64,000 nucleotides of DNA from an uncultured Flavobacteriaceae bacterium (GTDB lineage: Bacteria > Bacteroidota > Bacteroidia > Flavobacteriales > Flavobacteriaceae), in contig CALSLW010000002.1 of NCBI GenBank assembly GCA_943787295.1, forward strand, positions 648,189 through 712,188. The letters are read 5' to 3'. This document shows, in pieces, positions 1-64,000 of the stretch (within the stretch, counting starts at the first letter, position 1; every line of letters starts with the position of its first letter). Position numbers and translations under genes: made by a program. The notes under the pieces are model-generated. The model did no database searches. It was not told the DNA's origin and saw nothing but the letters and a program-made list of their open reading frames with translations.

Positions 1-701
1 GTTTTATTATTTCAAGCTTTAGTCTATCTGCCCAAACCTCTACTACAGTAACCCTAACTGATACAGACACAGACAATCTTTTGTCAGCATCTGATACGGT
101 TACAATAACTGCAACCTTTAGTGAAGCGATGATAGCAACTCCTACTATTACTATTTCAAATTCTCAGAATACACCAGTAGATCAGCGTGAAATGTATTCT
201 GCTGGTTACGGTTTTGGCGGGGGTACTGATTATGATGAAACAGCTTATTCAGACCCTAGTGGGGATTGGAAAAAAATTTATAATTCGAATTCTTTTTATG
301 ATTTAACAGAGGACCTTATGACTATTAGTTCAAGCGGTAATAAACTAATTTACGCTAGAGATGAAAGAATAAATGGAAGTATGAATGGTAGTGTTGTGAT
401 TTTAGATAAAGAAAATGGTCAATACTCTCTTACGACAACTTTAACATCTGGTTTTACTGATTTACATCATAAATTTGGTCAATCGTTTGTGCTTAGCAAA
501 GACGAACAAACATTGGTCATTTTAGATGCTAGGGGAAGAATGTGGGTCTATGACATTAATCCTAATACAAATGCTGTATCATTAATTCAATATGATTATT
601 CTAATGATATTAACGGTTTAAATAATGGTAATAATGATGGTAGCACCACACCGCAGATGTCAATGAGTGACGATAAAACAATTATAGTTTTAAAACGATA
701 G
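1..701 (+). CDS. Secreted adhesin/propeller-like protein, 5' partial and probably truncated at the 3' end
   Basis: The frame is open from base 3. The first residues read like the end of a signal peptide (…SLSAQT), so the true start lies just left of the window. A Thr/Asp-rich stretch ending in FSEAM, PTITIS resembles the bacterial Ig-like modules of flavobacterial surface proteins. It changes abruptly into a Gly/Asn/Asp-rich region with repeated 'SxxGNKLIYA', 'SKDEQTLVILD', 'SDDKTIIVL' strands that look like beta-propeller blades. The frame stops at a TAG in the middle of a blade, and neither other frame continues it. Proteins of this kind normally run on and end in a type IX sorting domain, which is missing. 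I infer a decayed remnant of a longer cell-surface protein. The ligand is unknown. Confidence 0.5.
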   Translation, partial: FIISSFSLSAQTSTTVTLTDTDTDNLLSASDTVTITATFSEAMIATPTITISNSQNTPVDQREMYSAGYGFGGGTDYDETAYSDPSGDWKKIYNSNSFYDLTEDLMTISSSGNKLIYARDERINGSMNGSVVILDKENGQYSLTTTLTSGFTDLHHKFGQSFVLSKDEQTLVILDARGRMWVYDINPNTNAVSLIQYDYSNDINGLNNGNNDGSTTPQMSMSDDKTIIVLKR

Positions 702-928
702 AAAATGTTTTCTATTAAAATAGATTTAGATCTCACTATTCTGAGTTTAGCTATTGTTTTTCCTTTAGTTTTTTCAATCACAAGCGGTAAAGTAATTTAC
801 AGTTAGTTCTCACTTTCTCTACTTAATCAAATGTCCTTAATAAAACAAGCTTTTCAAGCTGGTATACGACCTCAAGTCGAAGAAAAACCATAGTATTGTA
901 AAAAAGAAAAAGAATTTTTTTGCTTGCA
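702..928. other. Non-coding stretch with possible gene fragments
   Basis: No convincing gene. In the same frame as the preceding ORF there is a 33-codon ORF at 705-806 (begins MFSIKIDLDL, then a hydrophobic helix ending IVFPLVFSITS). It resembles the first transmembrane segment of a membrane protein that has lost the rest. A 20-codon ORF follows at 831-893 (begins MSLIKQAFQ). Neither has a ribosome site. I read the stretch as deletion debris between a truncated surface-protein gene and the intact gene at 929. The final 20 bases are very A-rich, which is usual before flavobacterial start codons. Confidence 0.3.
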
Positions 929-3154
929 ATGAAAAAAAAAGGTTTCACCATTCTCTTATTATTTTCCTTTTTCACCTATGCTCAGGACAGTTTTCGTCCG
1001 CCCTTAGTCGATGAAAAGGAGTTCGATATTGATGGGCGATTAGAAGAAGACATTTGGAAAACAGCAACCCAAGTCCCTTTTGACATAGAGTTTAATCCAG
1101 CGAATAATCAACCAGCTCAAAAAGAGACCACTGCTTATATCGCTTATTCCAGTACCCATGTTTTTATAGGGGTCTATGCAAAGCATGACCCAAAAGCCAT
1201 TCGAGCATCAATACGCCCTCGCGATGATCGAAACATTTGGAATGACGATGTGGTATTAGTGCGATTAGATCCTTACGCCGATGCGAGATTTAACATTGGT
1301 TTAGCGGTAAATGCATTGGGGAGTCAATTTGATGTAAAACAAATCAATGCATTAAGTGACGAACAACGCTATGACAGTTCTTTTAATGTAAATTTTGAAT
1401 CCAAAGGGGTTATCGTTGAAGATGGATATCAAGTTGAAATGAAAATCCCCTTTGCAGAAATTCCCTTCCCTAATGGGACAGACCAAATGTGGCGCGTAAA
1501 TTTTTATCGCCGCTATGTTGAAAATGGGAATGACATAGAGGTAAGCAGCCAAATTCGCGACCGCAACAACAGTTGTATCGTTTGTCAAACCACCGATCGC
1601 CTTTTCTTTAAAAATATCAAAATTGAGAAACGAAAAGAGTTATTACCCTATCTATCGAGTAATATTCAAGGCGAAAGACAAACGCCAACAGCCTCAATCG
1701 ATTATAGAAATTTGAAAGCAAAGATTGGCCTTGGCCTTAATCTCGACCTCAATAAAAACACCAGTTGGGAAGTCACGATAAACCCAGATTTTTCTCAAGT
1801 CGAGGCAGATGTTACTCAGATTGACGTCAACTCTTCTTTCTCACTACAATACCCAGAACGTCGCCCGTTTTTTAATCGCGGGACAGACCTGGTCAATTTC
1901 GCCGATGGCGCTTTTTATTCTCGTTCGATTGTCAACCCTTCTGTGGCATCAAAAATCCTTAGCCAAGGGCGAAAATCCCGCCTCTTTTTATTAAATGCAT
2001 TAGATCAAAACTCGCCCTATTTAGTAGGTGGAGAAGACCGCTCTTATATCGGAGAAGGAGGGAAAAGTCTGGTCAATGTATTACGTTATCAACACCTTTT
2101 GAATCCCCAAGCACGTTTTGGCGGCGTTATGATGAATCGCTTTTATGACGGGGGTGGCTATGGTCATTTATTTGGTTTAGATGGCTTATTTTTATTAAAC
2201 CAAAACTGGCGATTGAGCTTTGAATTATTCAAAAATGTCAACAAAGAACCAGAACAAAATTGGATCGATACCAATCAAAGCATTCAAGGAAAAACAATCG
2301 CACTAGACGGAGATAAATTAAACGGCGATGCCCTCTACATACAGCTCTATCGAAAAACCGAATTTTGGCAAAGCTATCTATACTACCGCAATATTTCTCC
2401 CCAGTACCGGGCTGATGTTGGCTTTGTCGTTAAAAACAACCGTCAATGGGGAACCTTTTATCACGAGTACCTCAATATTTTGAACAAACCCGGGATACAA
2501 TCTTTTGGTTTTGGGACTAAAATTGACCTAGTTTATACCTTTGAAAAGTTGTATAAAAACTTTAGTGTTGATCTCTTCGCTTCTATTAAAACCTATGGAC
2601 AAACAGAACTTTCTTACACCCTAGATTATGATGCGCGAAAAGTATTTTTAAACATCCCCTTTAAAAACCTGCCCACCCATACCTTTTCTATCAATGGAGC
2701 ACCTAGTGAGGCCTTTAACTTTAGCGCAAATATTGATCGCGGAAAAGACTTGTCGTTCAATGAAGAAATTCCAGAAGTTGGAAAAGTTCGCTCTGCCTTT
2801 ATGACCTTGAGCTTTCAGCTTAATAATAACTTTACTGTGAATCCTTCTTTGCGATATTCACGTCTTGAACGATTGAATGGCGGAGAAGATTATTTTAATG
2901 GCACCATTGCACGCATGAACTTACGCTATCAGTTTAGTTCAGCCTTTAATATTCGTTTAGTGGCAGAGAAAAACAGCTTTACCAATCAGTTCTTTTTACA
3001 ACCCCTTGTTCAATGGAACCCTAATCCGTCCACCATTTTTTATTTAGGAGGAAACCAAAACACCCTTGAAGAAATCGATGAACTACAGTTTCAATTATTT
3101 CAGTTCAATCGCACCCAATTCTTTTTTAAGTTTCAGTATTTGATCGGGATTTAA
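929..3154 (+). CDS. DUF5916 protein with N-terminal CBM9-like domain
   Basis: Secreted or outer-membrane protein of 741 residues. I chose ATG 929 over an in-frame TTG nine bases upstream because it starts a clean signal peptide (MKKKGFTILLLFSF…YAQ). Residues of about 25-210 form a carbohydrate-binding family 9-like domain ('DIDGRLEEDIWKTA' near its start). The rest is the DUF5916 region: aromatic, amphipathic beta strands ending in aromatic residues, as in an outer-membrane barrel. Family members are common in Bacteroidota and often sit near peptidases or TonB systems. No enzymatic residues or substrate can be named. It stands alone, with 176 bases before the next gene. The domain assignment is firm and the function is not known. 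Confidence 0.85.
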   Translation: MKKKGFTILLLFSFFTYAQDSFRPPLVDEKEFDIDGRLEEDIWKTATQVPFDIEFNPANNQPAQKETTAYIAYSSTHVFIGVYAKHDPKAIRASIRPRDDRNIWNDDVVLVRLDPYADARFNIGLAVNALGSQFDVKQINALSDEQRYDSSFNVNFESKGVIVEDGYQVEMKIPFAEIPFPNGTDQMWRVNFYRRYVENGNDIEVSSQIRDRNNSCIVCQTTDRLFFKNIKIEKRKELLPYLSSNIQGERQTPTASIDYRNLKAKIGLGLNLDLNKNTSWEVTINPDFSQVEADVTQIDVNSSFSLQYPERRPFFNRGTDLVNFADGAFYSRSIVNPSVASKILSQGRKSRLFLLNALDQNSPYLVGGEDRSYIGEGGKSLVNVLRYQHLLNPQARFGGVMMNRFYDGGGYGHLFGLDGLFLLNQNWRLSFELFKNVNKEPEQNWIDTNQSIQGKTIALDGDKLNGDALYIQLYRKTEFWQSYLYYRNISPQYRADVGFVVKNNRQWGTFYHEYLNILNKPGIQSFGFGTKIDLVYTFEKLYKNFSVDLFASIKTYGQTELSYTLDYDARKVFLNIPFKNLPTHTFSINGAPSEAFNFSANIDRGKDLSFNEEIPEVGKVRSAFMTLSFQLNNNFTVNPSLRYSRLERLNGGEDYFNGTIARMNLRYQFSSAFNIRLVAEKNSFTNQFFLQPLVQWNPNPSTIFYLGGNQNTLEEIDELQFQLFQFNRTQFFFKFQYLIGI

Positions 3155-3330
3155 TGGCATAGAAAGCGCGCGATTATTTTTACATTGTAGGTCTAGTAAC
3201 ATTTCAATTAAAAAACCATCTCATATTCGTATTATTGAAGCGAAAAAGAATCCTACAAATTAAAGGCGAGACTGTGAATACATCCCTTTGATAGAAAATT
3301 ATGAACCAACTTTAGATTACTACCACTAAG

Positions 3331-4035
3331 ATGAAAAAGCAACTTTTTATTCTATTAGCCTTATTAACACTAAAAGGATTAGCACAAGAAATAAGCGCAC
3401 AGGAATTATTAGACAAAAGTATTGCCTATCATGATCCCGATGGGAAATGGGCTAATTTCAAAGGAAGCTTTACCATTAAAATGGAAACCCCAAAGCGACC
3501 TGTACGCACTACAAAAATTGAACTAGATTTTCCACAGCAGTATTTCAAAAGCAGTGTCGAAAGAGGCGGTATTTCTACCACGGCAGAATGGAAGGCAGGG
3601 CAATGCACACATTCGCTAGAAGGGAGTACAACATTTACAGCAGCACAAGCTAAAGAGCATGGGCTCAACTGTAAACGGACAAACAAGATGAGAGACTACT
3701 ATGTCTACCTTTATGGTCTCCCCATGAAGTTAAAGGACCCAGGAACACAATTAGATCCTAAAGTTTATACCAAAACCTTGAAAGGAAAATCCTACCACTG
3801 TTTAAAAGTAACCTATGTCGAAACCGTGGGAAAAGACATTTGGTATTTTTACCTGGATAAAACCACCGCTCAATTACGCCATTATCAATTCTATCACGAC
3901 GAAGCAGCGAACGACGGAGAGTATATCCTCTTGTCTGGCGAAGCAAATATCGAGGGCATTAAAATGCCCAAAGAAAGGGCCTGGTATATGAACGGAGACG
4001 ACCGCTATTTGGGCACTGATTTTCTTTCCCAGTGA
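3331..4035 (+). CDS. DUF6503 family secreted protein (LolA/LppX-like fold)
   Basis: A 234-residue protein with a signal peptide (MKKQLFILLALLTLKGLAQ). 'AQELLDKSIAYHDPDGKW' just after the cleavage site is the hallmark of DUF6503, a Bacteroidota family expected to adopt the half-barrel fold of lipoprotein-carrier proteins. Many beta strands with alternating hydrophobic residues fit that fold. It may bind a lipid or lipoprotein in the periplasm, which is inference from fold only. Its stop lies 5 bases from the stop of the convergent amidohydrolase gene, with no terminator between them. Confidence 0.75.
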   Translation: MKKQLFILLALLTLKGLAQEISAQELLDKSIAYHDPDGKWANFKGSFTIKMETPKRPVRTTKIELDFPQQYFKSSVERGGISTTAEWKAGQCTHSLEGSTTFTAAQAKEHGLNCKRTNKMRDYYVYLYGLPMKLKDPGTQLDPKVYTKTLKGKSYHCLKVTYVETVGKDIWYFYLDKTTAQLRHYQFYHDEAANDGEYILLSGEANIEGIKMPKERAWYMNGDDRYLGTDFLSQ

Positions 4036-4040
4036 TCAAC

Positions 4041-7000
4041 TTATTCGCTTTTCCCCACCCCAGGCAATGTATCTCCTGGAGAAGCTTGCGTCCATGGATA
4101 ATCTTGTTTTTTCGCTTCAGGATAAACCGTGTTTAAACTTTCACCGTCATAGACAAAGCCATTTTTCACCACCAGTTCTACTGTGTTAGTGTTGCGAATA
4201 TTTTCTAGCGGGTTTTTATTGAGGATCACTAAATCTGCGACCTTCCCTTCTTCCACACTTCCAATATCTTGAGAAAGGCCTAAGGCTTCTGCTCCTATTA
4301 CCGTTGCGACCCTTAACATATCGTGTTCAGAGATTCCACCGGCTTGCATGCTCCATAATTCCCAGTGGTAACCCAGACCTTGTAATTGACCATGTGAACC
4401 TACTCCTGCGATTCCTCCTGCTTCAACCAAGTCTTTTACAAAGACAGCATGGTCTTCAAAAACATGTTCTTCATCCATAAACCAGCCAGCATTTCTTCGG
4501 CGTGATTTAGCGTCTAATTCTGATTTCGGTGTAAAACGATTAAGCTTTGCATCCCCTTGAACATCTTCTTTTGCATAGTAGTAATTCTCTGCCCATGGAC
4601 CGCCATAAGAAACTAATAGTGTAGGCGTATAAGCTGTTTTTGAACCTGCCACAAAATCAATAAAGTCTTTATAAAGTGGATAGATTGGGAACGAGTGTTC
4701 ATGTCCAGGATAACCGTCTAAAATCTGTGTAAGGTTCAGTTTAAAGTCTAAGCCTCCCTCTGTCGTTGGCATAAGCTCTTGTTCTTTTGCGGCTTGAATG
4801 ATCCATTGGCGGTGTTGACGATTTCCCGTCAGGTACATTTTAATGGTTTTAGTGTTGTAGTACTTTGAGTACTGCATCAATACATCACGTGCATGATCAA
4901 GACTTTTAATATTATACCCCCAGTATCCCACACCAGGACCTGTTGAATAAATTCTAGGTCCAGGAATCATTCCTGCTTCAACCATATCGGCATAGGTAAG
5001 AACATCTGTTGTCGCTGTTTGCGGATCCCTTGTGGTAGTAACACCATAGGCCAAATTAGCTGCATAAACCCAAACATGACGCTTATGCAATCCCCAGGAA
5101 GGCCACATATGTGCATGAGTGTCCACAAATCCTGGAACTATATATTTTCCTGCTAGATCCATTACTTTTGCTCCAGCGGGAACTTCAATGGATTTCCCTA
5201 CAGATTGGATACGATTATTCTTGATAACAACGGTTCCATTTTCGATAATCTCTTCCCCCTTCATGCTAATGATGGTGGCGTTTTTTAACACAAGAGTTCC
5301 TTGAGCAATCGCGCGTTTTGCTTTGACAATTACATCTAGCTCTATGGCTTGATAATCTTCAATTTCATCTTCCTCTTCTTCAGTAGTTTCTGTGGCTGTT
5401 TCAGAAGCAGCAATTGCAGCATCATCTTCTTCCTTGTCTTCTTTGGCTTGCTGCTGTTCTTCTTCTCTTACTTCGGCTTGATTAATATCATAACGGAAAA
5501 GGGTGTTCCCTAAAGACCAATACACCACCTTTCCATTCAATGCCCAACTAGGAAATTGGCCGCCAAACTTCGTTAGTTTTCTTGAAGGGAACGCGGCTTT
5601 TGACGCGTCTTTGACATTTATCTTTACCCCATCTGCACCCACATATGGAATGGTCACCACATAGATGTCGTTGTTGATTTGTGCTAAGGCATAATCTCCT
5701 TTAGGGGCACGCAAAATGGTATTGGCTTTAGCAGGTTTCTTTTTAGGCGCTGTGGGAGAATCAGCTAATAAATGATTTTCATCATAAGAAGACCCATATA
5801 CCGTTATACCGTCCACTTGAACATGTTTCTTTTGGTCTGTTCCATCCCATCGCATAGAGATTAACCTATCGGAAGAATTTAAATAAATGCGGCCATTATT
5901 TTGAGCAAAATGAGGATTTGAAAGACCTCTTGCTTTTGAAATAAGTGTTGATTTCCCTAAACCAGCAGCATTCAACCAAACCAAACTAGATTTCTGCTGG
6001 AAGGCTCGGGGACCATCGGCATCTTTAAATTGTTGTGCTGCGCCTTTAAAAACGACAATTCGATTGCTATTACTCCATACTGGCTGGGTATATACCCCTG
6101 CTTCTTGCGTGAGTCTTACTGGGGCTGCTTTTTTATCTAGACGAAGTTTATATACATGTCCTCCTTCTTTTTCATTCCAACTTACAAAAGCAATTTCTTT
6201 TCCATTAGGGCGCCAAGTGGGCATAGCCTCGGTCACATCCATTGAGGTCAATTGTCTGGGTTGCTTGTCTTTAAAACTCATCCAGTACAGCTTGTTTAAG
6301 GCGGTAAATACCATGGCGGTTCCATCTGGAGAAACCTGTGGATCGCGAATTTGGTTTACCTCAAAAGTAGGCGTGTCCTCTATAGGGTAATCAAACTTTA
6401 ATTGTGGCCCTAGCACCACTTTTTCTTCTACCCTAAAAGGAATGTTTTGTGCATCACCTCCTGCGATAGGGAGACGGTATATTTTACCGCCATAAGACGC
6501 TAAAAGGCTCTTACTATCGGGGGTAAATGACATAGCAGGTAAAACCCCTAAAGGGGCGATGGATTCTTGCTCATCTCTCTGAACAGGATAAGCTAACCAT
6601 GCTTCTTCTTGGGTAATTAAATTTCTTTTGACTAAACCCGTTTGATCATTAAAACGACTTCCATAAACCAACCATTTTCCGTCTGGAGAAAGGGTAGGAC
6701 TAAAGGCAGAACCATAACGTGAAGTCATGACCTCTTTCTTGCCGTCTTCTCTGTCATAAGTGGCTAATTGATATTGAGGAAAGCGAGCATTGTATTGCCA
6801 TGCGCCTGTTCTTTGCGAAAACCATATGTGTTGCCCATCTGCACTAAAACTAGGTTCAGAAGTTTTTAGGTTTTCTGGCTTACTTATTAATTGCGTTCCT
6901 TTGCCGCCATCTTTATGATATAAGTGAAGCTTGAAATTTCGGGTTCCTTTACTGACCACTACATAATTTCCGTCAGGAGACCAGTCTGCCGATTGCATTT

Positions 7001-7394
7001 TGAAGGTGTTCCCTTTTGTCAATTGCAAGGTGTCTTCTTTTTTACGGTCAATGATCCAGGCATTATTTCCCCCGCTTCGATCAGATAGGAATAAAATGGA
7101 ATTCCCGTCAGGAGAATATTTGGGATGAGAATCAAAGGCTAATCCTTCTGTAATTCTGGTTGCTTTTCCTCCGGCGATAGGGAGTTCATAAAGATCTCCT
7201 AGTAAGTCAAAGACAAGCTTTGTACCATCTGGATGGACATCGAGAGACATCCAGGTTCCTTGATCAGTATTAATATCGAGAGAACGGGTTGCTTCTAAGG
7301 GTAAATCTTTCTTGTCTTTTATATCTTTCTTGTCTTGCGCGATAGATGGCGATACAATCGCCAAAGCGATAATGGATAAAATTAATTTCTTCAT
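4041..7394 (-). CDS. TolB-like beta-propeller / amidohydrolase fusion protein
   Basis: Secreted 1117-residue protein. The start at 7394 (MKKLILSIIALAIVSPSIAQ) is preferred; a longer frame from 7499 would overlap the upstream gene and bury the signal peptide. Residues of about 30-650 hold repeated PD40/WD40-like blades ('SPDGNSILFLSDRSGG', 'SPDGKWLVYGS'). A Glu/Asp-rich linker near residues 640-680 follows. Residues of about 690-1080 are a metal-dependent amidohydrolase with the HxH metal motif (FVDTHAHMWP, near 759), a later His in 'DGYPGHEHSF' and the C-terminal 'GSVEEGKVADLVIL' signature. Family members are predicted periplasmic hydrolases or peptidases acting on cyclic amides or dipeptides; the substrate is unknown. 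It follows the gene at 7402-8049 by 7 bases and is surely co-transcribed with it. Confidence 0.85.
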   Translation of the reverse strand: MKKLILSIIALAIVSPSIAQDKKDIKDKKDLPLEATRSLDINTDQGTWMSLDVHPDGTKLVFDLLGDLYELPIAGGKATRITEGLAFDSHPKYSPDGNSILFLSDRSGGNNAWIIDRKKEDTLQLTKGNTFKMQSADWSPDGNYVVVSKGTRNFKLHLYHKDGGKGTQLISKPENLKTSEPSFSADGQHIWFSQRTGAWQYNARFPQYQLATYDREDGKKEVMTSRYGSAFSPTLSPDGKWLVYGSRFNDQTGLVKRNLITQEEAWLAYPVQRDEQESIAPLGVLPAMSFTPDSKSLLASYGGKIYRLPIAGGDAQNIPFRVEEKVVLGPQLKFDYPIEDTPTFEVNQIRDPQVSPDGTAMVFTALNKLYWMSFKDKQPRQLTSMDVTEAMPTWRPNGKEIAFVSWNEKEGGHVYKLRLDKKAAPVRLTQEAGVYTQPVWSNSNRIVVFKGAAQQFKDADGPRAFQQKSSLVWLNAAGLGKSTLISKARGLSNPHFAQNNGRIYLNSSDRLISMRWDGTDQKKHVQVDGITVYGSSYDENHLLADSPTAPKKKPAKANTILRAPKGDYALAQINNDIYVVTIPYVGADGVKINVKDASKAAFPSRKLTKFGGQFPSWALNGKVVYWSLGNTLFRYDINQAEVREEEQQQAKEDKEEDDAAIAASETATETTEEEEDEIEDYQAIELDVIVKAKRAIAQGTLVLKNATIISMKGEEIIENGTVVIKNNRIQSVGKSIEVPAGAKVMDLAGKYIVPGFVDTHAHMWPSWGLHKRHVWVYAANLAYGVTTTRDPQTATTDVLTYADMVEAGMIPGPRIYSTGPGVGYWGYNIKSLDHARDVLMQYSKYYNTKTIKMYLTGNRQHRQWIIQAAKEQELMPTTEGGLDFKLNLTQILDGYPGHEHSFPIYPLYKDFIDFVAGSKTAYTPTLLVSYGGPWAENYYYAKEDVQGDAKLNRFTPKSELDAKSRRRNAGWFMDEEHVFEDHAVFVKDLVEAGGIAGVGSHGQLQGLGYHWELWSMQAGGISEHDMLRVATVIGAEALGLSQDIGSVEEGKVADLVILNKNPLENIRNTNTVELVVKNGFVYDGESLNTVYPEAKKQDYPWTQASPGDTLPGVGKSE

Positions 7395-7401
7395 TGTGGG
7401 A

Positions 7402-8049
7402 TTATTGGTTTGTTCTTTTATGCCAGATTTCATGCATGGGACCTCCTTTACTGTTAAAGCCTTTATGGTACCAATCATCTTTTTTTTGAGTGAATTCAAA
7501 AGGTAGAACCTTCCCTACTTTGCTGTTGTCTCTAGAGAAGTATTCTAAGGTTTCTACATAATTGCCTTCTTGAGCGGTATAAGTTCCCCCGCCAGCGCCC
7601 ATAAATCGCATAGAGCCGGTGTCAAAAGCTGTCCATTGAAAATGTCCGTCGAGTAATAACTTCATGGTTTTTCGCGAGCGGGTCAAGTCGCGACGTTGTT
7701 CCCCTTCAGGTTTTACACGACCAGCCATTAACCATTTTCCTTCAAGGGCTTGATCTGCTTTAGACGTTTTTGTCCAGTCTTTCTGGGTATAAGTTGCCCT
7801 TTTTAAACTGTCTTGCGCATAGTTAGAGTTGAATTCAAAAGCTACTTCAATCCCCTTTTTGGCTTTTTGAAAAAAGCCACCACGCGTAAAAGCGAAAGCC
7901 CCGTCTTCTTGTTGATAAACGGTTTCAATAAGGTAAGTGTCATCCATTAAAATGCGGTGATTCTTCCCTCCTTCATTAAATTCAAACACCTGTGCAATCA
8001 AGCTAGTCGGGAATAATAATAGAAAAGATAATTTTTTAAGAGGTGTCAT
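7402..8049 (-). CDS. Secreted protein paired with the amidohydrolase
   Basis: A 215-residue protein with a short signal peptide (cleavage near LIAQ). The mature part is rich in aromatic residues and looks beta-structured. I know it only as an unnamed flavobacterial 'membrane or secreted protein' family that often lies immediately upstream of TolB-propeller amidohydrolases, as here. No catalytic motif is visible. 'GRVKPEGEQRRDL' and 'GGGTYTAQEGNYVETLEYF' are likely core motifs of a small lipocalin-like or META-like barrel, which is inference. An AAAGGAGGT near its 3' end is coding sequence, not a ribosome site. Confidence 0.65.
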   Translation of the reverse strand: MTPLKKLSFLLLFPTSLIAQVFEFNEGGKNHRILMDDTYLIETVYQQEDGAFAFTRGGFFQKAKKGIEVAFEFNSNYAQDSLKRATYTQKDWTKTSKADQALEGKWLMAGRVKPEGEQRRDLTRSRKTMKLLLDGHFQWTAFDTGSMRFMGAGGGTYTAQEGNYVETLEYFSRDNSKVGKVLPFEFTQKKDDWYHKGFNSKGGPMHEIWHKRTNQ

Positions 8050-8201
8050 AAATTACTTTGTTTTAGGTTGACTTTGTTTGGGCTATTTTTTATCGGCTTT
8101 TGAGATTTTCATGTGATAATTTCTTTCTTCCTTTGTGTTTTTTGCGTTAAGCCTCTTCTTTACTACATGCATATTTGATTTTTAAAAATAACCAATTTCA
8201 A

Positions 8202-9941
8202 TTACATTCTCGTTTGATAGGTATAGAGTTCAAAGTAACGCCCTTGTTTTGCTAAAAGTTCTTGGTGTTTTCCTTGCTCCACAATTATACCTTCTTCAAT
8301 CACTAAAATTTGATCAGCTTTTTGAATAGTACTCAAACGGTGCGCAATTACTAGGGTTGTGCGATTATTCATTAGCACCCCTAGACTGTCCTGGATATAG
8401 CGTTCACTTTCTGTGTCTAAATTTGAAGTAGCTTCGTCAAGAATTACAATTTCTGGTTGTGCTAAAAGCGCTCTTGCAATGGAGATTCTTTGGCGTTGTC
8501 CTCCAGAAAGTTTTACGCCTCGCTCCCCAATAAGGGTGTCTAAACCATCGTCAAAACGATCGGTAAACTCTGTCACATATGCTCCTTTTGCGGCGATAAG
8601 AACCTCATCGTCAGAAGCATCAGGTCGAGGAAAAAGGATGTTTTCTTTGATGGTGCCTTCATATAAAAAGTCATCTTGTAAGACCACCCCCAGATGTTTT
8701 CTAAAACTACGAAGGTTTACCTTAGCTAAGTCTTGGCCATCAATTTTCACTTGCCCATCTGTAGGATTTAAAAAGCCAGAGGCTAGGCCTGCAATGGTTG
8801 ATTTCCCGGAACCAGAAGAGCCTACAAGGGCGAGGACCTCTCCTTTTTTAGCCGTAAAAGAAACATTGTGCAGCACGGCTTTATTTTCTTCATAAGCAAA
8901 AGAAACATTTTCAAATTCAATTAAACCTTCTACATGGTCAAGGTGTTTTGTGCGAACTGTGGGGTCATCTTCTTCTTGGGTATCCATTAATTCTTGGGTA
9001 CGATCCAGTCCAGCAAAGGCTTCGGTTAATTGACTCCCGATATTACTCATTTGAACAATAGGGGCAATCATAAAACCTAAGAAAAGAGTAAAGGAGACAA
9101 ACTCCCCATAGGTCATACTACCCTGCATGATAAAATAGCCGCCTATTCCCATGATACCGGCAGAGGCAGTGCCCAATAAAAAAGTGGAAGCGCTGGTCAT
9201 AAAGGCGGTAGCGGTTAAACTTTTTTTGACATTGAGGAATAGACGCTCTACGCCTAATTCAAAGGTCTTTTGTTCTTGTTCTTCTGCATTAAAGCCTTTG
9301 ATGACTCGAATTCCGTTAAGGGTTTCTGTCAAACGACCAGTTACTTCGGCATTAATTTTACCGCGGTCGCGAAAAATAGGACGGATGTAGCCAAAGGCTT
9401 TCAGCGCAATTACAGCAAAAATCCCCACAGGAAGAAGGACAAAAAGGGTCATCCACCCGTTGATATCGATAAGGATAACCAAAGAAATTACGGCTGTAAT
9501 TGATCCACCAATCAATTGTACTAAGCCAGTCCCAACTAAGTTGCGCACCCCTTCTACATCACTCATAACTCGAGAGACAAGCGCTCCCGCTTTTTGATTA
9601 TCAAAAAAACTAATGGGAAGTTTTAGTAGCTTCTTTTGGACATTTGCACGCAGTACAGAAATCAAATGTTGTGCCTCGACACTAAGCAGTCGCGTGAGTG
9701 AAAAAGAGCTGATAGATTGTAGTAATAACGCAATCCCTACTGCGATCAGTAAATAAGTTAATTCATCGATGTTTTTAGACGGGATAACCTCATCAATTAA
9801 CGCCTTACTCGCATAAGGAAGTACTAGCCCAGATAAACTCCTGATAATAATCAGGAATAAACCAATGGAAACAATTTTACGGCGGGGCCAGATATACTCT
9901 TTAAATGCCCAATTAAAGGAAACTTTTTTCTTTTTTTGCAT
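8202..9941 (-). CDS. ABC exporter, fused permease/ATPase (MsbA-type)
   Basis: A 579-residue half-transporter in the inner membrane. Six transmembrane helices lie in residues of about 20-310 (ABC type-1 exporter fold). The nucleotide-binding domain spans 330-579: Walker A GSSGSGKST (about 375), Q-loop 'VVLQDDFLYEG', signature LSGGQRQR (about 478), Walker B IVILDEATS (about 500) and H-loop AHRLS (about 535), all intact. I start it at ATG 9941 rather than an in-frame TTG at 9950. It probably works as a homodimer exporting a lipid or hydrophobic compound; substrate specificity cannot be read from sequence. The gene is monocistronic and divergent from the metal-uptake cassette. Confidence 0.92.
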   Translation of the reverse strand: MQKKKKVSFNWAFKEYIWPRRKIVSIGLFLIIIRSLSGLVLPYASKALIDEVIPSKNIDELTYLLIAVGIALLLQSISSFSLTRLLSVEAQHLISVLRANVQKKLLKLPISFFDNQKAGALVSRVMSDVEGVRNLVGTGLVQLIGGSITAVISLVILIDINGWMTLFVLLPVGIFAVIALKAFGYIRPIFRDRGKINAEVTGRLTETLNGIRVIKGFNAEEQEQKTFELGVERLFLNVKKSLTATAFMTSASTFLLGTASAGIMGIGGYFIMQGSMTYGEFVSFTLFLGFMIAPIVQMSNIGSQLTEAFAGLDRTQELMDTQEEDDPTVRTKHLDHVEGLIEFENVSFAYEENKAVLHNVSFTAKKGEVLALVGSSGSGKSTIAGLASGFLNPTDGQVKIDGQDLAKVNLRSFRKHLGVVLQDDFLYEGTIKENILFPRPDASDDEVLIAAKGAYVTEFTDRFDDGLDTLIGERGVKLSGGQRQRISIARALLAQPEIVILDEATSNLDTESERYIQDSLGVLMNNRTTLVIAHRLSTIQKADQILVIEEGIIVEQGKHQELLAKQGRYFELYTYQTRM

Positions 9942-10038
9942 GGTGGACAAAGTACGATAATAACACCAAAAGGAAAAGCAGGCCTTTTTCAGGAATTATT
10001 AAAACAACGAGAAATTTAAATATCACAAGAGAAATAAG

Positions 10039-10046
10039 TACTTTTG
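10039..10046 (+). promoter_or_regulatory. Promoter -7 box for the metal-uptake cassette
   Basis: TACTTTTG matches the Bacteroidota -7 consensus TAnnTTTG and lies 15 bases before the GTG start at 10062. No good -33 TTTG box is visible, so the call rests on the -7 element and on position between divergent genes. Confidence 0.4.
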
Positions 10047-10061
10047 CATTAATTCAAGCAT

Positions 10062-10394
10062 GTGCGAAGTAAATTAGGCAACATATTAATCCCATTTCTA
10101 CTTTTAGGAGTACTTTTCTCTCCTAGTATAGGACAATGGGTGCACTTAGCCGATGCTCACCATGCTGAAGTTGAATGTACAGAAGGGAAAGTACATTTGC
10201 ACACTACAGAAGTTCGTTGTGAACTCACGGCGACCTTTACCACTCCTTATGCCTTTCAAAGTTTAAAAACTCCAAAATTTATTGAAGTAAATACTATTTT
10301 ACTTCAACCCATAGGGCCTATACAGACCTATACTTTTCAACAAATTCAGTTCTTTCGTTTACGTGGACCGCCTCAGTTATTGACTTTAGTATAA
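10062..10394 (+). CDS. Small His/Cys-containing exported protein upstream of metal TonB receptor
   Basis: A 110-residue protein starting at GTG. It has an N-terminal hydrophobic segment (NILIPFLLLGVLF) followed by a metal-binding-looking stretch with five His and two Cys (residues of about 28-53: LADAHHAEVEC … KVHLHTTEVRCEL). Small proteins with this 'His … Cys … HxH … Cys' layout commonly precede a lipoprotein and a TonB receptor in Flavobacteriia. The layout suggests a periplasmic metal sensor or chaperone, which is inference. The lipoprotein gene begins 33 bases later. Confidence 0.6.
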   Translation: MRSKLGNILIPFLLLGVLFSPSIGQWVHLADAHHAEVECTEGKVHLHTTEVRCELTATFTTPYAFQSLKTPKFIEVNTILLQPIGPIQTYTFQQIQFFRLRGPPQLLTLV

Positions 10395-10427
10395 TTCAAA
10401 ATTCAATAACAACATAAATCCATTAAT

Positions 10428-10985
10428 ATGAAAAATTTTATTCAAACAACCTATACCCATATCTCACATACAGCTACTGTATTTGCTTTAACCCTATTGT
10501 TTATCCAATGTAAAAAAGATAGTCCCGAAGAAATCAACGAAGAAGAAGTCATCAATAGCGTAACGCTTACTGTAACAGCAGCAGACGGAAGTTCAAATGA
10601 TTATACTTGGAATGAAGGAGAGTCAGAACCAACAATTACATTAGCTGCCAACACAACCTCTAATGTAAGTATTCACTTTTATGATGCTTCTGATGCTTCA
10701 GATGTAGAGGATATCACAGAAGAAGTTATCGAAGAAGCAGATGAACACTTTGTTTTCTATCAAATTTCAAGCGCATCTTTATCTATTGCTGCTGCAAGTA
10801 ATGATGTCGAGGACAGCGATGGGACAAGCATTAATCTAAAGACGGAATGGACTGCCGCTGGAGCAAGTACTGGTACAGTAAGAGTCTATTTAATCCATGA
10901 GCCTACGTCTAAAACGGGAACTTCTCGTGGCGAACTAGGGGGGTCAACAGATATTGAATTGGATTTCCCCGTGACCATTCAGTAA
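10428..10985 (+). CDS. Lipoprotein of the metal-uptake cassette
   Basis: A 185-residue protein with a lipoprotein signal ending at LLFIQC. The mature protein is acidic and Thr/Ser-rich. Motifs 'LAANTTSN', 'DITEEVIEEADEHFVFYQ' and 'TDIELDFPV' near the C-terminus recur in a Bacteroidota lipoprotein family encoded beside ZnuD-like TonB receptors. It probably sits on the outer membrane and delivers or captures metal for the receptor. The role is inferred from context; the 'ADEHFVFYQ' acidic/His core is the only plausible ligand cluster. Confidence 0.65.
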   Translation: MKNFIQTTYTHISHTATVFALTLLFIQCKKDSPEEINEEEVINSVTLTVTAADGSSNDYTWNEGESEPTITLAANTTSNVSIHFYDASDASDVEDITEEVIEEADEHFVFYQISSASLSIAAASNDVEDSDGTSINLKTEWTAAGASTGTVRVYLIHEPTSKTGTSRGELGGSTDIELDFPVTIQ

Positions 10986-10990
10986 AAACC

Positions 10991-11027
10991 AATACAGGCG
11001 ATTTTTATCAGGAAAATCGCCTGTATT
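10991..11027 (+). repeat. Perfect 15-bp inverted repeat between lipoprotein and receptor genes
   Basis: AATACAGGCGATTTT (10991-11005) is repeated as its exact reverse complement at 11013-11027 with a 7-base loop. The transcript would form a strong hairpin starting 6 bases after the lipoprotein stop and ending 14 bases before the receptor start. There is no long U-tract after it, so it is either a weak attenuator or an RNA-processing/stability element that sets lipoprotein above receptor levels. Confidence 0.7.
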
Positions 11028-11041
11028 CATTAATTTAGAGC

Positions 11042-13444
11042 GTGTTTAAACGCCTCCTTCTTTTATATGTAATTTGTCTCTACCAGGGACTATACTCTCA
11101 AAAATGTGAATATGTGCTTTTTGGAGAGGTCTTTGACGTACACGAAAATCTTGCCCTCGAACAAGTAAAGGTTACTGTAGTGGAAACCAATCAACAGCTT
11201 TCGACGAATGCCGAAGGAAAATTCTTATTTCGAGAGCTTTGTAAAGGACAGTATACCCTATTGTTTGAACATCCTGATTGTGTTAGTGTTACCCAAAAAC
11301 AAACCCTTCCTGTCACCAGCCTAAAACGCTATTTTTTAGAACACCACATCAATGAGCTCGAAGAAATTATCGTTAGTGAGACTAGTGAAAAAAACACCAC
11401 TAAGACAGGGATAGAACGTCGACTCACAGAAGGAGAAATTAAGCGTTTTCGGGCGCAAAATTTAGGTGATGCTTTAGCCCAGCTTTCTGGGGTTTCAAGC
11501 ATTAAAACAGGAAACGCTATTGTCAAACCCATGGTTCATGGAGTAACCGGGTCACGCTTAGCGATTGTCAATGACGGGATTCGTTTACAAGATCATGAAT
11601 GGGGAGCAGATCACGCCCCTAGTATTGATGTTAATGCAGCCGACCAAGTACAGCTAATCAAAGGGGCAAGCGCCCTTAAATACGGGGGAGATGTTTTAGG
11701 TGGGGTGCTAGAAATCACCCCAAAAACCCATCGATTAAAAGACAGTCTAATAGGAGCCTTGACCACTGGCTATAGTTCTCAAGGTCAAGGAGGATATCTT
11801 TTGACAAATTTGACGAAGACCTATACTAGTGGTGCTTTTTTTGGCGGAGCCACTTCTATCAAAAACGCAGGAGATTTTTCACATCCTGATTACGCCTTAT
11901 CCAATACAGGGAACAGAGAGCAGCATGCTCAGGTTTTTTTTGGAAGGAATAAGATTACTAAGAAATGGAGAGTTGACTATCGCTTTTATCAAAAAGAAGC
12001 GGGGATTCTTTCGTCTGCTCATGTAGGAACAGTGGGGGATATTGCACGAGCACTTGAAAGTGACCAACCTCTATCGACCCTTCCATGGACAAGGAGGATT
12101 AACAATCCCCGGCAACAAACCACCCATCATAATGTGAGTTTTCGCTATGATCGTCGCTTAGAAAATCAAGTTAAATGGGACTTACTTTACACCTATCAAT
12201 CTAACAATAGAAAAGAGTTTGATATTCGCCGTGGCGAATACAACGATCGAGCGGCCTTAGATATTTTACTGCAATCCCATGATCTTGTAACCAATTATCA
12301 AACAGCTGCAAAAAACGATTTTCAGTGGTCCACCGGTTTTTCTGCACAATTACAGGACAATTTCTCTGACCCTAGTACCGGGGTTCGAAGACTGATTCCT
12401 GACTATTTGCGCTATAAATTTGGGCTATATTGGATCAATCAATATGTCCCTTCCAATGATTTTACAGCAGAACTTGGACTGCGTTTTGATTATGATTATT
12501 TAGACACTCAAAAATTTTATAAGATCGCTATTTGGAATGATCGGGGCTATAATCAAGACTTTGCCTCTACCATTGTTTCAACAGGAAACGCGGGGAATTA
12601 CCTCACCCGCCAAATCAAAAAGTTTGCTAATTTTTCTGCTTCATTAGGGGTGAAACAAAAGCTAGATAAGGGGACTGTTCGGGTAAATTTGGGATACATT
12701 ACCCGCGCACCAAATCCCGCAGAATTGTTTAGCGATGGCCTTCACCATGCCCTTGCAACCATTGAATTAGGGGATTTGCGCTTAACCCAAGAGCGCGGTT
12801 TAAAAGCCCTACTTTCTATAGAAAAACAAACGGGCGTGTTTACTTATGCCCTCACAGGGCATTATAGTAGTATTGCAGATTATATTGTTCTTCAACCTGG
12901 GGAAGCGGGTTTTGATCAAGCCCGTAATAGTGCTTTTTTAGTTCGAGAATACGTGCAACTCCCTAGGGTGAATACCCAAGGAATAGACCTAGACCTTTCT
13001 TATCAAATTTCTTCTCAATTTCAATACAAAACAACAGCCTCATGGGTGAGTATAAAAACAGCTGAGGGCACCCCATTGATTGATGTTCCACCATTGAATG
13101 TTAATCAAGAACTTCAGTTTAGACCCACAAAAGAGAAACCTTTACGTTTATCGTTACGCAATCAATTTGTCGCGCAACAAAAACAAGTCCCTGATTTTAA
13201 TTTTGAATATAACTTTTTTGAAGATGGAAACATAAGCTCTCGTCTTGTGGATATAAGTACAGCTCCTAAAGCCTATCACCTTATGGACTTTTCCATAGAG
13301 ACCAAAGCGTGGGATAGAGTTGATATTAGTCTAACTGCTGAAAACATTTTCAATATTGATTACCGCAATTATTTAAATCGTTTACGTTATTTTGCGGGGG
13401 AGACAGGGCGTAATATTCGACTTGAATTATCCTATATTTTTTAA
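11042..13444 (+). CDS. TonB-dependent receptor, ZnuD-like
   Basis: An 800-residue outer-membrane receptor starting at GTG with a signal peptide (…YQGLYSQ). Order: carboxypeptidase-regulatory-like domain (residues 25-105), plug (115-235; 'GDALAQLSGVSSIKTG', 'VNDGIRLQDHEWGADHAPSID', 'ASALKYGGDVLGGVLEI'), then a 22-strand barrel ending in an aromatic residue (YIF). 'ITRAPNPAELFSDGLHHALATIELGDLRL' type motifs match zinc-receptor-like TonB proteins. Long His-rich loops seen in some ZnuD are absent. It imports a metal, most likely zinc, with TonB/ExbBD energy. It sits downstream of the lipoprotein and the 15-bp hairpin. Confidence 0.85.
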   Translation: MFKRLLLLYVICLYQGLYSQKCEYVLFGEVFDVHENLALEQVKVTVVETNQQLSTNAEGKFLFRELCKGQYTLLFEHPDCVSVTQKQTLPVTSLKRYFLEHHINELEEIIVSETSEKNTTKTGIERRLTEGEIKRFRAQNLGDALAQLSGVSSIKTGNAIVKPMVHGVTGSRLAIVNDGIRLQDHEWGADHAPSIDVNAADQVQLIKGASALKYGGDVLGGVLEITPKTHRLKDSLIGALTTGYSSQGQGGYLLTNLTKTYTSGAFFGGATSIKNAGDFSHPDYALSNTGNREQHAQVFFGRNKITKKWRVDYRFYQKEAGILSSAHVGTVGDIARALESDQPLSTLPWTRRINNPRQQTTHHNVSFRYDRRLENQVKWDLLYTYQSNNRKEFDIRRGEYNDRAALDILLQSHDLVTNYQTAAKNDFQWSTGFSAQLQDNFSDPSTGVRRLIPDYLRYKFGLYWINQYVPSNDFTAELGLRFDYDYLDTQKFYKIAIWNDRGYNQDFASTIVSTGNAGNYLTRQIKKFANFSASLGVKQKLDKGTVRVNLGYITRAPNPAELFSDGLHHALATIELGDLRLTQERGLKALLSIEKQTGVFTYALTGHYSSIADYIVLQPGEAGFDQARNSAFLVREYVQLPRVNTQGIDLDLSYQISSQFQYKTTASWVSIKTAEGTPLIDVPPLNVNQELQFRPTKEKPLRLSLRNQFVAQQKQVPDFNFEYNFFEDGNISSRLVDISTAPKAYHLMDFSIETKAWDRVDISLTAENIFNIDYRNYLNRLRYFAGETGRNIRLELSYIF

Positions 13445-13447
13445 AGC

Positions 13448-13618
13448 ATGAGCATTTTTACACTATTAGCCTTAGGAATCGTAACAGGAGGAATTGGCGC
13501 TTATATTTCAGAACGAAAGGGGCGCCGACATTTAGAAGGGTTTCTATTGGGCTTTTTCTTTGGACTAATAGGAATTTTAATTTCGCTACTACTCCCCAAA
13601 AGGAAGATAGAAGATTAA
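13448..13618 (+). CDS. Tiny two-helix membrane protein
   Basis: A 56-codon ORF starting 3 bases after the receptor stop, so probably translated from the same mRNA. MSIFTLLALGIVTGGIGAYI forms a first transmembrane helix with a Gly-rich face, a basic loop (SERKGRRHLEG) follows, then a second helix (FLLGFFFGLIGILISLLL) and a charged tail (PKRKIED). The hydrophobic pattern, positive inner loop and tight spacing argue that it is real despite its size. It resembles small unnamed Bacteroidota membrane proteins. Its stop overlaps that of the convergent PepSY gene by 4 bases. Function unknown. Confidence 0.65.
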   Translation: MSIFTLLALGIVTGGIGAYISERKGRRHLEGFLLGFFFGLIGILISLLLPKRKIED

Positions 13619-14313
13619 GCTTTTTTCCTTTTTCCCCAGCTCGAGGTAACAAAGGCCAGGGCAAATCCACTTAATACTGTGATTAATCCCAGTAGGGAAA
13701 ATGCACGCAATAAAAGCGTGTTAAAATTATCGCGTCCTTGATAGTCCATGGTATGGGTCATCCATAAAAAATCAAACCAGCGCCACTGGCTATGTCTTAT
13801 GCGTTGAAAGTCTCCACTAACCGCATCGACATAAGCGACGGGATTCCCTTCTCCCGAAAGAGGGATACGAAAAGCAGGAAGTGGTTTGCCACGGTATTCG
13901 TCATGCGGTCCTACAGCGATGATGCGTTCTACACTTAGAGGTTGATAAGCTGGAAGAACATGTTCTTGAACAACAGCCATGGCTTGTTCTGCTGAAATTT
14001 CGTAAATTACAACACCACTCTTAGGGTTGATTAACAGAGAGTCATTCACCCAGAAAAAGCCTTCTTTTCCTATGGCTTTCACCTTTAAGCTATGCAGCGT
14101 AAAAGGCAATTGTTGCAAAAGAGAATCTCTTAGAAGAAGGGAGAGCAAAGGGTCCGTATTGAGTTCTTTTTTGTAGTGATCTCCATGGATTTCATCAATA
14201 TCTGTCCAACTAAAATACAAACCAGAAATTGTCCAGAACAAAAACTGTATTCCGATAAAAATTCCTAAAAATCGGTGGGCTTTTCTAAATTGATTGACGG
14301 TGGTGTACTTCAT
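13615..14313 (-). CDS. PepSY-domain membrane protein
   Basis: A 232-residue inner-membrane protein with an N-terminal helix ('FLGIFIGIQFLFWTISGLYFSW', a hallmark of PepSY_TM proteins), a periplasmic PepSY-like region (residues 45-190) and a C-terminal helix (LLRAFSLLGLITVLSGFALAF). The family includes iron-regulated membrane proteins and ferric-reductase partners. Here it is the last gene of the oxygenase/ABA4-like operon and overlaps the ABA4-like gene by 4 bases. It may anchor or supply electrons or metal to the other two products, which is inference. Confidence 0.8.
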   Translation of the reverse strand: MKYTTVNQFRKAHRFLGIFIGIQFLFWTISGLYFSWTDIDEIHGDHYKKELNTDPLLSLLLRDSLLQQLPFTLHSLKVKAIGKEGFFWVNDSLLINPKSGVVIYEISAEQAMAVVQEHVLPAYQPLSVERIIAVGPHDEYRGKPLPAFRIPLSGEGNPVAYVDAVSGDFQRIRHSQWRWFDFLWMTHTMDYQGRDNFNTLLLRAFSLLGLITVLSGFALAFVTSSWGKRKKA

Positions 14314-14741
14314 TTTTTAAAGGCTAACCGCGTATGAGAAAAGATAACATAAAGCATTATCCCCACAGGACCTAGCATAAAAGTACACAGCAACGGAAGA
14401 ACAATCAATAAATGAGGTACTCCTTTCTTTTGCGCATCGCGCAGCATCCAGCATCCCACCCAGTAGTCAAAGGCCAGGTAATGCATCCATCCTGCCGCTG
14501 CGGCTTCAGGTGTGGCGTTTCTATACAGTTCTAGGATACCGGCTAAACTAGAGAAATCTGCTTCGGCTAAACCGCCATCAGTAAGGAGGAAAAAAAGGTA
14601 AAAAAAACTCAAGACAAAGGGCACAAAGGGAAAGGCGAGCATTTGTTGGGTAAGAGACCATTTTGGCGCAGCCAATAAAGGAAGCCATGCCAAAAGGATA
14701 GTGGTATTGGCAATAGTAAAGAGCAATTCTGTCGTTTCCAT
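14310..14741 (-). CDS. ABA4-like (DUF4281) integral membrane protein
   Basis: A 143-residue protein with four predicted membrane helices. 'ANTTILLAWLPLLAAPKW' at the N-terminus and 'WMHYLAFDYWVGCWMLRDA' in the middle are the DUF4281/ABA4 signature, the family of the plant protein needed for neoxanthin formation from violaxanthin. Bacterial members are uncharacterised. It lies 3 bases downstream of a 2-oxoglutarate oxygenase gene and overlaps the PepSY gene by 4, so it is translationally coupled in a three-gene operon. A link to carotenoid (zeaxanthin) chemistry is attractive for a pigmented flavobacterium but is inference. Confidence 0.8.
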   Translation of the reverse strand: METTELLFTIANTTILLAWLPLLAAPKWSLTQQMLAFPFVPFVLSFFYLFFLLTDGGLAEADFSSLAGILELYRNATPEAAAAGWMHYLAFDYWVGCWMLRDAQKKGVPHLLIVLPLLCTFMLGPVGIMLYVIFSHTRLAFKK

Positions 14742-14744
14742 GCT

Positions 14745-15686
14745 TTATTTTTTTAAGCCTAATTCTTTTAAGCGTTCTTCTAAAAATTCTCCCGCGGTAC
14801 AATCTTCATAGGCCTTTGGGTAAGCTTCGCTAACACAATCATCAAGGCAGTTCAAGGGCATGTCAGCGCTAGGATGCATAAAGAAGGGGACAGAATAGCG
14901 AGAGGTTCCCCATAATTCTCTTGGTGGATTAACTACTTGATGTAAAGTCGATTTTAACTTGTTGTTGGTCAAGCGGGCCATCATATCTCCCATATTGATG
15001 ATTAACTCTCCTTCTTCAGCAATGGCGTCTATCCAGTCGCCTTCTTTTGTCATGACTTGGAGGCCTTTTCCTTGCGCACCCATCAAGAGTGTAATCAAGT
15101 TGATATCTCCGTGAGCCGCCGCTCGAACAGCGTTTATTGGCGCGGTTTTAATGGGGGGATAGTGAATTGCTCTTAAAATAGAATTTCCATATGCGACATA
15201 TTCATCAAAATAATCTTCAGGCAAATTAAGGTGTAATGCGATGGCTTGTAAAATGGATTGTGCTGTTTTTTCAAGGGTTTGAAAAATCTCTTTCCCAATA
15301 GTGTTAAAAGTGGGGAGTTGCTCTACTGTAATATTGTCAGGATAGATGGGGCCATTTTCTTTTTTTCGGTATTGACCAAAATGCCAAAACTCTTTTAAGT
15401 CTCCCTCTGTTCTTCCCTTTGCACTTTCTTTTCCAAAAGAAGTGTAGCCGCGTTGACCGGCTAATCCTTCAATTTCATAGGCTCTTTTTTGGGCTTCGCC
15501 CAAATCAAAAAAAGCGTTGATTTCTCGATAGAGAAGATCGGTTTGTTCGTTGCTTAAATAATGTCCTTTAAGAATCACAAAACCAATATTTTCAAACGCT
15601 TTCCCTAAATCATTTACAAAAGCTTGTTTGAGGGAAGAATCATTAGACAAAAAGTCATTTAAATCTACGCGAGGAATATTTTTCAT
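14745..15686 (-). CDS. Isopenicillin N synthase-like 2-oxoglutarate/Fe(II) oxygenase
   Basis: A 313-residue cytosolic dioxygenase. The start at 15686 (MKNIPRVDLNDF) is chosen because a longer frame would run into the terminator hairpin at 15727-15752. The N-terminal DIOX_N domain has 'FENIGFVILKGH'. The double-stranded beta-helix carries the Fe ligands HGD (about 191) and distal His in 'TLHQVVNPP' (about 247), and the 2-oxoglutarate-binding RYS (about 262). The family hydroxylates or desaturates small molecules; the substrate is unknown. It heads an operon with the ABA4-like and PepSY genes. A weak promoter box (TATTTTTA, complement of 15705-15712) may serve it; otherwise transcription must pass the upstream terminator. 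Confidence 0.85.
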   Translation of the reverse strand: MKNIPRVDLNDFLSNDSSLKQAFVNDLGKAFENIGFVILKGHYLSNEQTDLLYREINAFFDLGEAQKRAYEIEGLAGQRGYTSFGKESAKGRTEGDLKEFWHFGQYRKKENGPIYPDNITVEQLPTFNTIGKEIFQTLEKTAQSILQAIALHLNLPEDYFDEYVAYGNSILRAIHYPPIKTAPINAVRAAAHGDINLITLLMGAQGKGLQVMTKEGDWIDAIAEEGELIINMGDMMARLTNNKLKSTLHQVVNPPRELWGTSRYSVPFFMHPSADMPLNCLDDCVSEAYPKAYEDCTAGEFLEERLKELGLKK

Positions 15687-15726
15687 GAGTATAGTATAAC
15701 AGTTTAAAAATACGAGAAAAAGCAAA

Positions 15727-15752
15727 AAAAGCAGACCCATCGGTCTGCTTTT
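15727..15752 (-). terminator. Intrinsic terminator / possible attenuator
   Basis: On the minus strand AAAAGCAGACC (15752-15742), loop GATG, GGTCTGCTTTT (15737-15727) continues into a T-rich run. This is a textbook rho-independent terminator with an 11-bp perfect stem. It ends the short SD-led transcription unit above it and lies 40 bases before the oxygenase start. A separate 16-base palindrome, TTATCTAATTAGATAA (15751-15766), abuts it and could form a competing hairpin. Confidence 0.85.
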
Positions 15753-15775
15753 ATCTAATTAGATAAGGAGTAGGA

Positions 15776-15838
15776 TTAAAATGCCCCGTTAAAAGGCACC
15801 TTTTGTCCGTTACTCCCTAAATGTTGTTCATAAGACAT
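15776..15838 (-). CDS. 20-codon ORF with near-perfect Shine-Dalgarno
   Basis: The ORF encodes MSYEQHLGSNGQKVPFNGAF. AAAGGAGGTG lies upstream with 6 bases between AGGAGG and ATG. This is close to full complementarity to the 16S rRNA tail, in a lineage where such sites are nearly absent; the other genes here, apart from the one at 34394, show none. It is flanked by its own promoter-like box (15901-15908), a leader hairpin (15871-15886) and a terminator 23 bases after the stop. The peptide is hydrophilic with no signal or membrane segment, so its act of translation may matter more than its product. Alternatives: a leader peptide controlling the oxygenase operon, an sRNA that binds ribosomes, or a true microprotein. 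Confidence 0.55.
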   Translation of the reverse strand: MSYEQHLGSNGQKVPFNGAF

Positions 15839-15842
15839 AAGA

Positions 15843-15852
15843 CACCTCCTTT
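15843..15852 (-). promoter_or_regulatory. Strong Shine-Dalgarno AAAGGAGGTG
   Basis: Ten bases complementary to the anti-SD end of 16S rRNA, optimally spaced from ATG 15838. In Bacteroidia the anti-SD is known to be sequestered by bS21/bS18/bS6, with SD use documented for the rpsU autoregulatory site, so a strong SD here suggests regulated translation. Confidence 0.7.
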
Positions 15853-15870
15853 CTACATTAGATTAAACAT

Positions 15871-15886
15871 CACTGTTGTCACAGTG
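15871..15886 (-). repeat. Leader hairpin of the mini-gene
   Basis: CACTGT-gaca-ACAGTG on the minus strand, a 6-bp perfect stem with a 4-base loop, about 20 bases upstream of the strong SD. It lies between the promoter-like box and the SD, so it would be near the 5' end of the transcript. Confidence 0.5.
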
Positions 15887-15900
15887 CGAAATACTCAACA

Positions 15901-15908
15901 CAAATTTA
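15901..15908 (-). promoter_or_regulatory. Promoter -7 box for the mini-gene
   Basis: TAAATTTG on the minus strand is an exact TAnnTTTG match, 26 bases below the antiporter stop. It gives a leader of about 55 bases before the SD-led ATG. The -33 region is T-rich without a clear TTTG. Confidence 0.45.
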
Positions 15909-15933
15909 GCAGAAAAAGTCTAGCAGTGAACGA

Positions 15934-17202
15934 CTAGTTCACAATTTTTTTGAGGGTTAGTCCTTGCACTAAAATGGTAAATAATACCACGGCATAGGTC
16001 AAGATTAAAATCAAGCCTTTTGCGTCGCCCATAGCATCAGGTAGATTCAAGGCAAGGGCAATACTTAATCCTCCTCTAAGGCCTCCCCAGGTGATGATCA
16101 AAGCAGTTTTTGGTTCAAATTTTTTCTTGAGCGAAAGGATTCCAATAGGAACACTCACTCCTATCCAGCGTGATCCCACCACTAAGGCAATGACCAGTAG
16201 AATGATAAAAATATAATTGAGTTTAAAATCTCCAAATAATGGAATAATCTCAAGACCTATCAAGATAAATAGCACCGCATTAAGGGTCTCGTCTAAGAGG
16301 TGCCAAAATTTATAGACATAGTCTCCCATGGCTTTTTGAACCCCGTCTTCTTCTTTATCTGTATCGATATTTTGATTGAGGAATAAGCCCATAACCACGA
16401 CTCCTAACACAGCAGAAAAATGAAAATAATGTGAAATTATCGGCAGTAAAAGCACAAGAGAAAGTGTTACTAGTACTTCTAATTCTAGGTGCTCATTTTC
16501 GATATATTTGAGTAGTTGTAAGCCTAAATAACCCATTAAAGCTCCTAGTCCTACTCCCCCGATTACTTCTGTAGCAAATAAAGAGGCCACACTTGCCGCC
16601 GTGACATTTTCAGCCCCTCCTATTTTAATTCCTAAAAGGGTAAGAAAAACCACTACCCCGATCCCGTCGTTGAAGAGAGACTCTCCCGCAATACGAGTTT
16701 CAGTAATCGAAGACAGATTCATTTTCTTGACCATGGCTAAAACTGCAATAGGATCTGTAGGCGCAATTAATGCGCCAAAGAGTAAGCAGTCCACATAAGT
16801 TAAACCCATTTCTGATAAACCAAAAAAGGACTGCTGAACTAACCAATGCAAACCAGTTCCTACCGTAAAAGTGGAAAAAATCACCCCAAAACAAGCCAGA
16901 AATAAAATCGTCAAACGGTCCTTGACTAATTCGTGCACATTAACACTTATCGCTCCTGCAAAGAGTAAAAAAGGAAGCATAACATTGACCAGTAAATCAC
17001 TGAAGTCAAACTCTTTTGTTAAGCTTGTAGCGGCCTCCAAAAAGGAAGGAAAAATCAGCCCTAAACCTAAAACACTTAAAGAGAGCACTATGGCTAAAAT
17101 CATCAACCCAATGGTCATGGGGAGTTTTAATAAGCGTAAATTAATGAGTGAAAAAGCTGATGCAAGGATCAGCAATAAGGTAGTCAATTCAAGTACTTCC
17201 AT
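15934..17202 (-). CDS. Na+/H+ antiporter, CPA1/NhaP type
   Basis: A 422-residue inner-membrane protein with about 12-13 helices. 'APTDPIAVLAMVKK' (about 143) and 'GESLFNDGIGVVVF' (about 172) carry the Asp residues that bind the cation in CPA1 exchangers. 'WGGLRGGLSIALAL' near the C-terminus is also family-typical. There is no long cytoplasmic tail, so it is the short bacterial form. It exchanges Na+ (or K+) for H+ and suits a marine cell with sodium stress. It is transcribed separately from ribE, which ends 36 bases upstream on the same strand. Confidence 0.92.
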   Translation of the reverse strand: MEVLELTTLLLILASAFSLINLRLLKLPMTIGLMILAIVLSLSVLGLGLIFPSFLEAATSLTKEFDFSDLLVNVMLPFLLFAGAISVNVHELVKDRLTILFLACFGVIFSTFTVGTGLHWLVQQSFFGLSEMGLTYVDCLLFGALIAPTDPIAVLAMVKKMNLSSITETRIAGESLFNDGIGVVVFLTLLGIKIGGAENVTAASVASLFATEVIGGVGLGALMGYLGLQLLKYIENEHLELEVLVTLSLVLLLPIISHYFHFSAVLGVVVMGLFLNQNIDTDKEEDGVQKAMGDYVYKFWHLLDETLNAVLFILIGLEIIPLFGDFKLNYIFIILLVIALVVGSRWIGVSVPIGILSLKKKFEPKTALIITWGGLRGGLSIALALNLPDAMGDAKGLILILTYAVVLFTILVQGLTLKKIVN

Positions 17203-17238
17203 CGTATATAGTTTGATAACAATATAGGAAATAATCTC

Positions 17239-17826
17239 TTATTGCAGTTGTTGCATTTTAGTAATGTACTTTCCTACTACATCAAATTCAAGGTTGACAA
17301 GCGTACCCTTCTTAAAGGTATGAAAGTTCGTATGCTCATACGTATAAGGAATAATGGCAACAGAAAAAGTGTTGATGCCAGAGTTCACCACCGTTAAACT
17401 TGTGCCATTAATGGTAATGGATCCTTTTTCTATGGTGATATTTTTTAAGCTGGGGTCATAGTCAAAATCAAAAACCCAACTCCCGCCTTCTTCTTTAACA
17501 GAAGTACATTTTCCTATTTGGTCTACATGTCCTTGAACAATGTGTCCGTCTAGACGAGCCCCTAATTGCATGGCGCGTTCTAGGTTGACCTTGTCCCCCA
17601 CTTGCCATTCAGAAAGGTTGGTCTTATCAATCGTTTCTTTTATGGCTGTAACGGTGTACCGATTGCCATCAATTTTAACCACGGTTAAACACACTCCGTT
17701 ATGCGCCACACTTTGATCAATTTTTAGTTCTGGGGTGATAACACTCTCTAAACTTATATGAACATTTTCTCTTTCTTTTTCGATTTGCGTGATGGTGCCA
17801 AAATCTTCTATAATTCCTGTAAACAT
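17239..17826 (-). CDS. ribE: Riboflavin synthase, alpha subunit
   Basis: A 195-residue enzyme that dismutates two 6,7-dimethyl-8-ribityllumazines into riboflavin, working as a trimer. The start at 17826 gives the invariant N-terminus MFTGIIEDFG; a longer frame from 17880 would add 18 unrelated residues. Two tandem lumazine-binding domains (1-97 and 98-195) are visible, each with a 'VNGxSLTV'-like motif: 'AHNGVCLTVV' and 'INGTSLTVV'. 'GARLDGHIVQGHVD' joins them. It is divergent from pdxA with 53 bases between start codons. No FMN riboswitch is seen. Confidence 0.96.
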   Translation of the reverse strand: MFTGIIEDFGTITQIEKERENVHISLESVITPELKIDQSVAHNGVCLTVVKIDGNRYTVTAIKETIDKTNLSEWQVGDKVNLERAMQLGARLDGHIVQGHVDQIGKCTSVKEEGGSWVFDFDYDPSLKNITIEKGSITINGTSLTVVNSGINTFSVAIIPYTYEHTNFHTFKKGTLVNLEFDVVGKYITKMQQLQ

Positions 17827-17844
17827 AAGCTCAGTGATATTGTT

Positions 17845-17864
17845 TAACTTTGTTGTCAAAAGTA
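17845..17864. promoter_or_regulatory. Back-to-back promoters for ribE and pdxA
   Basis: TAACTTTG on the plus strand (17845-17852) points to pdxA, and TACTTTTG on the minus strand (complement of 17857-17864) points to ribE. Both match TAnnTTTG. They are only 4 bases apart, so the two polymerases would compete for the same DNA. Confidence 0.5.
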
Positions 17865-17879
17865 GCAAATAATCAAGCA

Positions 17880-18911
17880 ATGGAGGCTAGAGACCGCAAA
17901 ATAAAAGTTGGCATTTCAATTGGAGACCCTAATGGGGTGGGCATAGAAATTATCCTAAAAATCTTTCAAGACAAACGCATGTTTGATTTCTTTACGCCTA
18001 TTGTTTTTGCGAGCACTAAGCTTTTAAGCGGCCAGCGAAAATACTTCAATTTACAAAGTACTTTGTCTCCTTATGATCTAAATAAAAAGCCCAGCAATAA
18101 TCAAATCAATGTGGTTGAGGTGTTAAAACAGCCTTTTCAAACCACCTTTGGAGAAGCGACAAAAGAAGGGGGAGCTGTAGCCATCGCCTCTTTAAAAGCA
18201 GCGACAAAAGCATTAAAAGAAGGAACGATCGATGTTTTAGTTACTGCCCCAATTAATAAGCACAACATTCAAAGCGAGACGTTTGATTTTCCAGGACACA
18301 CAGATTTTCTAGCAAAAGAACTGGGGGGAGATAGCTTGATGTTTATGGTTAGTGATACTTTAAAAGTCGGACTTTTGACAGACCATATTCCAGTAAGCAA
18401 AGTGGCAGCCGCCATACAGCCAGAACTCATCAAGACAAAAGTGGCTAAGATGAAAACTTCTCTCATTGAAGATTTTGGCCTAGTCAAACCTAAAATTGCT
18501 ATCCTAGGAATAAATCCACACACGGGAGATAATGGTGTAATTGGTAAAGAGGACGATAGTATTTTGCGTCCAACCATTAAAGAAATTTACGATCAAGGCA
18601 CCCTGCTTTTTGGCCCTTATGCTGCAGATAGTTTCTTTGGGACTGATTTGCCCAATCAATTTGATGCCGTCTTAGCCACCTATCACGATCAAGGTTTAAT
18701 CCCTTTTAAAACATTGACCTTTGGCAATGGGGTCAATTTTACTGCTGGGCTTAGTAAAGTGCGTACTTCTCCAGATCACGGCACAGCTTATGATCTGGCA
18801 GGAAAAGGTGAAGCAAAGACCGCCTCATTTGAAGAAGCGCTTTTCTATGCCCGTCAAATATTTTTCAATCGTAGCGCGCACCAAGAATACACCCCTACCC
18901 CAAAGCAATAA
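17880..18911 (+). CDS. pdxA: 4-hydroxythreonine-4-phosphate dehydrogenase
   Basis: A 343-residue NAD-dependent, metal-dependent enzyme of pyridoxal-phosphate synthesis. ATG 17880 begins MEARDRKIKVGISIGDPNGVG, which includes the family N-terminal motif; ten extra upstream residues are not conserved. Metal-binding His are seen in 'DFPGHTDFLA' and 'LATYHDQGLIPFK'. 'ISIGDPNGVGIEI' and 'GINPHTGDNGVIG' are diagnostic. It is followed by the DUF177 gene after 64 bases with its own promoter box. Confidence 0.96.
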   Translation: MEARDRKIKVGISIGDPNGVGIEIILKIFQDKRMFDFFTPIVFASTKLLSGQRKYFNLQSTLSPYDLNKKPSNNQINVVEVLKQPFQTTFGEATKEGGAVAIASLKAATKALKEGTIDVLVTAPINKHNIQSETFDFPGHTDFLAKELGGDSLMFMVSDTLKVGLLTDHIPVSKVAAAIQPELIKTKVAKMKTSLIEDFGLVKPKIAILGINPHTGDNGVIGKEDDSILRPTIKEIYDQGTLLFGPYAADSFFGTDLPNQFDAVLATYHDQGLIPFKTLTFGNGVNFTAGLSKVRTSPDHGTAYDLAGKGEAKTASFEEALFYARQIFFNRSAHQEYTPTPKQ

Positions 18912-18948
18912 TTCTTTGGCTAAAAGGAGTTTGGAATAAAAATTTTTG

Positions 18949-18956
18949 TAAATTTG
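18949..18956 (+). promoter_or_regulatory. Promoter -7 box before the DUF177-rpmF unit
   Basis: TAAATTTG, an exact TAnnTTTG match, 19 bases before the ATG at 18976. A TTTG at 18930-18933 is closer than the ideal -33 spacing. Confidence 0.5.
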
Positions 18957-18975
18957 CCCCCTCAATGGCAAGCCT

Positions 18976-19494
18976 ATGGAAACGCTAACCGAATTTGTCC
19001 TCCCATTTGTAGGGCTTAAAGACGGCAAACACACCTTCGAGTTTGACATTGACACTACGTTCTTTAACGCATTTGAATTTAATGATTTTGACCAGCCTAA
19101 TGTTAAAGTAAAATTACTTTTTGACAAAAAGCCCGGTCTAATGAATCTAAGCTTTACCGCTCAAGGGAGCCTAGGGTTAACCTGTGATGTGTCAAACGAA
19201 ATATTTGAACACCACATTGATACTAGTCTAGATTGGATTGTAAAGTTTGGTGATCAATATGACGATGACAACGACGAATTTTTAATTCTTCCCCACGGAA
19301 GCTATCAGGTCAATGTTGCTCAGCCCATCTATGAAATGATCGTCTTGGCAGTACCAATAAAAAAAGTTCATCCAGGTGTTGTTGATGGCACTTTAGATTC
19401 AACATTATTAAAAAAACTAGAAGAATTACAACCCAAAGAAGAGAAGTTAGACAACAACGATCCTCGATGGGATAAATTAAAAGATTTACTATAA
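18976..19494 (+). CDS. DUF177 (YceD-like) protein, 23S rRNA accumulation factor family
   Basis: A 172-residue cytosolic protein. The 'GLTCDVSNEIFEHHID' segment corresponds to the conserved Cys-containing centre of DUF177, and the acidic tail 'DPRWDKLKDLL' is the typical C-terminus. DUF177 proteins (YceD) sit directly before rpmF across bacteria and are linked to 23S rRNA/large-subunit biogenesis. Here rpmF follows after 18 bases. Usually two CxxC motifs flank the core in zinc-binding members; only one Cys is visible, which is usual for Bacteroidota. Confidence 0.88.
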   Translation: METLTEFVLPFVGLKDGKHTFEFDIDTTFFNAFEFNDFDQPNVKVKLLFDKKPGLMNLSFTAQGSLGLTCDVSNEIFEHHIDTSLDWIVKFGDQYDDDNDEFLILPHGSYQVNVAQPIYEMIVLAVPIKKVHPGVVDGTLDSTLLKKLEELQPKEEKLDNNDPRWDKLKDLL

Positions 19495-19512
19495 AACTAA
19501 AACAGGACGAAA

Positions 19513-19710
19513 ATGGCACATCCTAAAAGAAAAATATCGAAAACAAGAAGAGACAAAAGAAGAACGCACTACAAAGCAGCACCGTCTCAAATTGCTGTAG
19601 ACACAACAACAGGTGAAGCTCACCTTTATCACCGTGCTCACTGGCATGAAGGAAAATTATACTACAAAGGAAAAGTTTTAATTGACAGCGCTGAAGAAGC
19701 GACTGCTTAA
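19513..19710 (+). CDS. rpmF: Ribosomal protein bL32
   Basis: A 65-residue large-subunit protein with the invariant N-terminus [20 protein letters not shown]. It lacks the C-terminal zinc-binding cysteines, so it is the zinc-independent (C-) form and does not demand zinc. It has no SD. A strong terminator follows, so rpmF ends the first part of the unit; fabH has its own promoter. Confidence 0.97.
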
Positions 19711-19732
19711 TTAATTTCTTTTACAAAGCTTG

Positions 19733-19759
19733 ATGCTCTCCATTTTGGAGAGCATTTTT
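19733..19759 (+). terminator. Intrinsic terminator after rpmF
   Basis: ATGCTCTCC-ATTTT-GGAGAGCAT, a 9-bp perfect stem followed by T5, 22 bases after the rpmF stop. Confidence 0.9.
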
Positions 19760-19771
19760 CATATAAAAGAT

Positions 19772-19801
19772 TTTGTTTCGAACAAAAAACATTTATCTTC
19801 A
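19772..19801 (+). promoter_or_regulatory. Promoter for fabH-accB-accC
   Basis: TTTG at 19772 and TATCTTCA at 19794 are separated by 18 bases, near the Bacteroidota -33/-7 spacing. The -7 box has one mismatch to TAnnTTTG. It lies just after the rpmF terminator and 35 bases before fabH. Confidence 0.45.
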
Positions 19802-19836
19802 CTAAGCAAATCGTTCAAGGAAAAGATAAGCATACA

Positions 19837-20853
19837 ATGAAGCGGGATAGCTCTCTAGTAACAAAAGCGGCCATAACTGCTGTTGGAAGTTACGTGCCGG
19901 AAGAAGTATTGACAAACCATGATCTTGAACAGATGGTGGATACGAATGATGAATGGATTCGATCGCGAACTGGAATATCAGAACGTCGAATAGCAAAAAA
20001 TCCACAACATTCAACAGGATTTATGGCGGTAAAGGCCGCTCAAAATCTTTGTCAAAATAACCATATTGACCCCTCTACAATTGATTTAGTTCTTGTTGCT
20101 ACCATTACACCAGATTATCAAGTCTCTTCGACAGCACCATATGTTGCTACTCAAATAGGCGCAACAAATGCTTTCGCTTTTGATATTTCTGCTGCCTGTT
20201 CTGGCTTTCTATACGGGATGTCAACAGCAGCTTCTTTTATCAGTTCAAATCAGTACAAAAAGGTTTTATTAATAGGGGCAGATAAAATGTCTTCGATTAT
20301 TGATTATACTGACCGCGCAACTTGTATCATCTTTGGGGATGGTGCTGGAGCAGCTCTTTTTGAAGCCTCTGACAATGGCTTTGGTTTTGAGAATGCCATT
20401 CATGGAAACGATGGGATCGGAAGAGAGTATCTCAACATTCAAGAAGGAGGATCTCTCTACCCCATTAATGAAAACACCTTTAATGCAGGGAAACATTATT
20501 TAAACCAAGAGGGTAAAACAGTCTTTAAATATGCCGTGAAACACATGGCAGAAACAAGTAAAAAAGTCATTCAAAACAATGCCCTAACGGCAGAAGAGAT
20601 TGACTATGTTATCGCCCACCAAGCGAATAAACGCATTATTGATGCGACAACAAATCATTTAGGCGTAGCCGAAGAAAAAGTACTAACAAACATTCATAAA
20701 TACGGTAATACCACTGCAGCCACACTTCCACTTTTATTGGCAGATTTTGAATCTACCTTTAAAAAAGGAGATAAACTAATCTTCACCGCTTTTGGGGGTG
20801 GATTTACATGGGGTGCGGCTTATTTAACATGGAATTACGACTATCAAAACTAA
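19837..20853 (+). CDS. fabH: 3-oxoacyl-ACP synthase III
   Basis: A 338-residue enzyme that starts fatty-acid synthesis by condensing acetyl-CoA (or a branched acyl-CoA) with malonyl-ACP. The catalytic triad is intact: Cys in 'DISAACSGFLYG' (about 120), His in 'IAHQANKRI' (about 258), Asn in 'KYGNTTAATLP' (about 290). 'WIRSRTGISERRI' and the C-terminal 'GGGFTWGAAYLTW' are also typical. It heads an operon with accB (13 bases away) and accC, coupling chain initiation to malonyl-CoA supply. Confidence 0.97.
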   Translation: MKRDSSLVTKAAITAVGSYVPEEVLTNHDLEQMVDTNDEWIRSRTGISERRIAKNPQHSTGFMAVKAAQNLCQNNHIDPSTIDLVLVATITPDYQVSSTAPYVATQIGATNAFAFDISAACSGFLYGMSTAASFISSNQYKKVLLIGADKMSSIIDYTDRATCIIFGDGAGAALFEASDNGFGFENAIHGNDGIGREYLNIQEGGSLYPINENTFNAGKHYLNQEGKTVFKYAVKHMAETSKKVIQNNALTAEEIDYVIAHQANKRIIDATTNHLGVAEEKVLTNIHKYGNTTAATLPLLLADFESTFKKGDKLIFTAFGGGFTWGAAYLTWNYDYQN

Positions 20854-20866
20854 AATCACAGAACCA

Positions 20867-21364
20867 ATGGATATCAAAGAAATTCAAAACTTAATTAAGT
20901 TCGTCGCTAAGTCAGGCGCTTCAGAAGTAAGCCTTGAAATGGATGATGTAAAGATTACTATTAAAACAGGAGATGGTAAGTCAACAGGAGAGAACACGAC
21001 TATTGTTCAACAAATGCCACCAGTTGTTGCGCAGCACCAATTACAAGCAGTATCGCCAGTAGCCGCACCGGCACCAGTCGCTGATGCTCCTGTAGCAGAA
21101 AAAGCTACCGCAGAAAATGACAACTATATCACAATCAAATCTCCTATTATTGGAACCTTTTATCGCAAACCTTCTCCAGACAAACCGATGTTTGCTGAAG
21201 TGGGGCAGCAAATTAGCGAAGGAGATGTTTTATGTGTGATTGAAGCCATGAAACTCTTCAATGAAATTGAGTCTGAAGTTAGCGGTAAGATTGTTAAAAT
21301 ATTGGTCGATGATTCTTCTCCAGTAGAATTTGAACAACCTCTATTCTTAATTGACCCATCATAA
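20867..21364 (+). CDS. accB: Biotin carboxyl carrier protein of acetyl-CoA carboxylase
   Basis: A 165-residue carrier. The N-terminal dimerisation segment is 'MDIKEIQNLIKFVAKSGASE'. An Ala/Pro/Val-rich flexible linker follows (residues 45-85). The biotinyl domain ends the protein, with the biotin Lys in 'CVIEAMKLFNEIES' (about 129). It carries CO2 between the AccC and AccAD enzymes. It lies 13 bases after fabH and 21 before accC. Confidence 0.97.
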   Translation: MDIKEIQNLIKFVAKSGASEVSLEMDDVKITIKTGDGKSTGENTTIVQQMPPVVAQHQLQAVSPVAAPAPVADAPVAEKATAENDNYITIKSPIIGTFYRKPSPDKPMFAEVGQQISEGDVLCVIEAMKLFNEIESEVSGKIVKILVDDSSPVEFEQPLFLIDPS

Positions 21365-21385
21365 ACGGTAACGAACACTTTTTTT

Positions 21386-22726
21386 ATGTTTAAAAAAATA
21401 TTAATTGCCAATCGGGGTGAAATCGCTATGCGAATTATCCGTACCTGTAAAGAAATGGGGATCAAGTCTGTTGCTGTTTATTCTACCGCAGACGCCGAAA
21501 GTTTACACGTAAAGTTTGCAGACGAAGCCGTTTGTATAGGACCGCCTTCGAGTGCAGAGTCCTATCTTAAAATGGCCAATATTATCGCTGCCGCAGAAAT
21601 CACTAACGCAGACGCCATTCACCCAGGATATGGGTTTTTGTCAGAAAACGCTAAGTTTTCTAAAATGTGTGCAGAGCATCAGATTAAATTCATCGGAGCA
21701 TCTTGCGAGATGATTAATCAAATGGGGGATAAAGCTTCAGCTAAAGCAACTATGAAAGCTGCCGGAGTACCCACTATTCCGGGATCTGAAGGGATTTTAA
21801 AAGACTTTGAAGAAACTCAAAAGCTCGCTGCAGAAGCTGGCTATCCTGTCATGCTAAAAGCGACTGCCGGTGGCGGTGGAAAAGGTATGCGTGCCGTGTG
21901 GAAAGAGGATGAGCTTGAAAAAGCATGGGAAAGTGCACGTCAAGAAGCAGCAGCCTCTTTTGGAAATGACGGAATGTATTTGGAGAAACTGATTGAAGAA
22001 CCTCGTCATATAGAGATCCAAGTGGTAGGAGATAGCTTTGGCAAAGCCTGCCATTTATCTGAAAGAGATTGTTCTGTACAACGCCGTCATCAAAAATTAA
22101 CCGAAGAAACTCCCTCTCCGTTCATGACAGACGAGCTGCGTGAACGCATGGGAGAGGCCGCGGTTAAAGCAGCAGAATTTATCAAATATGAAGGCGCTGG
22201 AACTGTTGAGTTTTTAGTCGATAAACACCGCAATTTCTACTTTATGGAAATGAATACTCGTATCCAAGTAGAACACCCTATTACAGAGCAAGTGATTGAC
22301 TTTGACTTGATTCGCGAACAAATTACTGTTGCGGCTGGAATCCCTATTTCTGGGAAGCATTATTTACCAAAACTACACTCGATAGAATGCCGTATTAATG
22401 CCGAAGATCCATACAACGATTTTCGCCCCTCTCCAGGTAAAATCACCAACTTACATATTCCTGGTGGTCACGGGGTTCGATTAGATACTCATGTGTATTC
22501 TGGCTATATTATCCCGCCCTATTATGATTCGATGATTGCAAAGTTAATTACGACTGCACAAACACGAGAAGAGGCGATTAATAAAATGAAACGCGCTTTA
22601 GATGAATTCATCATTGAAGGGGTAAAAACGACCATTCCGTTTCACCGTCAATTAATGGAGGATCCCGATTATGTCAAAGGGGACTATACCACGAAATTCA
22701 TGGAGAGTTTTGAAATGAATGAATAA
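21386..22726 (+). CDS. accC: Biotin carboxylase subunit of acetyl-CoA carboxylase
   Basis: A 446-residue ATP-grasp enzyme that carboxylates biotin on AccB. It opens with '[20 protein letters not shown]'. It has the Gly-rich ATP lid '[14 protein letters not shown]', '[16 protein letters not shown]', and the catalytic region '[15 protein letters not shown]' with the bicarbonate/biotin residues Glu-Arg. Length is normal for a free subunit. It is the last gene of the fabH operon and is closed by a strong terminator. Confidence 0.97.
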
Positions 22727-22730
22727 AATA

Positions 22731-22761
22731 AAAAAGACCGCTTAAAAGCGGTCTTTTTTTT
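22731..22761. terminator. Bidirectional terminator between accC and asd
   Basis: AAAAAGACCGCTT-AA-AAGCGGTCTTTTT is a near-perfect stem flanked by A-runs and T-runs on both sides. It can end accC transcripts on the plus strand and asd transcripts on the minus strand. Confidence 0.92.
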
Positions 22762-22780
22762 ATGGGTAAAACAGCGCAAG

Positions 22781-23770
22781 TTAAATCAAGTTTTGATCGA
22801 TAAGATATTCTGCAATTTGAACGGTATTTGTCGCTGCTCCTTTACGCAAATTATCTGATACAATCCAAAGGTTAAAGGTGTTGTCTTGCGAGAAGTCTTG
22901 TCTAATTCGACCTACAAAAACATCGTCTTTCCCTTCGGCATAAATCGGCATAGGATAGGTGTTTGTCTCGGGGTTGTCTTGAACAACTACTCCTGCACTT
23001 TCGTTTAATAGTTGACGGATTTCTTGTACAGAAGAAGGGCCTTTTAACTCTACATTAACCGATTCACTATGTCCCCCTACTACGGGAATACGAATCGCTG
23101 TTGCTGTAACGCGAATGCTATCGTCACCTAATATCCTATGGGTTTCTTTGACGAGTTTCATTTCTTCTTTTGTGTATCCATTGTCTTGAAAGACATCACA
23201 GTGAGGCAGCGCATTTCTGTGAATAGGATATGGATATGCCATTTTCCCTTTTTCACCTGCATATTCGTTTTCTAACTGTTGTACTGCCGAAACGCCTGTT
23301 CCAGTAATGGATTGATAAGTGGAAATAACCAAACGCTCGATCCCGTATTTTCTTTGGAGCGGCGCAAGCGCGACCAACATTTGAATGGTAGAACAATTAG
23401 GGTTTGCAATGATTTTATCTTCAGCCGTTAAAAGGTTGGCATTGATTTCTGGGACAATGAGTTTCTTAGCTGGATCCATTCTCCAGGCAGAAGAGTTGTC
23501 GATCACCGTTGTACCCGCAGCAGCAAATTTAGGCGCCCAGGCTAAAGAGGTTTCGCCTCCTGCTGAAAACAAAGCTACATCTGGCTGCATGTCAACCGCT
23601 GTTTGTAAGCCTACCACCGTGTAGTCGGTTCCTCGATAAGCAACTTTCTTCCCTACTGATCGCTCTGAAGCAACAGGGATTAACTCTGTTAAAGGAAAAT
23701 TTCTTTCGGCTAAAACTTTTAGCATTACGTTTCCTACCATACCGGTAGCACCAACAACGGCAACTCTCAT
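22781..23770 (-). CDS. asd: Aspartate-semialdehyde dehydrogenase
   Basis: A 329-residue NADP enzyme feeding lysine/diaminopimelate, threonine and methionine synthesis. 'VAVVGATGMVGNVM' is the nucleotide loop. The catalytic Cys is in 'IANPNCSTIQM' (about 125) and the proton-acceptor His in 'IPVVGGHSESVN'. 'ISTYQSITGTGVSAV' is typical. It is monocistronic, with a good promoter box at 23787-23794 and the shared terminator at its 3' end. Confidence 0.97.
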   Translation of the reverse strand: MRVAVVGATGMVGNVMLKVLAERNFPLTELIPVASERSVGKKVAYRGTDYTVVGLQTAVDMQPDVALFSAGGETSLAWAPKFAAAGTTVIDNSSAWRMDPAKKLIVPEINANLLTAEDKIIANPNCSTIQMLVALAPLQRKYGIERLVISTYQSITGTGVSAVQQLENEYAGEKGKMAYPYPIHRNALPHCDVFQDNGYTKEEMKLVKETHRILGDDSIRVTATAIRIPVVGGHSESVNVELKGPSSVQEIRQLLNESAGVVVQDNPETNTYPMPIYAEGKDDVFVGRIRQDFSQDNTFNLWIVSDNLRKGAATNTVQIAEYLIDQNLI

Positions 23771-23786
23771 ATTCTTTTATTTTGTG

Positions 23787-23794
23787 CAAAAGTA
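23787..23794 (-). promoter_or_regulatory. Promoter -7 box for asd
   Basis: TACTTTTG on the minus strand, exact TAnnTTTG, with a TTG 20 bases upstream (complement of 23815-23817). It gives a leader of about 10-15 bases. Confidence 0.5.
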
Positions 23795-23868
23795 GGGATA
23801 AATCAAAGAGACGACAAGCTTGCAATAGAAATTATCAATAATACAACAAAATGTTATAAATAAAACTT

Positions 23869-24954
23869 CTATAGAGTGACTCGCTTTATTCTAGGAGAAA
23901 GTGCGGTAAGCAATTCATAAGAAATGGTTCCTGCCCTTTGAGCAAGTTGATGAGTGGTATGTTCTGCGTCAAAAACAACAGCGGTTTGATGTAATTCACA
24001 GTCGATTTTAGAGACGTCGACCATGATCATATCCATACAAACATTTCCTATGATGGGTGCGTGTTGCCCTTTGATCCACACGCCGCCAACTTCTTTCCCA
24101 AAACGTCTACTTATCCCATCTGCATGTCCTATGGGCAGCACGGCGATTTGACTTTTTTGTGGCGCGATCCAGCCTTGATTATAGCCAACACTTTCTCCTT
24201 TTTCAACACTGTGAAGTTGTATAATTGAGGTGGTTAAACGAGCAATAGGCTGTAAGGTTTTATCCCAGTCTGCTTGATTGGCAAAACCGTATAGTCCGAT
24301 CCCACAACGCACGGCATCAAAGTGATATTCTGGATAGTTAAAAATCCCAGAGGTATTGACTAAATGAAAGAGCGGTGGAGTTGAAAAGGCTTTTTCTACC
24401 TGTGCTTTAAGACTCAAAAAGCGTTGCACTTGTTTTTGTGTAAAGGGACATGGTTTTTGATTTTCAGAAGCACCTAGATGGGAGTAAACACTTTGAAGCT
24501 TAAAGGGGAAGGTTTCTTTTTTAGCTAAAAAATGAGTGAGGTCATCTGCTGACAAGCCTATGCGGTTTAGCCCCGTATTACACTTAAGGTGAACGGGGTA
24601 ATCTGTGATTTCTTTGGCGAGAAGCGCCTTTGAAAAAGCGGTAATAAAGGCTGTACTATAGAGGGCAGGTTCGAGTCGAGCATCAATCAATCGATTGATA
24701 TTTTCAGACTGTGGATAGAAGACCATGATAGGACATTTAATCCCCGCTTGTCTTAACGCAATCCCTTCTTCTGTATAGGCTACCGCAAGCCAGTCTGCTC
24801 CCAGGGAGACAAGTTTTTGTGCGATTTCTATCGCTCCTTGCCCATAGGCGTTTGCCTTGACCACAGCGATAAATTTTGTCGTCGAAGTAGTTTTTTCTCG
24901 CAAGCTATTGTAATTGTGTGCGAGCTTCTCAAGATCTATTTGCAGTTGTGTCAC
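23869..24954 (-). CDS. alr: Alanine racemase
   Basis: A 361-residue PLP enzyme making D-alanine for peptidoglycan. The PLP Lys is in '[12 protein letters not shown]' (Lys33) and the catalytic Tyr in 'ESVGYNQGW' (about 256). '[12 protein letters not shown]' and 'CGIGLYGF' complete the signature. Its start overlaps the tdk stop by 4 bases (ATGA type), so translation is coupled. The mscL gene that often lies between alr and asd in related genomes is absent here. Confidence 0.96.
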
Positions 24955-25571
24955 GATTTCTTTTTTTGTGCCTTAGGGTTGTTTTGTTGGAGCTTTTTTT
25001 GATTTTCCTTGTAGAAGGCTGCTCTGCTTAAAGGCTCATAAGTTTCTTTTTCGCCTAGTACCACAATCCCATCATCTGTTGAAGTTCTAAAACTGTATTG
25101 TGCAAGATTCCCAGTGCGAGTACAGACTGCGTGAACCTTAGTGACATATTCTGCTGTTGCCATTAGTGAGGGCATAGGCCCGAAGGGGTTCCCTTTAAAA
25201 TCCATGTCTAATCCGGCGACAATAACACGAATGCCACGGTTGGCTAAGTCATTGCAAACTTGCACAATTTCGTCATCAAAGAATTGTGCTTCATCGATAC
25301 CCACCACATCACAATCATTCACTAAAAGTGGAATGTTTGCAGCAGCAGGAACTGGGGTAGAACGAATTTGATTTTGGTCATGAGAAGTGACTAATTCATC
25401 GTCATAACGTGTATCGATAGCTGGTTTAAAGATTTCTGCCTTTTGCTGAGCAATTTGAGCGCGTTTTAAACGGCGAATTAACTCCTCGGTTTTCCCAGAA
25501 AACATAGAGCCGCAAATCACTTCGATCCAGCCAAATTGTTCATTTTGATTTACAGTATTTTCTAAAAACAT
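24951..25571 (-). CDS. tdk: Thymidine kinase
   Basis: A 206-residue type II thymidine kinase that salvages thymidine with ATP. Start 25571 (MFLENTVNQ) is preferred; 18 upstream codons would cover the promoter. Walker A '[11 protein letters not shown]' (20-30), Asp-Glu in 'VGIDEAQFF', and the lasso region '[30 protein letters not shown]' are visible. The usual zinc-binding CxxC is reduced to one Cys, as in many Bacteroidota. The basic Lys-rich tail is odd. A 6-bp hairpin (25589-25606) lies in its leader. Confidence 0.95.
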
Positions 25572-25613
25572 TTTTGTAATTTCACCCAGAAGGTTAATAC
25601 ACCTTCCTCCTAA

Positions 25614-25621
25614 CAAAGGTA
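25614..25621 (-). promoter_or_regulatory. Promoter -7 box for tdk-alr
   Basis: TACCTTTG on the minus strand, exact TAnnTTTG. The leader then reads TTAGGAGGAAGGTG and folds into GAAGGT/ACCTTC. That AGGAGG is about 35 bases from ATG, too far to act as a normal ribosome site. Confidence 0.45.
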
Positions 25622-25651
25622 TCAAAACAATTTGTTCTTAAGAATCCTTCT

Positions 25652-26269
25652 ATGCTTAATCCTATAAAAAAAGAAATCGATCGGCTTGCCCACGAAATTT
25701 TAGCTCAAGATGAAGCTGTTTCTCACGTTGAACTATTAGAGAAAGTACAAGAGATCTATAAAAAGCTAGTCTTACTAGAGCATTATCAAGATCAAAATAT
25801 TACCCCTGAAGACGAGAAGCAAAAGCAAGAAGTTATTCCCGTAATGGAAACCATAAACGAGCTAGTGACAGAACTTCCATTAGAGGAAGAATCTGCTGCG
25901 ATAGAAGACCTGTTTGCCTCTGTCTCAAATCCTGTTTTTATTAAAAAAGAACCTGAAGAAACACCCCTTGATGAAATCTTAGTTGAAAAACCCCAAAGGG
26001 TGACAGAAGAAACTCTTTCTAAAAATTTAAACGATGTTTTAGGCAAAGGAGCACAAATAGGATTGAATGATCGACTAGCCTTTATCAAAAACCTCTTTGA
26101 CGATAGTGCAGAAGATTACCAAAGGGTCATTTCTCAAGTACAAACCATGAGTAGTTGGGAAGAAGCACAAAGCTTTATCGAGCAAATGGTTAAACCAGAG
26201 TACAATCAATGGGATGGAAAAGAGGCCTTTGAAACCCGTTTTTATAAATGCCTTGAATCTAATTTTTAA
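25652..26269 (+). CDS. Conserved flavobacterial protein of unknown function upstream of rsmI
   Basis: A 205-residue, strongly acidic, cytosolic protein. Residues 1-60 are helical and may form a coiled coil ('IKKEIDRLAHEI', 'VELLEKVQEIYKKLVLLEHY'). Residues 60-125 are an acidic, probably disordered linker with PEE/EKP repeats. Residues 130-205 form a conserved helical domain ('LSKNLNDVLGKGAQIGLNDRLAFIKNLF' and 'TMSSWEEAQSFIEQMVKPEYNQW'). I recognise the C-terminal part as a Bacteroidota-restricted family usually encoded beside tdk and rsmI. There is no enzyme motif. It precedes rsmI by 38 bases on the same strand. Confidence 0.7.
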   Translation: MLNPIKKEIDRLAHEILAQDEAVSHVELLEKVQEIYKKLVLLEHYQDQNITPEDEKQKQEVIPVMETINELVTELPLEEESAAIEDLFASVSNPVFIKKEPEETPLDEILVEKPQRVTEETLSKNLNDVLGKGAQIGLNDRLAFIKNLFDDSAEDYQRVISQVQTMSSWEEAQSFIEQMVKPEYNQWDGKEAFETRFYKCLESNF

Positions 26270-26307
26270 GCATTTCGTATAAATATAAAGACCTAGTTAG
26301 AACACAA

Positions 26308-26985
26308 ATGGCGCAACTTTTTCTTGTACCGACCCCTATTGGGAACCTAAAAGACATGACTTTTCGAGCGGTCGAAGTGCTCAATGAAGTTGATCTTATC
26401 TTAGCCGAAGACACTCGAACAAGTGCTAAGTTAATGCAGCATTTTGAGATCAATACGCCCTTGCACAGTCATCATATGCATAACGAACATTCGACCTTGC
26501 CAAAGATCATTCGAGATTTAAAACAAGGGAAAAATATTGCCTTGATTTCAGATGCGGGAACCCCAGCCATTTCAGACCCTGGATTTTTATTAGTAAGAGA
26601 AGCCATCAAAGAAGAGATAGAAGTAGAATGTCTCCCAGGGGCAACAGCTTTTGTGCCCGCATTAGTTTTGAGTGGACTCCCGAATGACCGTTTTATTTTC
26701 GAAGCCTTTCTTCCGCCAAAAAAAGGACGACAAACCCGCCTGGAAAAAATTGCCGAAGAAGATCGAACCACCATTTTATATGAATCCCCACACAAGCTAC
26801 TAAAGACTTTAGGGCAATTAGCAACGCTTTGTGGAGAAGAACGTTTGATCTCTATCTCGAGAGAATTGACAAAACTGCACGAAGAAACTTTTCGTGGAAG
26901 CTTAAAAGAGGCCATCACACATTTTGAACAAAAAGCCCCCAAAGGGGAATTTGTCTTGTGTTTGAACGGAAAATCAAAAAAGTAA
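26308..26985 (+). CDS. rsmI: 16S rRNA (cytidine1402-2'-O)-methyltransferase
   Basis: A 225-residue SAM-dependent enzyme of the tetrapyrrole-methylase fold that methylates 16S rRNA C1402. It starts with 'LFLVPTPIGNLKDMTFRAVEVL' and has 'LILAEDTRTSAKLM', 'ALISDAGTPAISDPGFLLV', 'CLPGATAFVPALVLSGLP' and 'RFIFEAFLP', all diagnostic. It is shorter than the ~280-residue form because the C-terminal extra domain is missing, as in other Bacteroidota. The recJ start lies 2 bases after its stop. Confidence 0.96.
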   Translation: MAQLFLVPTPIGNLKDMTFRAVEVLNEVDLILAEDTRTSAKLMQHFEINTPLHSHHMHNEHSTLPKIIRDLKQGKNIALISDAGTPAISDPGFLLVREAIKEEIEVECLPGATAFVPALVLSGLPNDRFIFEAFLPPKKGRQTRLEKIAEEDRTTILYESPHKLLKTLGQLATLCGEERLISISRELTKLHEETFRGSLKEAITHFEQKAPKGEFVLCLNGKSKK

Positions 26986-26987
26986 TC

Positions 26988-28685
26988 ATGCGTTGGAAAG
27001 CGATTTCTAAACCAGAACAAAAGCTTGTGCAGCAGCTTCAAAAAGAACTGGGTGTTTCTGCTATTATTGCCACGCTTTTAGCACAAAGAGGGATGCACAC
27101 TTTTGATGCTGCCAAAGCCTTTTTTAGACCCCAATGGGAAGACTTGCATTCTCCTTTCTTAATGCAAGACATGGATAAGGCGGTTGATCGCATCCATGCT
27201 GCCCTAGAAGAAGACGAGGCTATTATGGTTTATGGAGACTATGACGTAGACGGGACCACCTCTGTCGCACTAATGGCGTCTTTTTTAGCCGAAAAAACTA
27301 CAAAAATCACTCCTTATATCCCAGATCGCTATACTGAAGGTTATGGCGTTTCTTATCAAGGAATTGATGTCGCCAAGGCCAAAGGGATACAACTTATCAT
27401 TGCCTTAGATTGCGGAGTTAAAGCCGTCGATAAAGTCGCTTATGCCAAAGAAAAAGGCATAGACTTTATCATTTGTGATCACCATTTACCCGGAGAAGAA
27501 TTACCCCAAGCGGTAGCCTTACTCGACCCTAAAAGAGAAGATTGCAACTATCCTTTTGACGAATTATGTGGCTGCGGGATTGGGTTTAAATTGATTCAAG
27601 CATTAAGCGAACGATGGCAAGAACCCAAAGAAAATCTCTATCCTTATCTCGATCTTGTCGCTACAGCCATTGCAGCAGACATTGTCCCCATGGAAGGGGA
27701 AAATAGGACCTTGAGCTTTTTTGGTTTGGCGCAACTACGCCAAAATCCACGACCGGGAATTCAAGGCTTCTTAGGTGCACTAAAAAAGCCCGTCAACATT
27801 ACTGATCTAGTCTTTAAAGTTGCCCCACGCATCAATGCTGCAGGACGCATGGATCATGCCCTTGTTGCGGTTGATTTATTGAGGAGCAAAGATCCTACTG
27901 AAGTAAAAAAGATTGCAGAGGCCATTGAACAATTTAATACAGAACGCAGGGCGACAGACGAACGAATTACCAAAGAAGCCCTTGACCAAATAAAGCAAAG
28001 AAAAGAAGAAAGCTTTCCAGCAACGGTCGTTTTTGCCGAAGATTGGCACAAAGGCGTCGTGGGGATTGTCGCTTCCCGCTTGATTGAAAACTATTATCGC
28101 CCCACGGTGGTCTTAACCCGCTCTGGTGAAAATTATGCAGGATCTGTTCGATCCATAAAAGGGTTTAATGTCTATGAGGCTTTAGAGGCGTGTAAGGACC
28201 ATATGATACAGTTTGGCGGCCATAAATATGCTGCAGGTCTTACTTTAAAAGAAAATCAATTAACCCACTTTAAAACAGCTTTTGAAAAGCAGGTTGAAGA
28301 AAGCATTTTACCAGAGCTAAGAACTCCTGTAATTCTTTATGATTTAGCCATCCCCATAGAAGAGGTCAACCATAAACTATATCGTATTGTAGAGCAAATG
28401 GCCCCCTTTGGCCCTAAAAATATGCGCCCTGTTTTTTGCAGTACAAACTGTGTTGATAGTGGACAAAGCAAAGTTGTAGGGAAAGATCAAAGCCACTTAC
28501 GCCTTTCAGTGCAAACCCCTAATGGACCATTAATTGGTATAGGATTTAGCATGGCAAAACATTACGATTATATTAAAAGCGGAGGCCCTTTTGATCTCTT
28601 GTATACCCTAGATGAAAACGAGTGGAATGGATCGATTTCCTTACAACTAAAAATTAAGGCCATTCGGCCAAAAGAACCCGCTTAG
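26988..28685 (+). CDS. recJ: Single-stranded-DNA-specific exonuclease RecJ
   Basis: A 565-residue 5'-3' exonuclease of DNA repair and recombination. ATG 26988 gives MRWKAIS; an earlier frame would overlap rsmI. The DHH domain motifs are intact: '[16 protein letters not shown]', 'ALDCGV', '[14 protein letters not shown]' and '[14 protein letters not shown]'. DHHA1 follows with '[11 protein letters not shown]'. The C-terminal OB fold is present. Its stop shares bases with that of the convergent pgi (TTAG overlap of 4). Confidence 0.96.
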
Positions 28686-30319
28686 CTTTTTAAATGCTTG
28701 AGCAAGGCAGTGGTCGAGGTGTCGTGTTGCGCAATGCTGTCTCCTTCTAAATCGGCTAAAACAGTACTGGCCAATTGCTTCCCTAATTCAACCCCCCATT
28801 GATCATAACTAAAGATGTTCCACAGCACTCCCTGCACAAAGATTTTTTGTTCGTACATGGCAATAAGTTTTCCAATACTATCTGGACTTAAGGCATCAAT
28901 TAAAAGGGTGTTTGTGGGGTTGTTTCCTTCAAAGACTTTAAACGGTGCAAGGGTCTCGATTTCATCATCAGACAGACCTTTTTCGGTCAATTCATTCACC
29001 GCTTCTGCCATGGTTTTTCCACGCATCAAGGCTTCTGTTTGAGCGATAAAGTTCGCCATTAATTTGTTCTGGTGTTCCTCTTCGCCATATAAGGAAGTTT
29101 TAAACCCGATAAAGTCGGCTGGGATAAGTTTTGTTCCTTGGTGAATATGCTGAAAAAAGGCGTGTTGTGCATTCGTACCAGAACCTCCCCAAATAATGGT
29201 TCCGGTTTGATAATCGACATTTTCTCCATTGCGATCTACCCCTTTCCCATTGCTTTCCATTATTCCTTGTTGTAGGTAGGCAGGGAGATTACGCAAGTAC
29301 TGTGTATAGGGAATAATAGCTTCACTTTCGGCTTCCCAAAAGTTGTTGTACCACACACTAATTAGAGCGAGTACTACAGGAATATTTTCTTGAAAAGGCG
29401 TATCTCTAAAATGCTCGTCCATTTTATGCGCTCCAGCTAATAAGGCTTCAAAATAATCAGGCCCTACGGCCAAAGCGATACTTAAGCCCACAGCACTCCA
29501 AAGCGAAAAACGACCTCCCACCCAGTCTTTCATGGGAAAGACATTGTCTGGTGCGATCCCAAAGGCAGCGATCTTTTCAAGGTTGGTTGAAACGGCAACA
29601 AAGTGTTGCGCAATTGCTTCTTCCCCTGCATGAGTTAAAAACCATTCTCTAAGGGTATTGGCATTACTCAAGGTTTCTTGGGTAGTAAAAGTTTTAGAAA
29701 CAATCACAAAAAGGGTGGTCTCTGGATCAAGGGTTTTCATGACCTCGCGAACGTGGTCTCCTTCTACATTAGAGACAAATTGTACGTTAAGGTGATTCTT
29801 ATAAAACTGTAGCGATTCTGTGACCATGGCGGGACCTAAATCAGAGCCTCCAATCCCAATATTGACTACATCGGTGATGGCTTTTCCAGTGTAACCTTTG
29901 TGTTCGCCGCTAATTACTTTATCACAAAACGAACGGATTTTTGCCTTGACTGCATGCACCTCTGGCATAACGTCAAGACCGTCTACATAGAGCTGGGTAT
30001 CTACTGGAGCGCGCAGGGCAGTGTGTAAGACTGCTCTTCCTTCGGTTTGATTAATGGATTCTCCTCCAAAATAAGCATCCATCGCCTCTTTTAATCCCAT
30101 TTCATGGGCAAAATCTTCTAAAAGGACTAGGGTGTCTTGATTAATACGGTTTTTAGAAAAGTCCACTAAAAAGTCCTCCCACTGAATAGAAAATCGATCA
30201 AAGCGTTTGTCGTCTTGATTAAAATAATCCTGTAGTCGCTCATTGTTAATTGCTTTAAAATGGGCGTTTAATTTTTTCCAACTTTTAGTTGTTGTGGGCT
30301 TGATGTTTGGTAGTGCCAT
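28682..30319 (-). CDS. pgi: Glucose-6-phosphate isomerase
   Basis: A 545-residue glycolytic enzyme interconverting glucose-6-P and fructose-6-P. '[16 protein letters not shown]', '[14 protein letters not shown]', '[16 protein letters not shown]', 'IMESNGKGV' (catalytic Glu), '[10 protein letters not shown]' (catalytic His) and '[13 protein letters not shown]' (catalytic Lys) are all present. It lies 2 bases downstream of the M23 peptidase gene, so it probably shares that transcript. Confidence 0.97.
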
Positions 30320-30321
30320 AT

Positions 30322-31590
30322 TTAGTTCATTGCGATGGTTGTTGTCTTTTCCTTGTTGAAATCAAGACAGTTCAATTGTTTTTCGGTTTCTTTTATATGC
30401 TCGAAATAACGTTTTTTTAATTCAGAAGAAATGGGCTTCGCCTCAGGTAGTTTTTGTTTGAAAGGGTCTACCTGGCGGCCATTTTTCCAAAAGCGATAAC
30501 AGACGTGTGGGCCAGAGGTGTTTCCTGTCATTCCAACCCAACCAATAACATCTCCTTGTTTAACATATTGACCCACCTTTACTTTACGGCGTTTCATATG
30601 GAGGTATTGGGTAGAATAGGTTCCATTGTGTTTGATTTTTACATAGTTCCCATTCCCTCTGGTATAACTTGCTTTCGTGACGCGTCCATTAGCAGTTGCC
30701 ATAATGGGCGTTCCTACAGCTGCGGCATAATCGGTTCCTTTATGGGGTTTTACACGACCGTAATAGGCGATTCTTCTTTTGAGATTATAGCGCGAAGAAA
30801 TACGGCTAAATTTCACTGGGGCTTTTAAAAAGGCTCGGCGTAAATTTTTGGCTTTATCATCAAAATAATCAACGATTCCTTTAATACTGTCGGTCTCAAA
30901 TTCATAAGCGTAAAGGCCTTTCCCGCGATGTTCAAAATAGGCTGCTTTGATTTTTTCTATCCCTACAGAGATAGAGTCGTCGACAAATTTTTCGGTATAA
31001 ATCACCTTAAAGCGATCCCCTTTATCCAGGCGGGTAAAATCGATGGTCCATGCATATACATCTGCCATAAAATAGGTGAGCATATTGTTGTAACCACTGT
31101 TTTGCATGGTTTCATAGAGGGTGCTTTCAATCACGCCCGTCGCTTCTAATTCAACTGTTCTAATGGGCTTGTCAACTTGCTTTCCATAGATGCTATCGCG
31201 CAGTTGAATCACACTGTAGCCCAAAGCATCTGGATGATAAATAAAAGCTTTTGGAGCATTAATACTGTCTTTGTCAAAAAGCAAGGTGTAAGGTTTCCCA
31301 ATTTGTAATTTGCGCACACTAACCTTCCCTCTAATGGCTTGAAGAATTTCAAACACTTGAGGATAGTCGATCCCATTTCGTTCAAGGATGGCCCCAAAGG
31401 TGTCTCCTCTTTTTATTTTTAATCGCTTTGCCTCGTATTGATTGAAATCATAGCCGTAACGCAAATCTGGTTTAACAACAATTTTTTCTTGTGTTGGACG
31501 AACCTCAACGATGGTAGGATCTTCTTCACAAGCAAGGATTAGGCAAGCAATGAGCAAGGACAAAAAGGCGGAAAAATTAAAACGCTTCAT
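30322..31590 (-). CDS. M23 peptidoglycan DD-metallopeptidase lipoprotein
   Basis: A 422-residue lipoprotein (lipid Cys21 in [10 protein letters not shown]). Residues 60-260 hold a LysM-like/OapA-like substrate-guiding region ('[18 protein letters not shown]'). The M23 domain spans about 270-390: '[14 protein letters not shown]' (HxxxD, about 280) gives two zinc ligands, and '[11 protein letters not shown]' (about 360) has HxC where lysostaphin-type enzymes have HxH. It cuts peptide cross-links so the sacculus can grow. The Cys may serve as third ligand. It lies upstream of pgi by 2 bases. Confidence 0.9.
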
Positions 31591-31663
31591 GGATATAAAT
31601 TTCGCAAACTTTTAAGGGATTCTTTTATTTTTTCTAGGCACTTATTAAGAAAGTTAACAACAG

Positions 31664-32467
31664 TTATTTCACTTGAATATTAAAGGGGTGCTGTAAATTT
31701 TTAAAGCGGTCTAAATCACAATCAATTGACCCAACTCTTAAGTCTGCACGCATTTTGACGGGGATTTTGTTTTTATCATCACTCACCCATAGGGTGACAC
31801 TTTCTTTTTCGCTAAAAACCCTTCCACTTTGCACAAATGGACGCAGCTTTATACAGCGCACTTTTCCAAATTTTGTTTCGATGGTTTCACGTCCTAAAAA
31901 ACGTAGTTTAAACAGATAGTTTTCCTGATCAAAAAACATATTTAACCCTATGTCTTCTCCTTCTTGAAGGGAAGAGGTGTCATAAAAATTTCGCAAATAA
32001 TAAAAGGCAGAAATAAGGTCTTGTACATTTTCTTCTATTGCGAAACTAGCCTTTTCTTTCTTTTTCTTATTGTTGACATGAGCCATTCTCTTTTCGTGAT
32101 CAAAGCGAATTTCGATGTCTTTGGTATAGCCCCCTTCATTTATATCGCGTATAAACCAGCGTGGTAAGCCGTCTTTTTGCCCAAAATAAGATTCGTAATG
32201 ATCTTCGACCTTAAAAAATAAACGCGCTAGTCCGGTGGTTCGGCCATAGCCTTTTGCATGGAATACAGGGGCCTGATCTAAGGTATCTGCTGTGATTCCT
32301 AGGGTAATACGACTGGCATTAAAAACACCATAGTGAATGCGAAACTCGAACAACTCTCCATCTTTAAAGGCGTCTTGTGGCGCGCTGGCAGGAAGCAATT
32401 CTTGTTTTTGTGCAAAACAAAAACTCGCACTCCAACTAATTAATAGGAAGAAGAATGCTTTTTTCAT
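31664..32467 (-). CDS. DUF3108 family periplasmic protein
   Basis: A 267-residue protein with a signal peptide (…SASFCFAQ). It has the DUF3108 pattern: 'DGELFEFRIHYGVFNASRITLGI' near the N-terminus and 'TLWVSDDKNKIPVKMRADLRVGSI' near the C-terminus. The fold is thought to be a lipocalin/LolA-like half-barrel. No active site is seen. The position directly upstream of the M23 peptidase gene (73-base gap) is common in Flavobacteriia and suggests a cell-envelope role. Confidence 0.85.
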   Translation of the reverse strand: MKKAFFFLLISWSASFCFAQKQELLPASAPQDAFKDGELFEFRIHYGVFNASRITLGITADTLDQAPVFHAKGYGRTTGLARLFFKVEDHYESYFGQKDGLPRWFIRDINEGGYTKDIEIRFDHEKRMAHVNNKKKKEKASFAIEENVQDLISAFYYLRNFYDTSSLQEGEDIGLNMFFDQENYLFKLRFLGRETIETKFGKVRCIKLRPFVQSGRVFSEKESVTLWVSDDKNKIPVKMRADLRVGSIDCDLDRFKNLQHPFNIQVK

Positions 32468-32538
32468 GCGTTATTTTCTTGCTTAGCAATTTAAAAAATC
32501 CTTTAGAGACTTTGACCGCATTAGGGATTAATTAACGG

Positions 32539-34335
32539 TTAAGCTTTTGAGTGCAAATGTTGATACAATTGTTTTCCCTTGTTTTCCCCTAAAACAAAAA
32601 TCAAATCGTTTTCTGTGGCTTCTTTAATGCGTTTAAAGGATTTAAATTTTTTCAAAAGGGTTTCTTTAGTTTTAGGACCTACTCCAGGAATGGCATCTAA
32701 ACCCGATTTAATCGCGCCTTTAGATCGTTTGTTACGGTGAAAGGTGATCCCAAAGCGGTGGGCCTCATTCCGCAAGAGTTGAATGACTTTTAAGCTTTCA
32801 GACTTTTTATCTAAATACAAGGGGATGGGGTCTTCAGGAAAATAGATTTCCTCGAGGCGTTTTGCAATCCCTACAATAGCAATCTTCCCTCTTAAGCCTA
32901 AAACATCCAAGCTTTTTAAAGCAGAAGAAAGTTGCCCTTTCCCGCCATCGATAATAATGAGTTGCGGTAAGGATTCTCCCTCTTCTACCAGGCGTTTGTA
33001 GCGGCGATAGACCACTTCTTCCATCGAGGCAAAATCGTCTGGTCCTTCAACGGTTTTAATGTTGTAATGGCGATAATCTTTTTTGTAAGGCTTCCCGTTG
33101 CGAAAGACCACACAAGCCGCGACAGGATTAGAGCCTTGCAGGTTAGAGTTGTCAAAACACTCGATATGTCGGGGTTCTTCAGACAGGCGAAGATCTGCCT
33201 TCATCTGGGTCATTAAGCGATTGGTATGGCGATCTGGGTCGACAATTTGCATCTGCTTAAAGCGCTCCATACGGAAATATTTTGCGTTGCGTTCTGACAA
33301 ATCAACCAGGTGTTTTTTATCGCCTAATTGGGGAACAGTCACTTTGATTTTATCTCCTAAATCAAGCGCGAAAGGAAGATATACCTCTGGCGATTGGGAG
33401 TGAAAACGCTGACGTATTTCTATGATGGCAAGGGACAATAATTCTTCTTTTGTTTCGGCTAATTTCTTTTTGATTTCAATGGTATGAGAACGAATGATTG
33501 ACCCATAAGACAATTGTAAAAAGTTGACATAGCCATAGGCTTCGTCTGTGATAATAGAGAAGACATCTACGTTAGAAATCTTAGGATTGACAATGGTTGA
33601 CTTTGCTTGGTAATTTTGAAGTACATCTAGTTTTTCTTTGATTTTTTGGGCATCCTCAAATTCCATATTGGCAGCATGGGCTTGCATTTGCTGTTTAAAT
33701 TGAAGTAAGGAGTCCTTAAAATTCCCTTTTATGATGGCGCGAATGGCTTTGATATTTTCGTCATATTGCGCTGCATCGATTTTATCTTCACAAGGTGCAA
33801 GGCAATTTCCTAGATGGTATTCTAAGCAAACTTTGTATTTCTGAGCTTCGATTTTTTCTGCAGAAAGATCATAATTACAAGTGCGTAAAGGATAGAGTCC
33901 TTTGATCAAATCTAAAAGAGTACGCACCGTTTTCATGCTGGTATAAGGGCCAAAGTATTCTGAGCCATCTTTGATGATTTTCCGCGTGGCGAAAATTCTT
34001 GGAAAGCGTTCTTTTTTAACACAAATCCACGGATAGGTTTTGTCGTCTTTCAACAAAACATTGTAGCGAGGTTTGTGCCTTTTGATCAAGTTGTTTTCTA
34101 ACAGCAAGGCATCCATTTCACTTTCAACCACGATATGTTCTATGGTCACGATATTTTTGACCAGTATTCTTGTTTTGTGATTATCGTGATTCTTTGTGAA
34201 ATAAGAGTTGACCCTTTTTTTGAGATTTTTGGCTTTGCCTACATATATAATGCTTCCTTTTAAATCAAAATATTGATACACTCCCGGACTAGAAGGAAGT
34301 GTTTTGAGTTGGATAGAAAGATCAGTATGTTCCAT
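32539..34335 (-). CDS. uvrC: Excinuclease ABC subunit C
   Basis: A 598-residue nuclease that makes both incisions in nucleotide-excision repair with UvrAB. The start at 34335 (MEHTDLSIQLKTLP) is chosen; 22 upstream codons are not conserved. The GIY-YIG domain (15-95) has 'SPGVYQYFDLKGSIIYVGKAKNL'. The Cys-rich 'LRTCNYDLS … CLEYHLGNCLAPC' follows, then the UVR UvrB-binding segment (about 205-235), the RNase-H-like domain ('ECFDNSNLQGSNPVA', 'IIDGGKGQLSSA') and a C-terminal helix-hairpin-helix ('LDAIPGVGPKTKETLLKKF'). Confidence 0.96.
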   Translation of the reverse strand: MEHTDLSIQLKTLPSSPGVYQYFDLKGSIIYVGKAKNLKKRVNSYFTKNHDNHKTRILVKNIVTIEHIVVESEMDALLLENNLIKRHKPRYNVLLKDDKTYPWICVKKERFPRIFATRKIIKDGSEYFGPYTSMKTVRTLLDLIKGLYPLRTCNYDLSAEKIEAQKYKVCLEYHLGNCLAPCEDKIDAAQYDENIKAIRAIIKGNFKDSLLQFKQQMQAHAANMEFEDAQKIKEKLDVLQNYQAKSTIVNPKISNVDVFSIITDEAYGYVNFLQLSYGSIIRSHTIEIKKKLAETKEELLSLAIIEIRQRFHSQSPEVYLPFALDLGDKIKVTVPQLGDKKHLVDLSERNAKYFRMERFKQMQIVDPDRHTNRLMTQMKADLRLSEEPRHIECFDNSNLQGSNPVAACVVFRNGKPYKKDYRHYNIKTVEGPDDFASMEEVVYRRYKRLVEEGESLPQLIIIDGGKGQLSSALKSLDVLGLRGKIAIVGIAKRLEEIYFPEDPIPLYLDKKSESLKVIQLLRNEAHRFGITFHRNKRSKGAIKSGLDAIPGVGPKTKETLLKKFKSFKRIKEATENDLIFVLGENKGKQLYQHLHSKA

Positions 34336-34354
34336 TAAGCGAAAGGATCTAAGC

Positions 34355-34362
34355 CAAAAATA
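34355..34362 (-). promoter_or_regulatory. Promoter -7 box for uvrC
   Basis: TATTTTTG on the minus strand matches TAnnTTTG and lies 19 bases before the uvrC ATG in the 58-base divergent gap. No clear -33 box at ideal spacing. Confidence 0.4.
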
Positions 34363-34393
34363 ATGCTTTTCTTTGTGCAGAAGGAGGCAAATA

Positions 34394-34954
34394 ATGGACA
34401 AAAATTCACTTAGGTCAGATTACAAAAAGCAAAGGGAGGCGTTACCGCCAAAAGAAGTAGCGAATAAAAGCCTACAAATCGCGAATCAACTCTTGTCCTT
34501 ACCCCTGTGGGAAAAGACTTATTTCCATCTTTTTTTAAGTAGCACAAGGCAAAAAGAAATAGACACAGAAAGTATTTTGACCCTTTTACAGGGTAAAGAC
34601 AAAGAAGTGATTGTGCCCAGAATGGAAGCGAACTACAACTTATCTCACCTTCTCTTAACAGATGCTACCCCGATCAAGGTTAACTCCTTTGGGATACCAG
34701 AACCGATAGGCGGAATTGCGGTGGTTCCTACACAAGTGGAAGTCGTCTTTGTTCCTTTGTTGGCCTATGATTTAAACGGGAACAGAATAGGATATGGCAA
34801 AGGATTTTACGATCGTTTTTTAGCGCAATGTGATGAAAAATGTCTTTTTATTGGCCTTTCTTTTTTTCCTCCTGAAAAGAGTATCCCAGTAGAAAAAACA
34901 GATATAAAATTGCATTATTGTGTTACTCCAGAGCAGGTGTATTGTTTTCTCTAA
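34394..34954 (+). CDS. 5-formyltetrahydrofolate cyclo-ligase
   Basis: A 186-residue ATP-dependent enzyme converting 5-formyl-THF to 5,10-methenyl-THF. 'LRSDYKKQREAL' at the N-terminus and 'YDLNGNRIGYGKGFYDRFLA' at the C-terminus are the family signatures. I start it at ATG 34394 because AAGGAGG lies at 34381-34387, six bases upstream; this is one of only two good SD sites seen in the window. Its stop overlaps the convergent lspA stop by 4 bases. Confidence 0.92.
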   Translation: MDKNSLRSDYKKQREALPPKEVANKSLQIANQLLSLPLWEKTYFHLFLSSTRQKEIDTESILTLLQGKDKEVIVPRMEANYNLSHLLLTDATPIKVNSFGIPEPIGGIAVVPTQVEVVFVPLLAYDLNGNRIGYGKGFYDRFLAQCDEKCLFIGLSFFPPEKSIPVEKTDIKLHYCVTPEQVYCFL

Positions 34955-35595
34955 CCGAAGATCTTTTTGTTGAAAAAGAATAAGATGGCTACGCCTGTAC
35001 TAATGGCAGCATCGGCAACATTAAAGACGTATTCAAAGAAAGTATAGTCTTTGCCCCCCACCATGGGGATCCATTCTGGCCAAGTCCATGAAACAAGTGG
35101 AAACTGTAGCATATCGACCACATGACCATAAAAGAAAGTCGCATAACCTTCGTCAGGAAATAAAGTAGCAACTTGCCCATAAGAGTGTGAAAAGATCACA
35201 CCGTAAAATAAAGAGTCAATCAAGTTTCCTACTGCACCCGCAAAGATGAAAGAAAGGGCTAATAACAATAGCGAAGAACTTTCTTTTTTTAATAAAGAGA
35301 ACAGCCAAAACCCCAAATATCCAATCGCGACTAAACGAAATAAAGTGAGTAAAAGTTTCGCTACATCTTCACTCAAAAAAGGTAGAATATCATTGATTTT
35401 AGTTCCCCAAGCCATTCCTTTGTTTTCAATAAATAATAGCTTAAAAAAACCCCAATCTACAATGGCTTTTTGACCATAGATGGATAAAGGATAATGGAGC
35501 TTGATATAAATCTTAGAGGCTTGATCGATTCCTAAAATCAAAAATATGATCAAGAGCGCGGTTTGAATCGTTATTTTAGGAAGTGTAGTTTTCAT
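34951..35595 (-). CDS. lspA: Lipoprotein signal peptidase (signal peptidase II)
   Basis: A 214-residue inner-membrane aspartyl protease that cuts prolipoproteins after lipid attachment. It has four helices. The catalytic Asp residues are in 'AGAVGNLIDSLFYG' and 'FNVADAAISTGV', with 'DQASKIYIK' and 'ENKGMAWG' as family motifs. It is about 50 residues longer than enterobacterial LspA because of an insert after 'SLFYG', normal in Bacteroidota. It is the last gene of the ileS/DksA-like cluster. Confidence 0.95.
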   Translation of the reverse strand: MKTTLPKITIQTALLIIFLILGIDQASKIYIKLHYPLSIYGQKAIVDWGFFKLLFIENKGMAWGTKINDILPFLSEDVAKLLLTLFRLVAIGYLGFWLFSLLKKESSSLLLLALSFIFAGAVGNLIDSLFYGVIFSHSYGQVATLFPDEGYATFFYGHVVDMLQFPLVSWTWPEWIPMVGGKDYTFFEYVFNVADAAISTGVAILFFFNKKIFG

Positions 35596-35618
35596 TGATT
35601 TTGAAAGTTCAAAAGTAG

Positions 35619-36236
35619 TTATTTTCTCTGGGAAATAAAGGAAATATTTCCTTCGGTCGAGCTGAGTTTAAGTTCGCTTTGATTAGCGGGAATAAAGGGA
35701 CCACTAATTATTCCATATTTTGAGATGGCATGGGCTTTATGGCTTTCGCCAAAAAGGTGAATGTCTGCTTTATTGGTTTTGACCTCTCCAGTGATCTTTT
35801 GCCCCTTAATCATGATATCACCTTCGTATAATTGAAGTTTTAACGCGTTAAAATTTCCTTGAATATCTAGGCGACTATTTTGCGCCTCTAGCTGAAGATT
35901 AAAGTGATCTGGCAAAAACAATTTTAAGGTAGAGACCCAGACTTTATGGGCACTAAGCTTATCGTTAAAAGCGTTGAAGCTAGGTCCTTTTTGTTCGACA
36001 ACTTGTAATGTTTTTCCAACTTGAAAAGTGCGCAACACAAGATGATTTTTATATTCGCCTTCGGTTTGATATTCTAGCGCAATTGTATTATCTAGCGTGG
36101 TGGAGACCACAACAGTGTTTGCAAAAGGAAGTTCAAGGCAAATCAAGTCAAAAGCATCTGCTTCCCACAAGAGTTTATGTTGGTTTTGCCCATAGAGGCT
36201 ACAAACGAATAAGCAGCCTATTAAGAGGCGGTACAC
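35619..36236 (-). CDS. Secreted beta-helix-like protein of unknown function
   Basis: A 205-residue protein starting at GTG, 2 bases after the DksA-like stop. It has a signal peptide (MYRLLIGCLFVCSLYGQ). The mature part is a series of short beta strands ('LQLEAQNSRLDIQGNFNALKLQLYEGDIMIKGQ…'), the pattern of DUF4097/adhesin-type solenoids. There are no catalytic residues. Its place between a DksA-like gene and lspA is conserved in related bacteria as far as I know, suggesting an envelope role. Confidence 0.6.
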   Translation of the reverse strand: MYRLLIGCLFVCSLYGQNQHKLLWEADAFDLICLELPFANTVVVSTTLDNTIALEYQTEGEYKNHLVLRTFQVGKTLQVVEQKGPSFNAFNDKLSAHKVWVSTLKLFLPDHFNLQLEAQNSRLDIQGNFNALKLQLYEGDIMIKGQKITGEVKTNKADIHLFGESHKAHAISKYGIISGPFIPANQSELKLSSTEGNISFISQRK

Positions 36237-36238
36237 GT

Positions 36239-36622
36239 TTATTTTTGCATGTTTTTTGCTTCAATGCTCAAGGTCGCATGAGGCACTAAAATCAAGCGTT
36301 GCTTTTGGATCAGTTTCCCAGTAACACGGCAAACGCCATAGGTTTTATTTTCAATGCGAATAAGTGCATTTTTAAGGTCTCTGATAAACTTTTCTTGACG
36401 AAGTGCCAGTTGAGTATTGGCCTCTTTTGACATGGTTTGTGATCCTTCTTCAAATGCTTTAAAGGTGGGAGAAGTATCCTCTGTTCCATTGTTTCCATTA
36501 TTCATGTAGGAACTCTTCAATAAAGCGAGATCTTCATTTGCTTTCTCAATTTTCTCTTCAATTAGATCTCTAAATTCTTGTAGATCTTTATCTGAATATC
36601 GATTTTTTACTACAGTACTCAT
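36239..36622 (-). CDS. DksA/TraR-like protein with degenerate zinc finger
   Basis: A 127-residue protein. The N-terminal coiled-coil helices (residues 10-85) resemble the DksA arm that enters the RNA-polymerase secondary channel. The C-terminal finger keeps its fold motif ('TYGVCRVTGKLIQKQRL … VPHATLSIEAK') but only one of the four zinc-binding Cys. This is the usual Bacteroidota form. It probably binds RNA polymerase and tunes rRNA and stress promoters with ppGpp, which is inference by family. It overlaps the ileS stop by 4 bases. Confidence 0.85.
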   Translation of the reverse strand: MSTVVKNRYSDKDLQEFRDLIEEKIEKANEDLALLKSSYMNNGNNGTEDTSPTFKAFEEGSQTMSKEANTQLALRQEKFIRDLKNALIRIENKTYGVCRVTGKLIQKQRLILVPHATLSIEAKNMQK

Positions 36623-39600
36623 GATTCAACTTTTTCTAGTTTAACAATAGTTTTAACTTGATCAAATTCAATAGAATCTCCTTTGATCAATTCCTTTTCA
36701 ATCACAATTTTTGTCGTTAATGTCTCTTGTTGTATGTAGGCTTGATGCTTTTCAAATACTTTGACAAGGGTAACATCATCTTTCAAATATAGGATAATTT
36801 TATCAGTCACCTCAAAGCCGGCGTCTTTTCTTAAATTTTGAATGCGATTAATCATCTCTCTAGCGATTCCTTCATCGATCAAGTCATCATCTAATTGGAT
36901 GTCAAGCGCAACCGTTAGACCATTGCCATTTGCTACTAACCACCCTTCGATGTCTTTTGATTGAATCAACACATCATTTGGTTCAATATTAGCGGCTTCC
37001 CCGTTGATTTCAACGGCGAGAGTTTCTCCTGCTTCCAGGCTTTTAACTTGCTCGTCGCTTAAGCAATTGATCACGCCCACAGCGGCTTTCATATTCTTGC
37101 CAAAACGAGGGCCTAAGGCTTTAAAGTTTGGCTTAATTTCTTTGACTAAAATATCACTCGCATCGTCTAATAATTCAATCGATTTTACATTGATTTCTGA
37201 CTGTATTAAATCTGCCACCAACTCAATCGCTTCTCTTTCTGCTGCATTGCGCACAGGGATCATGATTTTCTGTAAAGGCTGTCGCACTTTGATTTGCTCT
37301 TTTTTGCGAAGCGAAAGGGCTAAGGATGCAATGGTTCTCGCTTTACCCATGCGATCTTCTAAGGCAGGGTTTCTCATTTCTGATACCGCCACAGGGAATT
37401 GTGCCAAGTGAACAGAGTCAAAGGCCTCTACTTGTGTTGCAGCGCATAGATCGCGGTACAATTGATCTGCATAAAAAGGCGCTATAGGTGCCATTAATTT
37501 ACTAATGCTTAACAAGCACTCAAACAGGGTTTGATAGGCCGCGATTTTATCTTGCTGGTATTCTCCTTTCCAAAATCTTCTTCTGGAAAGACGCACATAC
37601 CAGTTGCTCATAATTTCTTGTACAAATTCAGATATAGCGCGACTCGCTTTAGTAGGCTCATAGTCGTTATAGGCTGCATCGACTTCTTCAATCAAGCGAT
37701 TGAGTTCTGATAAAATCCAGCGATCTAGTTCAGAGTGTTGATCGACAGGAATGCTGGCTTCTTTAAAGCTAAAGCCATCAATGTTAGCATATAAACTAAA
37801 GAAAGAATAAGTGTTGTGTAATGTGCCAAAGAATTTTCTAGAAACCTCTGCAATCCCATCGAGGTCAAACTTGAGGTTATCCCATGGGTTAGCATTAGAA
37901 ATCATGTACCAGCGTGTGGCATCTGCACCATATTTTTCTAGGGTTTCAAAAGGGTCTGCGGCATTCCCTAATCGCTTGGACATTTTTTGTCCGTTCTTGT
38001 CTAAGATCAGGCCATTTGAAACGACATTTTTATAAGCAATTGAATCAAAAACTAAGGTTCCTATGGCGTGTAAGGTGTAAAACCATCCACGGGTTTGATC
38101 GACACCTTCTGCGATATAATCTGCAGGGAAGGCTTTATTATCGTCAATCATTTCTTTGTTTTCAAAGGGATAATGCCACTGTGCATATGGCATGGATCCA
38201 GAATCAAACCACACGTCAATAAGATCACTTTCTCGCTGCATGGGCTGGCCAGTAGGACTACATAAAATGATTGGATCAACACTGTTTTTATGCAGGTCAA
38301 TACGATCATAGTTTTCTTCGCTCATATTGCCTACTTCAAAATCTTTGAAGGGGTTTTCTTGCATAAAACCAGCAGCAATAGCCTTTTCAATCGCGTCGAT
38401 TAATTCTTCCATTGATCCCATAATGACGGTTTCTTTTCCGTCTTCTGTTCTCCAAATCGGTAATGGGATTCCCCAAAAACGAGAACGAGAAAGGTTCCAG
38501 TCATTCGCGTTTGCTAACCAGTTCCCAAAACGTCCTTCTCCGGTAGATTTAGGTTTCCAGTTGATCTTGTTATTGTGGGCGACCATTTTATCTCTAACAT
38601 CGGTCACCTTGATAAACCAAGAATCTAGAGGATAGTAAAGAATGGGTTTATCTGTTCTCCAGCAGTTAGGGTAGGAGTGCACATACTTTTCTACTTTAAA
38701 AGCCCTGTTTTCTTCCTTTAAACGAATCGCGATTTCTACATCGACAGATCTTTCTGGAGCTTCCCCTTCTTTGTAATAATCGTTTTTGACATATTTCCCT
38801 CCGATTTCTGGAAGGCTAGCATGGAACTTTCCTTCGAGATCTACTAAGGGAACTTCGTTGTCGTTTTCGTCTAATACTAATAATGGCGGTACTGGTGGTG
38901 TTGCTTCTTTTGCGACTTGGGCATCATCTGCCCCAAAAGTAGGTGCGGTGTGTACAATCCCTGTTCCATCTTCTGTGGTGACAAAGTCTCCCGAAATAAC
39001 ACGAAAAGCATCTTCGGTATTATTTAAAGGTAGAGGTGCATCATCCCATAATTGCTCATAGCGGATCCCCACGAGCTCACTTCCTTTGATTTCTTGATGG
39101 ATGAAGTAAGGGATCTTTTTGGCTCCTGCCTCATAAGCATTCAAGGCTTCTTTTATCTCAACGGCAGTGTATTTTCCGTTAAATTGTTTCCCTACTAAGG
39201 CTTTCGCCAAAAGGACTTTAATGGGTAAATGGGTGTATTGATTAAAGGTTTCTACAACCACATAATCGATTTTCTTCCCAACAGTTAGCGCTGTGTTAGA
39301 CGGCAAGGTCCACGGCGTTGTCGTCCAGGCTAAAATATAAAGCTCCCCAACCTCTTTTAATTCTTCCGGAAGACTAGCAGGAAGGGTTTTAAACATGGCC
39401 GTGATCGTAGTATCAGTCACGTCTTGATAGGTCCCTGGTTGATTGAGTTCGTGTGAACTTAAACCAGTTCCTGCTTTAGGCGAATACGGCTGAATGGTAT
39501 ATCCTTTGTACAACAAATCCTTGTCATAGATTTGTTTCAAGAGCCACCATACCGATTCGATGTATTTTGATTTATAGGTGATATAGGGATCTTCCATATC

Positions 39601-40026
39601 GACCCAATAGCCCATTTGTTCGGTTAATCTATTCCAAACATCGGTATAACGCATGACCGCCTTTTTACAGGCTTGATTGTATTCTTCAACGCTAATGCTT
39701 TTCCCAATAGCGTCTTTTGTAATCCCTAGTTCTTTTTCAACCCCTAATTCTACCGGAAGACCATGGGTGTCCCAACCAGCCTTGCGTTTTACTTGAAAGC
39801 CTTTTTGAGTCTTATAACGACAAAAGATATCCTTTATCGCACGAGCCATCACGTGGTGAATCCCAGGCATACCATTTGCCGATGGCGGACCTTCGTAAAA
39901 AACATAAGGAGCTTGCCCCTCTCGTGTACTTACACTTTTTTCGAAAATAGATTCCTCTTCCCAAAAAGAGAGAATCTCTTGATCGGTTGCTGCTAAATTA
40001 AGTTGCTTATGTTCTTTAAAGCCCAT
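36619..40026 (-). CDS. ileS: Isoleucyl-tRNA synthetase (eukaryote-like type)
   Basis: A 1135-residue class I synthetase charging tRNA-Ile. The HIGH motif appears as 'MPGIHHVMARAIKD' (about 55) and KMSKS as 'GQKMSKRLGNAADP' (about 683). 'KRKAGWDTHGLPVE' and the CP1 editing domain ('TTPWTLPSNTALTVG', 'GTGIVHTAPTFGADD') are present. The length and C-terminal region match the second, eukaryote-like IleS type, often associated with natural mupirocin tolerance. It has no zinc-binding Cys cluster at the C-terminus. It leads an operon with the DksA-like gene. Confidence 0.97.
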   Translation of the reverse strand: MGFKEHKQLNLAATDQEILSFWEEESIFEKSVSTREGQAPYVFYEGPPSANGMPGIHHVMARAIKDIFCRYKTQKGFQVKRKAGWDTHGLPVELGVEKELGITKDAIGKSISVEEYNQACKKAVMRYTDVWNRLTEQMGYWVDMEDPYITYKSKYIESVWWLLKQIYDKDLLYKGYTIQPYSPKAGTGLSSHELNQPGTYQDVTDTTITAMFKTLPASLPEELKEVGELYILAWTTTPWTLPSNTALTVGKKIDYVVVETFNQYTHLPIKVLLAKALVGKQFNGKYTAVEIKEALNAYEAGAKKIPYFIHQEIKGSELVGIRYEQLWDDAPLPLNNTEDAFRVISGDFVTTEDGTGIVHTAPTFGADDAQVAKEATPPVPPLLVLDENDNEVPLVDLEGKFHASLPEIGGKYVKNDYYKEGEAPERSVDVEIAIRLKEENRAFKVEKYVHSYPNCWRTDKPILYYPLDSWFIKVTDVRDKMVAHNNKINWKPKSTGEGRFGNWLANANDWNLSRSRFWGIPLPIWRTEDGKETVIMGSMEELIDAIEKAIAAGFMQENPFKDFEVGNMSEENYDRIDLHKNSVDPIILCSPTGQPMQRESDLIDVWFDSGSMPYAQWHYPFENKEMIDDNKAFPADYIAEGVDQTRGWFYTLHAIGTLVFDSIAYKNVVSNGLILDKNGQKMSKRLGNAADPFETLEKYGADATRWYMISNANPWDNLKFDLDGIAEVSRKFFGTLHNTYSFFSLYANIDGFSFKEASIPVDQHSELDRWILSELNRLIEEVDAAYNDYEPTKASRAISEFVQEIMSNWYVRLSRRRFWKGEYQQDKIAAYQTLFECLLSISKLMAPIAPFYADQLYRDLCAATQVEAFDSVHLAQFPVAVSEMRNPALEDRMGKARTIASLALSLRKKEQIKVRQPLQKIMIPVRNAAEREAIELVADLIQSEINVKSIELLDDASDILVKEIKPNFKALGPRFGKNMKAAVGVINCLSDEQVKSLEAGETLAVEINGEAANIEPNDVLIQSKDIEGWLVANGNGLTVALDIQLDDDLIDEGIAREMINRIQNLRKDAGFEVTDKIILYLKDDVTLVKVFEKHQAYIQQETLTTKIVIEKELIKGDSIEFDQVKTIVKLEKVES

Positions 40027-40106
40027 AGGGTGTTGTTCTAAAGCTGCGAAATTAAGGAATTTTATACATTTACACTTTAACCAAACCGCAACATCCTGTT
40101 TTCACT

Positions 40107-40697
40107 ATGGTATTTAACTTTAAAAAAGATTTAATTCTTGAAAATGAGCGTGTTCAATTGCGCCCTTTATCGATCACAGACCATGCTTTTTTGCTGCCAT
40201 TTTCTTTAAAAGAACCCGATTTATGGACCTATTCTTTGACCTCTGCAGCAGGAGAAGAAAAACTGGAAAAATACCTTCAATCAGCACTTGAAGTAAGAGT
40301 GGTAGAAACCGGTTATCCTTTTTTGATTTTTGATAAAAAAAATCAAAAAATAGCTGGCAGCACCCGTTTTTATGGGATGGATTTTCACCATAAAACCTTA
40401 AACATAGGCTACTCATGGTATGGAAAAGAATTTCATCGCACGGGTTTAAATCGTCATTGTAAGCTACTATTATTGACCCATGCATTTGAGACCTTAAAGA
40501 TGGAACGTGTAGAGTTTAGGTCTGACGCCAAAAATGCCAAAAGCATCGCTGCGATGCAAGGAATAGGATGTACCCTTGAAGGAACGTTACGCAACAATTG
40601 TACAGCTGAATTTGGTCGAAGAAATAGTGTGGTACTAAGTATTATAAAAAGTGAGTGGCCCCGGGTCAAGGCTGCCCTAGTGGCAAAAACTTATTAA
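40107..40697 (+). CDS. GNAT family N-acetyltransferase (RimJ/RimL-like)
   Basis: A 196-residue acetyltransferase. 'LENERVQLRPLSITDHAFLLPFS' is the typical RimL-like start, 'IAGSTRFYGMDFHHKTLNIGYSWYG' covers the beta4-beta5 core, and 'LLTHAFETLKMERVEFRSDAKNAKSIAAMQGIG' is the acetyl-CoA-binding half. It probably acetylates a protein N-terminus or small amine; the substrate cannot be told. It is divergent from ileS and overlaps the convergent receptor stop by 4 bases. Confidence 0.88.
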   Translation: MVFNFKKDLILENERVQLRPLSITDHAFLLPFSLKEPDLWTYSLTSAAGEEKLEKYLQSALEVRVVETGYPFLIFDKKNQKIAGSTRFYGMDFHHKTLNIGYSWYGKEFHRTGLNRHCKLLLLTHAFETLKMERVEFRSDAKNAKSIAAMQGIGCTLEGTLRNNCTAEFGRRNSVVLSIIKSEWPRVKAALVAKTY

Positions 40698-43219
40698 AAG
40701 TTCACCCTTGTTCCTAAAATAAGACTTCTTCCTGGAGCAGATATCCCCGAAGCAAAAGTGCGATAGTGTTGGTCAAAAATATTTTCAACTCCTGCATTTA
40801 GAAGTACTATTTTGTTGACTTGATAGTTTCCTCTAAAGGAAAGTATCGACCATTTTGGGGTACCTGCAAAAACAGTTTGATTGTTTGTGTTTGAGAGAAT
40901 AGGTGTTTCTTCTAAACCATCTTCTCCGCCAGGGCTGTAGTTTTCTGGGTTTTTACTACTATTAAAGGTGTAGTTAAGATTTAGACTAAGTGCGTCTTTT
41001 TTGTAATGCAATATCGCTCCTCCATAAAAAGGTAGAATAGAGGGCAAGGCGCCTACCATCTCATTTCTTGCTGCGTAGGTATAGCTTAGGTTAGTAGAGA
41101 AATCTAGTCGGTTTCCTAGTTTTACTCCTCCTTCAAAAGAGGCGCCATAGATGCGACCATTCCCAATATTAGTATTGGCTTGCGTGGTGACAATATCATC
41201 TCTAAACTCTACTGTTCCAGGCGCAAGAGTCGTTAGATCTGACTCCACCACATAAAGCATTCTGCCGATATAATCCTGTAGAGAAGTATGGTAAAACCGC
41301 AAATTGAAATAGAGGCTTTTTTCTATGGGAAGATAAGCGATTCCCCCGTCGACATTATAAACATATTCTGGTTCTAGATCTGGATTAGGGACGAGCAACA
41401 TGCCTTTATTTTCTCTGATTTTTCCTAAGTCATCTACATTAGGAGAACGAAAGCCGCTGGATAATAAAAGATTGAGTCTCCAGTCTTTTTTAGGGCGATA
41501 AGAGACAGAAAAGCTTCCGGTTAATGCGTTGTTTTTGACGTCAACAAGGTTAAGGTCAGAATTGATTAATGCCGTTTCTTTCCAGTTGGCTTTTAAGTGA
41601 GTTGATGTATACCTTCCCCCAAGAGCAAGGGTTGTTTTATTTGACAGATCATAGCGAAAATTCCCATATAGGGCAGCAGTGTTGTAATGGCTGCCATCAC
41701 TGGGATATCGTGTGGGGATAGGCCTAAAATTCTCAAAGGAACTAATGGTATTTCCATTTAGGATAAGGTCTTTTGCCTGAGCAGTAGATTCAATTCTGTT
41801 ATGGACTAATTCAAAGCCATAAGCAATACTACTTTGCTCTTTTTTAGCAAATTCAAAATCCCCATTGATACTTACTACTTTTACCTTCTCTTTTTGAGTT
41901 TCACGCGTCAAGCTGTTGAATTTTCGTTGAATTCTTGATTCTTCAATAGCTTGAAAAGCGGTAGTAATGGTTCCTTTATACAAGAGATTCTTTTTTGGGA
42001 ATAGTTTTAACTGTGGAGAGAAAAGAAGTCTTTTTTGAGGACCATAAAACCATTCTGCAAAGCGAAGACTTCCACTGCTATATTCATTTAATTTATCAAA
42101 TCGCGGAATGTTTGAGGAGTTAGAGAACTGAAAATTAAGCAGTAATTGAGATGCTTTAGGTAAATTAATGACAGCTTTTTCTAAGAGGTCAAATTGCGTA
42201 TAGCCCACGTTTTTTTGCAGGTTTGGATCTGGGTTAACAGAAGGTTGAGCAAAATAGGTGTCTTCATTATTTTTTGAATACGCAGGGACTAAGCCCCAAT
42301 CTTGAAAGCCGTGAGACCTTTTTTTTCCCATCCTTAAATCTCCAAAGCTAGCGTAAGTTAAACTGGTATAAGTAGCCCATTTTTTAAAGCTAGTCTCGGT
42401 TTCAAAATGATTGATAAAAGCATTTTGAGCACTGTTGTAAGTAGAGGAAAACCCACTTGACATGGTTTGACGATTATTGATTTTAGGGGTTTTTGTATAA
42501 TAATGTACAACCCCTCCTAATGCATCTGAACCATAACCTACAGAAGAAGAGCCATAAATAACCTCAACTCGCTCAATACTGTTAGGATCTACCGTAATCG
42601 CATTTTGCAAGTGTCCCGAACGATAAATGGCATTGTTTAGTCGAACACCATCAACCACTAATAAAACCCGATTTGCTTCAAAACCTCTTAAGACTGGACT
42701 TCCTCCTCCACCTTGTGATTTTTGCAGGCGAACACTAGGGGCAAGCAGCAATAAATCTGCCCCTGTCGCCGGGGATTGTGATGCGATTGTTTTTTGATTG
42801 ATGACAGATACTTTTTCTGCAATTTTCTTAGACTGTTCTGCGGTTCGTGCAACAGAGAGAACAATTTCAGAGAGTTGTTTTTCATCTAGAAATAAAGCGA
42901 TAACATTTTTACTGCCTTCAATTTCTTCTATGGATAGGGTAACGGTTTCATAACCCATCAATTGAAAACGAAGGGAATCTGTAGCGGCAAAATAGTTAAG
43001 GTTGATATTACCCTCTAGATTAGAGGTGGTGTAACGTTGTTTATCTTGATTGACAATCATTACATTTTCTAATGGTTGCTGGGTAAAGGCATCAATGATT
43101 GTAACCGTCTGACCAAATAATTTTACGGTACTAATGAGTATAGTAAATAACAACAAGCACCACCGTTTAGCGGAAGATTTGATGGAGTATGTCGAGAGAT
43201 TTTGGCTTAGAAAACCCAT
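40694..43219 (-). CDS. TonB-dependent receptor, haem/haemoglobin-type
   Basis: An 841-residue outer-membrane receptor. I start at ATG 43219, which overlaps recO by 53 bases; the signal peptide (RWCLLLFTILISTVKLFGQ) lies after a 20-residue leader, so an internal start is possible. A CarboxypepD-like domain (40-115) is followed by the plug ('VRLNNAIYRSGHLQNAITVD', 'SSSVGYGSDALGGVVHYYT') and the barrel. 'GFRSPNVDDLGK' and 'VPNPDLEPEYVYN' mirror the FRAP and NPDL boxes of haem receptors, so haem is a likely ligand. It ends in an aromatic residue (VNF). Confidence 0.82.
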   Translation of the reverse strand: MGFLSQNLSTYSIKSSAKRWCLLLFTILISTVKLFGQTVTIIDAFTQQPLENVMIVNQDKQRYTTSNLEGNINLNYFAATDSLRFQLMGYETVTLSIEEIEGSKNVIALFLDEKQLSEIVLSVARTAEQSKKIAEKVSVINQKTIASQSPATGADLLLLAPSVRLQKSQGGGGSPVLRGFEANRVLLVVDGVRLNNAIYRSGHLQNAITVDPNSIERVEVIYGSSSVGYGSDALGGVVHYYTKTPKINNRQTMSSGFSSTYNSAQNAFINHFETETSFKKWATYTSLTYASFGDLRMGKKRSHGFQDWGLVPAYSKNNEDTYFAQPSVNPDPNLQKNVGYTQFDLLEKAVINLPKASQLLLNFQFSNSSNIPRFDKLNEYSSGSLRFAEWFYGPQKRLLFSPQLKLFPKKNLLYKGTITTAFQAIEESRIQRKFNSLTRETQKEKVKVVSINGDFEFAKKEQSSIAYGFELVHNRIESTAQAKDLILNGNTISSFENFRPIPTRYPSDGSHYNTAALYGNFRYDLSNKTTLALGGRYTSTHLKANWKETALINSDLNLVDVKNNALTGSFSVSYRPKKDWRLNLLLSSGFRSPNVDDLGKIRENKGMLLVPNPDLEPEYVYNVDGGIAYLPIEKSLYFNLRFYHTSLQDYIGRMLYVVESDLTTLAPGTVEFRDDIVTTQANTNIGNGRIYGASFEGGVKLGNRLDFSTNLSYTYAARNEMVGALPSILPFYGGAILHYKKDALSLNLNYTFNSSKNPENYSPGGEDGLEETPILSNTNNQTVFAGTPKWSILSFRGNYQVNKIVLLNAGVENIFDQHYRTFASGISAPGRSLILGTRVNF

Positions 43220-43886
43220 GTAAGTGAAGTTCAAAATATTGTACTAGTGCATTTAGTAATTCACGCCGTGACGATTGATTTAATTTTGGCAAATTGTCTG
43301 TAGCAAAAGTCATGCCCAATAATTGTCTTAAAAGCCTGACGGTACTTCCTTCCAGGTGAAGTTCAAGGGGTTTGTGTAAACTAAAACAGCCGTCTTCTAG
43401 ATTAAAGTAATCGCCATGCTCTTCTTGAACATTAGGATAAAAACCTAAAAACTGGGTTAGTTTTAATAAAAAAAGTAAATGAAAATTGACAATATTATCG
43501 TTTGAATCTAGCCATAGCAAAGCGTTTTCAAGGTATTCGAACAAGAGAGAATTCGCTTCTTCTTCCCGAAGACTTTTGTACAATACTTCTGATAAAAACA
43601 GTGCAATGGTGTTTTTTTCGATTGACGTATAGATGCTTTGGTAAGGCTGCTCAACTTTAAGTTCTTTAATGAAATTAAGACCACCTTTATTTTTGTGTTG
43701 AAATTGTAAATTTAATAAGGTTAAAGGCTGAAAATGCGCTTTCCTCATCTTTCCTTTTTTGGCAGAAAGGATGCCCTTCAGCATAAAGGATTGTATGCCT
43801 AAAGTTTCGGTATAGCAATGGGCGATTAAACTAGAATCGTTGTATTTAATACTATGAAGAACAAGCGCCTTTGTTTGAACCAGCAT
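43167..43886 (-). CDS. recO: DNA repair protein RecO
   Basis: A 239-residue mediator that helps load RecA on SSB-coated DNA. The OB fold at the N-terminus has 'TKALVLHSIKYNDSSLIAHCYTE' and 'KGILSAKKGKMRKAHFQPL'. The helical middle has 'ALFLSEVLYKSLREEEAN'. The zinc-finger Cys of other RecO are mostly lost, as usual in Bacteroidota. Its 3' end overlaps the TonB receptor start by 53 bases in another frame. It lies 9 bases after gdhA. Confidence 0.9.
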   Translation of the reverse strand: MLVQTKALVLHSIKYNDSSLIAHCYTETLGIQSFMLKGILSAKKGKMRKAHFQPLTLLNLQFQHKNKGGLNFIKELKVEQPYQSIYTSIEKNTIALFLSEVLYKSLREEEANSLLFEYLENALLWLDSNDNIVNFHLLFLLKLTQFLGFYPNVQEEHGDYFNLEDGCFSLHKPLELHLEGSTVRLLRQLLGMTFATDNLPKLNQSSRRELLNALVQYFELHLHGFSKPKSLDILHQIFR

Positions 43887-43895
43887 TTGTTGAAA

Positions 43896-45236
43896 TTAGA
43901 CGACTCCTTGTGCGAGCATAGCGTCTGCGACCTTGACAAAACCAGCAATATTCGCTCCTTTGACATAATTGGTAAAGCCATCTTCAGTGCCATAATCAAC
44001 ACAAGATTGATGAATGTCTTGCATGATAGTTTGTAAGCGATTATCAACTTCTTCTCTCGACCAACTATAGCGCAAAGAGTTCTGTGCCATCTCTAAACCA
44101 GAAACGGCAACACCTCCTGCATTAGAGGCTTTACCAGGTGCAAATAGAATCTTGTTTTCAATAAAATGATGAATGGCTTCTGGAGTGGTGGGCATGTTTG
44201 CCCCTTCTCCTACACAGATGCAGCCGTTTGCTAATAATTGTTTTGCGTCTTCCTCGAATAATTCATTTTGCGTAGCACAAGGCAAGGCGACATCACAGGG
44301 GATTCCCCAAGGGGTTTTCCCTTTGTGAAACTCTGCATGGGGATACTTATCTAGGTACTTATGGATGCGTTCTCGTTTTACATTTTTAAGGTCCATAATA
44401 TGATTGAGTTTTTCTGTATCAATCCCCTCTTTATCATAGATAAATCCAGAAGAATCTGACATGGTCAATACTTTTCCCCCTAATTGTAATACTTTTTCAG
44501 AGGCGTATTGTGCTACATTACCAGAGCCTGAAACGACTACTTTCTTCCCTTCAAGACTACTGTTTTTTGTGGCTAACATCTGCTGGGTAAAATATACAAC
44601 GCCATAGCCTGTAGCCTCTGGACGAATTAAAGAACCTCCCCAGCTAACTCCTTTCCCGGTCAATACCCCAGTAAATTCTGTTTTTAATCTTTTGTATTGC
44701 CCAAAGAGGTAACCAATTTCTCGTCCTCCCACACCGATATCTCCTGCAGGGATGTCACGATTTGGACCAATGTGTCGAAAAAGTTCAGACATAAAACTTT
44801 GACAAAAACGCATGATTTCTGTATCTGTTTTCCCTTTGGGATCAAAATCTGATCCTCCTTTTCCACCGCCCATAGGCAGCGTCGTTAAACTATTTTTAAA
44901 CACCTGTTCAAAGGCTAAAAATTTTAGTACACTTAAATTCACAGAAGGGTGAAACCTCAACCCTCCTTTGTAAGGACCAATGGCAGAGTTCATTTGAACA
45001 CGGTAGCCGCGATTAACACGAATCTCTTCGTTATCATCAATCCATGCCACACGAAAAGAAACCACGCGTTCTGGTTCTACCATACGCATTAGAATATTTT
45101 GTCCATAATAAATATCGTGTTGAACGATATAAGGGATTACATTTTCTGCAACTTCGGTAACGGCCTGCATAAATTCTGGCTCGTTTTGGTTGCGTTCACT
45201 TACTTCATCTAAAAAAGCTTGAATAATTTTTTCCAT
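43896..45236 (-). CDS. gdhA: NADP-type glutamate dehydrogenase
   Basis: A 446-residue enzyme assimilating ammonium into glutamate. 'YRVQMNSAIGPYKGGLRFHPSVN' and 'LPMGGGKGGSDFDPKGK' (catalytic Lys, about 122) are the active-site motifs. 'VVVSGSGNVAQYASEKVLQLGG' is the nucleotide-binding loop. Length and the 'GPNRDIPAGDIGVGGREIG' segment fit the hexameric anabolic NADP form. It provides the nitrogen entry point for the amino-acid genes in the window. Confidence 0.96.
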   Translation of the reverse strand: MEKIIQAFLDEVSERNQNEPEFMQAVTEVAENVIPYIVQHDIYYGQNILMRMVEPERVVSFRVAWIDDNEEIRVNRGYRVQMNSAIGPYKGGLRFHPSVNLSVLKFLAFEQVFKNSLTTLPMGGGKGGSDFDPKGKTDTEIMRFCQSFMSELFRHIGPNRDIPAGDIGVGGREIGYLFGQYKRLKTEFTGVLTGKGVSWGGSLIRPEATGYGVVYFTQQMLATKNSSLEGKKVVVSGSGNVAQYASEKVLQLGGKVLTMSDSSGFIYDKEGIDTEKLNHIMDLKNVKRERIHKYLDKYPHAEFHKGKTPWGIPCDVALPCATQNELFEEDAKQLLANGCICVGEGANMPTTPEAIHHFIENKILFAPGKASNAGGVAVSGLEMAQNSLRYSWSREEVDNRLQTIMQDIHQSCVDYGTEDGFTNYVKGANIAGFVKVADAMLAQGVV

Positions 45237-45272
45237 GGGGAAAGTGTTTTAAGTTAAACCAAGTTAGTTTTT

Positions 45273-46634
45273 TTATCCAAATAATTGAGCTACCACGGCT
45301 TCAATTTTATCGCGCATAATAATTTGAATTCCAGTTTTTGGAAGGTTTTTTTGTTTGAAGTTTGCCGTGATAATGGTTTCAAAACCAAGCTTTTCGGCTT
45401 CTCTAATGCGTTGATCAAGTTTAGGTACTGGACGCAGCTCTCCTGAAAGACCAATCTCTGCTGCATAGCAAGTGTTTTTTGGTAAGGCGATATCGTGATG
45501 ACTGGATAAGATGGCCGCTACAACGGCCAAATCTAGTGCAGGGTCTTCGCTGCTAATTCCACCTGTTATATTTAAAAACACATCTTTTGCACCTAGCTGA
45601 AAACCGGCTCGTTTTTCTAAAACAGCTAAAAGCATGTTTAAACGTTTGGCATTAAAACCAGTTGTGCTGCGTTGTGGGGTACCATAAACCGCGGTACTAA
45701 CTAAGGCTTGTACTTCAAGCATCAAGGGGCGCATCCCCTCCATCGTACTGGCAATCGCATGACCGCTCATTTGTGAAGGGTTTTGAGACAATAACAATTC
45801 ACTGGGGTTGTTGACCCCTCTTAAACCAGTGGATTGCATTTCATAAATCCCGATTTCTGCGGTAGAACCAAAGCGGTTTTTTTGCGCTCTTAGAATGCGG
45901 TAAATATGATTTCGGTCTCCTTCAAAATGCAAGACAGTATCGACCATGTGTTCCATGACCTTTGGTCCTGCGATATTACCATCCTTTGTGATGTGACCTA
46001 CAAGAATTACTGGGGTGTGCGTTTTTTTAGCAAACTGAATCAATTCTGCTGTACACTCTTTTATTTGAGAGACACTGCCGGGGCTGCTGTCTATGTATTG
46101 TGTTTGCAGGGTTTGTATAGAATCAATGATAACAACATCTGGGACTAATTCATTGATTTGCTGGAAAATTTTTTGGGTTTGTGTTTCACTTAAAACATAA
46201 CAGTGGTCGTTTTTTGCACTAATGCGATCTGCCCTAAGTTTAATTTGTCGCTGACTTTCTTCCCCAGAAACATAGAGGATTCTAAGGGGAATTTGCAGGG
46301 AAATCTGCAAGAGTAAAGTAGATTTTCCTATTCCTGGCTCACCTCCTAGAAGGGTGACCGAACCGGGGACTAAACCGCCTCCTAGCACCCTGTTGAGTTC
46401 TTGGTCTGGGCAATGCAAGCGTGCCTCTTCATTGGTCGATATTTCTGCAATGGGAATAGGTTGAGCGGTGGACGCTTTTGCCTTGTCTGGAGCGGTCCAG
46501 CCTTTAACCGCTGGCCTCTCTATCACCTCTTCAACTAAGGTGTTCCATTCTTTACAGCTGTTGCATTGTCCTTGCCACTGGGCGTGTTTTGTGCCGCATT
46601 TTTGGCAAAAAAAGGCTTTTTTTACTTTACTCAT
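45273..46634 (-). CDS. radA: DNA repair protein RadA/Sms
   Basis: A 453-residue RecA-related helicase for recombination intermediates. The four-Cys zinc finger is at the N-terminus (CQKCGTK … CNSCKEW, 10-29). Walker A 'GGEPGIGKSTLLLQ' lies near 95, with 'RAQKNRFGSTAEIG' (RadA KNRFG motif, about 254). The C-terminal Lon-type domain has 'GISSEDPALDLAVVAAILSS' and lacks the protease Ser-Lys pair, as normal. Monocistronic or the first gene before gdhA. Confidence 0.97.
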   Translation of the reverse strand: MSKVKKAFFCQKCGTKHAQWQGQCNSCKEWNTLVEEVIERPAVKGWTAPDKAKASTAQPIPIAEISTNEEARLHCPDQELNRVLGGGLVPGSVTLLGGEPGIGKSTLLLQISLQIPLRILYVSGEESQRQIKLRADRISAKNDHCYVLSETQTQKIFQQINELVPDVVIIDSIQTLQTQYIDSSPGSVSQIKECTAELIQFAKKTHTPVILVGHITKDGNIAGPKVMEHMVDTVLHFEGDRNHIYRILRAQKNRFGSTAEIGIYEMQSTGLRGVNNPSELLLSQNPSQMSGHAIASTMEGMRPLMLEVQALVSTAVYGTPQRSTTGFNAKRLNMLLAVLEKRAGFQLGAKDVFLNITGGISSEDPALDLAVVAAILSSHHDIALPKNTCYAAEIGLSGELRPVPKLDQRIREAEKLGFETIITANFKQKNLPKTGIQIIMRDKIEAVVAQLFG

Positions 46635-46681
46635 GGGTTAAAATTAAGAAAAGGCTTTTCGCCTTTCAAAGAAAACAGGGC

Positions 46682-47650
46682 TTACTTTTTTCTATTGACT
46701 AAGGGAAGTAAGAAAAAGGAAAGACTTCCAAAAAGAATCACCATCACTGTTTGCGCGGTCCACATAATCCAGCCAAAGGCCAAACTTGACTCTTTTGAAA
46801 TCCCATAGCTAATGAGTACTAAAGAAACAGAAAAGGGGTAAATCCCAATTCCGCCGTTTGTGGCAGAGATGGTCAAGGCACCTACAATAAAGCCTATAAG
46901 CAATGGCTCAAACCCTAGATCTTGTGTTTCTGGAAGCGAAAACTTGATGATGTAAAACATGGCGATATACATTCCCCAGATAAAAAGAGTGTGAAATAGA
47001 TAGGCCCACTTTTTTTCCATTTTGATGATGGTCAGAAAACCTTCGGCTAGGCCGTTAAGGAGGCCATTGATTTTTTGCGCTAATGGATGTGTTGACTTTT
47101 TAATTTGTTTCATTAAAAGGTAGAGCCCAAGAGCAAACAAGAGCAAGCCACCGATAATGTTATATGGATTAATGGCTTTTTCTTCTAAAAAAGAATAGAT
47201 TAAATCTGACTCAAGGGTCAAGGCTAAGCCTATGGTTAATAATAACATGAGTAAGTCAATGGTGCGTTCTGCTATAATGGTGCCAAAACTTTTTTCGAAA
47301 GGAATGTCTTCATATGTCTGTAAAACCGTTGCACGAAAAAACTCTCCAGAACGCGGAACGCCCAGATTAGCAATATAAGTGATAAAGATCGCTAAGATAT
47401 TATTGATCAAACGGGGGTAATAACCCATGGGATTAAGCATAAAGTTCCAACGATAAGCCCTAGAAAAATGGCTGAGAAGCCCTAAAACCAAAGACAAGAA
47501 AATATAGCCGTAATGAGCGTCTTTGATCGAATTATAGATGGTTTGACGGTCCTCTTCGGTCGTGTTATTAATTGAAAGATAGATAAACAAAACACCTATC
47601 AATAAGGGGATAAGGGTTTTAATAACTTTACGAGGAGTAGATTTTTCCAA
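46682..47650 (-). CDS. Lysylphosphatidylglycerol synthase TM-region-like flippase (UPF0104)
   Basis: A 322-residue inner-membrane protein with about eight helices. 'LLSHFSRAYRWNFML', 'VPRSGEFFRATVLQTYEDIPFEKSFGTIIAERTIDLL' and 'ISATNGGIGIYPFSVSLVLISYGIS' are hallmarks of the LPG-synthase transmembrane (AglD2/UPF0104) family. It lacks the aminoacyl-transferase half, so it may flip a lipid. TTG is used as start, 2 bases after the panD stop; no in-frame ATG lies nearby. The panC-panD-flippase-radA order is conserved in Flavobacteriia. Confidence 0.85.
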   Translation of the reverse strand: MEKSTPRKVIKTLIPLLIGVLFIYLSINNTTEEDRQTIYNSIKDAHYGYIFLSLVLGLLSHFSRAYRWNFMLNPMGYYPRLINNILAIFITYIANLGVPRSGEFFRATVLQTYEDIPFEKSFGTIIAERTIDLLMLLLTIGLALTLESDLIYSFLEEKAINPYNIIGGLLLFALGLYLLMKQIKKSTHPLAQKINGLLNGLAEGFLTIIKMEKKWAYLFHTLFIWGMYIAMFYIIKFSLPETQDLGFEPLLIGFIVGALTISATNGGIGIYPFSVSLVLISYGISKESSLAFGWIMWTAQTVMVILFGSLSFFLLPLVNRKK

Positions 47651-47652
47651 AA

Positions 47653-48003
47653 CTATTTTAGCAGATTTGTCGCTTCGTTTGGAAAAACCAGCTGAGGTTG
47701 AATCTTTTTAGCTTCTTCTATATCAAGGCTACAATAACTAATAATAATGATCACGTCGCCTTTTTGAACTTTTCTAGCTGCAGGACCATTCAAAGTGATT
47801 TCGCCGGTATTTCGACCACCTTCAATGACATAGGTTTCTAATCGTTCTCCATTATTGATGTTGACGACTTGTACCTTCTCTCCCTCAATAAGGTTTGCGG
47901 CATCCATTAAATCTTTATCAATGGTGATGCTTCCAATATAATTTAAATCGGCACCTGTAACAGTAACTCTATGGATTTTAGATTTTAATACTTCTATTTG
48001 CAT
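47653..48003 (-). CDS. panD: Aspartate 1-decarboxylase
   Basis: A 116-residue pyruvoyl enzyme making beta-alanine for pantothenate. The proenzyme cleaves itself between Gly24 and Ser25 ('[10 protein letters not shown]'), and Ser25 becomes the pyruvoyl group. '[19 protein letters not shown]' is the conserved C-terminal core. It lies 12 bases downstream of panC. Confidence 0.97.
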
Positions 48004-48015
48004 GGCGCAAATATA

Positions 48016-48855
48016 TTAAAAATTGACGTTGTCAATCAACCTGATATCCCCCAATTTTACCGCAATAAAAGCTCGCATTTTTTGTGACTCTTGTATGGTC
48101 GATGCAGCTTGTAAAGAATTAGCGTTTGCAATGCAAAAATAGTCGAGTTCAAAGGCCGCATTTTTTTGAAAAAATTCTTCAACCCATTGCTTTATTTCTG
48201 GAATATCCTTTTGTCCTTTCCACGCCTTTACTTGTTGTAAAGTCTTGTAAATCAATGGCGCTAAGTCTCTGTGTTCTTTTGAAAGTCTAGTGTTTCTAGA
48301 GCTCATAGCTAAGCCATCTTTTTCACGAACTATGGGACAATCAACAATGGTGATGGGAAGTTTTTTTTGCGCTACCAGTGCGTGAATAATAGACAATTGT
48401 TGGTAATCTTTTTCGCCAAAATAGGCCCGTTTAGGCATAAAACCCGAAAGTAATTTAAAGACAATGGTAGCCACCCCTTGAAAATGTCCTTTTCTTGAAG
48501 CTCCTTCCATCGTTGTTTCTAGTAAACCAAAATTATAGGGTTCTGTCGCTGTTTTTTCGGGATAAAGATCTTTTACTTCTGGTGCATAAACATAAACCTT
48601 ATCTTCAAAAACCGAGAGTTTTTGTAAATCATCAGAAAGGGTTTTGGGATAAGCATTGAGGTCTTTTTGATCATCAAATTGAGTAGGATTGACAAAAATA
48701 GATACAATGACATAATCATTTTCCTTTATGGCTTGCTCTACTAGGGCTAAGTGTCCAGCATGTAAGGCTCCCATAGTGGGAACAAGACCAATATTGGCAT
48801 CTTTTTGAAAGTCAAGATGTTCTTTTAATAGTTGTTGTTCTTTGAAAACCGTCAT
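48016..48855 (-). CDS. panC: Pantothenate synthetase
   Basis: A 279-residue ligase joining pantoate and beta-alanine with ATP. 'VPTMGALHAGHLALVEQA' (HxGH, near 32) and 'DGLAMSSRNTRLS' (KMSKS-like loop, near 183) are intact. 'IVSIFVNPTQFDDQKDLNAYP' completes the signature. With panD it covers the pantothenate branch; panB is not in the window. A promoter box lies at 48876-48883. Confidence 0.97.
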   Translation of the reverse strand: MTVFKEQQLLKEHLDFQKDANIGLVPTMGALHAGHLALVEQAIKENDYVIVSIFVNPTQFDDQKDLNAYPKTLSDDLQKLSVFEDKVYVYAPEVKDLYPEKTATEPYNFGLLETTMEGASRKGHFQGVATIVFKLLSGFMPKRAYFGEKDYQQLSIIHALVAQKKLPITIVDCPIVREKDGLAMSSRNTRLSKEHRDLAPLIYKTLQQVKAWKGQKDIPEIKQWVEEFFQKNAAFELDYFCIANANSLQAASTIQESQKMRAFIAVKLGDIRLIDNVNF

Positions 48856-48875
48856 TTAGGAAAAGATTAACAGGC

Positions 48876-48922
48876 TAAAAGTACTGTTTTTTCTAATGGT
48901 AGGAAGATTTTTTGTAATTTTG
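48876..48922. promoter_or_regulatory. Divergent promoter region panC / GT5-like gene
   Basis: TAATTTTG (48915-48922, plus strand) is an exact TAnnTTTG box 34 bases before the GT5-like gene. TACTTTTA (complement of 48876-48883) is a one-mismatch box for panC. Confidence 0.45.
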
Positions 48923-48956
48923 CTAAACTTTCGCCGTAATAGGTAAAATCGTTCTT

Positions 48957-49757
48957 ATGCAAAATAAAAAAGTACTTATAATTTCTTCGGAGGTTATCCC
49001 CTATCTTCCCCAAACGGAACGTTCCATTAATTCGTTTAAAATCCCTAAATCAATTAATGATGCTGGGGGACAAACAAGGATCTTTATGCCTCGTTATGGG
49101 ATCATCAATGAACGTCGTCACCAATTACATGAAGTCATTCGTCTTTCTGGAATGAATCTAGTGATTAATGATATGGATATGCCCTTGATTATTAAAGTGG
49201 CTTCTATCCCAAAAGAGCGCATGCAAGTGTACTTTATCGATAATGAAGAATATTTTAAACGCAAAGAAATTTTACACGACAAAGATGGTGCGCTATTCCC
49301 TGATAACGACGAACGCATGATCTTTTTTACAAAAGGCGTTATTGAAACTGTTAAAAAATTAAATTGGTCTCCAGATATTATTCATCTACATGGGTGGTTT
49401 ACCTCACTTTTTCCTTTGTACATGAAAACCTATTTTTCACAGGATCCAATTTTTGAAAACAGCAAAATAGTAAGCTCTATCTATCCAGACGATTTAGGGG
49501 GTGAATTAAACCCAGCGCTAAAAGATAAAATCTCTTTTGATCAAATCGATGCAGATCTATCTAGCCTTGCAACACCAGATTATGAGCAACTAACTCATTT
49601 AGCCGTTGCGCATTCTGATGGAGTAATTCTTGCTGGAGACGATATTCCTTCAAGTGTTGCTCAAGCAATCGCAGCGAGTAACAAACCTGTTATGTCGTTT
49701 GCAGACAGTCAAGAAGAAGATGCTTATGTTAATTTCTTTAACACGAATTTCCTTTAA
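48957..49757 (+). CDS. Glycogen/starch-synthase N-terminal half (GT5-like) protein
   Basis: A 266-residue protein that aligns with the N-terminal Rossmann domain of GT5 glycogen synthases ('QTRIFMPRYGIINERRHQLHEVIRLSG', 'DIIHLHGWFTSLFPLYMKT'). The ADP-glucose-binding KxGGL loop is missing, replaced by 'YLPQTERSINSFKIPK', and there is no second (GT1-like) domain. It is thus unlikely to make glycogen alone. The protein is well conserved in Bacteroidota and regularly sits beside panC and a DUF4270 gene. Its real function is unknown. Confidence 0.75.
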   Translation: MQNKKVLIISSEVIPYLPQTERSINSFKIPKSINDAGGQTRIFMPRYGIINERRHQLHEVIRLSGMNLVINDMDMPLIIKVASIPKERMQVYFIDNEEYFKRKEILHDKDGALFPDNDERMIFFTKGVIETVKKLNWSPDIIHLHGWFTSLFPLYMKTYFSQDPIFENSKIVSSIYPDDLGGELNPALKDKISFDQIDADLSSLATPDYEQLTHLAVAHSDGVILAGDDIPSSVAQAIAASNKPVMSFADSQEEDAYVNFFNTNFL

Positions 49758-49764
49758 ATTGCCC

Positions 49765-51576
49765 ATGACAATCGTAAAAAAGTTATTCCGTATAGGGGCT
49801 CTTTCCCTTTTGGTATCCGCTTGTAATCAGGAATACAACTCTGTAGGAGTAGATCTTATTGCGACAGATCAGTTTGATACAGAAACCCAGGAGTTTCCTG
49901 TTTTTCTTAGCGTAAGTAATCTTGAAGATGTTCAATCTGATCAATTAGGCGTATTCCACTTTGGAAGATATAATTTCCCTAATCTAGGTAGAAAAAGTGC
50001 GAATATCACTACCCAATTAGCGATAGTGAGCGATCCTCGTTTTGGGATTTATACCCAAGAACAAGAAGAGACAGGAGATGTAGACAATGTCAACGTCATC
50101 AATGAAAACGAAAGGGTTAGCTCGGTTTTTCTAGAGATTCCCTTTTTAGTGAACCAAAATGATAGAGATGCAGACGGGGTAATAGACGCTTTAGACATTG
50201 ATCCAGATGATAATCAAAGTGATACCGATGGTGACGGAGTGGATGATTTATTAGAATCTCAAGAGGGAACAAATCCCCTTGATGCAGATTCTGATGGCGA
50301 TGGAATCACAGATGATTTAGACACAGATAACAGTGGCTATGATGCTGAAGACAATTTTTATGAAATAGATTCAATCTTTGGTAACCGCAATTCAAACTTT
50401 AATTTAAAAGTGTCTGAGTTAACTTATCATTTTAGTGCCTTAGACCCTAATAATAATTTTGAGACAGCTACAGACTATTTTTCTGGAAGAGACTTTTATC
50501 AAGAAGGGCTTGTTGGAAGAAGTTTATACGATGGTTCTTTTGAATTAGACTTTGAGGAGATTACTTTTAACTATACAGAAGACGATCCTGAAACAACAGA
50601 CGTCGACGAGACAACACTAGTAGAGACTAGACTTTCACCGCGTCTTCGTATTCCACTAGATACTGCTTATTTTCAAGAAAAAATCCTAGATGCAGAAGGC
50701 AGCGATGCCCTTTCAAGCGATAGCAATTTCAAAAATCACATTAAAGGAATTAACATTAGAATGGAAAATCCTGCAGAGGATCTCTATATGTTACTCAACC
50801 TAACTGGAGCAACAATTCGTTTAAATTATGAATATGATGCCAATGAAGACCAAGACACAGAAGATACTTCTGACGATGTGATTGAAACAATCTCTCAAAC
50901 TTATTTTATAACACCAAGTGGTGTTCAAATCAATCACCTAACAAACGACGAACAAATTGCCCTTAACACTAACCCTCAAGAGCGTATAATGCTTAATGGA
51001 GGACTAGGAAACATAGGGCAAATAAATTTGTTTGATCAAGATGATAGCACAACAAATCTAGCGGATTTTAGATCTCCAAACATCTTGATTAATGAAGCTA
51101 ATCTCGTTTTTTATGTCGATCCAACCATTACAGAAAACTGGTCAGAAGGAGATTTAATTGCAGATCGTTTATATCTCTATCGTTTAGAAGATAATTTACC
51201 ATTAGCAGATTATTTTTCTGATCCTAGTTCAGGTTCAAATAATACGCTCAATAAAACGATTCACAGTGGAATACTAGAATATCAAGATGGTATCCCTTAC
51301 CGTTATAAATTTAGAATTACAGAACATATTTCTAATCTCGTTCGTTCTGAAGAAGAAGATTTAGCAGAAAATGTAGCGCTTGGATTAGTGGTAACGGCTA
51401 ACATAAATTCTACTTTTGTTAAAAACGCTAAACTCTCTGAAAACGAAGACATATTATATCCTATCGCTGCATTGCAAAACCCTTTAGGGACATTTTTAGT
51501 AGGCCCTAACCCACCGCAAGAATTACAGGATAAACAATTGAAATTAGAAGTCATCTATACCGATTTCAATAACTAA
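49765..51576 (+). CDS. DUF4270 lipoprotein with calcium-binding thrombospondin-3-like repeats
   Basis: A 603-residue lipoprotein (lipid Cys20 in LSLLVSAC). Start 49765 is 7 bases after the previous stop. DUF4270 spans most of the chain. Between residues of about 130 and 190 lies a run of Asp-rich repeats ('DRDADGVIDALD', 'DTDGDGVDDL', 'DSDGDGITDDLD') like thrombospondin type 3 or EF-hand loops, which bind Ca2+. It probably sits on the cell surface. glmS follows after 5 bases, which suggests co-transcription. Confidence 0.85.
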   Translation: MTIVKKLFRIGALSLLVSACNQEYNSVGVDLIATDQFDTETQEFPVFLSVSNLEDVQSDQLGVFHFGRYNFPNLGRKSANITTQLAIVSDPRFGIYTQEQEETGDVDNVNVINENERVSSVFLEIPFLVNQNDRDADGVIDALDIDPDDNQSDTDGDGVDDLLESQEGTNPLDADSDGDGITDDLDTDNSGYDAEDNFYEIDSIFGNRNSNFNLKVSELTYHFSALDPNNNFETATDYFSGRDFYQEGLVGRSLYDGSFELDFEEITFNYTEDDPETTDVDETTLVETRLSPRLRIPLDTAYFQEKILDAEGSDALSSDSNFKNHIKGINIRMENPAEDLYMLLNLTGATIRLNYEYDANEDQDTEDTSDDVIETISQTYFITPSGVQINHLTNDEQIALNTNPQERIMLNGGLGNIGQINLFDQDDSTTNLADFRSPNILINEANLVFYVDPTITENWSEGDLIADRLYLYRLEDNLPLADYFSDPSSGSNNTLNKTIHSGILEYQDGIPYRYKFRITEHISNLVRSEEEDLAENVALGLVVTANINSTFVKNAKLSENEDILYPIAALQNPLGTFLVGPNPPQELQDKQLKLEVIYTDFNN

Positions 51577-51581
51577 AGCTT

Positions 51582-53429
51582 ATGTGTGGAATTGTAGCCT
51601 ATATTGGGAATAAACAAGCTCAACCTATTGTTATAAAAGGACTCAAACGTTTAGAATATCGCGGATATGATTCTACGGGGATATCCATTTATAACGGCAG
51701 CGCATTACACACTTTAAAAACAAAGGGAAAGGTAAGCGACCTTGAGGCCCTTATTGCTCAACATCCTGAACAAAAAGCTACCCTAGCCCTGGGCCATACA
51801 AGATGGGCCACTCACGGGGTGCCAAATGACACCAATGCCCACCCACAGACGTCTAACTCTGGCAACCTGGTTGTTGTTCACAATGGGATCATAGAAAATT
51901 ACGCTTCTTTAAAGAAAGAATTAATCCACCGCGGATTTACTTTTTCGTCTGATACTGATACAGAAGTACTGGTCAATCTAATTGAAGATGTACAGCAGCA
52001 GCAAGGGGTTAAATTAGGACAGGCGGTGCAAATTGCACTTTCTCAAGTTATCGGGGCATATGCTATAGTTGTTTTTGATCGCAGAAAACCAAACGAACTA
52101 GTTGCTGCTCGCCTAGGTAGTCCATTAGCCATAGGAATTGGCGAAAACGAGTTCTTTGTCGCATCAGACGCTACGCCTTTTATCGAATATACCAAAGAAG
52201 CCATCTATTTAGAAGAAGAGCATTTGGCCATTATTCGCGTTGGTAAGTCCATTAAAATTAGAAAGATTAAAGACGATAGTTTGGCAGAGCCTTATGTTGA
52301 AAAGCTTCAAATGAGCTTAGAAAACATTCAAAAAGGCGGCTATGATCACTTTATGCTGAAAGAAATTTTTGAGCAACCTAAAGCGATTCAAGACACGTTA
52401 CGTGGTAGATTACTAAGCGATGAAGGAGTAATTACCCTATCGAGCCTTCGCGAGCATGACAACAGGTTTTTGAATGCCAAACGTATTCTTATTGTTGCCT
52501 GTGGAACTTCATGGCATGCCGGTTTAGTGGCAGAATATCTTTTAGAAGATTTTACCCGTATTCCTGTTGAAGTAGAATATGCCTCAGAATTTCGTTACCG
52601 CAATCCCATAATCTACCCAGACGATGTGGTTATCGCTATCTCACAGTCTGGAGAAACCGCTGATACCATTGCGGCCATAAACATCGCCAAAGAAAAAGGT
52701 GCCTTTATCTATGGTATCTGTAATGTAGTAGGGTCAACCATTTCTAGGATTACAGATACGGGCTGCTATACCCATGCAGGTCCAGAAATTGGTGTTGCAT
52801 CAACCAAAGCTTTTACCACGCAAATCACCGTGATCTCTTTAATAGGATTATACCTTGGCAAAGCAAATGGAACCCTTTCAAGATCACAATACCAAGAATA
52901 CTTAACAGAGTTATCCACCCTTCCCACTAAAGTAGAACAGATATTAGCATCTCAAACCTTTATAGAAGAAGTCGCTACCTCTTTTAAGACAGCACAGAAC
53001 TGTATTTACTTAGGAAGAGGATACAACTTCCCGGTTGCCCTTGAAGGTGCCTTAAAACTGAAGGAAATCTCCTATATCCACGCAGAAGGTTATCCTGCGG
53101 CAGAAATGAAGCACGGTCCCATCGCCTTAATCGATAAAGAGATGCCTGTTGTCGTTATTGCGACTAAAAAAGGCTACTATGATAAGGTGGTGAGCAATAT
53201 CCAGGAAATTAAATCTAGGGAAGGCCGTATCATCGCTATTGTTAGTGAAGGAGATACTCAAGTCAAAGCCCTGGCAGATTACTGCCTTGAAATCCCAGAT
53301 GCTTCAGAACCATTTATCCCAATTTTATCGACTATCCCACTACAATTACTCTCTTATTATATCGCGGTACAACGCGGCTGTAATGTGGATCAACCCAGGA
53401 ATTTAGCGAAGTCGGTTACCGTGGAATAA
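51582..53429 (+). CDS. glmS: Glutamine-fructose-6-phosphate aminotransferase
   Basis: A 615-residue enzyme making glucosamine-6-phosphate for cell wall and LPS. Cys2 (MCGIVAYIG) is the glutaminase nucleophile. 'LEYRGYDSTGISI', 'HTRWATHGVPNDTNAHP' and two SIS isomerase domains ('VACGTSWHAGLVAEYL', 'ISQSGETADTIAA', 'EGALKLKEISYIHAE') follow, ending 'RNLAKSVTVE'. No glmS ribozyme or leader structure is seen in the 5-base gap upstream. Confidence 0.97.
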   Translation: MCGIVAYIGNKQAQPIVIKGLKRLEYRGYDSTGISIYNGSALHTLKTKGKVSDLEALIAQHPEQKATLALGHTRWATHGVPNDTNAHPQTSNSGNLVVVHNGIIENYASLKKELIHRGFTFSSDTDTEVLVNLIEDVQQQQGVKLGQAVQIALSQVIGAYAIVVFDRRKPNELVAARLGSPLAIGIGENEFFVASDATPFIEYTKEAIYLEEEHLAIIRVGKSIKIRKIKDDSLAEPYVEKLQMSLENIQKGGYDHFMLKEIFEQPKAIQDTLRGRLLSDEGVITLSSLREHDNRFLNAKRILIVACGTSWHAGLVAEYLLEDFTRIPVEVEYASEFRYRNPIIYPDDVVIAISQSGETADTIAAINIAKEKGAFIYGICNVVGSTISRITDTGCYTHAGPEIGVASTKAFTTQITVISLIGLYLGKANGTLSRSQYQEYLTELSTLPTKVEQILASQTFIEEVATSFKTAQNCIYLGRGYNFPVALEGALKLKEISYIHAEGYPAAEMKHGPIALIDKEMPVVVIATKKGYYDKVVSNIQEIKSREGRIIAIVSEGDTQVKALADYCLEIPDASEPFIPILSTIPLQLLSYYIAVQRGCNVDQPRNLAKSVTVE

Positions 53430-53440
53430 CCCTACCTTAT

Positions 53441-54886
53441 TTAAAAATTCTTTTCAGGGAATAACTGTGCCGTTCCACTGTATTGTTTGTGAATGGCCTT
53501 ATAAACACCTCTCTTTTTGTTTTTGGTTAAAAGCTCGAGTTGATCTTTAACAATCAGGGGTAAACCCTCAAAATCCTTGTGTCGAATAATGACTGCAAAG
53601 TCTTCTTTCTTTCTAAGCTGTTGCAAAAGGGTGTCAGCCAGAACTACTTCAACCTGTCCTTGACTGTAGTATTGACTAGAATAAGATTTCCAATCTAGGG
53701 CATATAGCGTCGAATTCTTTGGCGCGCTAGCGACTAAAGTCTTATCAGAATTATCTAGGAAAACCTGATCCACTGCTCCGCTAAAATAAACTGCGACCAA
53801 TAAAAGCGGCAGTTCAAGGGCTAAAAATAAATGGATTTTCTTGAGTTTAATCCCTTCCCAATAATGAACAATCAATAGCGCAAAAGGAATCATCACCGGC
53901 AGGGTATAGGGATGAATTAAGCTTTTTGAAGAGGTAAAAAAGAACGGCGTCCAGAGTAACCAAAACAGCAGATAAAGACTCCATTGATCTTTAAATAGAC
54001 CACGCCCCTGTGCCTTCATTTTTTTGATAAAACTACCGATCCATGAGAGCACTGCCCCAATCAAAAACAGCCAAACCATCCCCATGGGTTGCTGCTTAGG
54101 GAAACCGTATTTGTCTCCGCTCCAACTCGAGTCTAGGTAGCGTTTAAAATGTTCTCCAACGATAAAATAGTCGATAAATCCTGGAGAGCGCAGCTCTGCC
54201 CAGATGTACCATGGAACGGCTATCCCTAGCGAAACAAGTGCTCCTATAACTATGGGGAAACGCAATAAAGTCTTCCATTTAAAATCACTCAATGTACACC
54301 ACAACAAGATGGGCGGAACAGTTAAAATTCCTACAATCGGTCCTTTGGTTAAAAGTCCTAAGCCCATTCCCACAAAGAGTAAATAGCGCCAGTAAGTCTT
54401 TGCATTGTCTTGTATTCCTTCCCAAAAAGAGAGCATCACTAAGGCGATTGAAAGGCTTAAAAAAGTATCGGTCGAGACCACCCCTGCGTGCAAGTAAAAT
54501 TCGGGCAAACTCATTAAAACCAGACCCGGTAAATAAAAAGACATTTTGTTCGAAGGACGGTATTTTCCTACTAAAAGGACCATGGCTAAACAAGCCAAAA
54601 GATAAGGGAGGCGTACAAAGAATTCAGCTTCGCCAAAAAGGGAAATACTCGCTGCAGAAAACCAGGTCGATAAGGGAGGCTTCGCCCAAAAAGGAACCCC
54701 ATAATCAATTTGTAACACGATCCATTCTCCGGTTTCAGCCATTAAACGCGCGATTTCTGCGTACCTCGCTTCAGTTTTATCCATCAAAGGCAGTGTCCCA
54801 TTAAAAAAACCGCGAATTAAAAATAGCAGCACTAAAAGGTAGCCTGTCACAGTGGCAGCATTGATGGGAGGAAATAGTTTTTTCAT
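53441..54886 (-). CDS. GT39/ArnT-like membrane glycosyltransferase
   Basis: A 481-residue integral membrane protein, start 54886 (MKKLFPPINAATVTGYLL). About 11-12 helices. 'LPLMDKTEARYAEIARLM' in the first periplasmic loop is the acidic catalytic region of dolichyl-phosphate-mannose/ArnT-type enzymes, and 'YGVPFWAKPPLSTWF' is a family motif. It transfers a sugar from an undecaprenyl-phosphate donor. The upstream GT2 gene overlaps by 4 bases (ATGA) and would make that donor. Confidence 0.85.
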   Translation of the reverse strand: MKKLFPPINAATVTGYLLVLLFLIRGFFNGTLPLMDKTEARYAEIARLMAETGEWIVLQIDYGVPFWAKPPLSTWFSAASISLFGEAEFFVRLPYLLACLAMVLLVGKYRPSNKMSFYLPGLVLMSLPEFYLHAGVVSTDTFLSLSIALVMLSFWEGIQDNAKTYWRYLLFVGMGLGLLTKGPIVGILTVPPILLWCTLSDFKWKTLLRFPIVIGALVSLGIAVPWYIWAELRSPGFIDYFIVGEHFKRYLDSSWSGDKYGFPKQQPMGMVWLFLIGAVLSWIGSFIKKMKAQGRGLFKDQWSLYLLFWLLWTPFFFTSSKSLIHPYTLPVMIPFALLIVHYWEGIKLKKIHLFLALELPLLLVAVYFSGAVDQVFLDNSDKTLVASAPKNSTLYALDWKSYSSQYYSQGQVEVVLADTLLQQLRKKEDFAVIIRHKDFEGLPLIVKDQLELLTKNKKRGVYKAIHKQYSGTAQLFPEKNF

Positions 54887-55611
54887 TGTTTGTAACGACG
54901 ATAAATAATGGCTAAATCTAACCACAATTGGAACATATAAGAGAATTTGACCCTAGAATCTTCTGTGTCTAACCATTGATCCAAGGGTACTTCTTTAGAC
55001 TGGGCAATCATTTGTTTTTCCCCAAGGGTATTAATTAGGCGAAAGAAAATTTCTACATCAAATAACCAACGAGAACTAAAAGGGGCGTCAAAGGCAATAG
55101 GAATCAGTTTACGATCGAGGATTTTACAGCCGCACTGAGTGTCATAAACACTTATCCCCAGCATTTTTGAAATAACAGTAGCTATTACTCTACCAATTAA
55201 GAAACGATACCATTTACGTTCAATACGGTTGTCTGTTTTAAGAATACGGGACCCAAAAACAAAGCGGGTTTCTGCATTGATTTTTTCTCCTAAAAGTGTG
55301 CACTCTTCTAAAGAAGTCGAAAGGTCTGCATCGAGGTAGGCAAAGCGATCACAAGAAGCTTTTTGTAAAGCCAGTTGCATCCCTGCTTGTACGGCTCCAG
55401 CCTTTCCTTTATTTTCTGACAGCGCTAGTATTTCCACTTGTTGTGGAAAGTGTGCTGAAAGCGCTGTTAGTAGCGTTAAGGTGTTGTCTGTAGAACCGTC
55501 GTCTACTAAGACCAACTGCACAGCGGTTTGCTTAGAAAGAAATTGTTTAAACTGTTCTTGTGGAAACCGGTTGGCCTCGTTATAACAGGGAACGATAATG
55601 CAAAGTGGCAT
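54883..55611 (-). CDS. GT2 polyprenyl-phosphate glycosyltransferase (DPM1/ALG5-like)
   Basis: A 242-residue enzyme without strong membrane helices. 'IVPCYNEANRF', 'VLVDDGSTDNT' and 'NKGKAGAVQAGM' bind the nucleotide sugar, 'FAYLDADLST' is the DxD metal site, and 'DTQCGCKILDR' is typical of dolichyl-phosphate glucosyltransferase relatives. It would load a sugar onto undecaprenyl phosphate for the ArnT-like partner it overlaps by 4 bases. Confidence 0.88.
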   Translation of the reverse strand: MPLCIIVPCYNEANRFPQEQFKQFLSKQTAVQLVLVDDGSTDNTLTLLTALSAHFPQQVEILALSENKGKAGAVQAGMQLALQKASCDRFAYLDADLSTSLEECTLLGEKINAETRFVFGSRILKTDNRIERKWYRFLIGRVIATVISKMLGISVYDTQCGCKILDRKLIPIAFDAPFSSRWLFDVEIFFRLINTLGEKQMIAQSKEVPLDQWLDTEDSRVKFSYMFQLWLDLAIIYRRYKQ

Positions 55612-55651
55612 AAATTAAAATATGCCCCAAGATAAGCATTATAGAACAGCT

Positions 55652-57193
55652 TTAATGAAAAAGAAAATGAAGGAAAACTAAACTTAAAGCTAATGCCCAA
55701 CCCCAATTTCTACTTTGTTTACTCGCCGGCTGAAACAAATTGAGCAAATTATTGAGTTGTCCTTTGCTAGCAATAATCCCCAGTAAAAGACCGCTAAAGA
55801 TCACCCAGAATGCTCGTACAAAGTAATTCATCTCTGGGAAGATCAACTGCAGTCCAATGTTGATGGGAAGGGTGGCCACAAAGGCCAATAGGACAACTTT
55901 CTTGTTCGGTTTTGCCAGCAATACGGCGCTGCAAATCAACACCACTATCCCGCAATTAATATAGTACCGTAAATTATTGAGGGTATGGGTAAAGGCAGAA
56001 TCTGGATTGTCAAATTTGAGGTATAACAATATCAAGCCCATCATCAAAGCAGTTCCTAAACTAAACAAAATCGCTTTGCGTCCTGCGCTAATTTTTTGTT
56101 GATCGGTAGCGGTTTTATTAAGGTAAGCCGCATAAATATCGGTTGACCACAGCGTGGCTAAAGAATTAAATGTAGAATCCACCGTACTCATTAAAGAGGC
56201 AAACAAACCACATAAAATGATCCCTTTTACGCCCACTGGTAAATAGGTTTTTACCAAATAAGGAAAGGCTAAATCTGGCTCCCCTAGACTATCGCCTAGA
56301 ATGCCATAAAGTGCTATCCCCGGGACAATGATAATCACCGCCATAAAGTACTTGATCAACCCACCCACCATTAAACCGGTCTGGGCATGGGTAACACTTT
56401 TTGCTGCAAGGGCACGTTGCATCACGGTTTGATTAGCACACCAATAATTGATGTTTAAAAAGAAAAGCCCAAATAAGTGTGTCCAGGGTAAAGTGGGGTG
56501 ATCAGAGGGTAAATGCAACTGCATTTTTTCGGGGGTTTTAATATACAATTGTTCCCAACCGCCTAGATGGTAAACCGCAGTAAGGCACACCACTATACCA
56601 CCGATAAGCAAAACACTAAACTGAATAATATCGGTTTTAACAACGGCACTTAGCCCCCCAAAATAGGTATAAACCGCAGAGAAAATCCCTAGTATAACAA
56701 TCAAGATCGCAATGCGAATAATTCTATCCTCATGTATAAAAGATAGCTGTTCGCCAAAGACCATATCAGCCGCATAAGCGCCCCAAAAGAGGGCTGCTCC
56801 CAGGGTGACCGTTGTAAACAAGGCAATATTGGCTATAGAGTAAAACAGGGCAATGCGCTGTCCCAGTTTTTGAGCAATAAACTGAGTAATGGTGGTGATT
56901 TTTTCCTTCAGAAAAAGCGGAACAAAAACAAAGGTTCCTATTAGAATTCCTTGAACAGCATTGATTTCGAGATTCGCTTGAGCTAAGCCATAGAGATAGG
57001 CAGACCCCATCATCCCTAAAAATTGATAGCCTTGAATATTCGTCGCAATGGTGGAAAGCGCTATCGAATACCAAGGCAAATTTCTAGAGCTTAGAAAGTA
57101 TTCATCGGCAGAACTATCTGCGCTTATTTTTCCGCGCAGCGCAACAAATAAAACGATGGCAAAATAAGACAAGACAATAATAAAGTCAATCAT
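55652..57193 (-). CDS. Sodium:solute symporter (SSS/SGLT family)
   Basis: A 513-residue inner-membrane protein with about 13-14 helices. It has the LeuT-type core: 'FLSSRNLPWYSIALSTIATNIQGYQFLG' (helix 1/2), 'TYFGGLSAVVKTDIIQFSVLL', 'NYWCANQTVMQRALAAKS' and 'LFASLMSTVDSTFNSLATLWSTDIYA' (Na+ site with Ser/Thr). SGLT-like motifs suggest sugar or polyol uptake but other organics are possible. It lies 3 bases after an LLM monooxygenase gene, so the two form an operon. Confidence 0.9.
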   Translation of the reverse strand: MIDFIIVLSYFAIVLFVALRGKISADSSADEYFLSSRNLPWYSIALSTIATNIQGYQFLGMMGSAYLYGLAQANLEINAVQGILIGTFVFVPLFLKEKITTITQFIAQKLGQRIALFYSIANIALFTTVTLGAALFWGAYAADMVFGEQLSFIHEDRIIRIAILIVILGIFSAVYTYFGGLSAVVKTDIIQFSVLLIGGIVVCLTAVYHLGGWEQLYIKTPEKMQLHLPSDHPTLPWTHLFGLFFLNINYWCANQTVMQRALAAKSVTHAQTGLMVGGLIKYFMAVIIIVPGIALYGILGDSLGEPDLAFPYLVKTYLPVGVKGIILCGLFASLMSTVDSTFNSLATLWSTDIYAAYLNKTATDQQKISAGRKAILFSLGTALMMGLILLYLKFDNPDSAFTHTLNNLRYYINCGIVVLICSAVLLAKPNKKVVLLAFVATLPINIGLQLIFPEMNYFVRAFWVIFSGLLLGIIASKGQLNNLLNLFQPASKQSRNWGWALALSLVFLHFLFH

Positions 57194-57196
57194 ATT

Positions 57197-58345
57197 TTAT
57201 GTTCTAGGCCCGTTGGCCAAAGGGCTATTTGGCGTTGTTTTGGGCATTCGCCCAAAGGCTTCTGGGAGAGAGACCGTTTTAATTCTAGGCAAGACATGTT
57301 TTGCAAACAATTCACACTCTTGCTGGTGTGGATAACCCGAAAGGATAAAGGAGCGTATCCCCATTTCCATATAGCGTTCAAGTTTAGCGACGACTTGGTC
57401 GGGATTTCCCACAATGGCAGCTCCACAACCTGAACGTGCTAGACCAATCCCTGTCCATAAGTTGGGTTCCACATAGTATTTTTCGTCGGCTTCTTCGCGC
57501 AATTGAGACTGTCTTGCGACCCCTAAAGAAGCGGCGTCTTGCGCCCTATTGCGAATGTCTGTCCCTAGATCGAGATCTAATTTTGAGAGTAAGCCATCGG
57601 CATAAGCCCGGGCTTCTTCTTCGGTTTCTCGAACGATGACATGCACCCTTAAACCAAACTGTACTGTGCGGTTATAGCCTGCTGCTTTTTGCGTCATATT
57701 ATCCATGAGGCCTTGCAGTTTTTCTTGAGTTTCTGGCCACATTAAATATACATCACAGTGTTCAGCACAAAGATCCACGCCATCTGGTGAATAGCCGCCA
57801 AAATAAAGCAATGGTCCCCCATTTTGCTGGTAAGGTTTTACCGGTTCAGTGGGTAAGTCAAGTTGGTAGTATTTCCCGTTAAAGTCAATGCGGTCTTGGG
57901 TCCAGGCTTGTTTAAGAATTTCAATCACTTCTCTAGAGCGCGCATAACGTTCTGGTGAAGGCAATTGTGTTCCCGGTAAATCAGAAGAGATGATATTGAT
58001 GGTTAATCGCCCTTTTAACATATGATCTAAAGTGGCAATACTGCGGGCTAACATGGGTGGGTGTACTTCTCCACATCGAATAGCTGCTAAGAGATTAATC
58101 TGCTCGGTTAATGGCGCCATCCCCGCGACAAAAGACAAGGTGTCTTGTCCCACTTGATAAGAAGAGGGACATAGCACATTGCGAAATCCTAAGCGATCAG
58201 CTGTTTTGACAATCGCCGAAGTATTTTTCCAGTTACTTTTATAATTGGGGTTGCGGTGCCCTAAAAAATCATCGTCCCCATCGCACAAGGGAGCAAACCA
58301 AGAAATCTCTGCACCGTCTATAGGTTGGGGGGGAAGGTTTTTCAT
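57197..58345 (-). CDS. LLM-class flavin monooxygenase, alkanesulfonate-type
   Basis: A 382-residue FMNH2-dependent enzyme. I start at ATG 58345 ([17 protein letters not shown]) rather than a GTG at 58378. '[12 protein letters not shown]', '[20 protein letters not shown]', '[25 protein letters not shown]', '[13 protein letters not shown]', and '[12 protein letters not shown]' match SsuD/SfnG-type proteins that cleave C-S bonds or oxidise sulfones. No flavin reductase lies nearby. The neighbouring symporter may import the substrate. Confidence 0.85.
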
Positions 58346-58511
58346 CAACACAAGGTTAGGGAAAAAATAGGGTTTCACAAAATGCCTTTGGCAAAGAATA
58401 CCCTATTAATCTAGTCCTCTAAAAGTGCTACTATTCTCCCTAAGCTAAGACTAGAATTAATGCCCTAATCATCTCCTTAACTGTTTAACAACGGAACCCA
58501 TTTTAATGAAA

Positions 58512-58560
58512 TGACTTCGTTAAAGTCAAATTAGCCTAATCAATAACGGCCATAGGCTAA
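58512..58560. repeat. Two adjacent inverted repeats upstream of the DinB-fold gene
   Basis: TGACTT-cgtta-AAGTCA (58512-58528) and TTAGCCTA-N14-TAGGCTAA (58531-58560) lie side by side in a 238-base gap, just upstream of a promoter at 58573-58602. Both are perfect. They may be operators; no T-tract follows, so termination is less likely. Confidence 0.4.
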
Positions 58561-58572
58561 AGGGAATAATCG

Positions 58573-58602
58573 TTTGTGCTTTTCTGATTTTATGTATATT
58601 TA
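58573..58602 (+). promoter_or_regulatory. Promoter for the DinB-fold gene
   Basis: TTTG at 58573-58576 and TATATTTA at 58595-58602 with an 18-base spacer, 14 bases before the ATG. The -7 box has one mismatch to TAnnTTTG. This is one of the best -33/-7 pairs seen here. Confidence 0.5.
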
Positions 58603-58616
58603 GGGAAAGAATATTT

Positions 58617-59072
58617 ATGAAAACCCAATTGGCTATCCAGCTTCACAACCGAAAAATCTTTCATCATTATCTCAAGCAATATAGCTTAGAACAATTAAAT
58701 AAAATCCCAGCGGGTTTTAACAATAACATTATGTGGAATATCGCCCATACGATGGTGACTCACCAATTGTTGATGTACAAGGTTTCTGGAAACCAAATGC
58801 ATATTCGAGTAGAATGGGTAAAGCTTTTTGCCAAAGGCACTAAACCAGAACGTTCCTACACAGCAGAAGAGGTAAAAGAGATTGATGCAGCTTTATTTTC
58901 GACCTATGAGCAGTTTGAAAAAGATTTGGCCAGCGGCCTTTTTGCAAACTATACTCCGTATACTACTTCGACGAATATGGTGCTGGATAGTGTTGAAACT
59001 ACGCAAAGTTTTTTATTATTCCACGATGGTATCCATCTGGGGTCTGTCCTGGCGCTAGCGAAATTAGTTTAA
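58617..59072 (+). CDS. DinB/BstA-fold protein
   Basis: A 151-residue four-helix-bundle protein of the DinB superfamily. 'MWNIAHTMVTHQLLMYK' gives His44 and His49 on one helix, and 'FHDGIHLGSVLAL' gives His136 and His140, the HxxxH metal pair near the C-terminus. DinB-fold enzymes include bacillithiol S-transferases and other thiol-dependent metal enzymes. The gene faces ypdA (bacillithiol disulfide reductase) and their stops overlap by 9 bases, which supports a thiol link, though they are on opposite strands. Confidence 0.85.
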   Translation: MKTQLAIQLHNRKIFHHYLKQYSLEQLNKIPAGFNNNIMWNIAHTMVTHQLLMYKVSGNQMHIRVEWVKLFAKGTKPERSYTAEEVKEIDAALFSTYEQFEKDLASGLFANYTPYTTSTNMVLDSVETTQSFLLFHDGIHLGSVLALAKLV

Positions 59073-60029
59073 GCCTTTTGAGATTACGTCCATAATCATG
59101 GGGGCGTGAATTCTTGAGTTTTCGATAAACCATTTGTTGGTTTTTAGACCGCCACAAACGACCCCTGCAAGGTAAACTCCTTTTTGACTGGATTCCATGC
59201 TAATTTCATCGTAGATGGGTGTCTGATATTCGTCTGAATGAAAGTCAACTCCTAAGGATTCTAAAAGAGAAAAATCAGGTTGATATCCAGTCATGGCTAG
59301 GACAAAATCATTGTTGATCTCTATGTTTTTATGGGGGGTTTTTATCTGCACACTTTTTGGAGTGATAGCAGTAATTTCACTTTCGTAATATGCTTGAATA
59401 CTCCCTTCTTTGATTCGATTCACAATATCTGGTCTTGCCCAGTATTTTACGTTTTGTCCCACTTCTTTTTCTCTAATGACTAAAGTGACACTTTTGGCCC
59501 CTTTACGGTAGGTTTCTAGGGCTACATCTACGGCTGAGTTTGCCGCACCAACCACCACAATATCCATTCCAAAGTAAGGGTGGGGTTCTTTGTAATAGTG
59601 CGTCACCTTTGGTAAGTTTTCTCCTGGGACATTGAGTAGAAAGGGTAAATCATAAAAGCCCGTCGCCATAACAATATTTTTTGCCGGGTAGTTGCCTTTG
59701 GGGGTGTGAACGATAAAGCCATCATTGGTTTTCTCGAAACGATCTACGCCTTCATATAAGTTTACCTTTAATTCCCATGCTGCAGTTACTCTTCTATAAT
59801 ATTCTAAGGCTTCGGCTCTAGTGGGCTTTGGGTTATGAGAAATAAAAGGAATTTCTCCTATTTCAAGTCGGTCAGAAGTAGAGAAAAACGTCATATTTTG
59901 AGGATAGTGATAGAGCGAGTTAACTAGTACACCTTTATCTAAAATTAAATAGTCCAGGCTTGCCTTTTCTGCAGCTATACCACATGCTAAACCAATGGGT
60001 CCCGCCCCAATAATGATTACATCTTTCAT
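59064..60029 (-). CDS. ypdA: YpdA-type bacillithiol disulfide reductase
   Basis: A 321-residue FAD/NADPH oxidoreductase. 'VIIIGAGPIGLACGIAAEKA' is the FAD loop and 'VVVGAANSAVDVALETYRKG' the NADPH loop. 'NMTFFSTSDRLEIG' and 'CGGLKTNKWFIENSR' are YpdA-specific. It lacks the CxxC of thioredoxin reductases, consistent with a bacillithiol substrate. It implies that this organism makes bacillithiol. A promoter-like TATCTTTA lies at the complement of 60034-60041, with TTG 17 bases further upstream. Confidence 0.9.
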   Translation of the reverse strand: MKDVIIIGAGPIGLACGIAAEKASLDYLILDKGVLVNSLYHYPQNMTFFSTSDRLEIGEIPFISHNPKPTRAEALEYYRRVTAAWELKVNLYEGVDRFEKTNDGFIVHTPKGNYPAKNIVMATGFYDLPFLLNVPGENLPKVTHYYKEPHPYFGMDIVVVGAANSAVDVALETYRKGAKSVTLVIREKEVGQNVKYWARPDIVNRIKEGSIQAYYESEITAITPKSVQIKTPHKNIEINNDFVLAMTGYQPDFSLLESLGVDFHSDEYQTPIYDEISMESSQKGVYLAGVVCGGLKTNKWFIENSRIHAPMIMDVISKGLN

Positions 60030-60197
60030 GGTTTAAAGATACAATGTTTTTTTTAGATCAAGAGAGCGAAAAAGATATGTAATAATTAAAATTTATATTT
60101 AAATAAAAATAATAATTAAAAACTATTAATAATATAATAAAAGCCCCTATTGCGACTGTTTTATTGTTTCAAATAAGTACAGCATCATTAAAATTGA
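60030..60197. other. Very AT-rich intergenic gap
   Basis: A stretch of almost only A and T at 60070-60140 (many ATAAT/TTAAA steps), between the ypdA start and the acyltransferase stop. No ORF, hairpin terminator or repeat unit is seen apart from the promoter-like box of ypdA at its left end. It could be a protein-binding or bendable segment. Confidence 0.35.
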
Positions 60198-62891
<2,694 letters not shown>

Positions 62892-62893
62892 GC

Positions 62894-63172
62894 ATGTATT
62901 TGGAAATCATTTCACCTGAAGCCACACTATTTACCGGGGAAGTTGAGTCACTCACCCTCCCCGGAACAAATGGTAGTTTTCAATTATTAGAAAACCACGC
63001 CCCTATTGTGTCTACTTTACAAGCGGGAGCAGTAAAAATAAAAGGTAATATTACTGTTGCCGAAAGTGTTCAAAATCAATTTGAAAGCATTTCAAAAGAG
63101 GAGACGCTTTTTACCATTTCGTCAGGAACAATCGAAATGCGTGACAATAAAATCATATTGTTGAGCGACTAA
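62894..63172 (+). CDS. atpC: F1Fo ATP synthase epsilon subunit
   Basis: A 92-residue subunit. 'MYLEIISPEATLFTGEVESLTLPGTNGSFQLLENHAPIVSTL' is the beta-sandwich domain. The usual C-terminal helical hairpin that inhibits ATPase activity is missing, so the protein is about 40 residues shorter than in E. coli, typical of Bacteroidota. It is translationally linked to atpD. Confidence 0.95.
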   Translation: MYLEIISPEATLFTGEVESLTLPGTNGSFQLLENHAPIVSTLQAGAVKIKGNITVAESVQNQFESISKEETLFTISSGTIEMRDNKIILLSD

Positions 63173-63214
63173 GGCTTCACAACATTCTACCCTCCCAAAT
63201 CCAAATTTAAAATT

Positions 63215-64000
63215 ATGAAAAAGTATCTCTCACTACTTTTGCTATGTTTATGTTTCAATGCACTAGCACAGCAAGAGCAAGATTCTATTGCTACTAAGCA
63301 ACTAAAAGAAGTGATTGTAAGTTCTACAAGAATTGATTTACCCTTGTCAGAAAATGCTCGTTCAATCCAAGTTATTACAAGAGAAAACATTCGTCAAGCG
63401 GGTGTAACCACCATTGCAGATTTATTACAGCAAGTCGCTGGGGTTGATATTCGCCGTCGCGGGATAGCGGGGATGCAGGTAGACCTTTACATTCGTGGAG
63501 GAAGTTTTGACCAAACCTTATTATTGATCGATGGGATTAAGCTAGACGACGCACAAACAGGACATCACACCCTTAATCTAGCGCTTCCACTAGAAGTGAT
63601 TGAGCGAATTGAAATTATCAAAGGGCCTGCGGCTAGAATCTTTGGTCAAAATGCTTTTACAGGAGCCATTAATATTGTGACTAAGTCAAGTCTCGACACC
63701 ACTGGAGTAGTTAATTTACAAGCGGGCTCATATAATCAAGTTAATGTAGAATCGACCGTAGGAACTTCGAAGGAAAATTTTAGCCTCTTAGCGCACTATT
63801 CTCACAAAAAGGCAGACGGTTATCGCTACAATACAGACTTTGAAAATCAAAATGTCTTTTTAAAAGGACAGTTTAACAAACAAAATTCTCCTATTGATTT
63901 TATCGCTTCATTTTCAGAGCGTAAGTTTGGGGCAAATGGGTTTTATGCCTTGCCTTCTTATGCAGATCAATATGAAGAAACCCAAGGGAGTTTAATCGCC
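63215..64000 (+). CDS. TonB-dependent receptor, 3' partial (cut by window edge)
   Basis: 262 codons are visible, open to the last base. Signal peptide MKKYLSLLLLCLCFNALAQ. There is no CarboxypepD domain; the plug starts soon after ('LKEVIVSSTRI' then 'ENIRQAGVTTIADLLQQVAGVDIRRRG', 'LLLIDGIKLDD', 'RIEIIKGPAARIFGQNAFTGAINIV'). This short BtuB-like layout is common for vitamin B12 or siderophore receptors. It follows atpC by 42 bases and may share its transcript. The ligand is uncertain. Confidence 0.85.
   Translation, partial: MKKYLSLLLLCLCFNALAQQEQDSIATKQLKEVIVSSTRIDLPLSENARSIQVITRENIRQAGVTTIADLLQQVAGVDIRRRGIAGMQVDLYIRGGSFDQTLLLIDGIKLDDAQTGHHTLNLALPLEVIERIEIIKGPAARIFGQNAFTGAINIVTKSSLDTTGVVNLQAGSYNQVNVESTVGTSKENFSLLAHYSHKKADGYRYNTDFENQNVFLKGQFNKQNSPIDFIASFSERKFGANGFYALPSYADQYEETQGSLIA

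Follow-up and report, generated by a model that had tools for sequence, protein, structure and literature searches.

A conserved, unannotated mini-gene with an extended Shine-Dalgarno sequence in marine Flavobacteriaceae, possibly a second client besides rpsU of ribosomes with an exposed 16S tail

The window analyzed in this study is a stretch of 64,000 nt from an uncultured member of Candidatus Arcticimaribacter (Flavobacteriaceae). A mini-gene lies on the minus strand at positions 15908-15727, between two genes of the same strand that are outside the element. The upstream neighbor encodes a Na+/H+ exchanger-type antiporter (15934-17202; PF00999, E 6.3e-56), and the downstream neighbor encodes a 2OG-Fe(II) oxygenase (14745-15686; PF14226 and PF03171). 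The longest frame of the oxygenase opens at 15740, inside the terminator of the mini-gene; the ATG at 15686 is the likelier start. The initial annotation had read a promoter box, a hairpin, a Shine-Dalgarno (SD) sequence, a short ORF, a palindrome and a terminator in the mini-gene, and each was found in its place. The promoter -7 box TAAATTTG (TAnnTTTG, 15901-15908) is followed by the 5' hairpin CACUGU-GACA-ACAGUG (DNA CACTGT-GACA-ACAGTG, 15871-15886) and the extended SD UAGAAAGGAGGUGU (15842-15855). The mini-ORF has 20 codons including the ATG and encodes MSYEQHLGSNGQKVPFNGAF (15776-15838, with the ATG at 15838 and the TAA at 15778-15776). The end of the element is an intrinsic terminator, a stem-loop and then a T run (15727-15752). 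The 16-base palindrome TTATCTAATTAGATAA (15766-15751) is present but not conserved; of 42 distinct sequences aligned, only L001, L003 and L004 have it. The conserved stretch at this site is the post-stop motif UCCUUAUCUA (DNA TCCTTATCTA, 15769-15760), which is exact in 31 of the 42. Judged by its sequence, the mini-gene is a real, conserved and unannotated gene.

The box TAnnTTTG stands at about the same upstream distance in 49 of 55 element copies. The copies without it are L011, L036, L037, L041, L044 and L076, the last of which ends at a contig edge. The folding z of the 189-nt region was -5.2, and none of 200 shuffles was equally stable. The element is most likely a free-standing gene for a structured mini-mRNA of about 170 nt, with a predicted promoter and terminator of its own. 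In all copies except L076 (contig end) and L010, 53 of 55 in total, 23-53 nt separate the end of the antiporter gene from the aligned element that follows. Such proximity would suit an element of the antiporter gene, in its 3'-UTR or otherwise acting in cis, that regulates or stabilizes the antiporter mRNA. We consider this very unlikely, because most copies have their own promoter box and because G011, the genome of L010, keeps the element with no antiporter match in an assembly that is 83% complete. In L010, the element lies between riboflavin synthase and the oxygenase; in the window too, riboflavin synthase and the oxygenase flank the antiporter and the mini-gene. Two members of the genus, G009 and G012, lack the element yet retain the antiporter, which indicates that the element is dispensable. 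At these loci (L100 and L097, respectively), the antiporter is directly followed by a convergent gene that by inspection resembles a potassium channel gene.

The downstream gene is the oxygenase in some genera, and it is unrelated or convergent in others (convergent in L034, L035 and L042). A short ORF and then a terminator ahead of a co-oriented gene, as seen in the window and several genera, would also be expected of a leader peptide and attenuator of the oxygenase gene. The variety of downstream genes contradicts this as a general function. Furthermore, 99.5% of alignment cells in the terminator stem are paired and the ORF has no run of codons for one amino acid, so that we find an attenuator scarcely credible. 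Since the downstream genes vary and no antiporter was detected in G011, which has the element, the element appears to be an independent unit. Its conservation apart from the neighboring genes agrees with the self-contained unit proposed at the outset.

The SD, the ORF and the hairpins are all conserved in close relatives. By blastn with the 196-nt region, the element was found in 17 of 19 genomes of Candidatus Arcticimaribacter, its own included. Among 41 genomes outside the genus, there was one match at E <= 0.001, which covered the terminator end alone. Candidatus Arcticimaribacter is described as the genus NS5_F of the NS5 marine group (PMC9122927). A covariance model (R1) gave 17 strong matches (E < 1e-11) in 397 genomes of the family, which fell in 9 of 237 genera. 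A further 23 genomes had weaker matches (E 1.5e-5 to 0.01). The weak matches outside the carrier genera were rejected as elements: the 7 of the 23 that were read are coding ends followed by unrelated terminators, with L056 partly seen. A second model (R2) recovered only the own element plus weak matches, one in 395 genomes of the order and three in 395 genomes of the class; the three in the class are coding ends with unrelated terminators. The order and class samples say little about the carrier genera, because they apparently hold no other carriers (none matched).

A 35-base pattern scan of a species-genome collection found at least 25 contigs, all titled as Flavobacteriaceae, Flavobacteriales or Arcticimaribacter MAGs, and several of them bear sea-water isolate names. 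This number is a lower bound, since the pattern requires the SD, the ATG and part of codons 2-8. Viral contigs gave no match to the same pattern, and phage and plasmid records gave no blastn match at E 0.01. The alignment used here holds 42 distinct sequences, 32 from the blastn and covariance searches and 10 from the pattern scan alone; the 10 add nothing on the SD, the ATG and codons 2-8, because the pattern demanded these. Taken at the level of sequence, the mini-gene is kept across a range of marine flavobacteria in nine genera. No account of the element was found in the literature searched. Rfam gave no match at gathering thresholds in the window and, at E up to 10, seven chance-level matches (best E 0.17); Flavo-1, which the initial annotation had suggested, was not among them. 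Pfam gave no match for the 20-aa peptide. The element thus belongs to no known family found in Rfam or Pfam, as had been judged by eye.

The SD was initially described as the ten bases AAAGGAGGTG (15852-15843). These bases are there, and the real match is longer, TAGAAAGGAGGTGT (15855-15842). Both 16S rRNA copies of the genome (G000) end in GGAACACCTCCTTTCTAGAG, with the tail ACACCTCCTTTCTA; the SD is therefore perfectly complementary to the 16S tail over 14 nt. The anti-SD tail is intact in both copies of G000 and also in G013 and G321. Usable 16S ends came from these 3 of 17 carriers, 13 others having no 16S match and G312 a non-rRNA match. The predicted SD/tail duplex (-22.5 kcal/mol) is the strongest among the 2065 ATG triplets of the window. 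The second-ranked ATG (15831) uses the identical SD, and the next unrelated site reaches -14.2 kcal/mol. For the 53 ORFs of at least 120 aa in the window, the median pairing is -2.3 and the best -12.6 kcal/mol. These values fit the earlier remark that the SD is exceptional for a lineage in which SDs are hardly used. Over the 42 distinct elements, the SD pairing ranges from -14.0 to -22.7 kcal/mol with a median of -22.5, and it is below -13 kcal/mol, the rpsU-type criterion, in all 42.

Taken by itself, the motif is no rarer than expected by chance: a search of the whole genome with AAAGGAGGTN5ATG gave two matches against three for the reversed control, and one with the pattern GAAAGGAGGN{3,10}ATG gave two against four. 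The other genomic match to both patterns lies inside a 389-aa reading frame, which we take to be alanine-dehydrogenase-like. What raises the element above chance is its pairing energy (first of the 2065 ATGs), the folding of the 189-nt region and the conservation.

The post-stop motif UCCUUAUCUA resembles the 16S tail and could pair with the SD (94.7% of cells) or with the AGGA of codons 7-9. Masking of the SD by this internal mimic was considered. With the motif masked in the calculation, the median cost of opening the SD (31 elements) was 4.7 kcal/mol, only slightly below the 5.3 without masking. The opening cost of L001 was 5.9 kcal/mol, compared with 6.7 +/- 2.5 in 60 shuffles of its flanks (L001 alone was shuffled), and that of rpsU leaders ranged from 1.3 to 11.1 (12 genes). 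The opening cost is ordinary and the masking effect is small; therefore, sequestration is unsupported by folding energies, and the masking model was set aside despite the possible pairing. A pseudoknot between the GACA of the 5' loop and a UGUC near the SD was also rejected; by eye it is not kept in the L012 group.

Both outer hairpins covary across the 42 aligned sequences. The 5' hairpin is paired in 96.4% of cells, with two-sided changes in 3 of 6 pairs; its GACA loop and apical stem are nearly invariant, and the outer pairs covary. The terminator stem has two-sided changes in 6 of 10 pairs. The terminator loop C-GAUG-G (15742-15737, minus strand) is identical in 41 of the 42 sequences and differs only in L044, while the stem around it covaries. 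An invariant GATG loop as a general habit of terminators was rejected: it occurs at 1 of 37 terminator-like sites in the window, namely that of the element itself, and most of the 37 are probably chance.

Of five measures of the structure, four were higher than in any of 500 shuffles and the fifth (further pair types) was reached by 27 of the 500; on paired cells, the structure also exceeded all slid controls. A helix between the AGGA of codons 7-9 and the UCCU after the stop is paired in 89.7% of cells, with two-sided changes in 4 of 7 pairs. When 33 distinct pairs were counted separately, positions 4-6 after the first base of this helix exceeded shuffles (0.014, 0.000 and 0.010), and three positions beyond them showed no excess. 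Another helix, between the start-codon region and codons 12-13, is paired in 92.4% of cells, with two-sided changes in two pairs. Support is poor for a hairpin at the end of the ORF (70.5% paired in the alignment). The inner helices are partly mutually exclusive. Because the shuffles leave relatedness in, we rate the inner helices as moderately supported.

The ATG is present in all 42 sequences, 32 of which were not selected for it, and in all 32 of these it stands at normal SD spacing. The ORF has 19-21 codons in 39 of the 42 sequences and 26 codons in the other 3. Indels within the ORF are in multiples of three only; the flanking spacers change by single bases. The stop codon is TAA in 34 sequences, TAG in 7 and TGA in 1. 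The peptide roughly follows the pattern M[SF]Y-x-[NQ]-[HY]-L-R-N near the N-terminus, often has QQ-x-P in the middle and has [LF] as the last residue. The pN/pS ratio was calculated on an indel-free set of 29 ORFs (24 distinct) and compared with column permutations. For close pairs, the ratio over codons 2-20 was 0.51-0.56 (permutation fractions 0.09 and 0.04), and the third codon position was the most variable (21/29/47 at positions 1/2/3). Over codons 10-20, the ratio was 0.47-0.74, and about 3% of permutations were as low. Codons 2-9 were no better than permuted columns (0.66-1.08, permutation fractions 0.5-0.8; 0.99 in another count). For all pairs over codons 2-20, the ratio was 0.77, and 21% of permutations were as low. 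The mini-ORF is probably translated, and from the alignment the constraint is strong on the RNA and weak on the peptide.

These data bear on two further explanations. In an ordinary microprotein gene, the 20-aa peptide would be the product and the strong SD would merely secure its expression, with no link to bS21. The narrow range of ORF lengths, the in-frame indels, the variable third positions and the ratios over codons 10-20 all speak for such a gene. Nevertheless, codons 2-9 carry no purifying signal, the whole ORF is indistinguishable from permuted columns over all pairs, the hairpin loops are better conserved than the peptide, and SDs are described as rare in the order (PMC9976891); we hold this explanation to be rather unlikely. 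The second is a non-coding RNA that binds or titrates 30S subunits or the 16S tail through its SD-like stretch, with no productive translation and an incidental frame. It would explain why 14 nt complement the 16S tail and why the RNA is more constrained than the peptide, and the nearly invariant loops of the 5' hairpin and the terminator are not explained by translation. Translation is suggested instead by the in-frame indels, by the exchange of one stop codon for another and by the ATG at normal spacing in every unselected sequence (and in the 10 selected ones), and a non-coding RNA seems to us distinctly unlikely.

In ribosomes of Bacteroidia, the 16S tail is described as hidden by bS21, bS18 and bS6 (McNutt et al. 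2023, PMC9976891). According to the same paper, ribosomes lacking bS21 favor strong-SD mRNAs, and strong-SD reporters and rpsU go up upon bS21 depletion. The SDs of rpsU are characteristically below -13 kcal/mol, and SD control in Flavobacteriales was suggested to be limited to rpsU (PMC9976891). By pairing energy, the SD of the mini-gene is of the rpsU class. The mini-gene does not encode bS21, as its 20-aa peptide has no Pfam match, and the rpsU of this genome lies elsewhere (G000:C1:850441-850593). A match to rpsU was found in 16 of the 17 carrier genomes. Of the 17 rpsU genes read in carriers, 12 have an SD of -17.4 to -21.3 kcal/mol. The extended SD of rpsU is absent in the sampled genomes of two genera, g101 and g85 (four genes, -1.5 to -2.6 kcal/mol): L109, L114, L119 and L120, from G122 and both copies of G330 in g101 (G330 is listed with 7% contamination) and from G106 in g85. 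In g85, G321 has an intact 16S tail, and the mini-gene SD reaches -22.7 kcal/mol in g101 and -17.0 in g85. The rpsU gene L111 (G093, genus g72) has a weak SD (-9.9 kcal/mol). Besides an intact rpsU, G013 has another S21-like match near a contig end (G013:C2:811634-811787; L121, L122), which is broken and contains an in-frame stop.

Among the 16 carrier genomes in which both could be read, the mini-gene SD is predicted to be stronger than the rpsU SD in 14. It is weaker in G061 (-17.5 compared with -20.1 kcal/mol) and G312 (-14.0 compared with -17.4). Both rpsU and the mini-gene have an extended SD in 11 of these 16. From the analogy with rpsU, we infer that the mini-gene may be translated by bS21-free ribosomes.

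In this study, we believe, with somewhat better than even confidence, that the element is a free-standing mini-mRNA read preferentially by tail-exposed ribosomes, and that it would be a second extended-SD client besides rpsU. By analogy with Flavobacterium johnsoniae, ribosomes containing bS21 hide the tail and would initiate poorly on the mini-mRNA, and 30S subunits without bS21 would favor it. Translation of the mini-ORF would then depend mainly on the presence of tail-exposed ribosomes. The output is the least certain step. Constraint is far stronger on the RNA than on the peptide, and for this reason ribosome binding and translation may be no less important than the 20-aa peptide itself. 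The output could be the capture of tail-exposed 30S subunits, or the control of the fold and stability of the RNA itself. A related model is possible, and we put it forward tentatively: the main job of the RNA would be to catch 30S subunits with an exposed tail, bS21-free or damaged, and translation of the mini-ORF would serve as the read-out or the release. Such an RNA would act independently of rpsU autoregulation, since its SD is kept in two genera whose sampled rpsU genes have none. A translation-state sensor, an SD-dependent regulatory RNA and a new microprotein had been proposed for this locus; the strong conservation of the RNA and the weak conservation of the peptide narrow these options and do not separate them.

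A cultured member of the genus, Arcticimaribacter forsetii AHE01FL, is described in PMC9122927, so that the purpose of specialized bacterial ribosomes could be addressed directly by experiment. If translation of the free-standing mini-mRNA by tail-exposed ribosomes holds, this conserved gene, which is unannotated and has an SD comparable to or longer than that of rpsU, may be a further client of bS21-free ribosomes. An ORF of 20 codons could escape a screen of annotated genes. If the RNA mainly catches tail-exposed 30S subunits, an SD-dependent regulatory RNA would exist in a lineage in which SD use is believed to be almost gone.

Dual-function small RNAs that carry a short ORF are known, for example SgrS/SgrT. 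The mini-gene resembles them as a predicted small stand-alone transcript that is both a structured RNA and an mRNA, and differs in its dominant feature, an SD whose complement extends over 14 nt of the 16S tail. With leader-peptide attenuators such as Bacteroid-trp (RF01692), it shares a short ORF followed by a terminator. Unlike them, it has no fixed downstream gene, and the Rfam match to Bacteroid-trp has E 6.7 and lies on the other strand. Rfp18, which acts on protease mRNAs, and other small transcripts of Flavobacterium psychrophilum are likewise short, independent and structured, and come from the same family (PMC9723704). By the description in that paper, those transcripts typically lack coding potential, and we met no mention of an SD for them, unlike the mini-gene. 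The closest likeness is to the rpsU mRNA (PMC9976891). Both have a long SD pairing with the 16S tail below -13 kcal/mol, and both are transcribed alone, which for the mini-gene is a prediction. The mini-gene differs in that it does not code for bS21, that its 20-codon ORF is followed at once by a terminator and that it is strongly structured; moreover, the sampled g101 and g85 genomes retain the SD of the mini-gene, and their rpsU genes have none.
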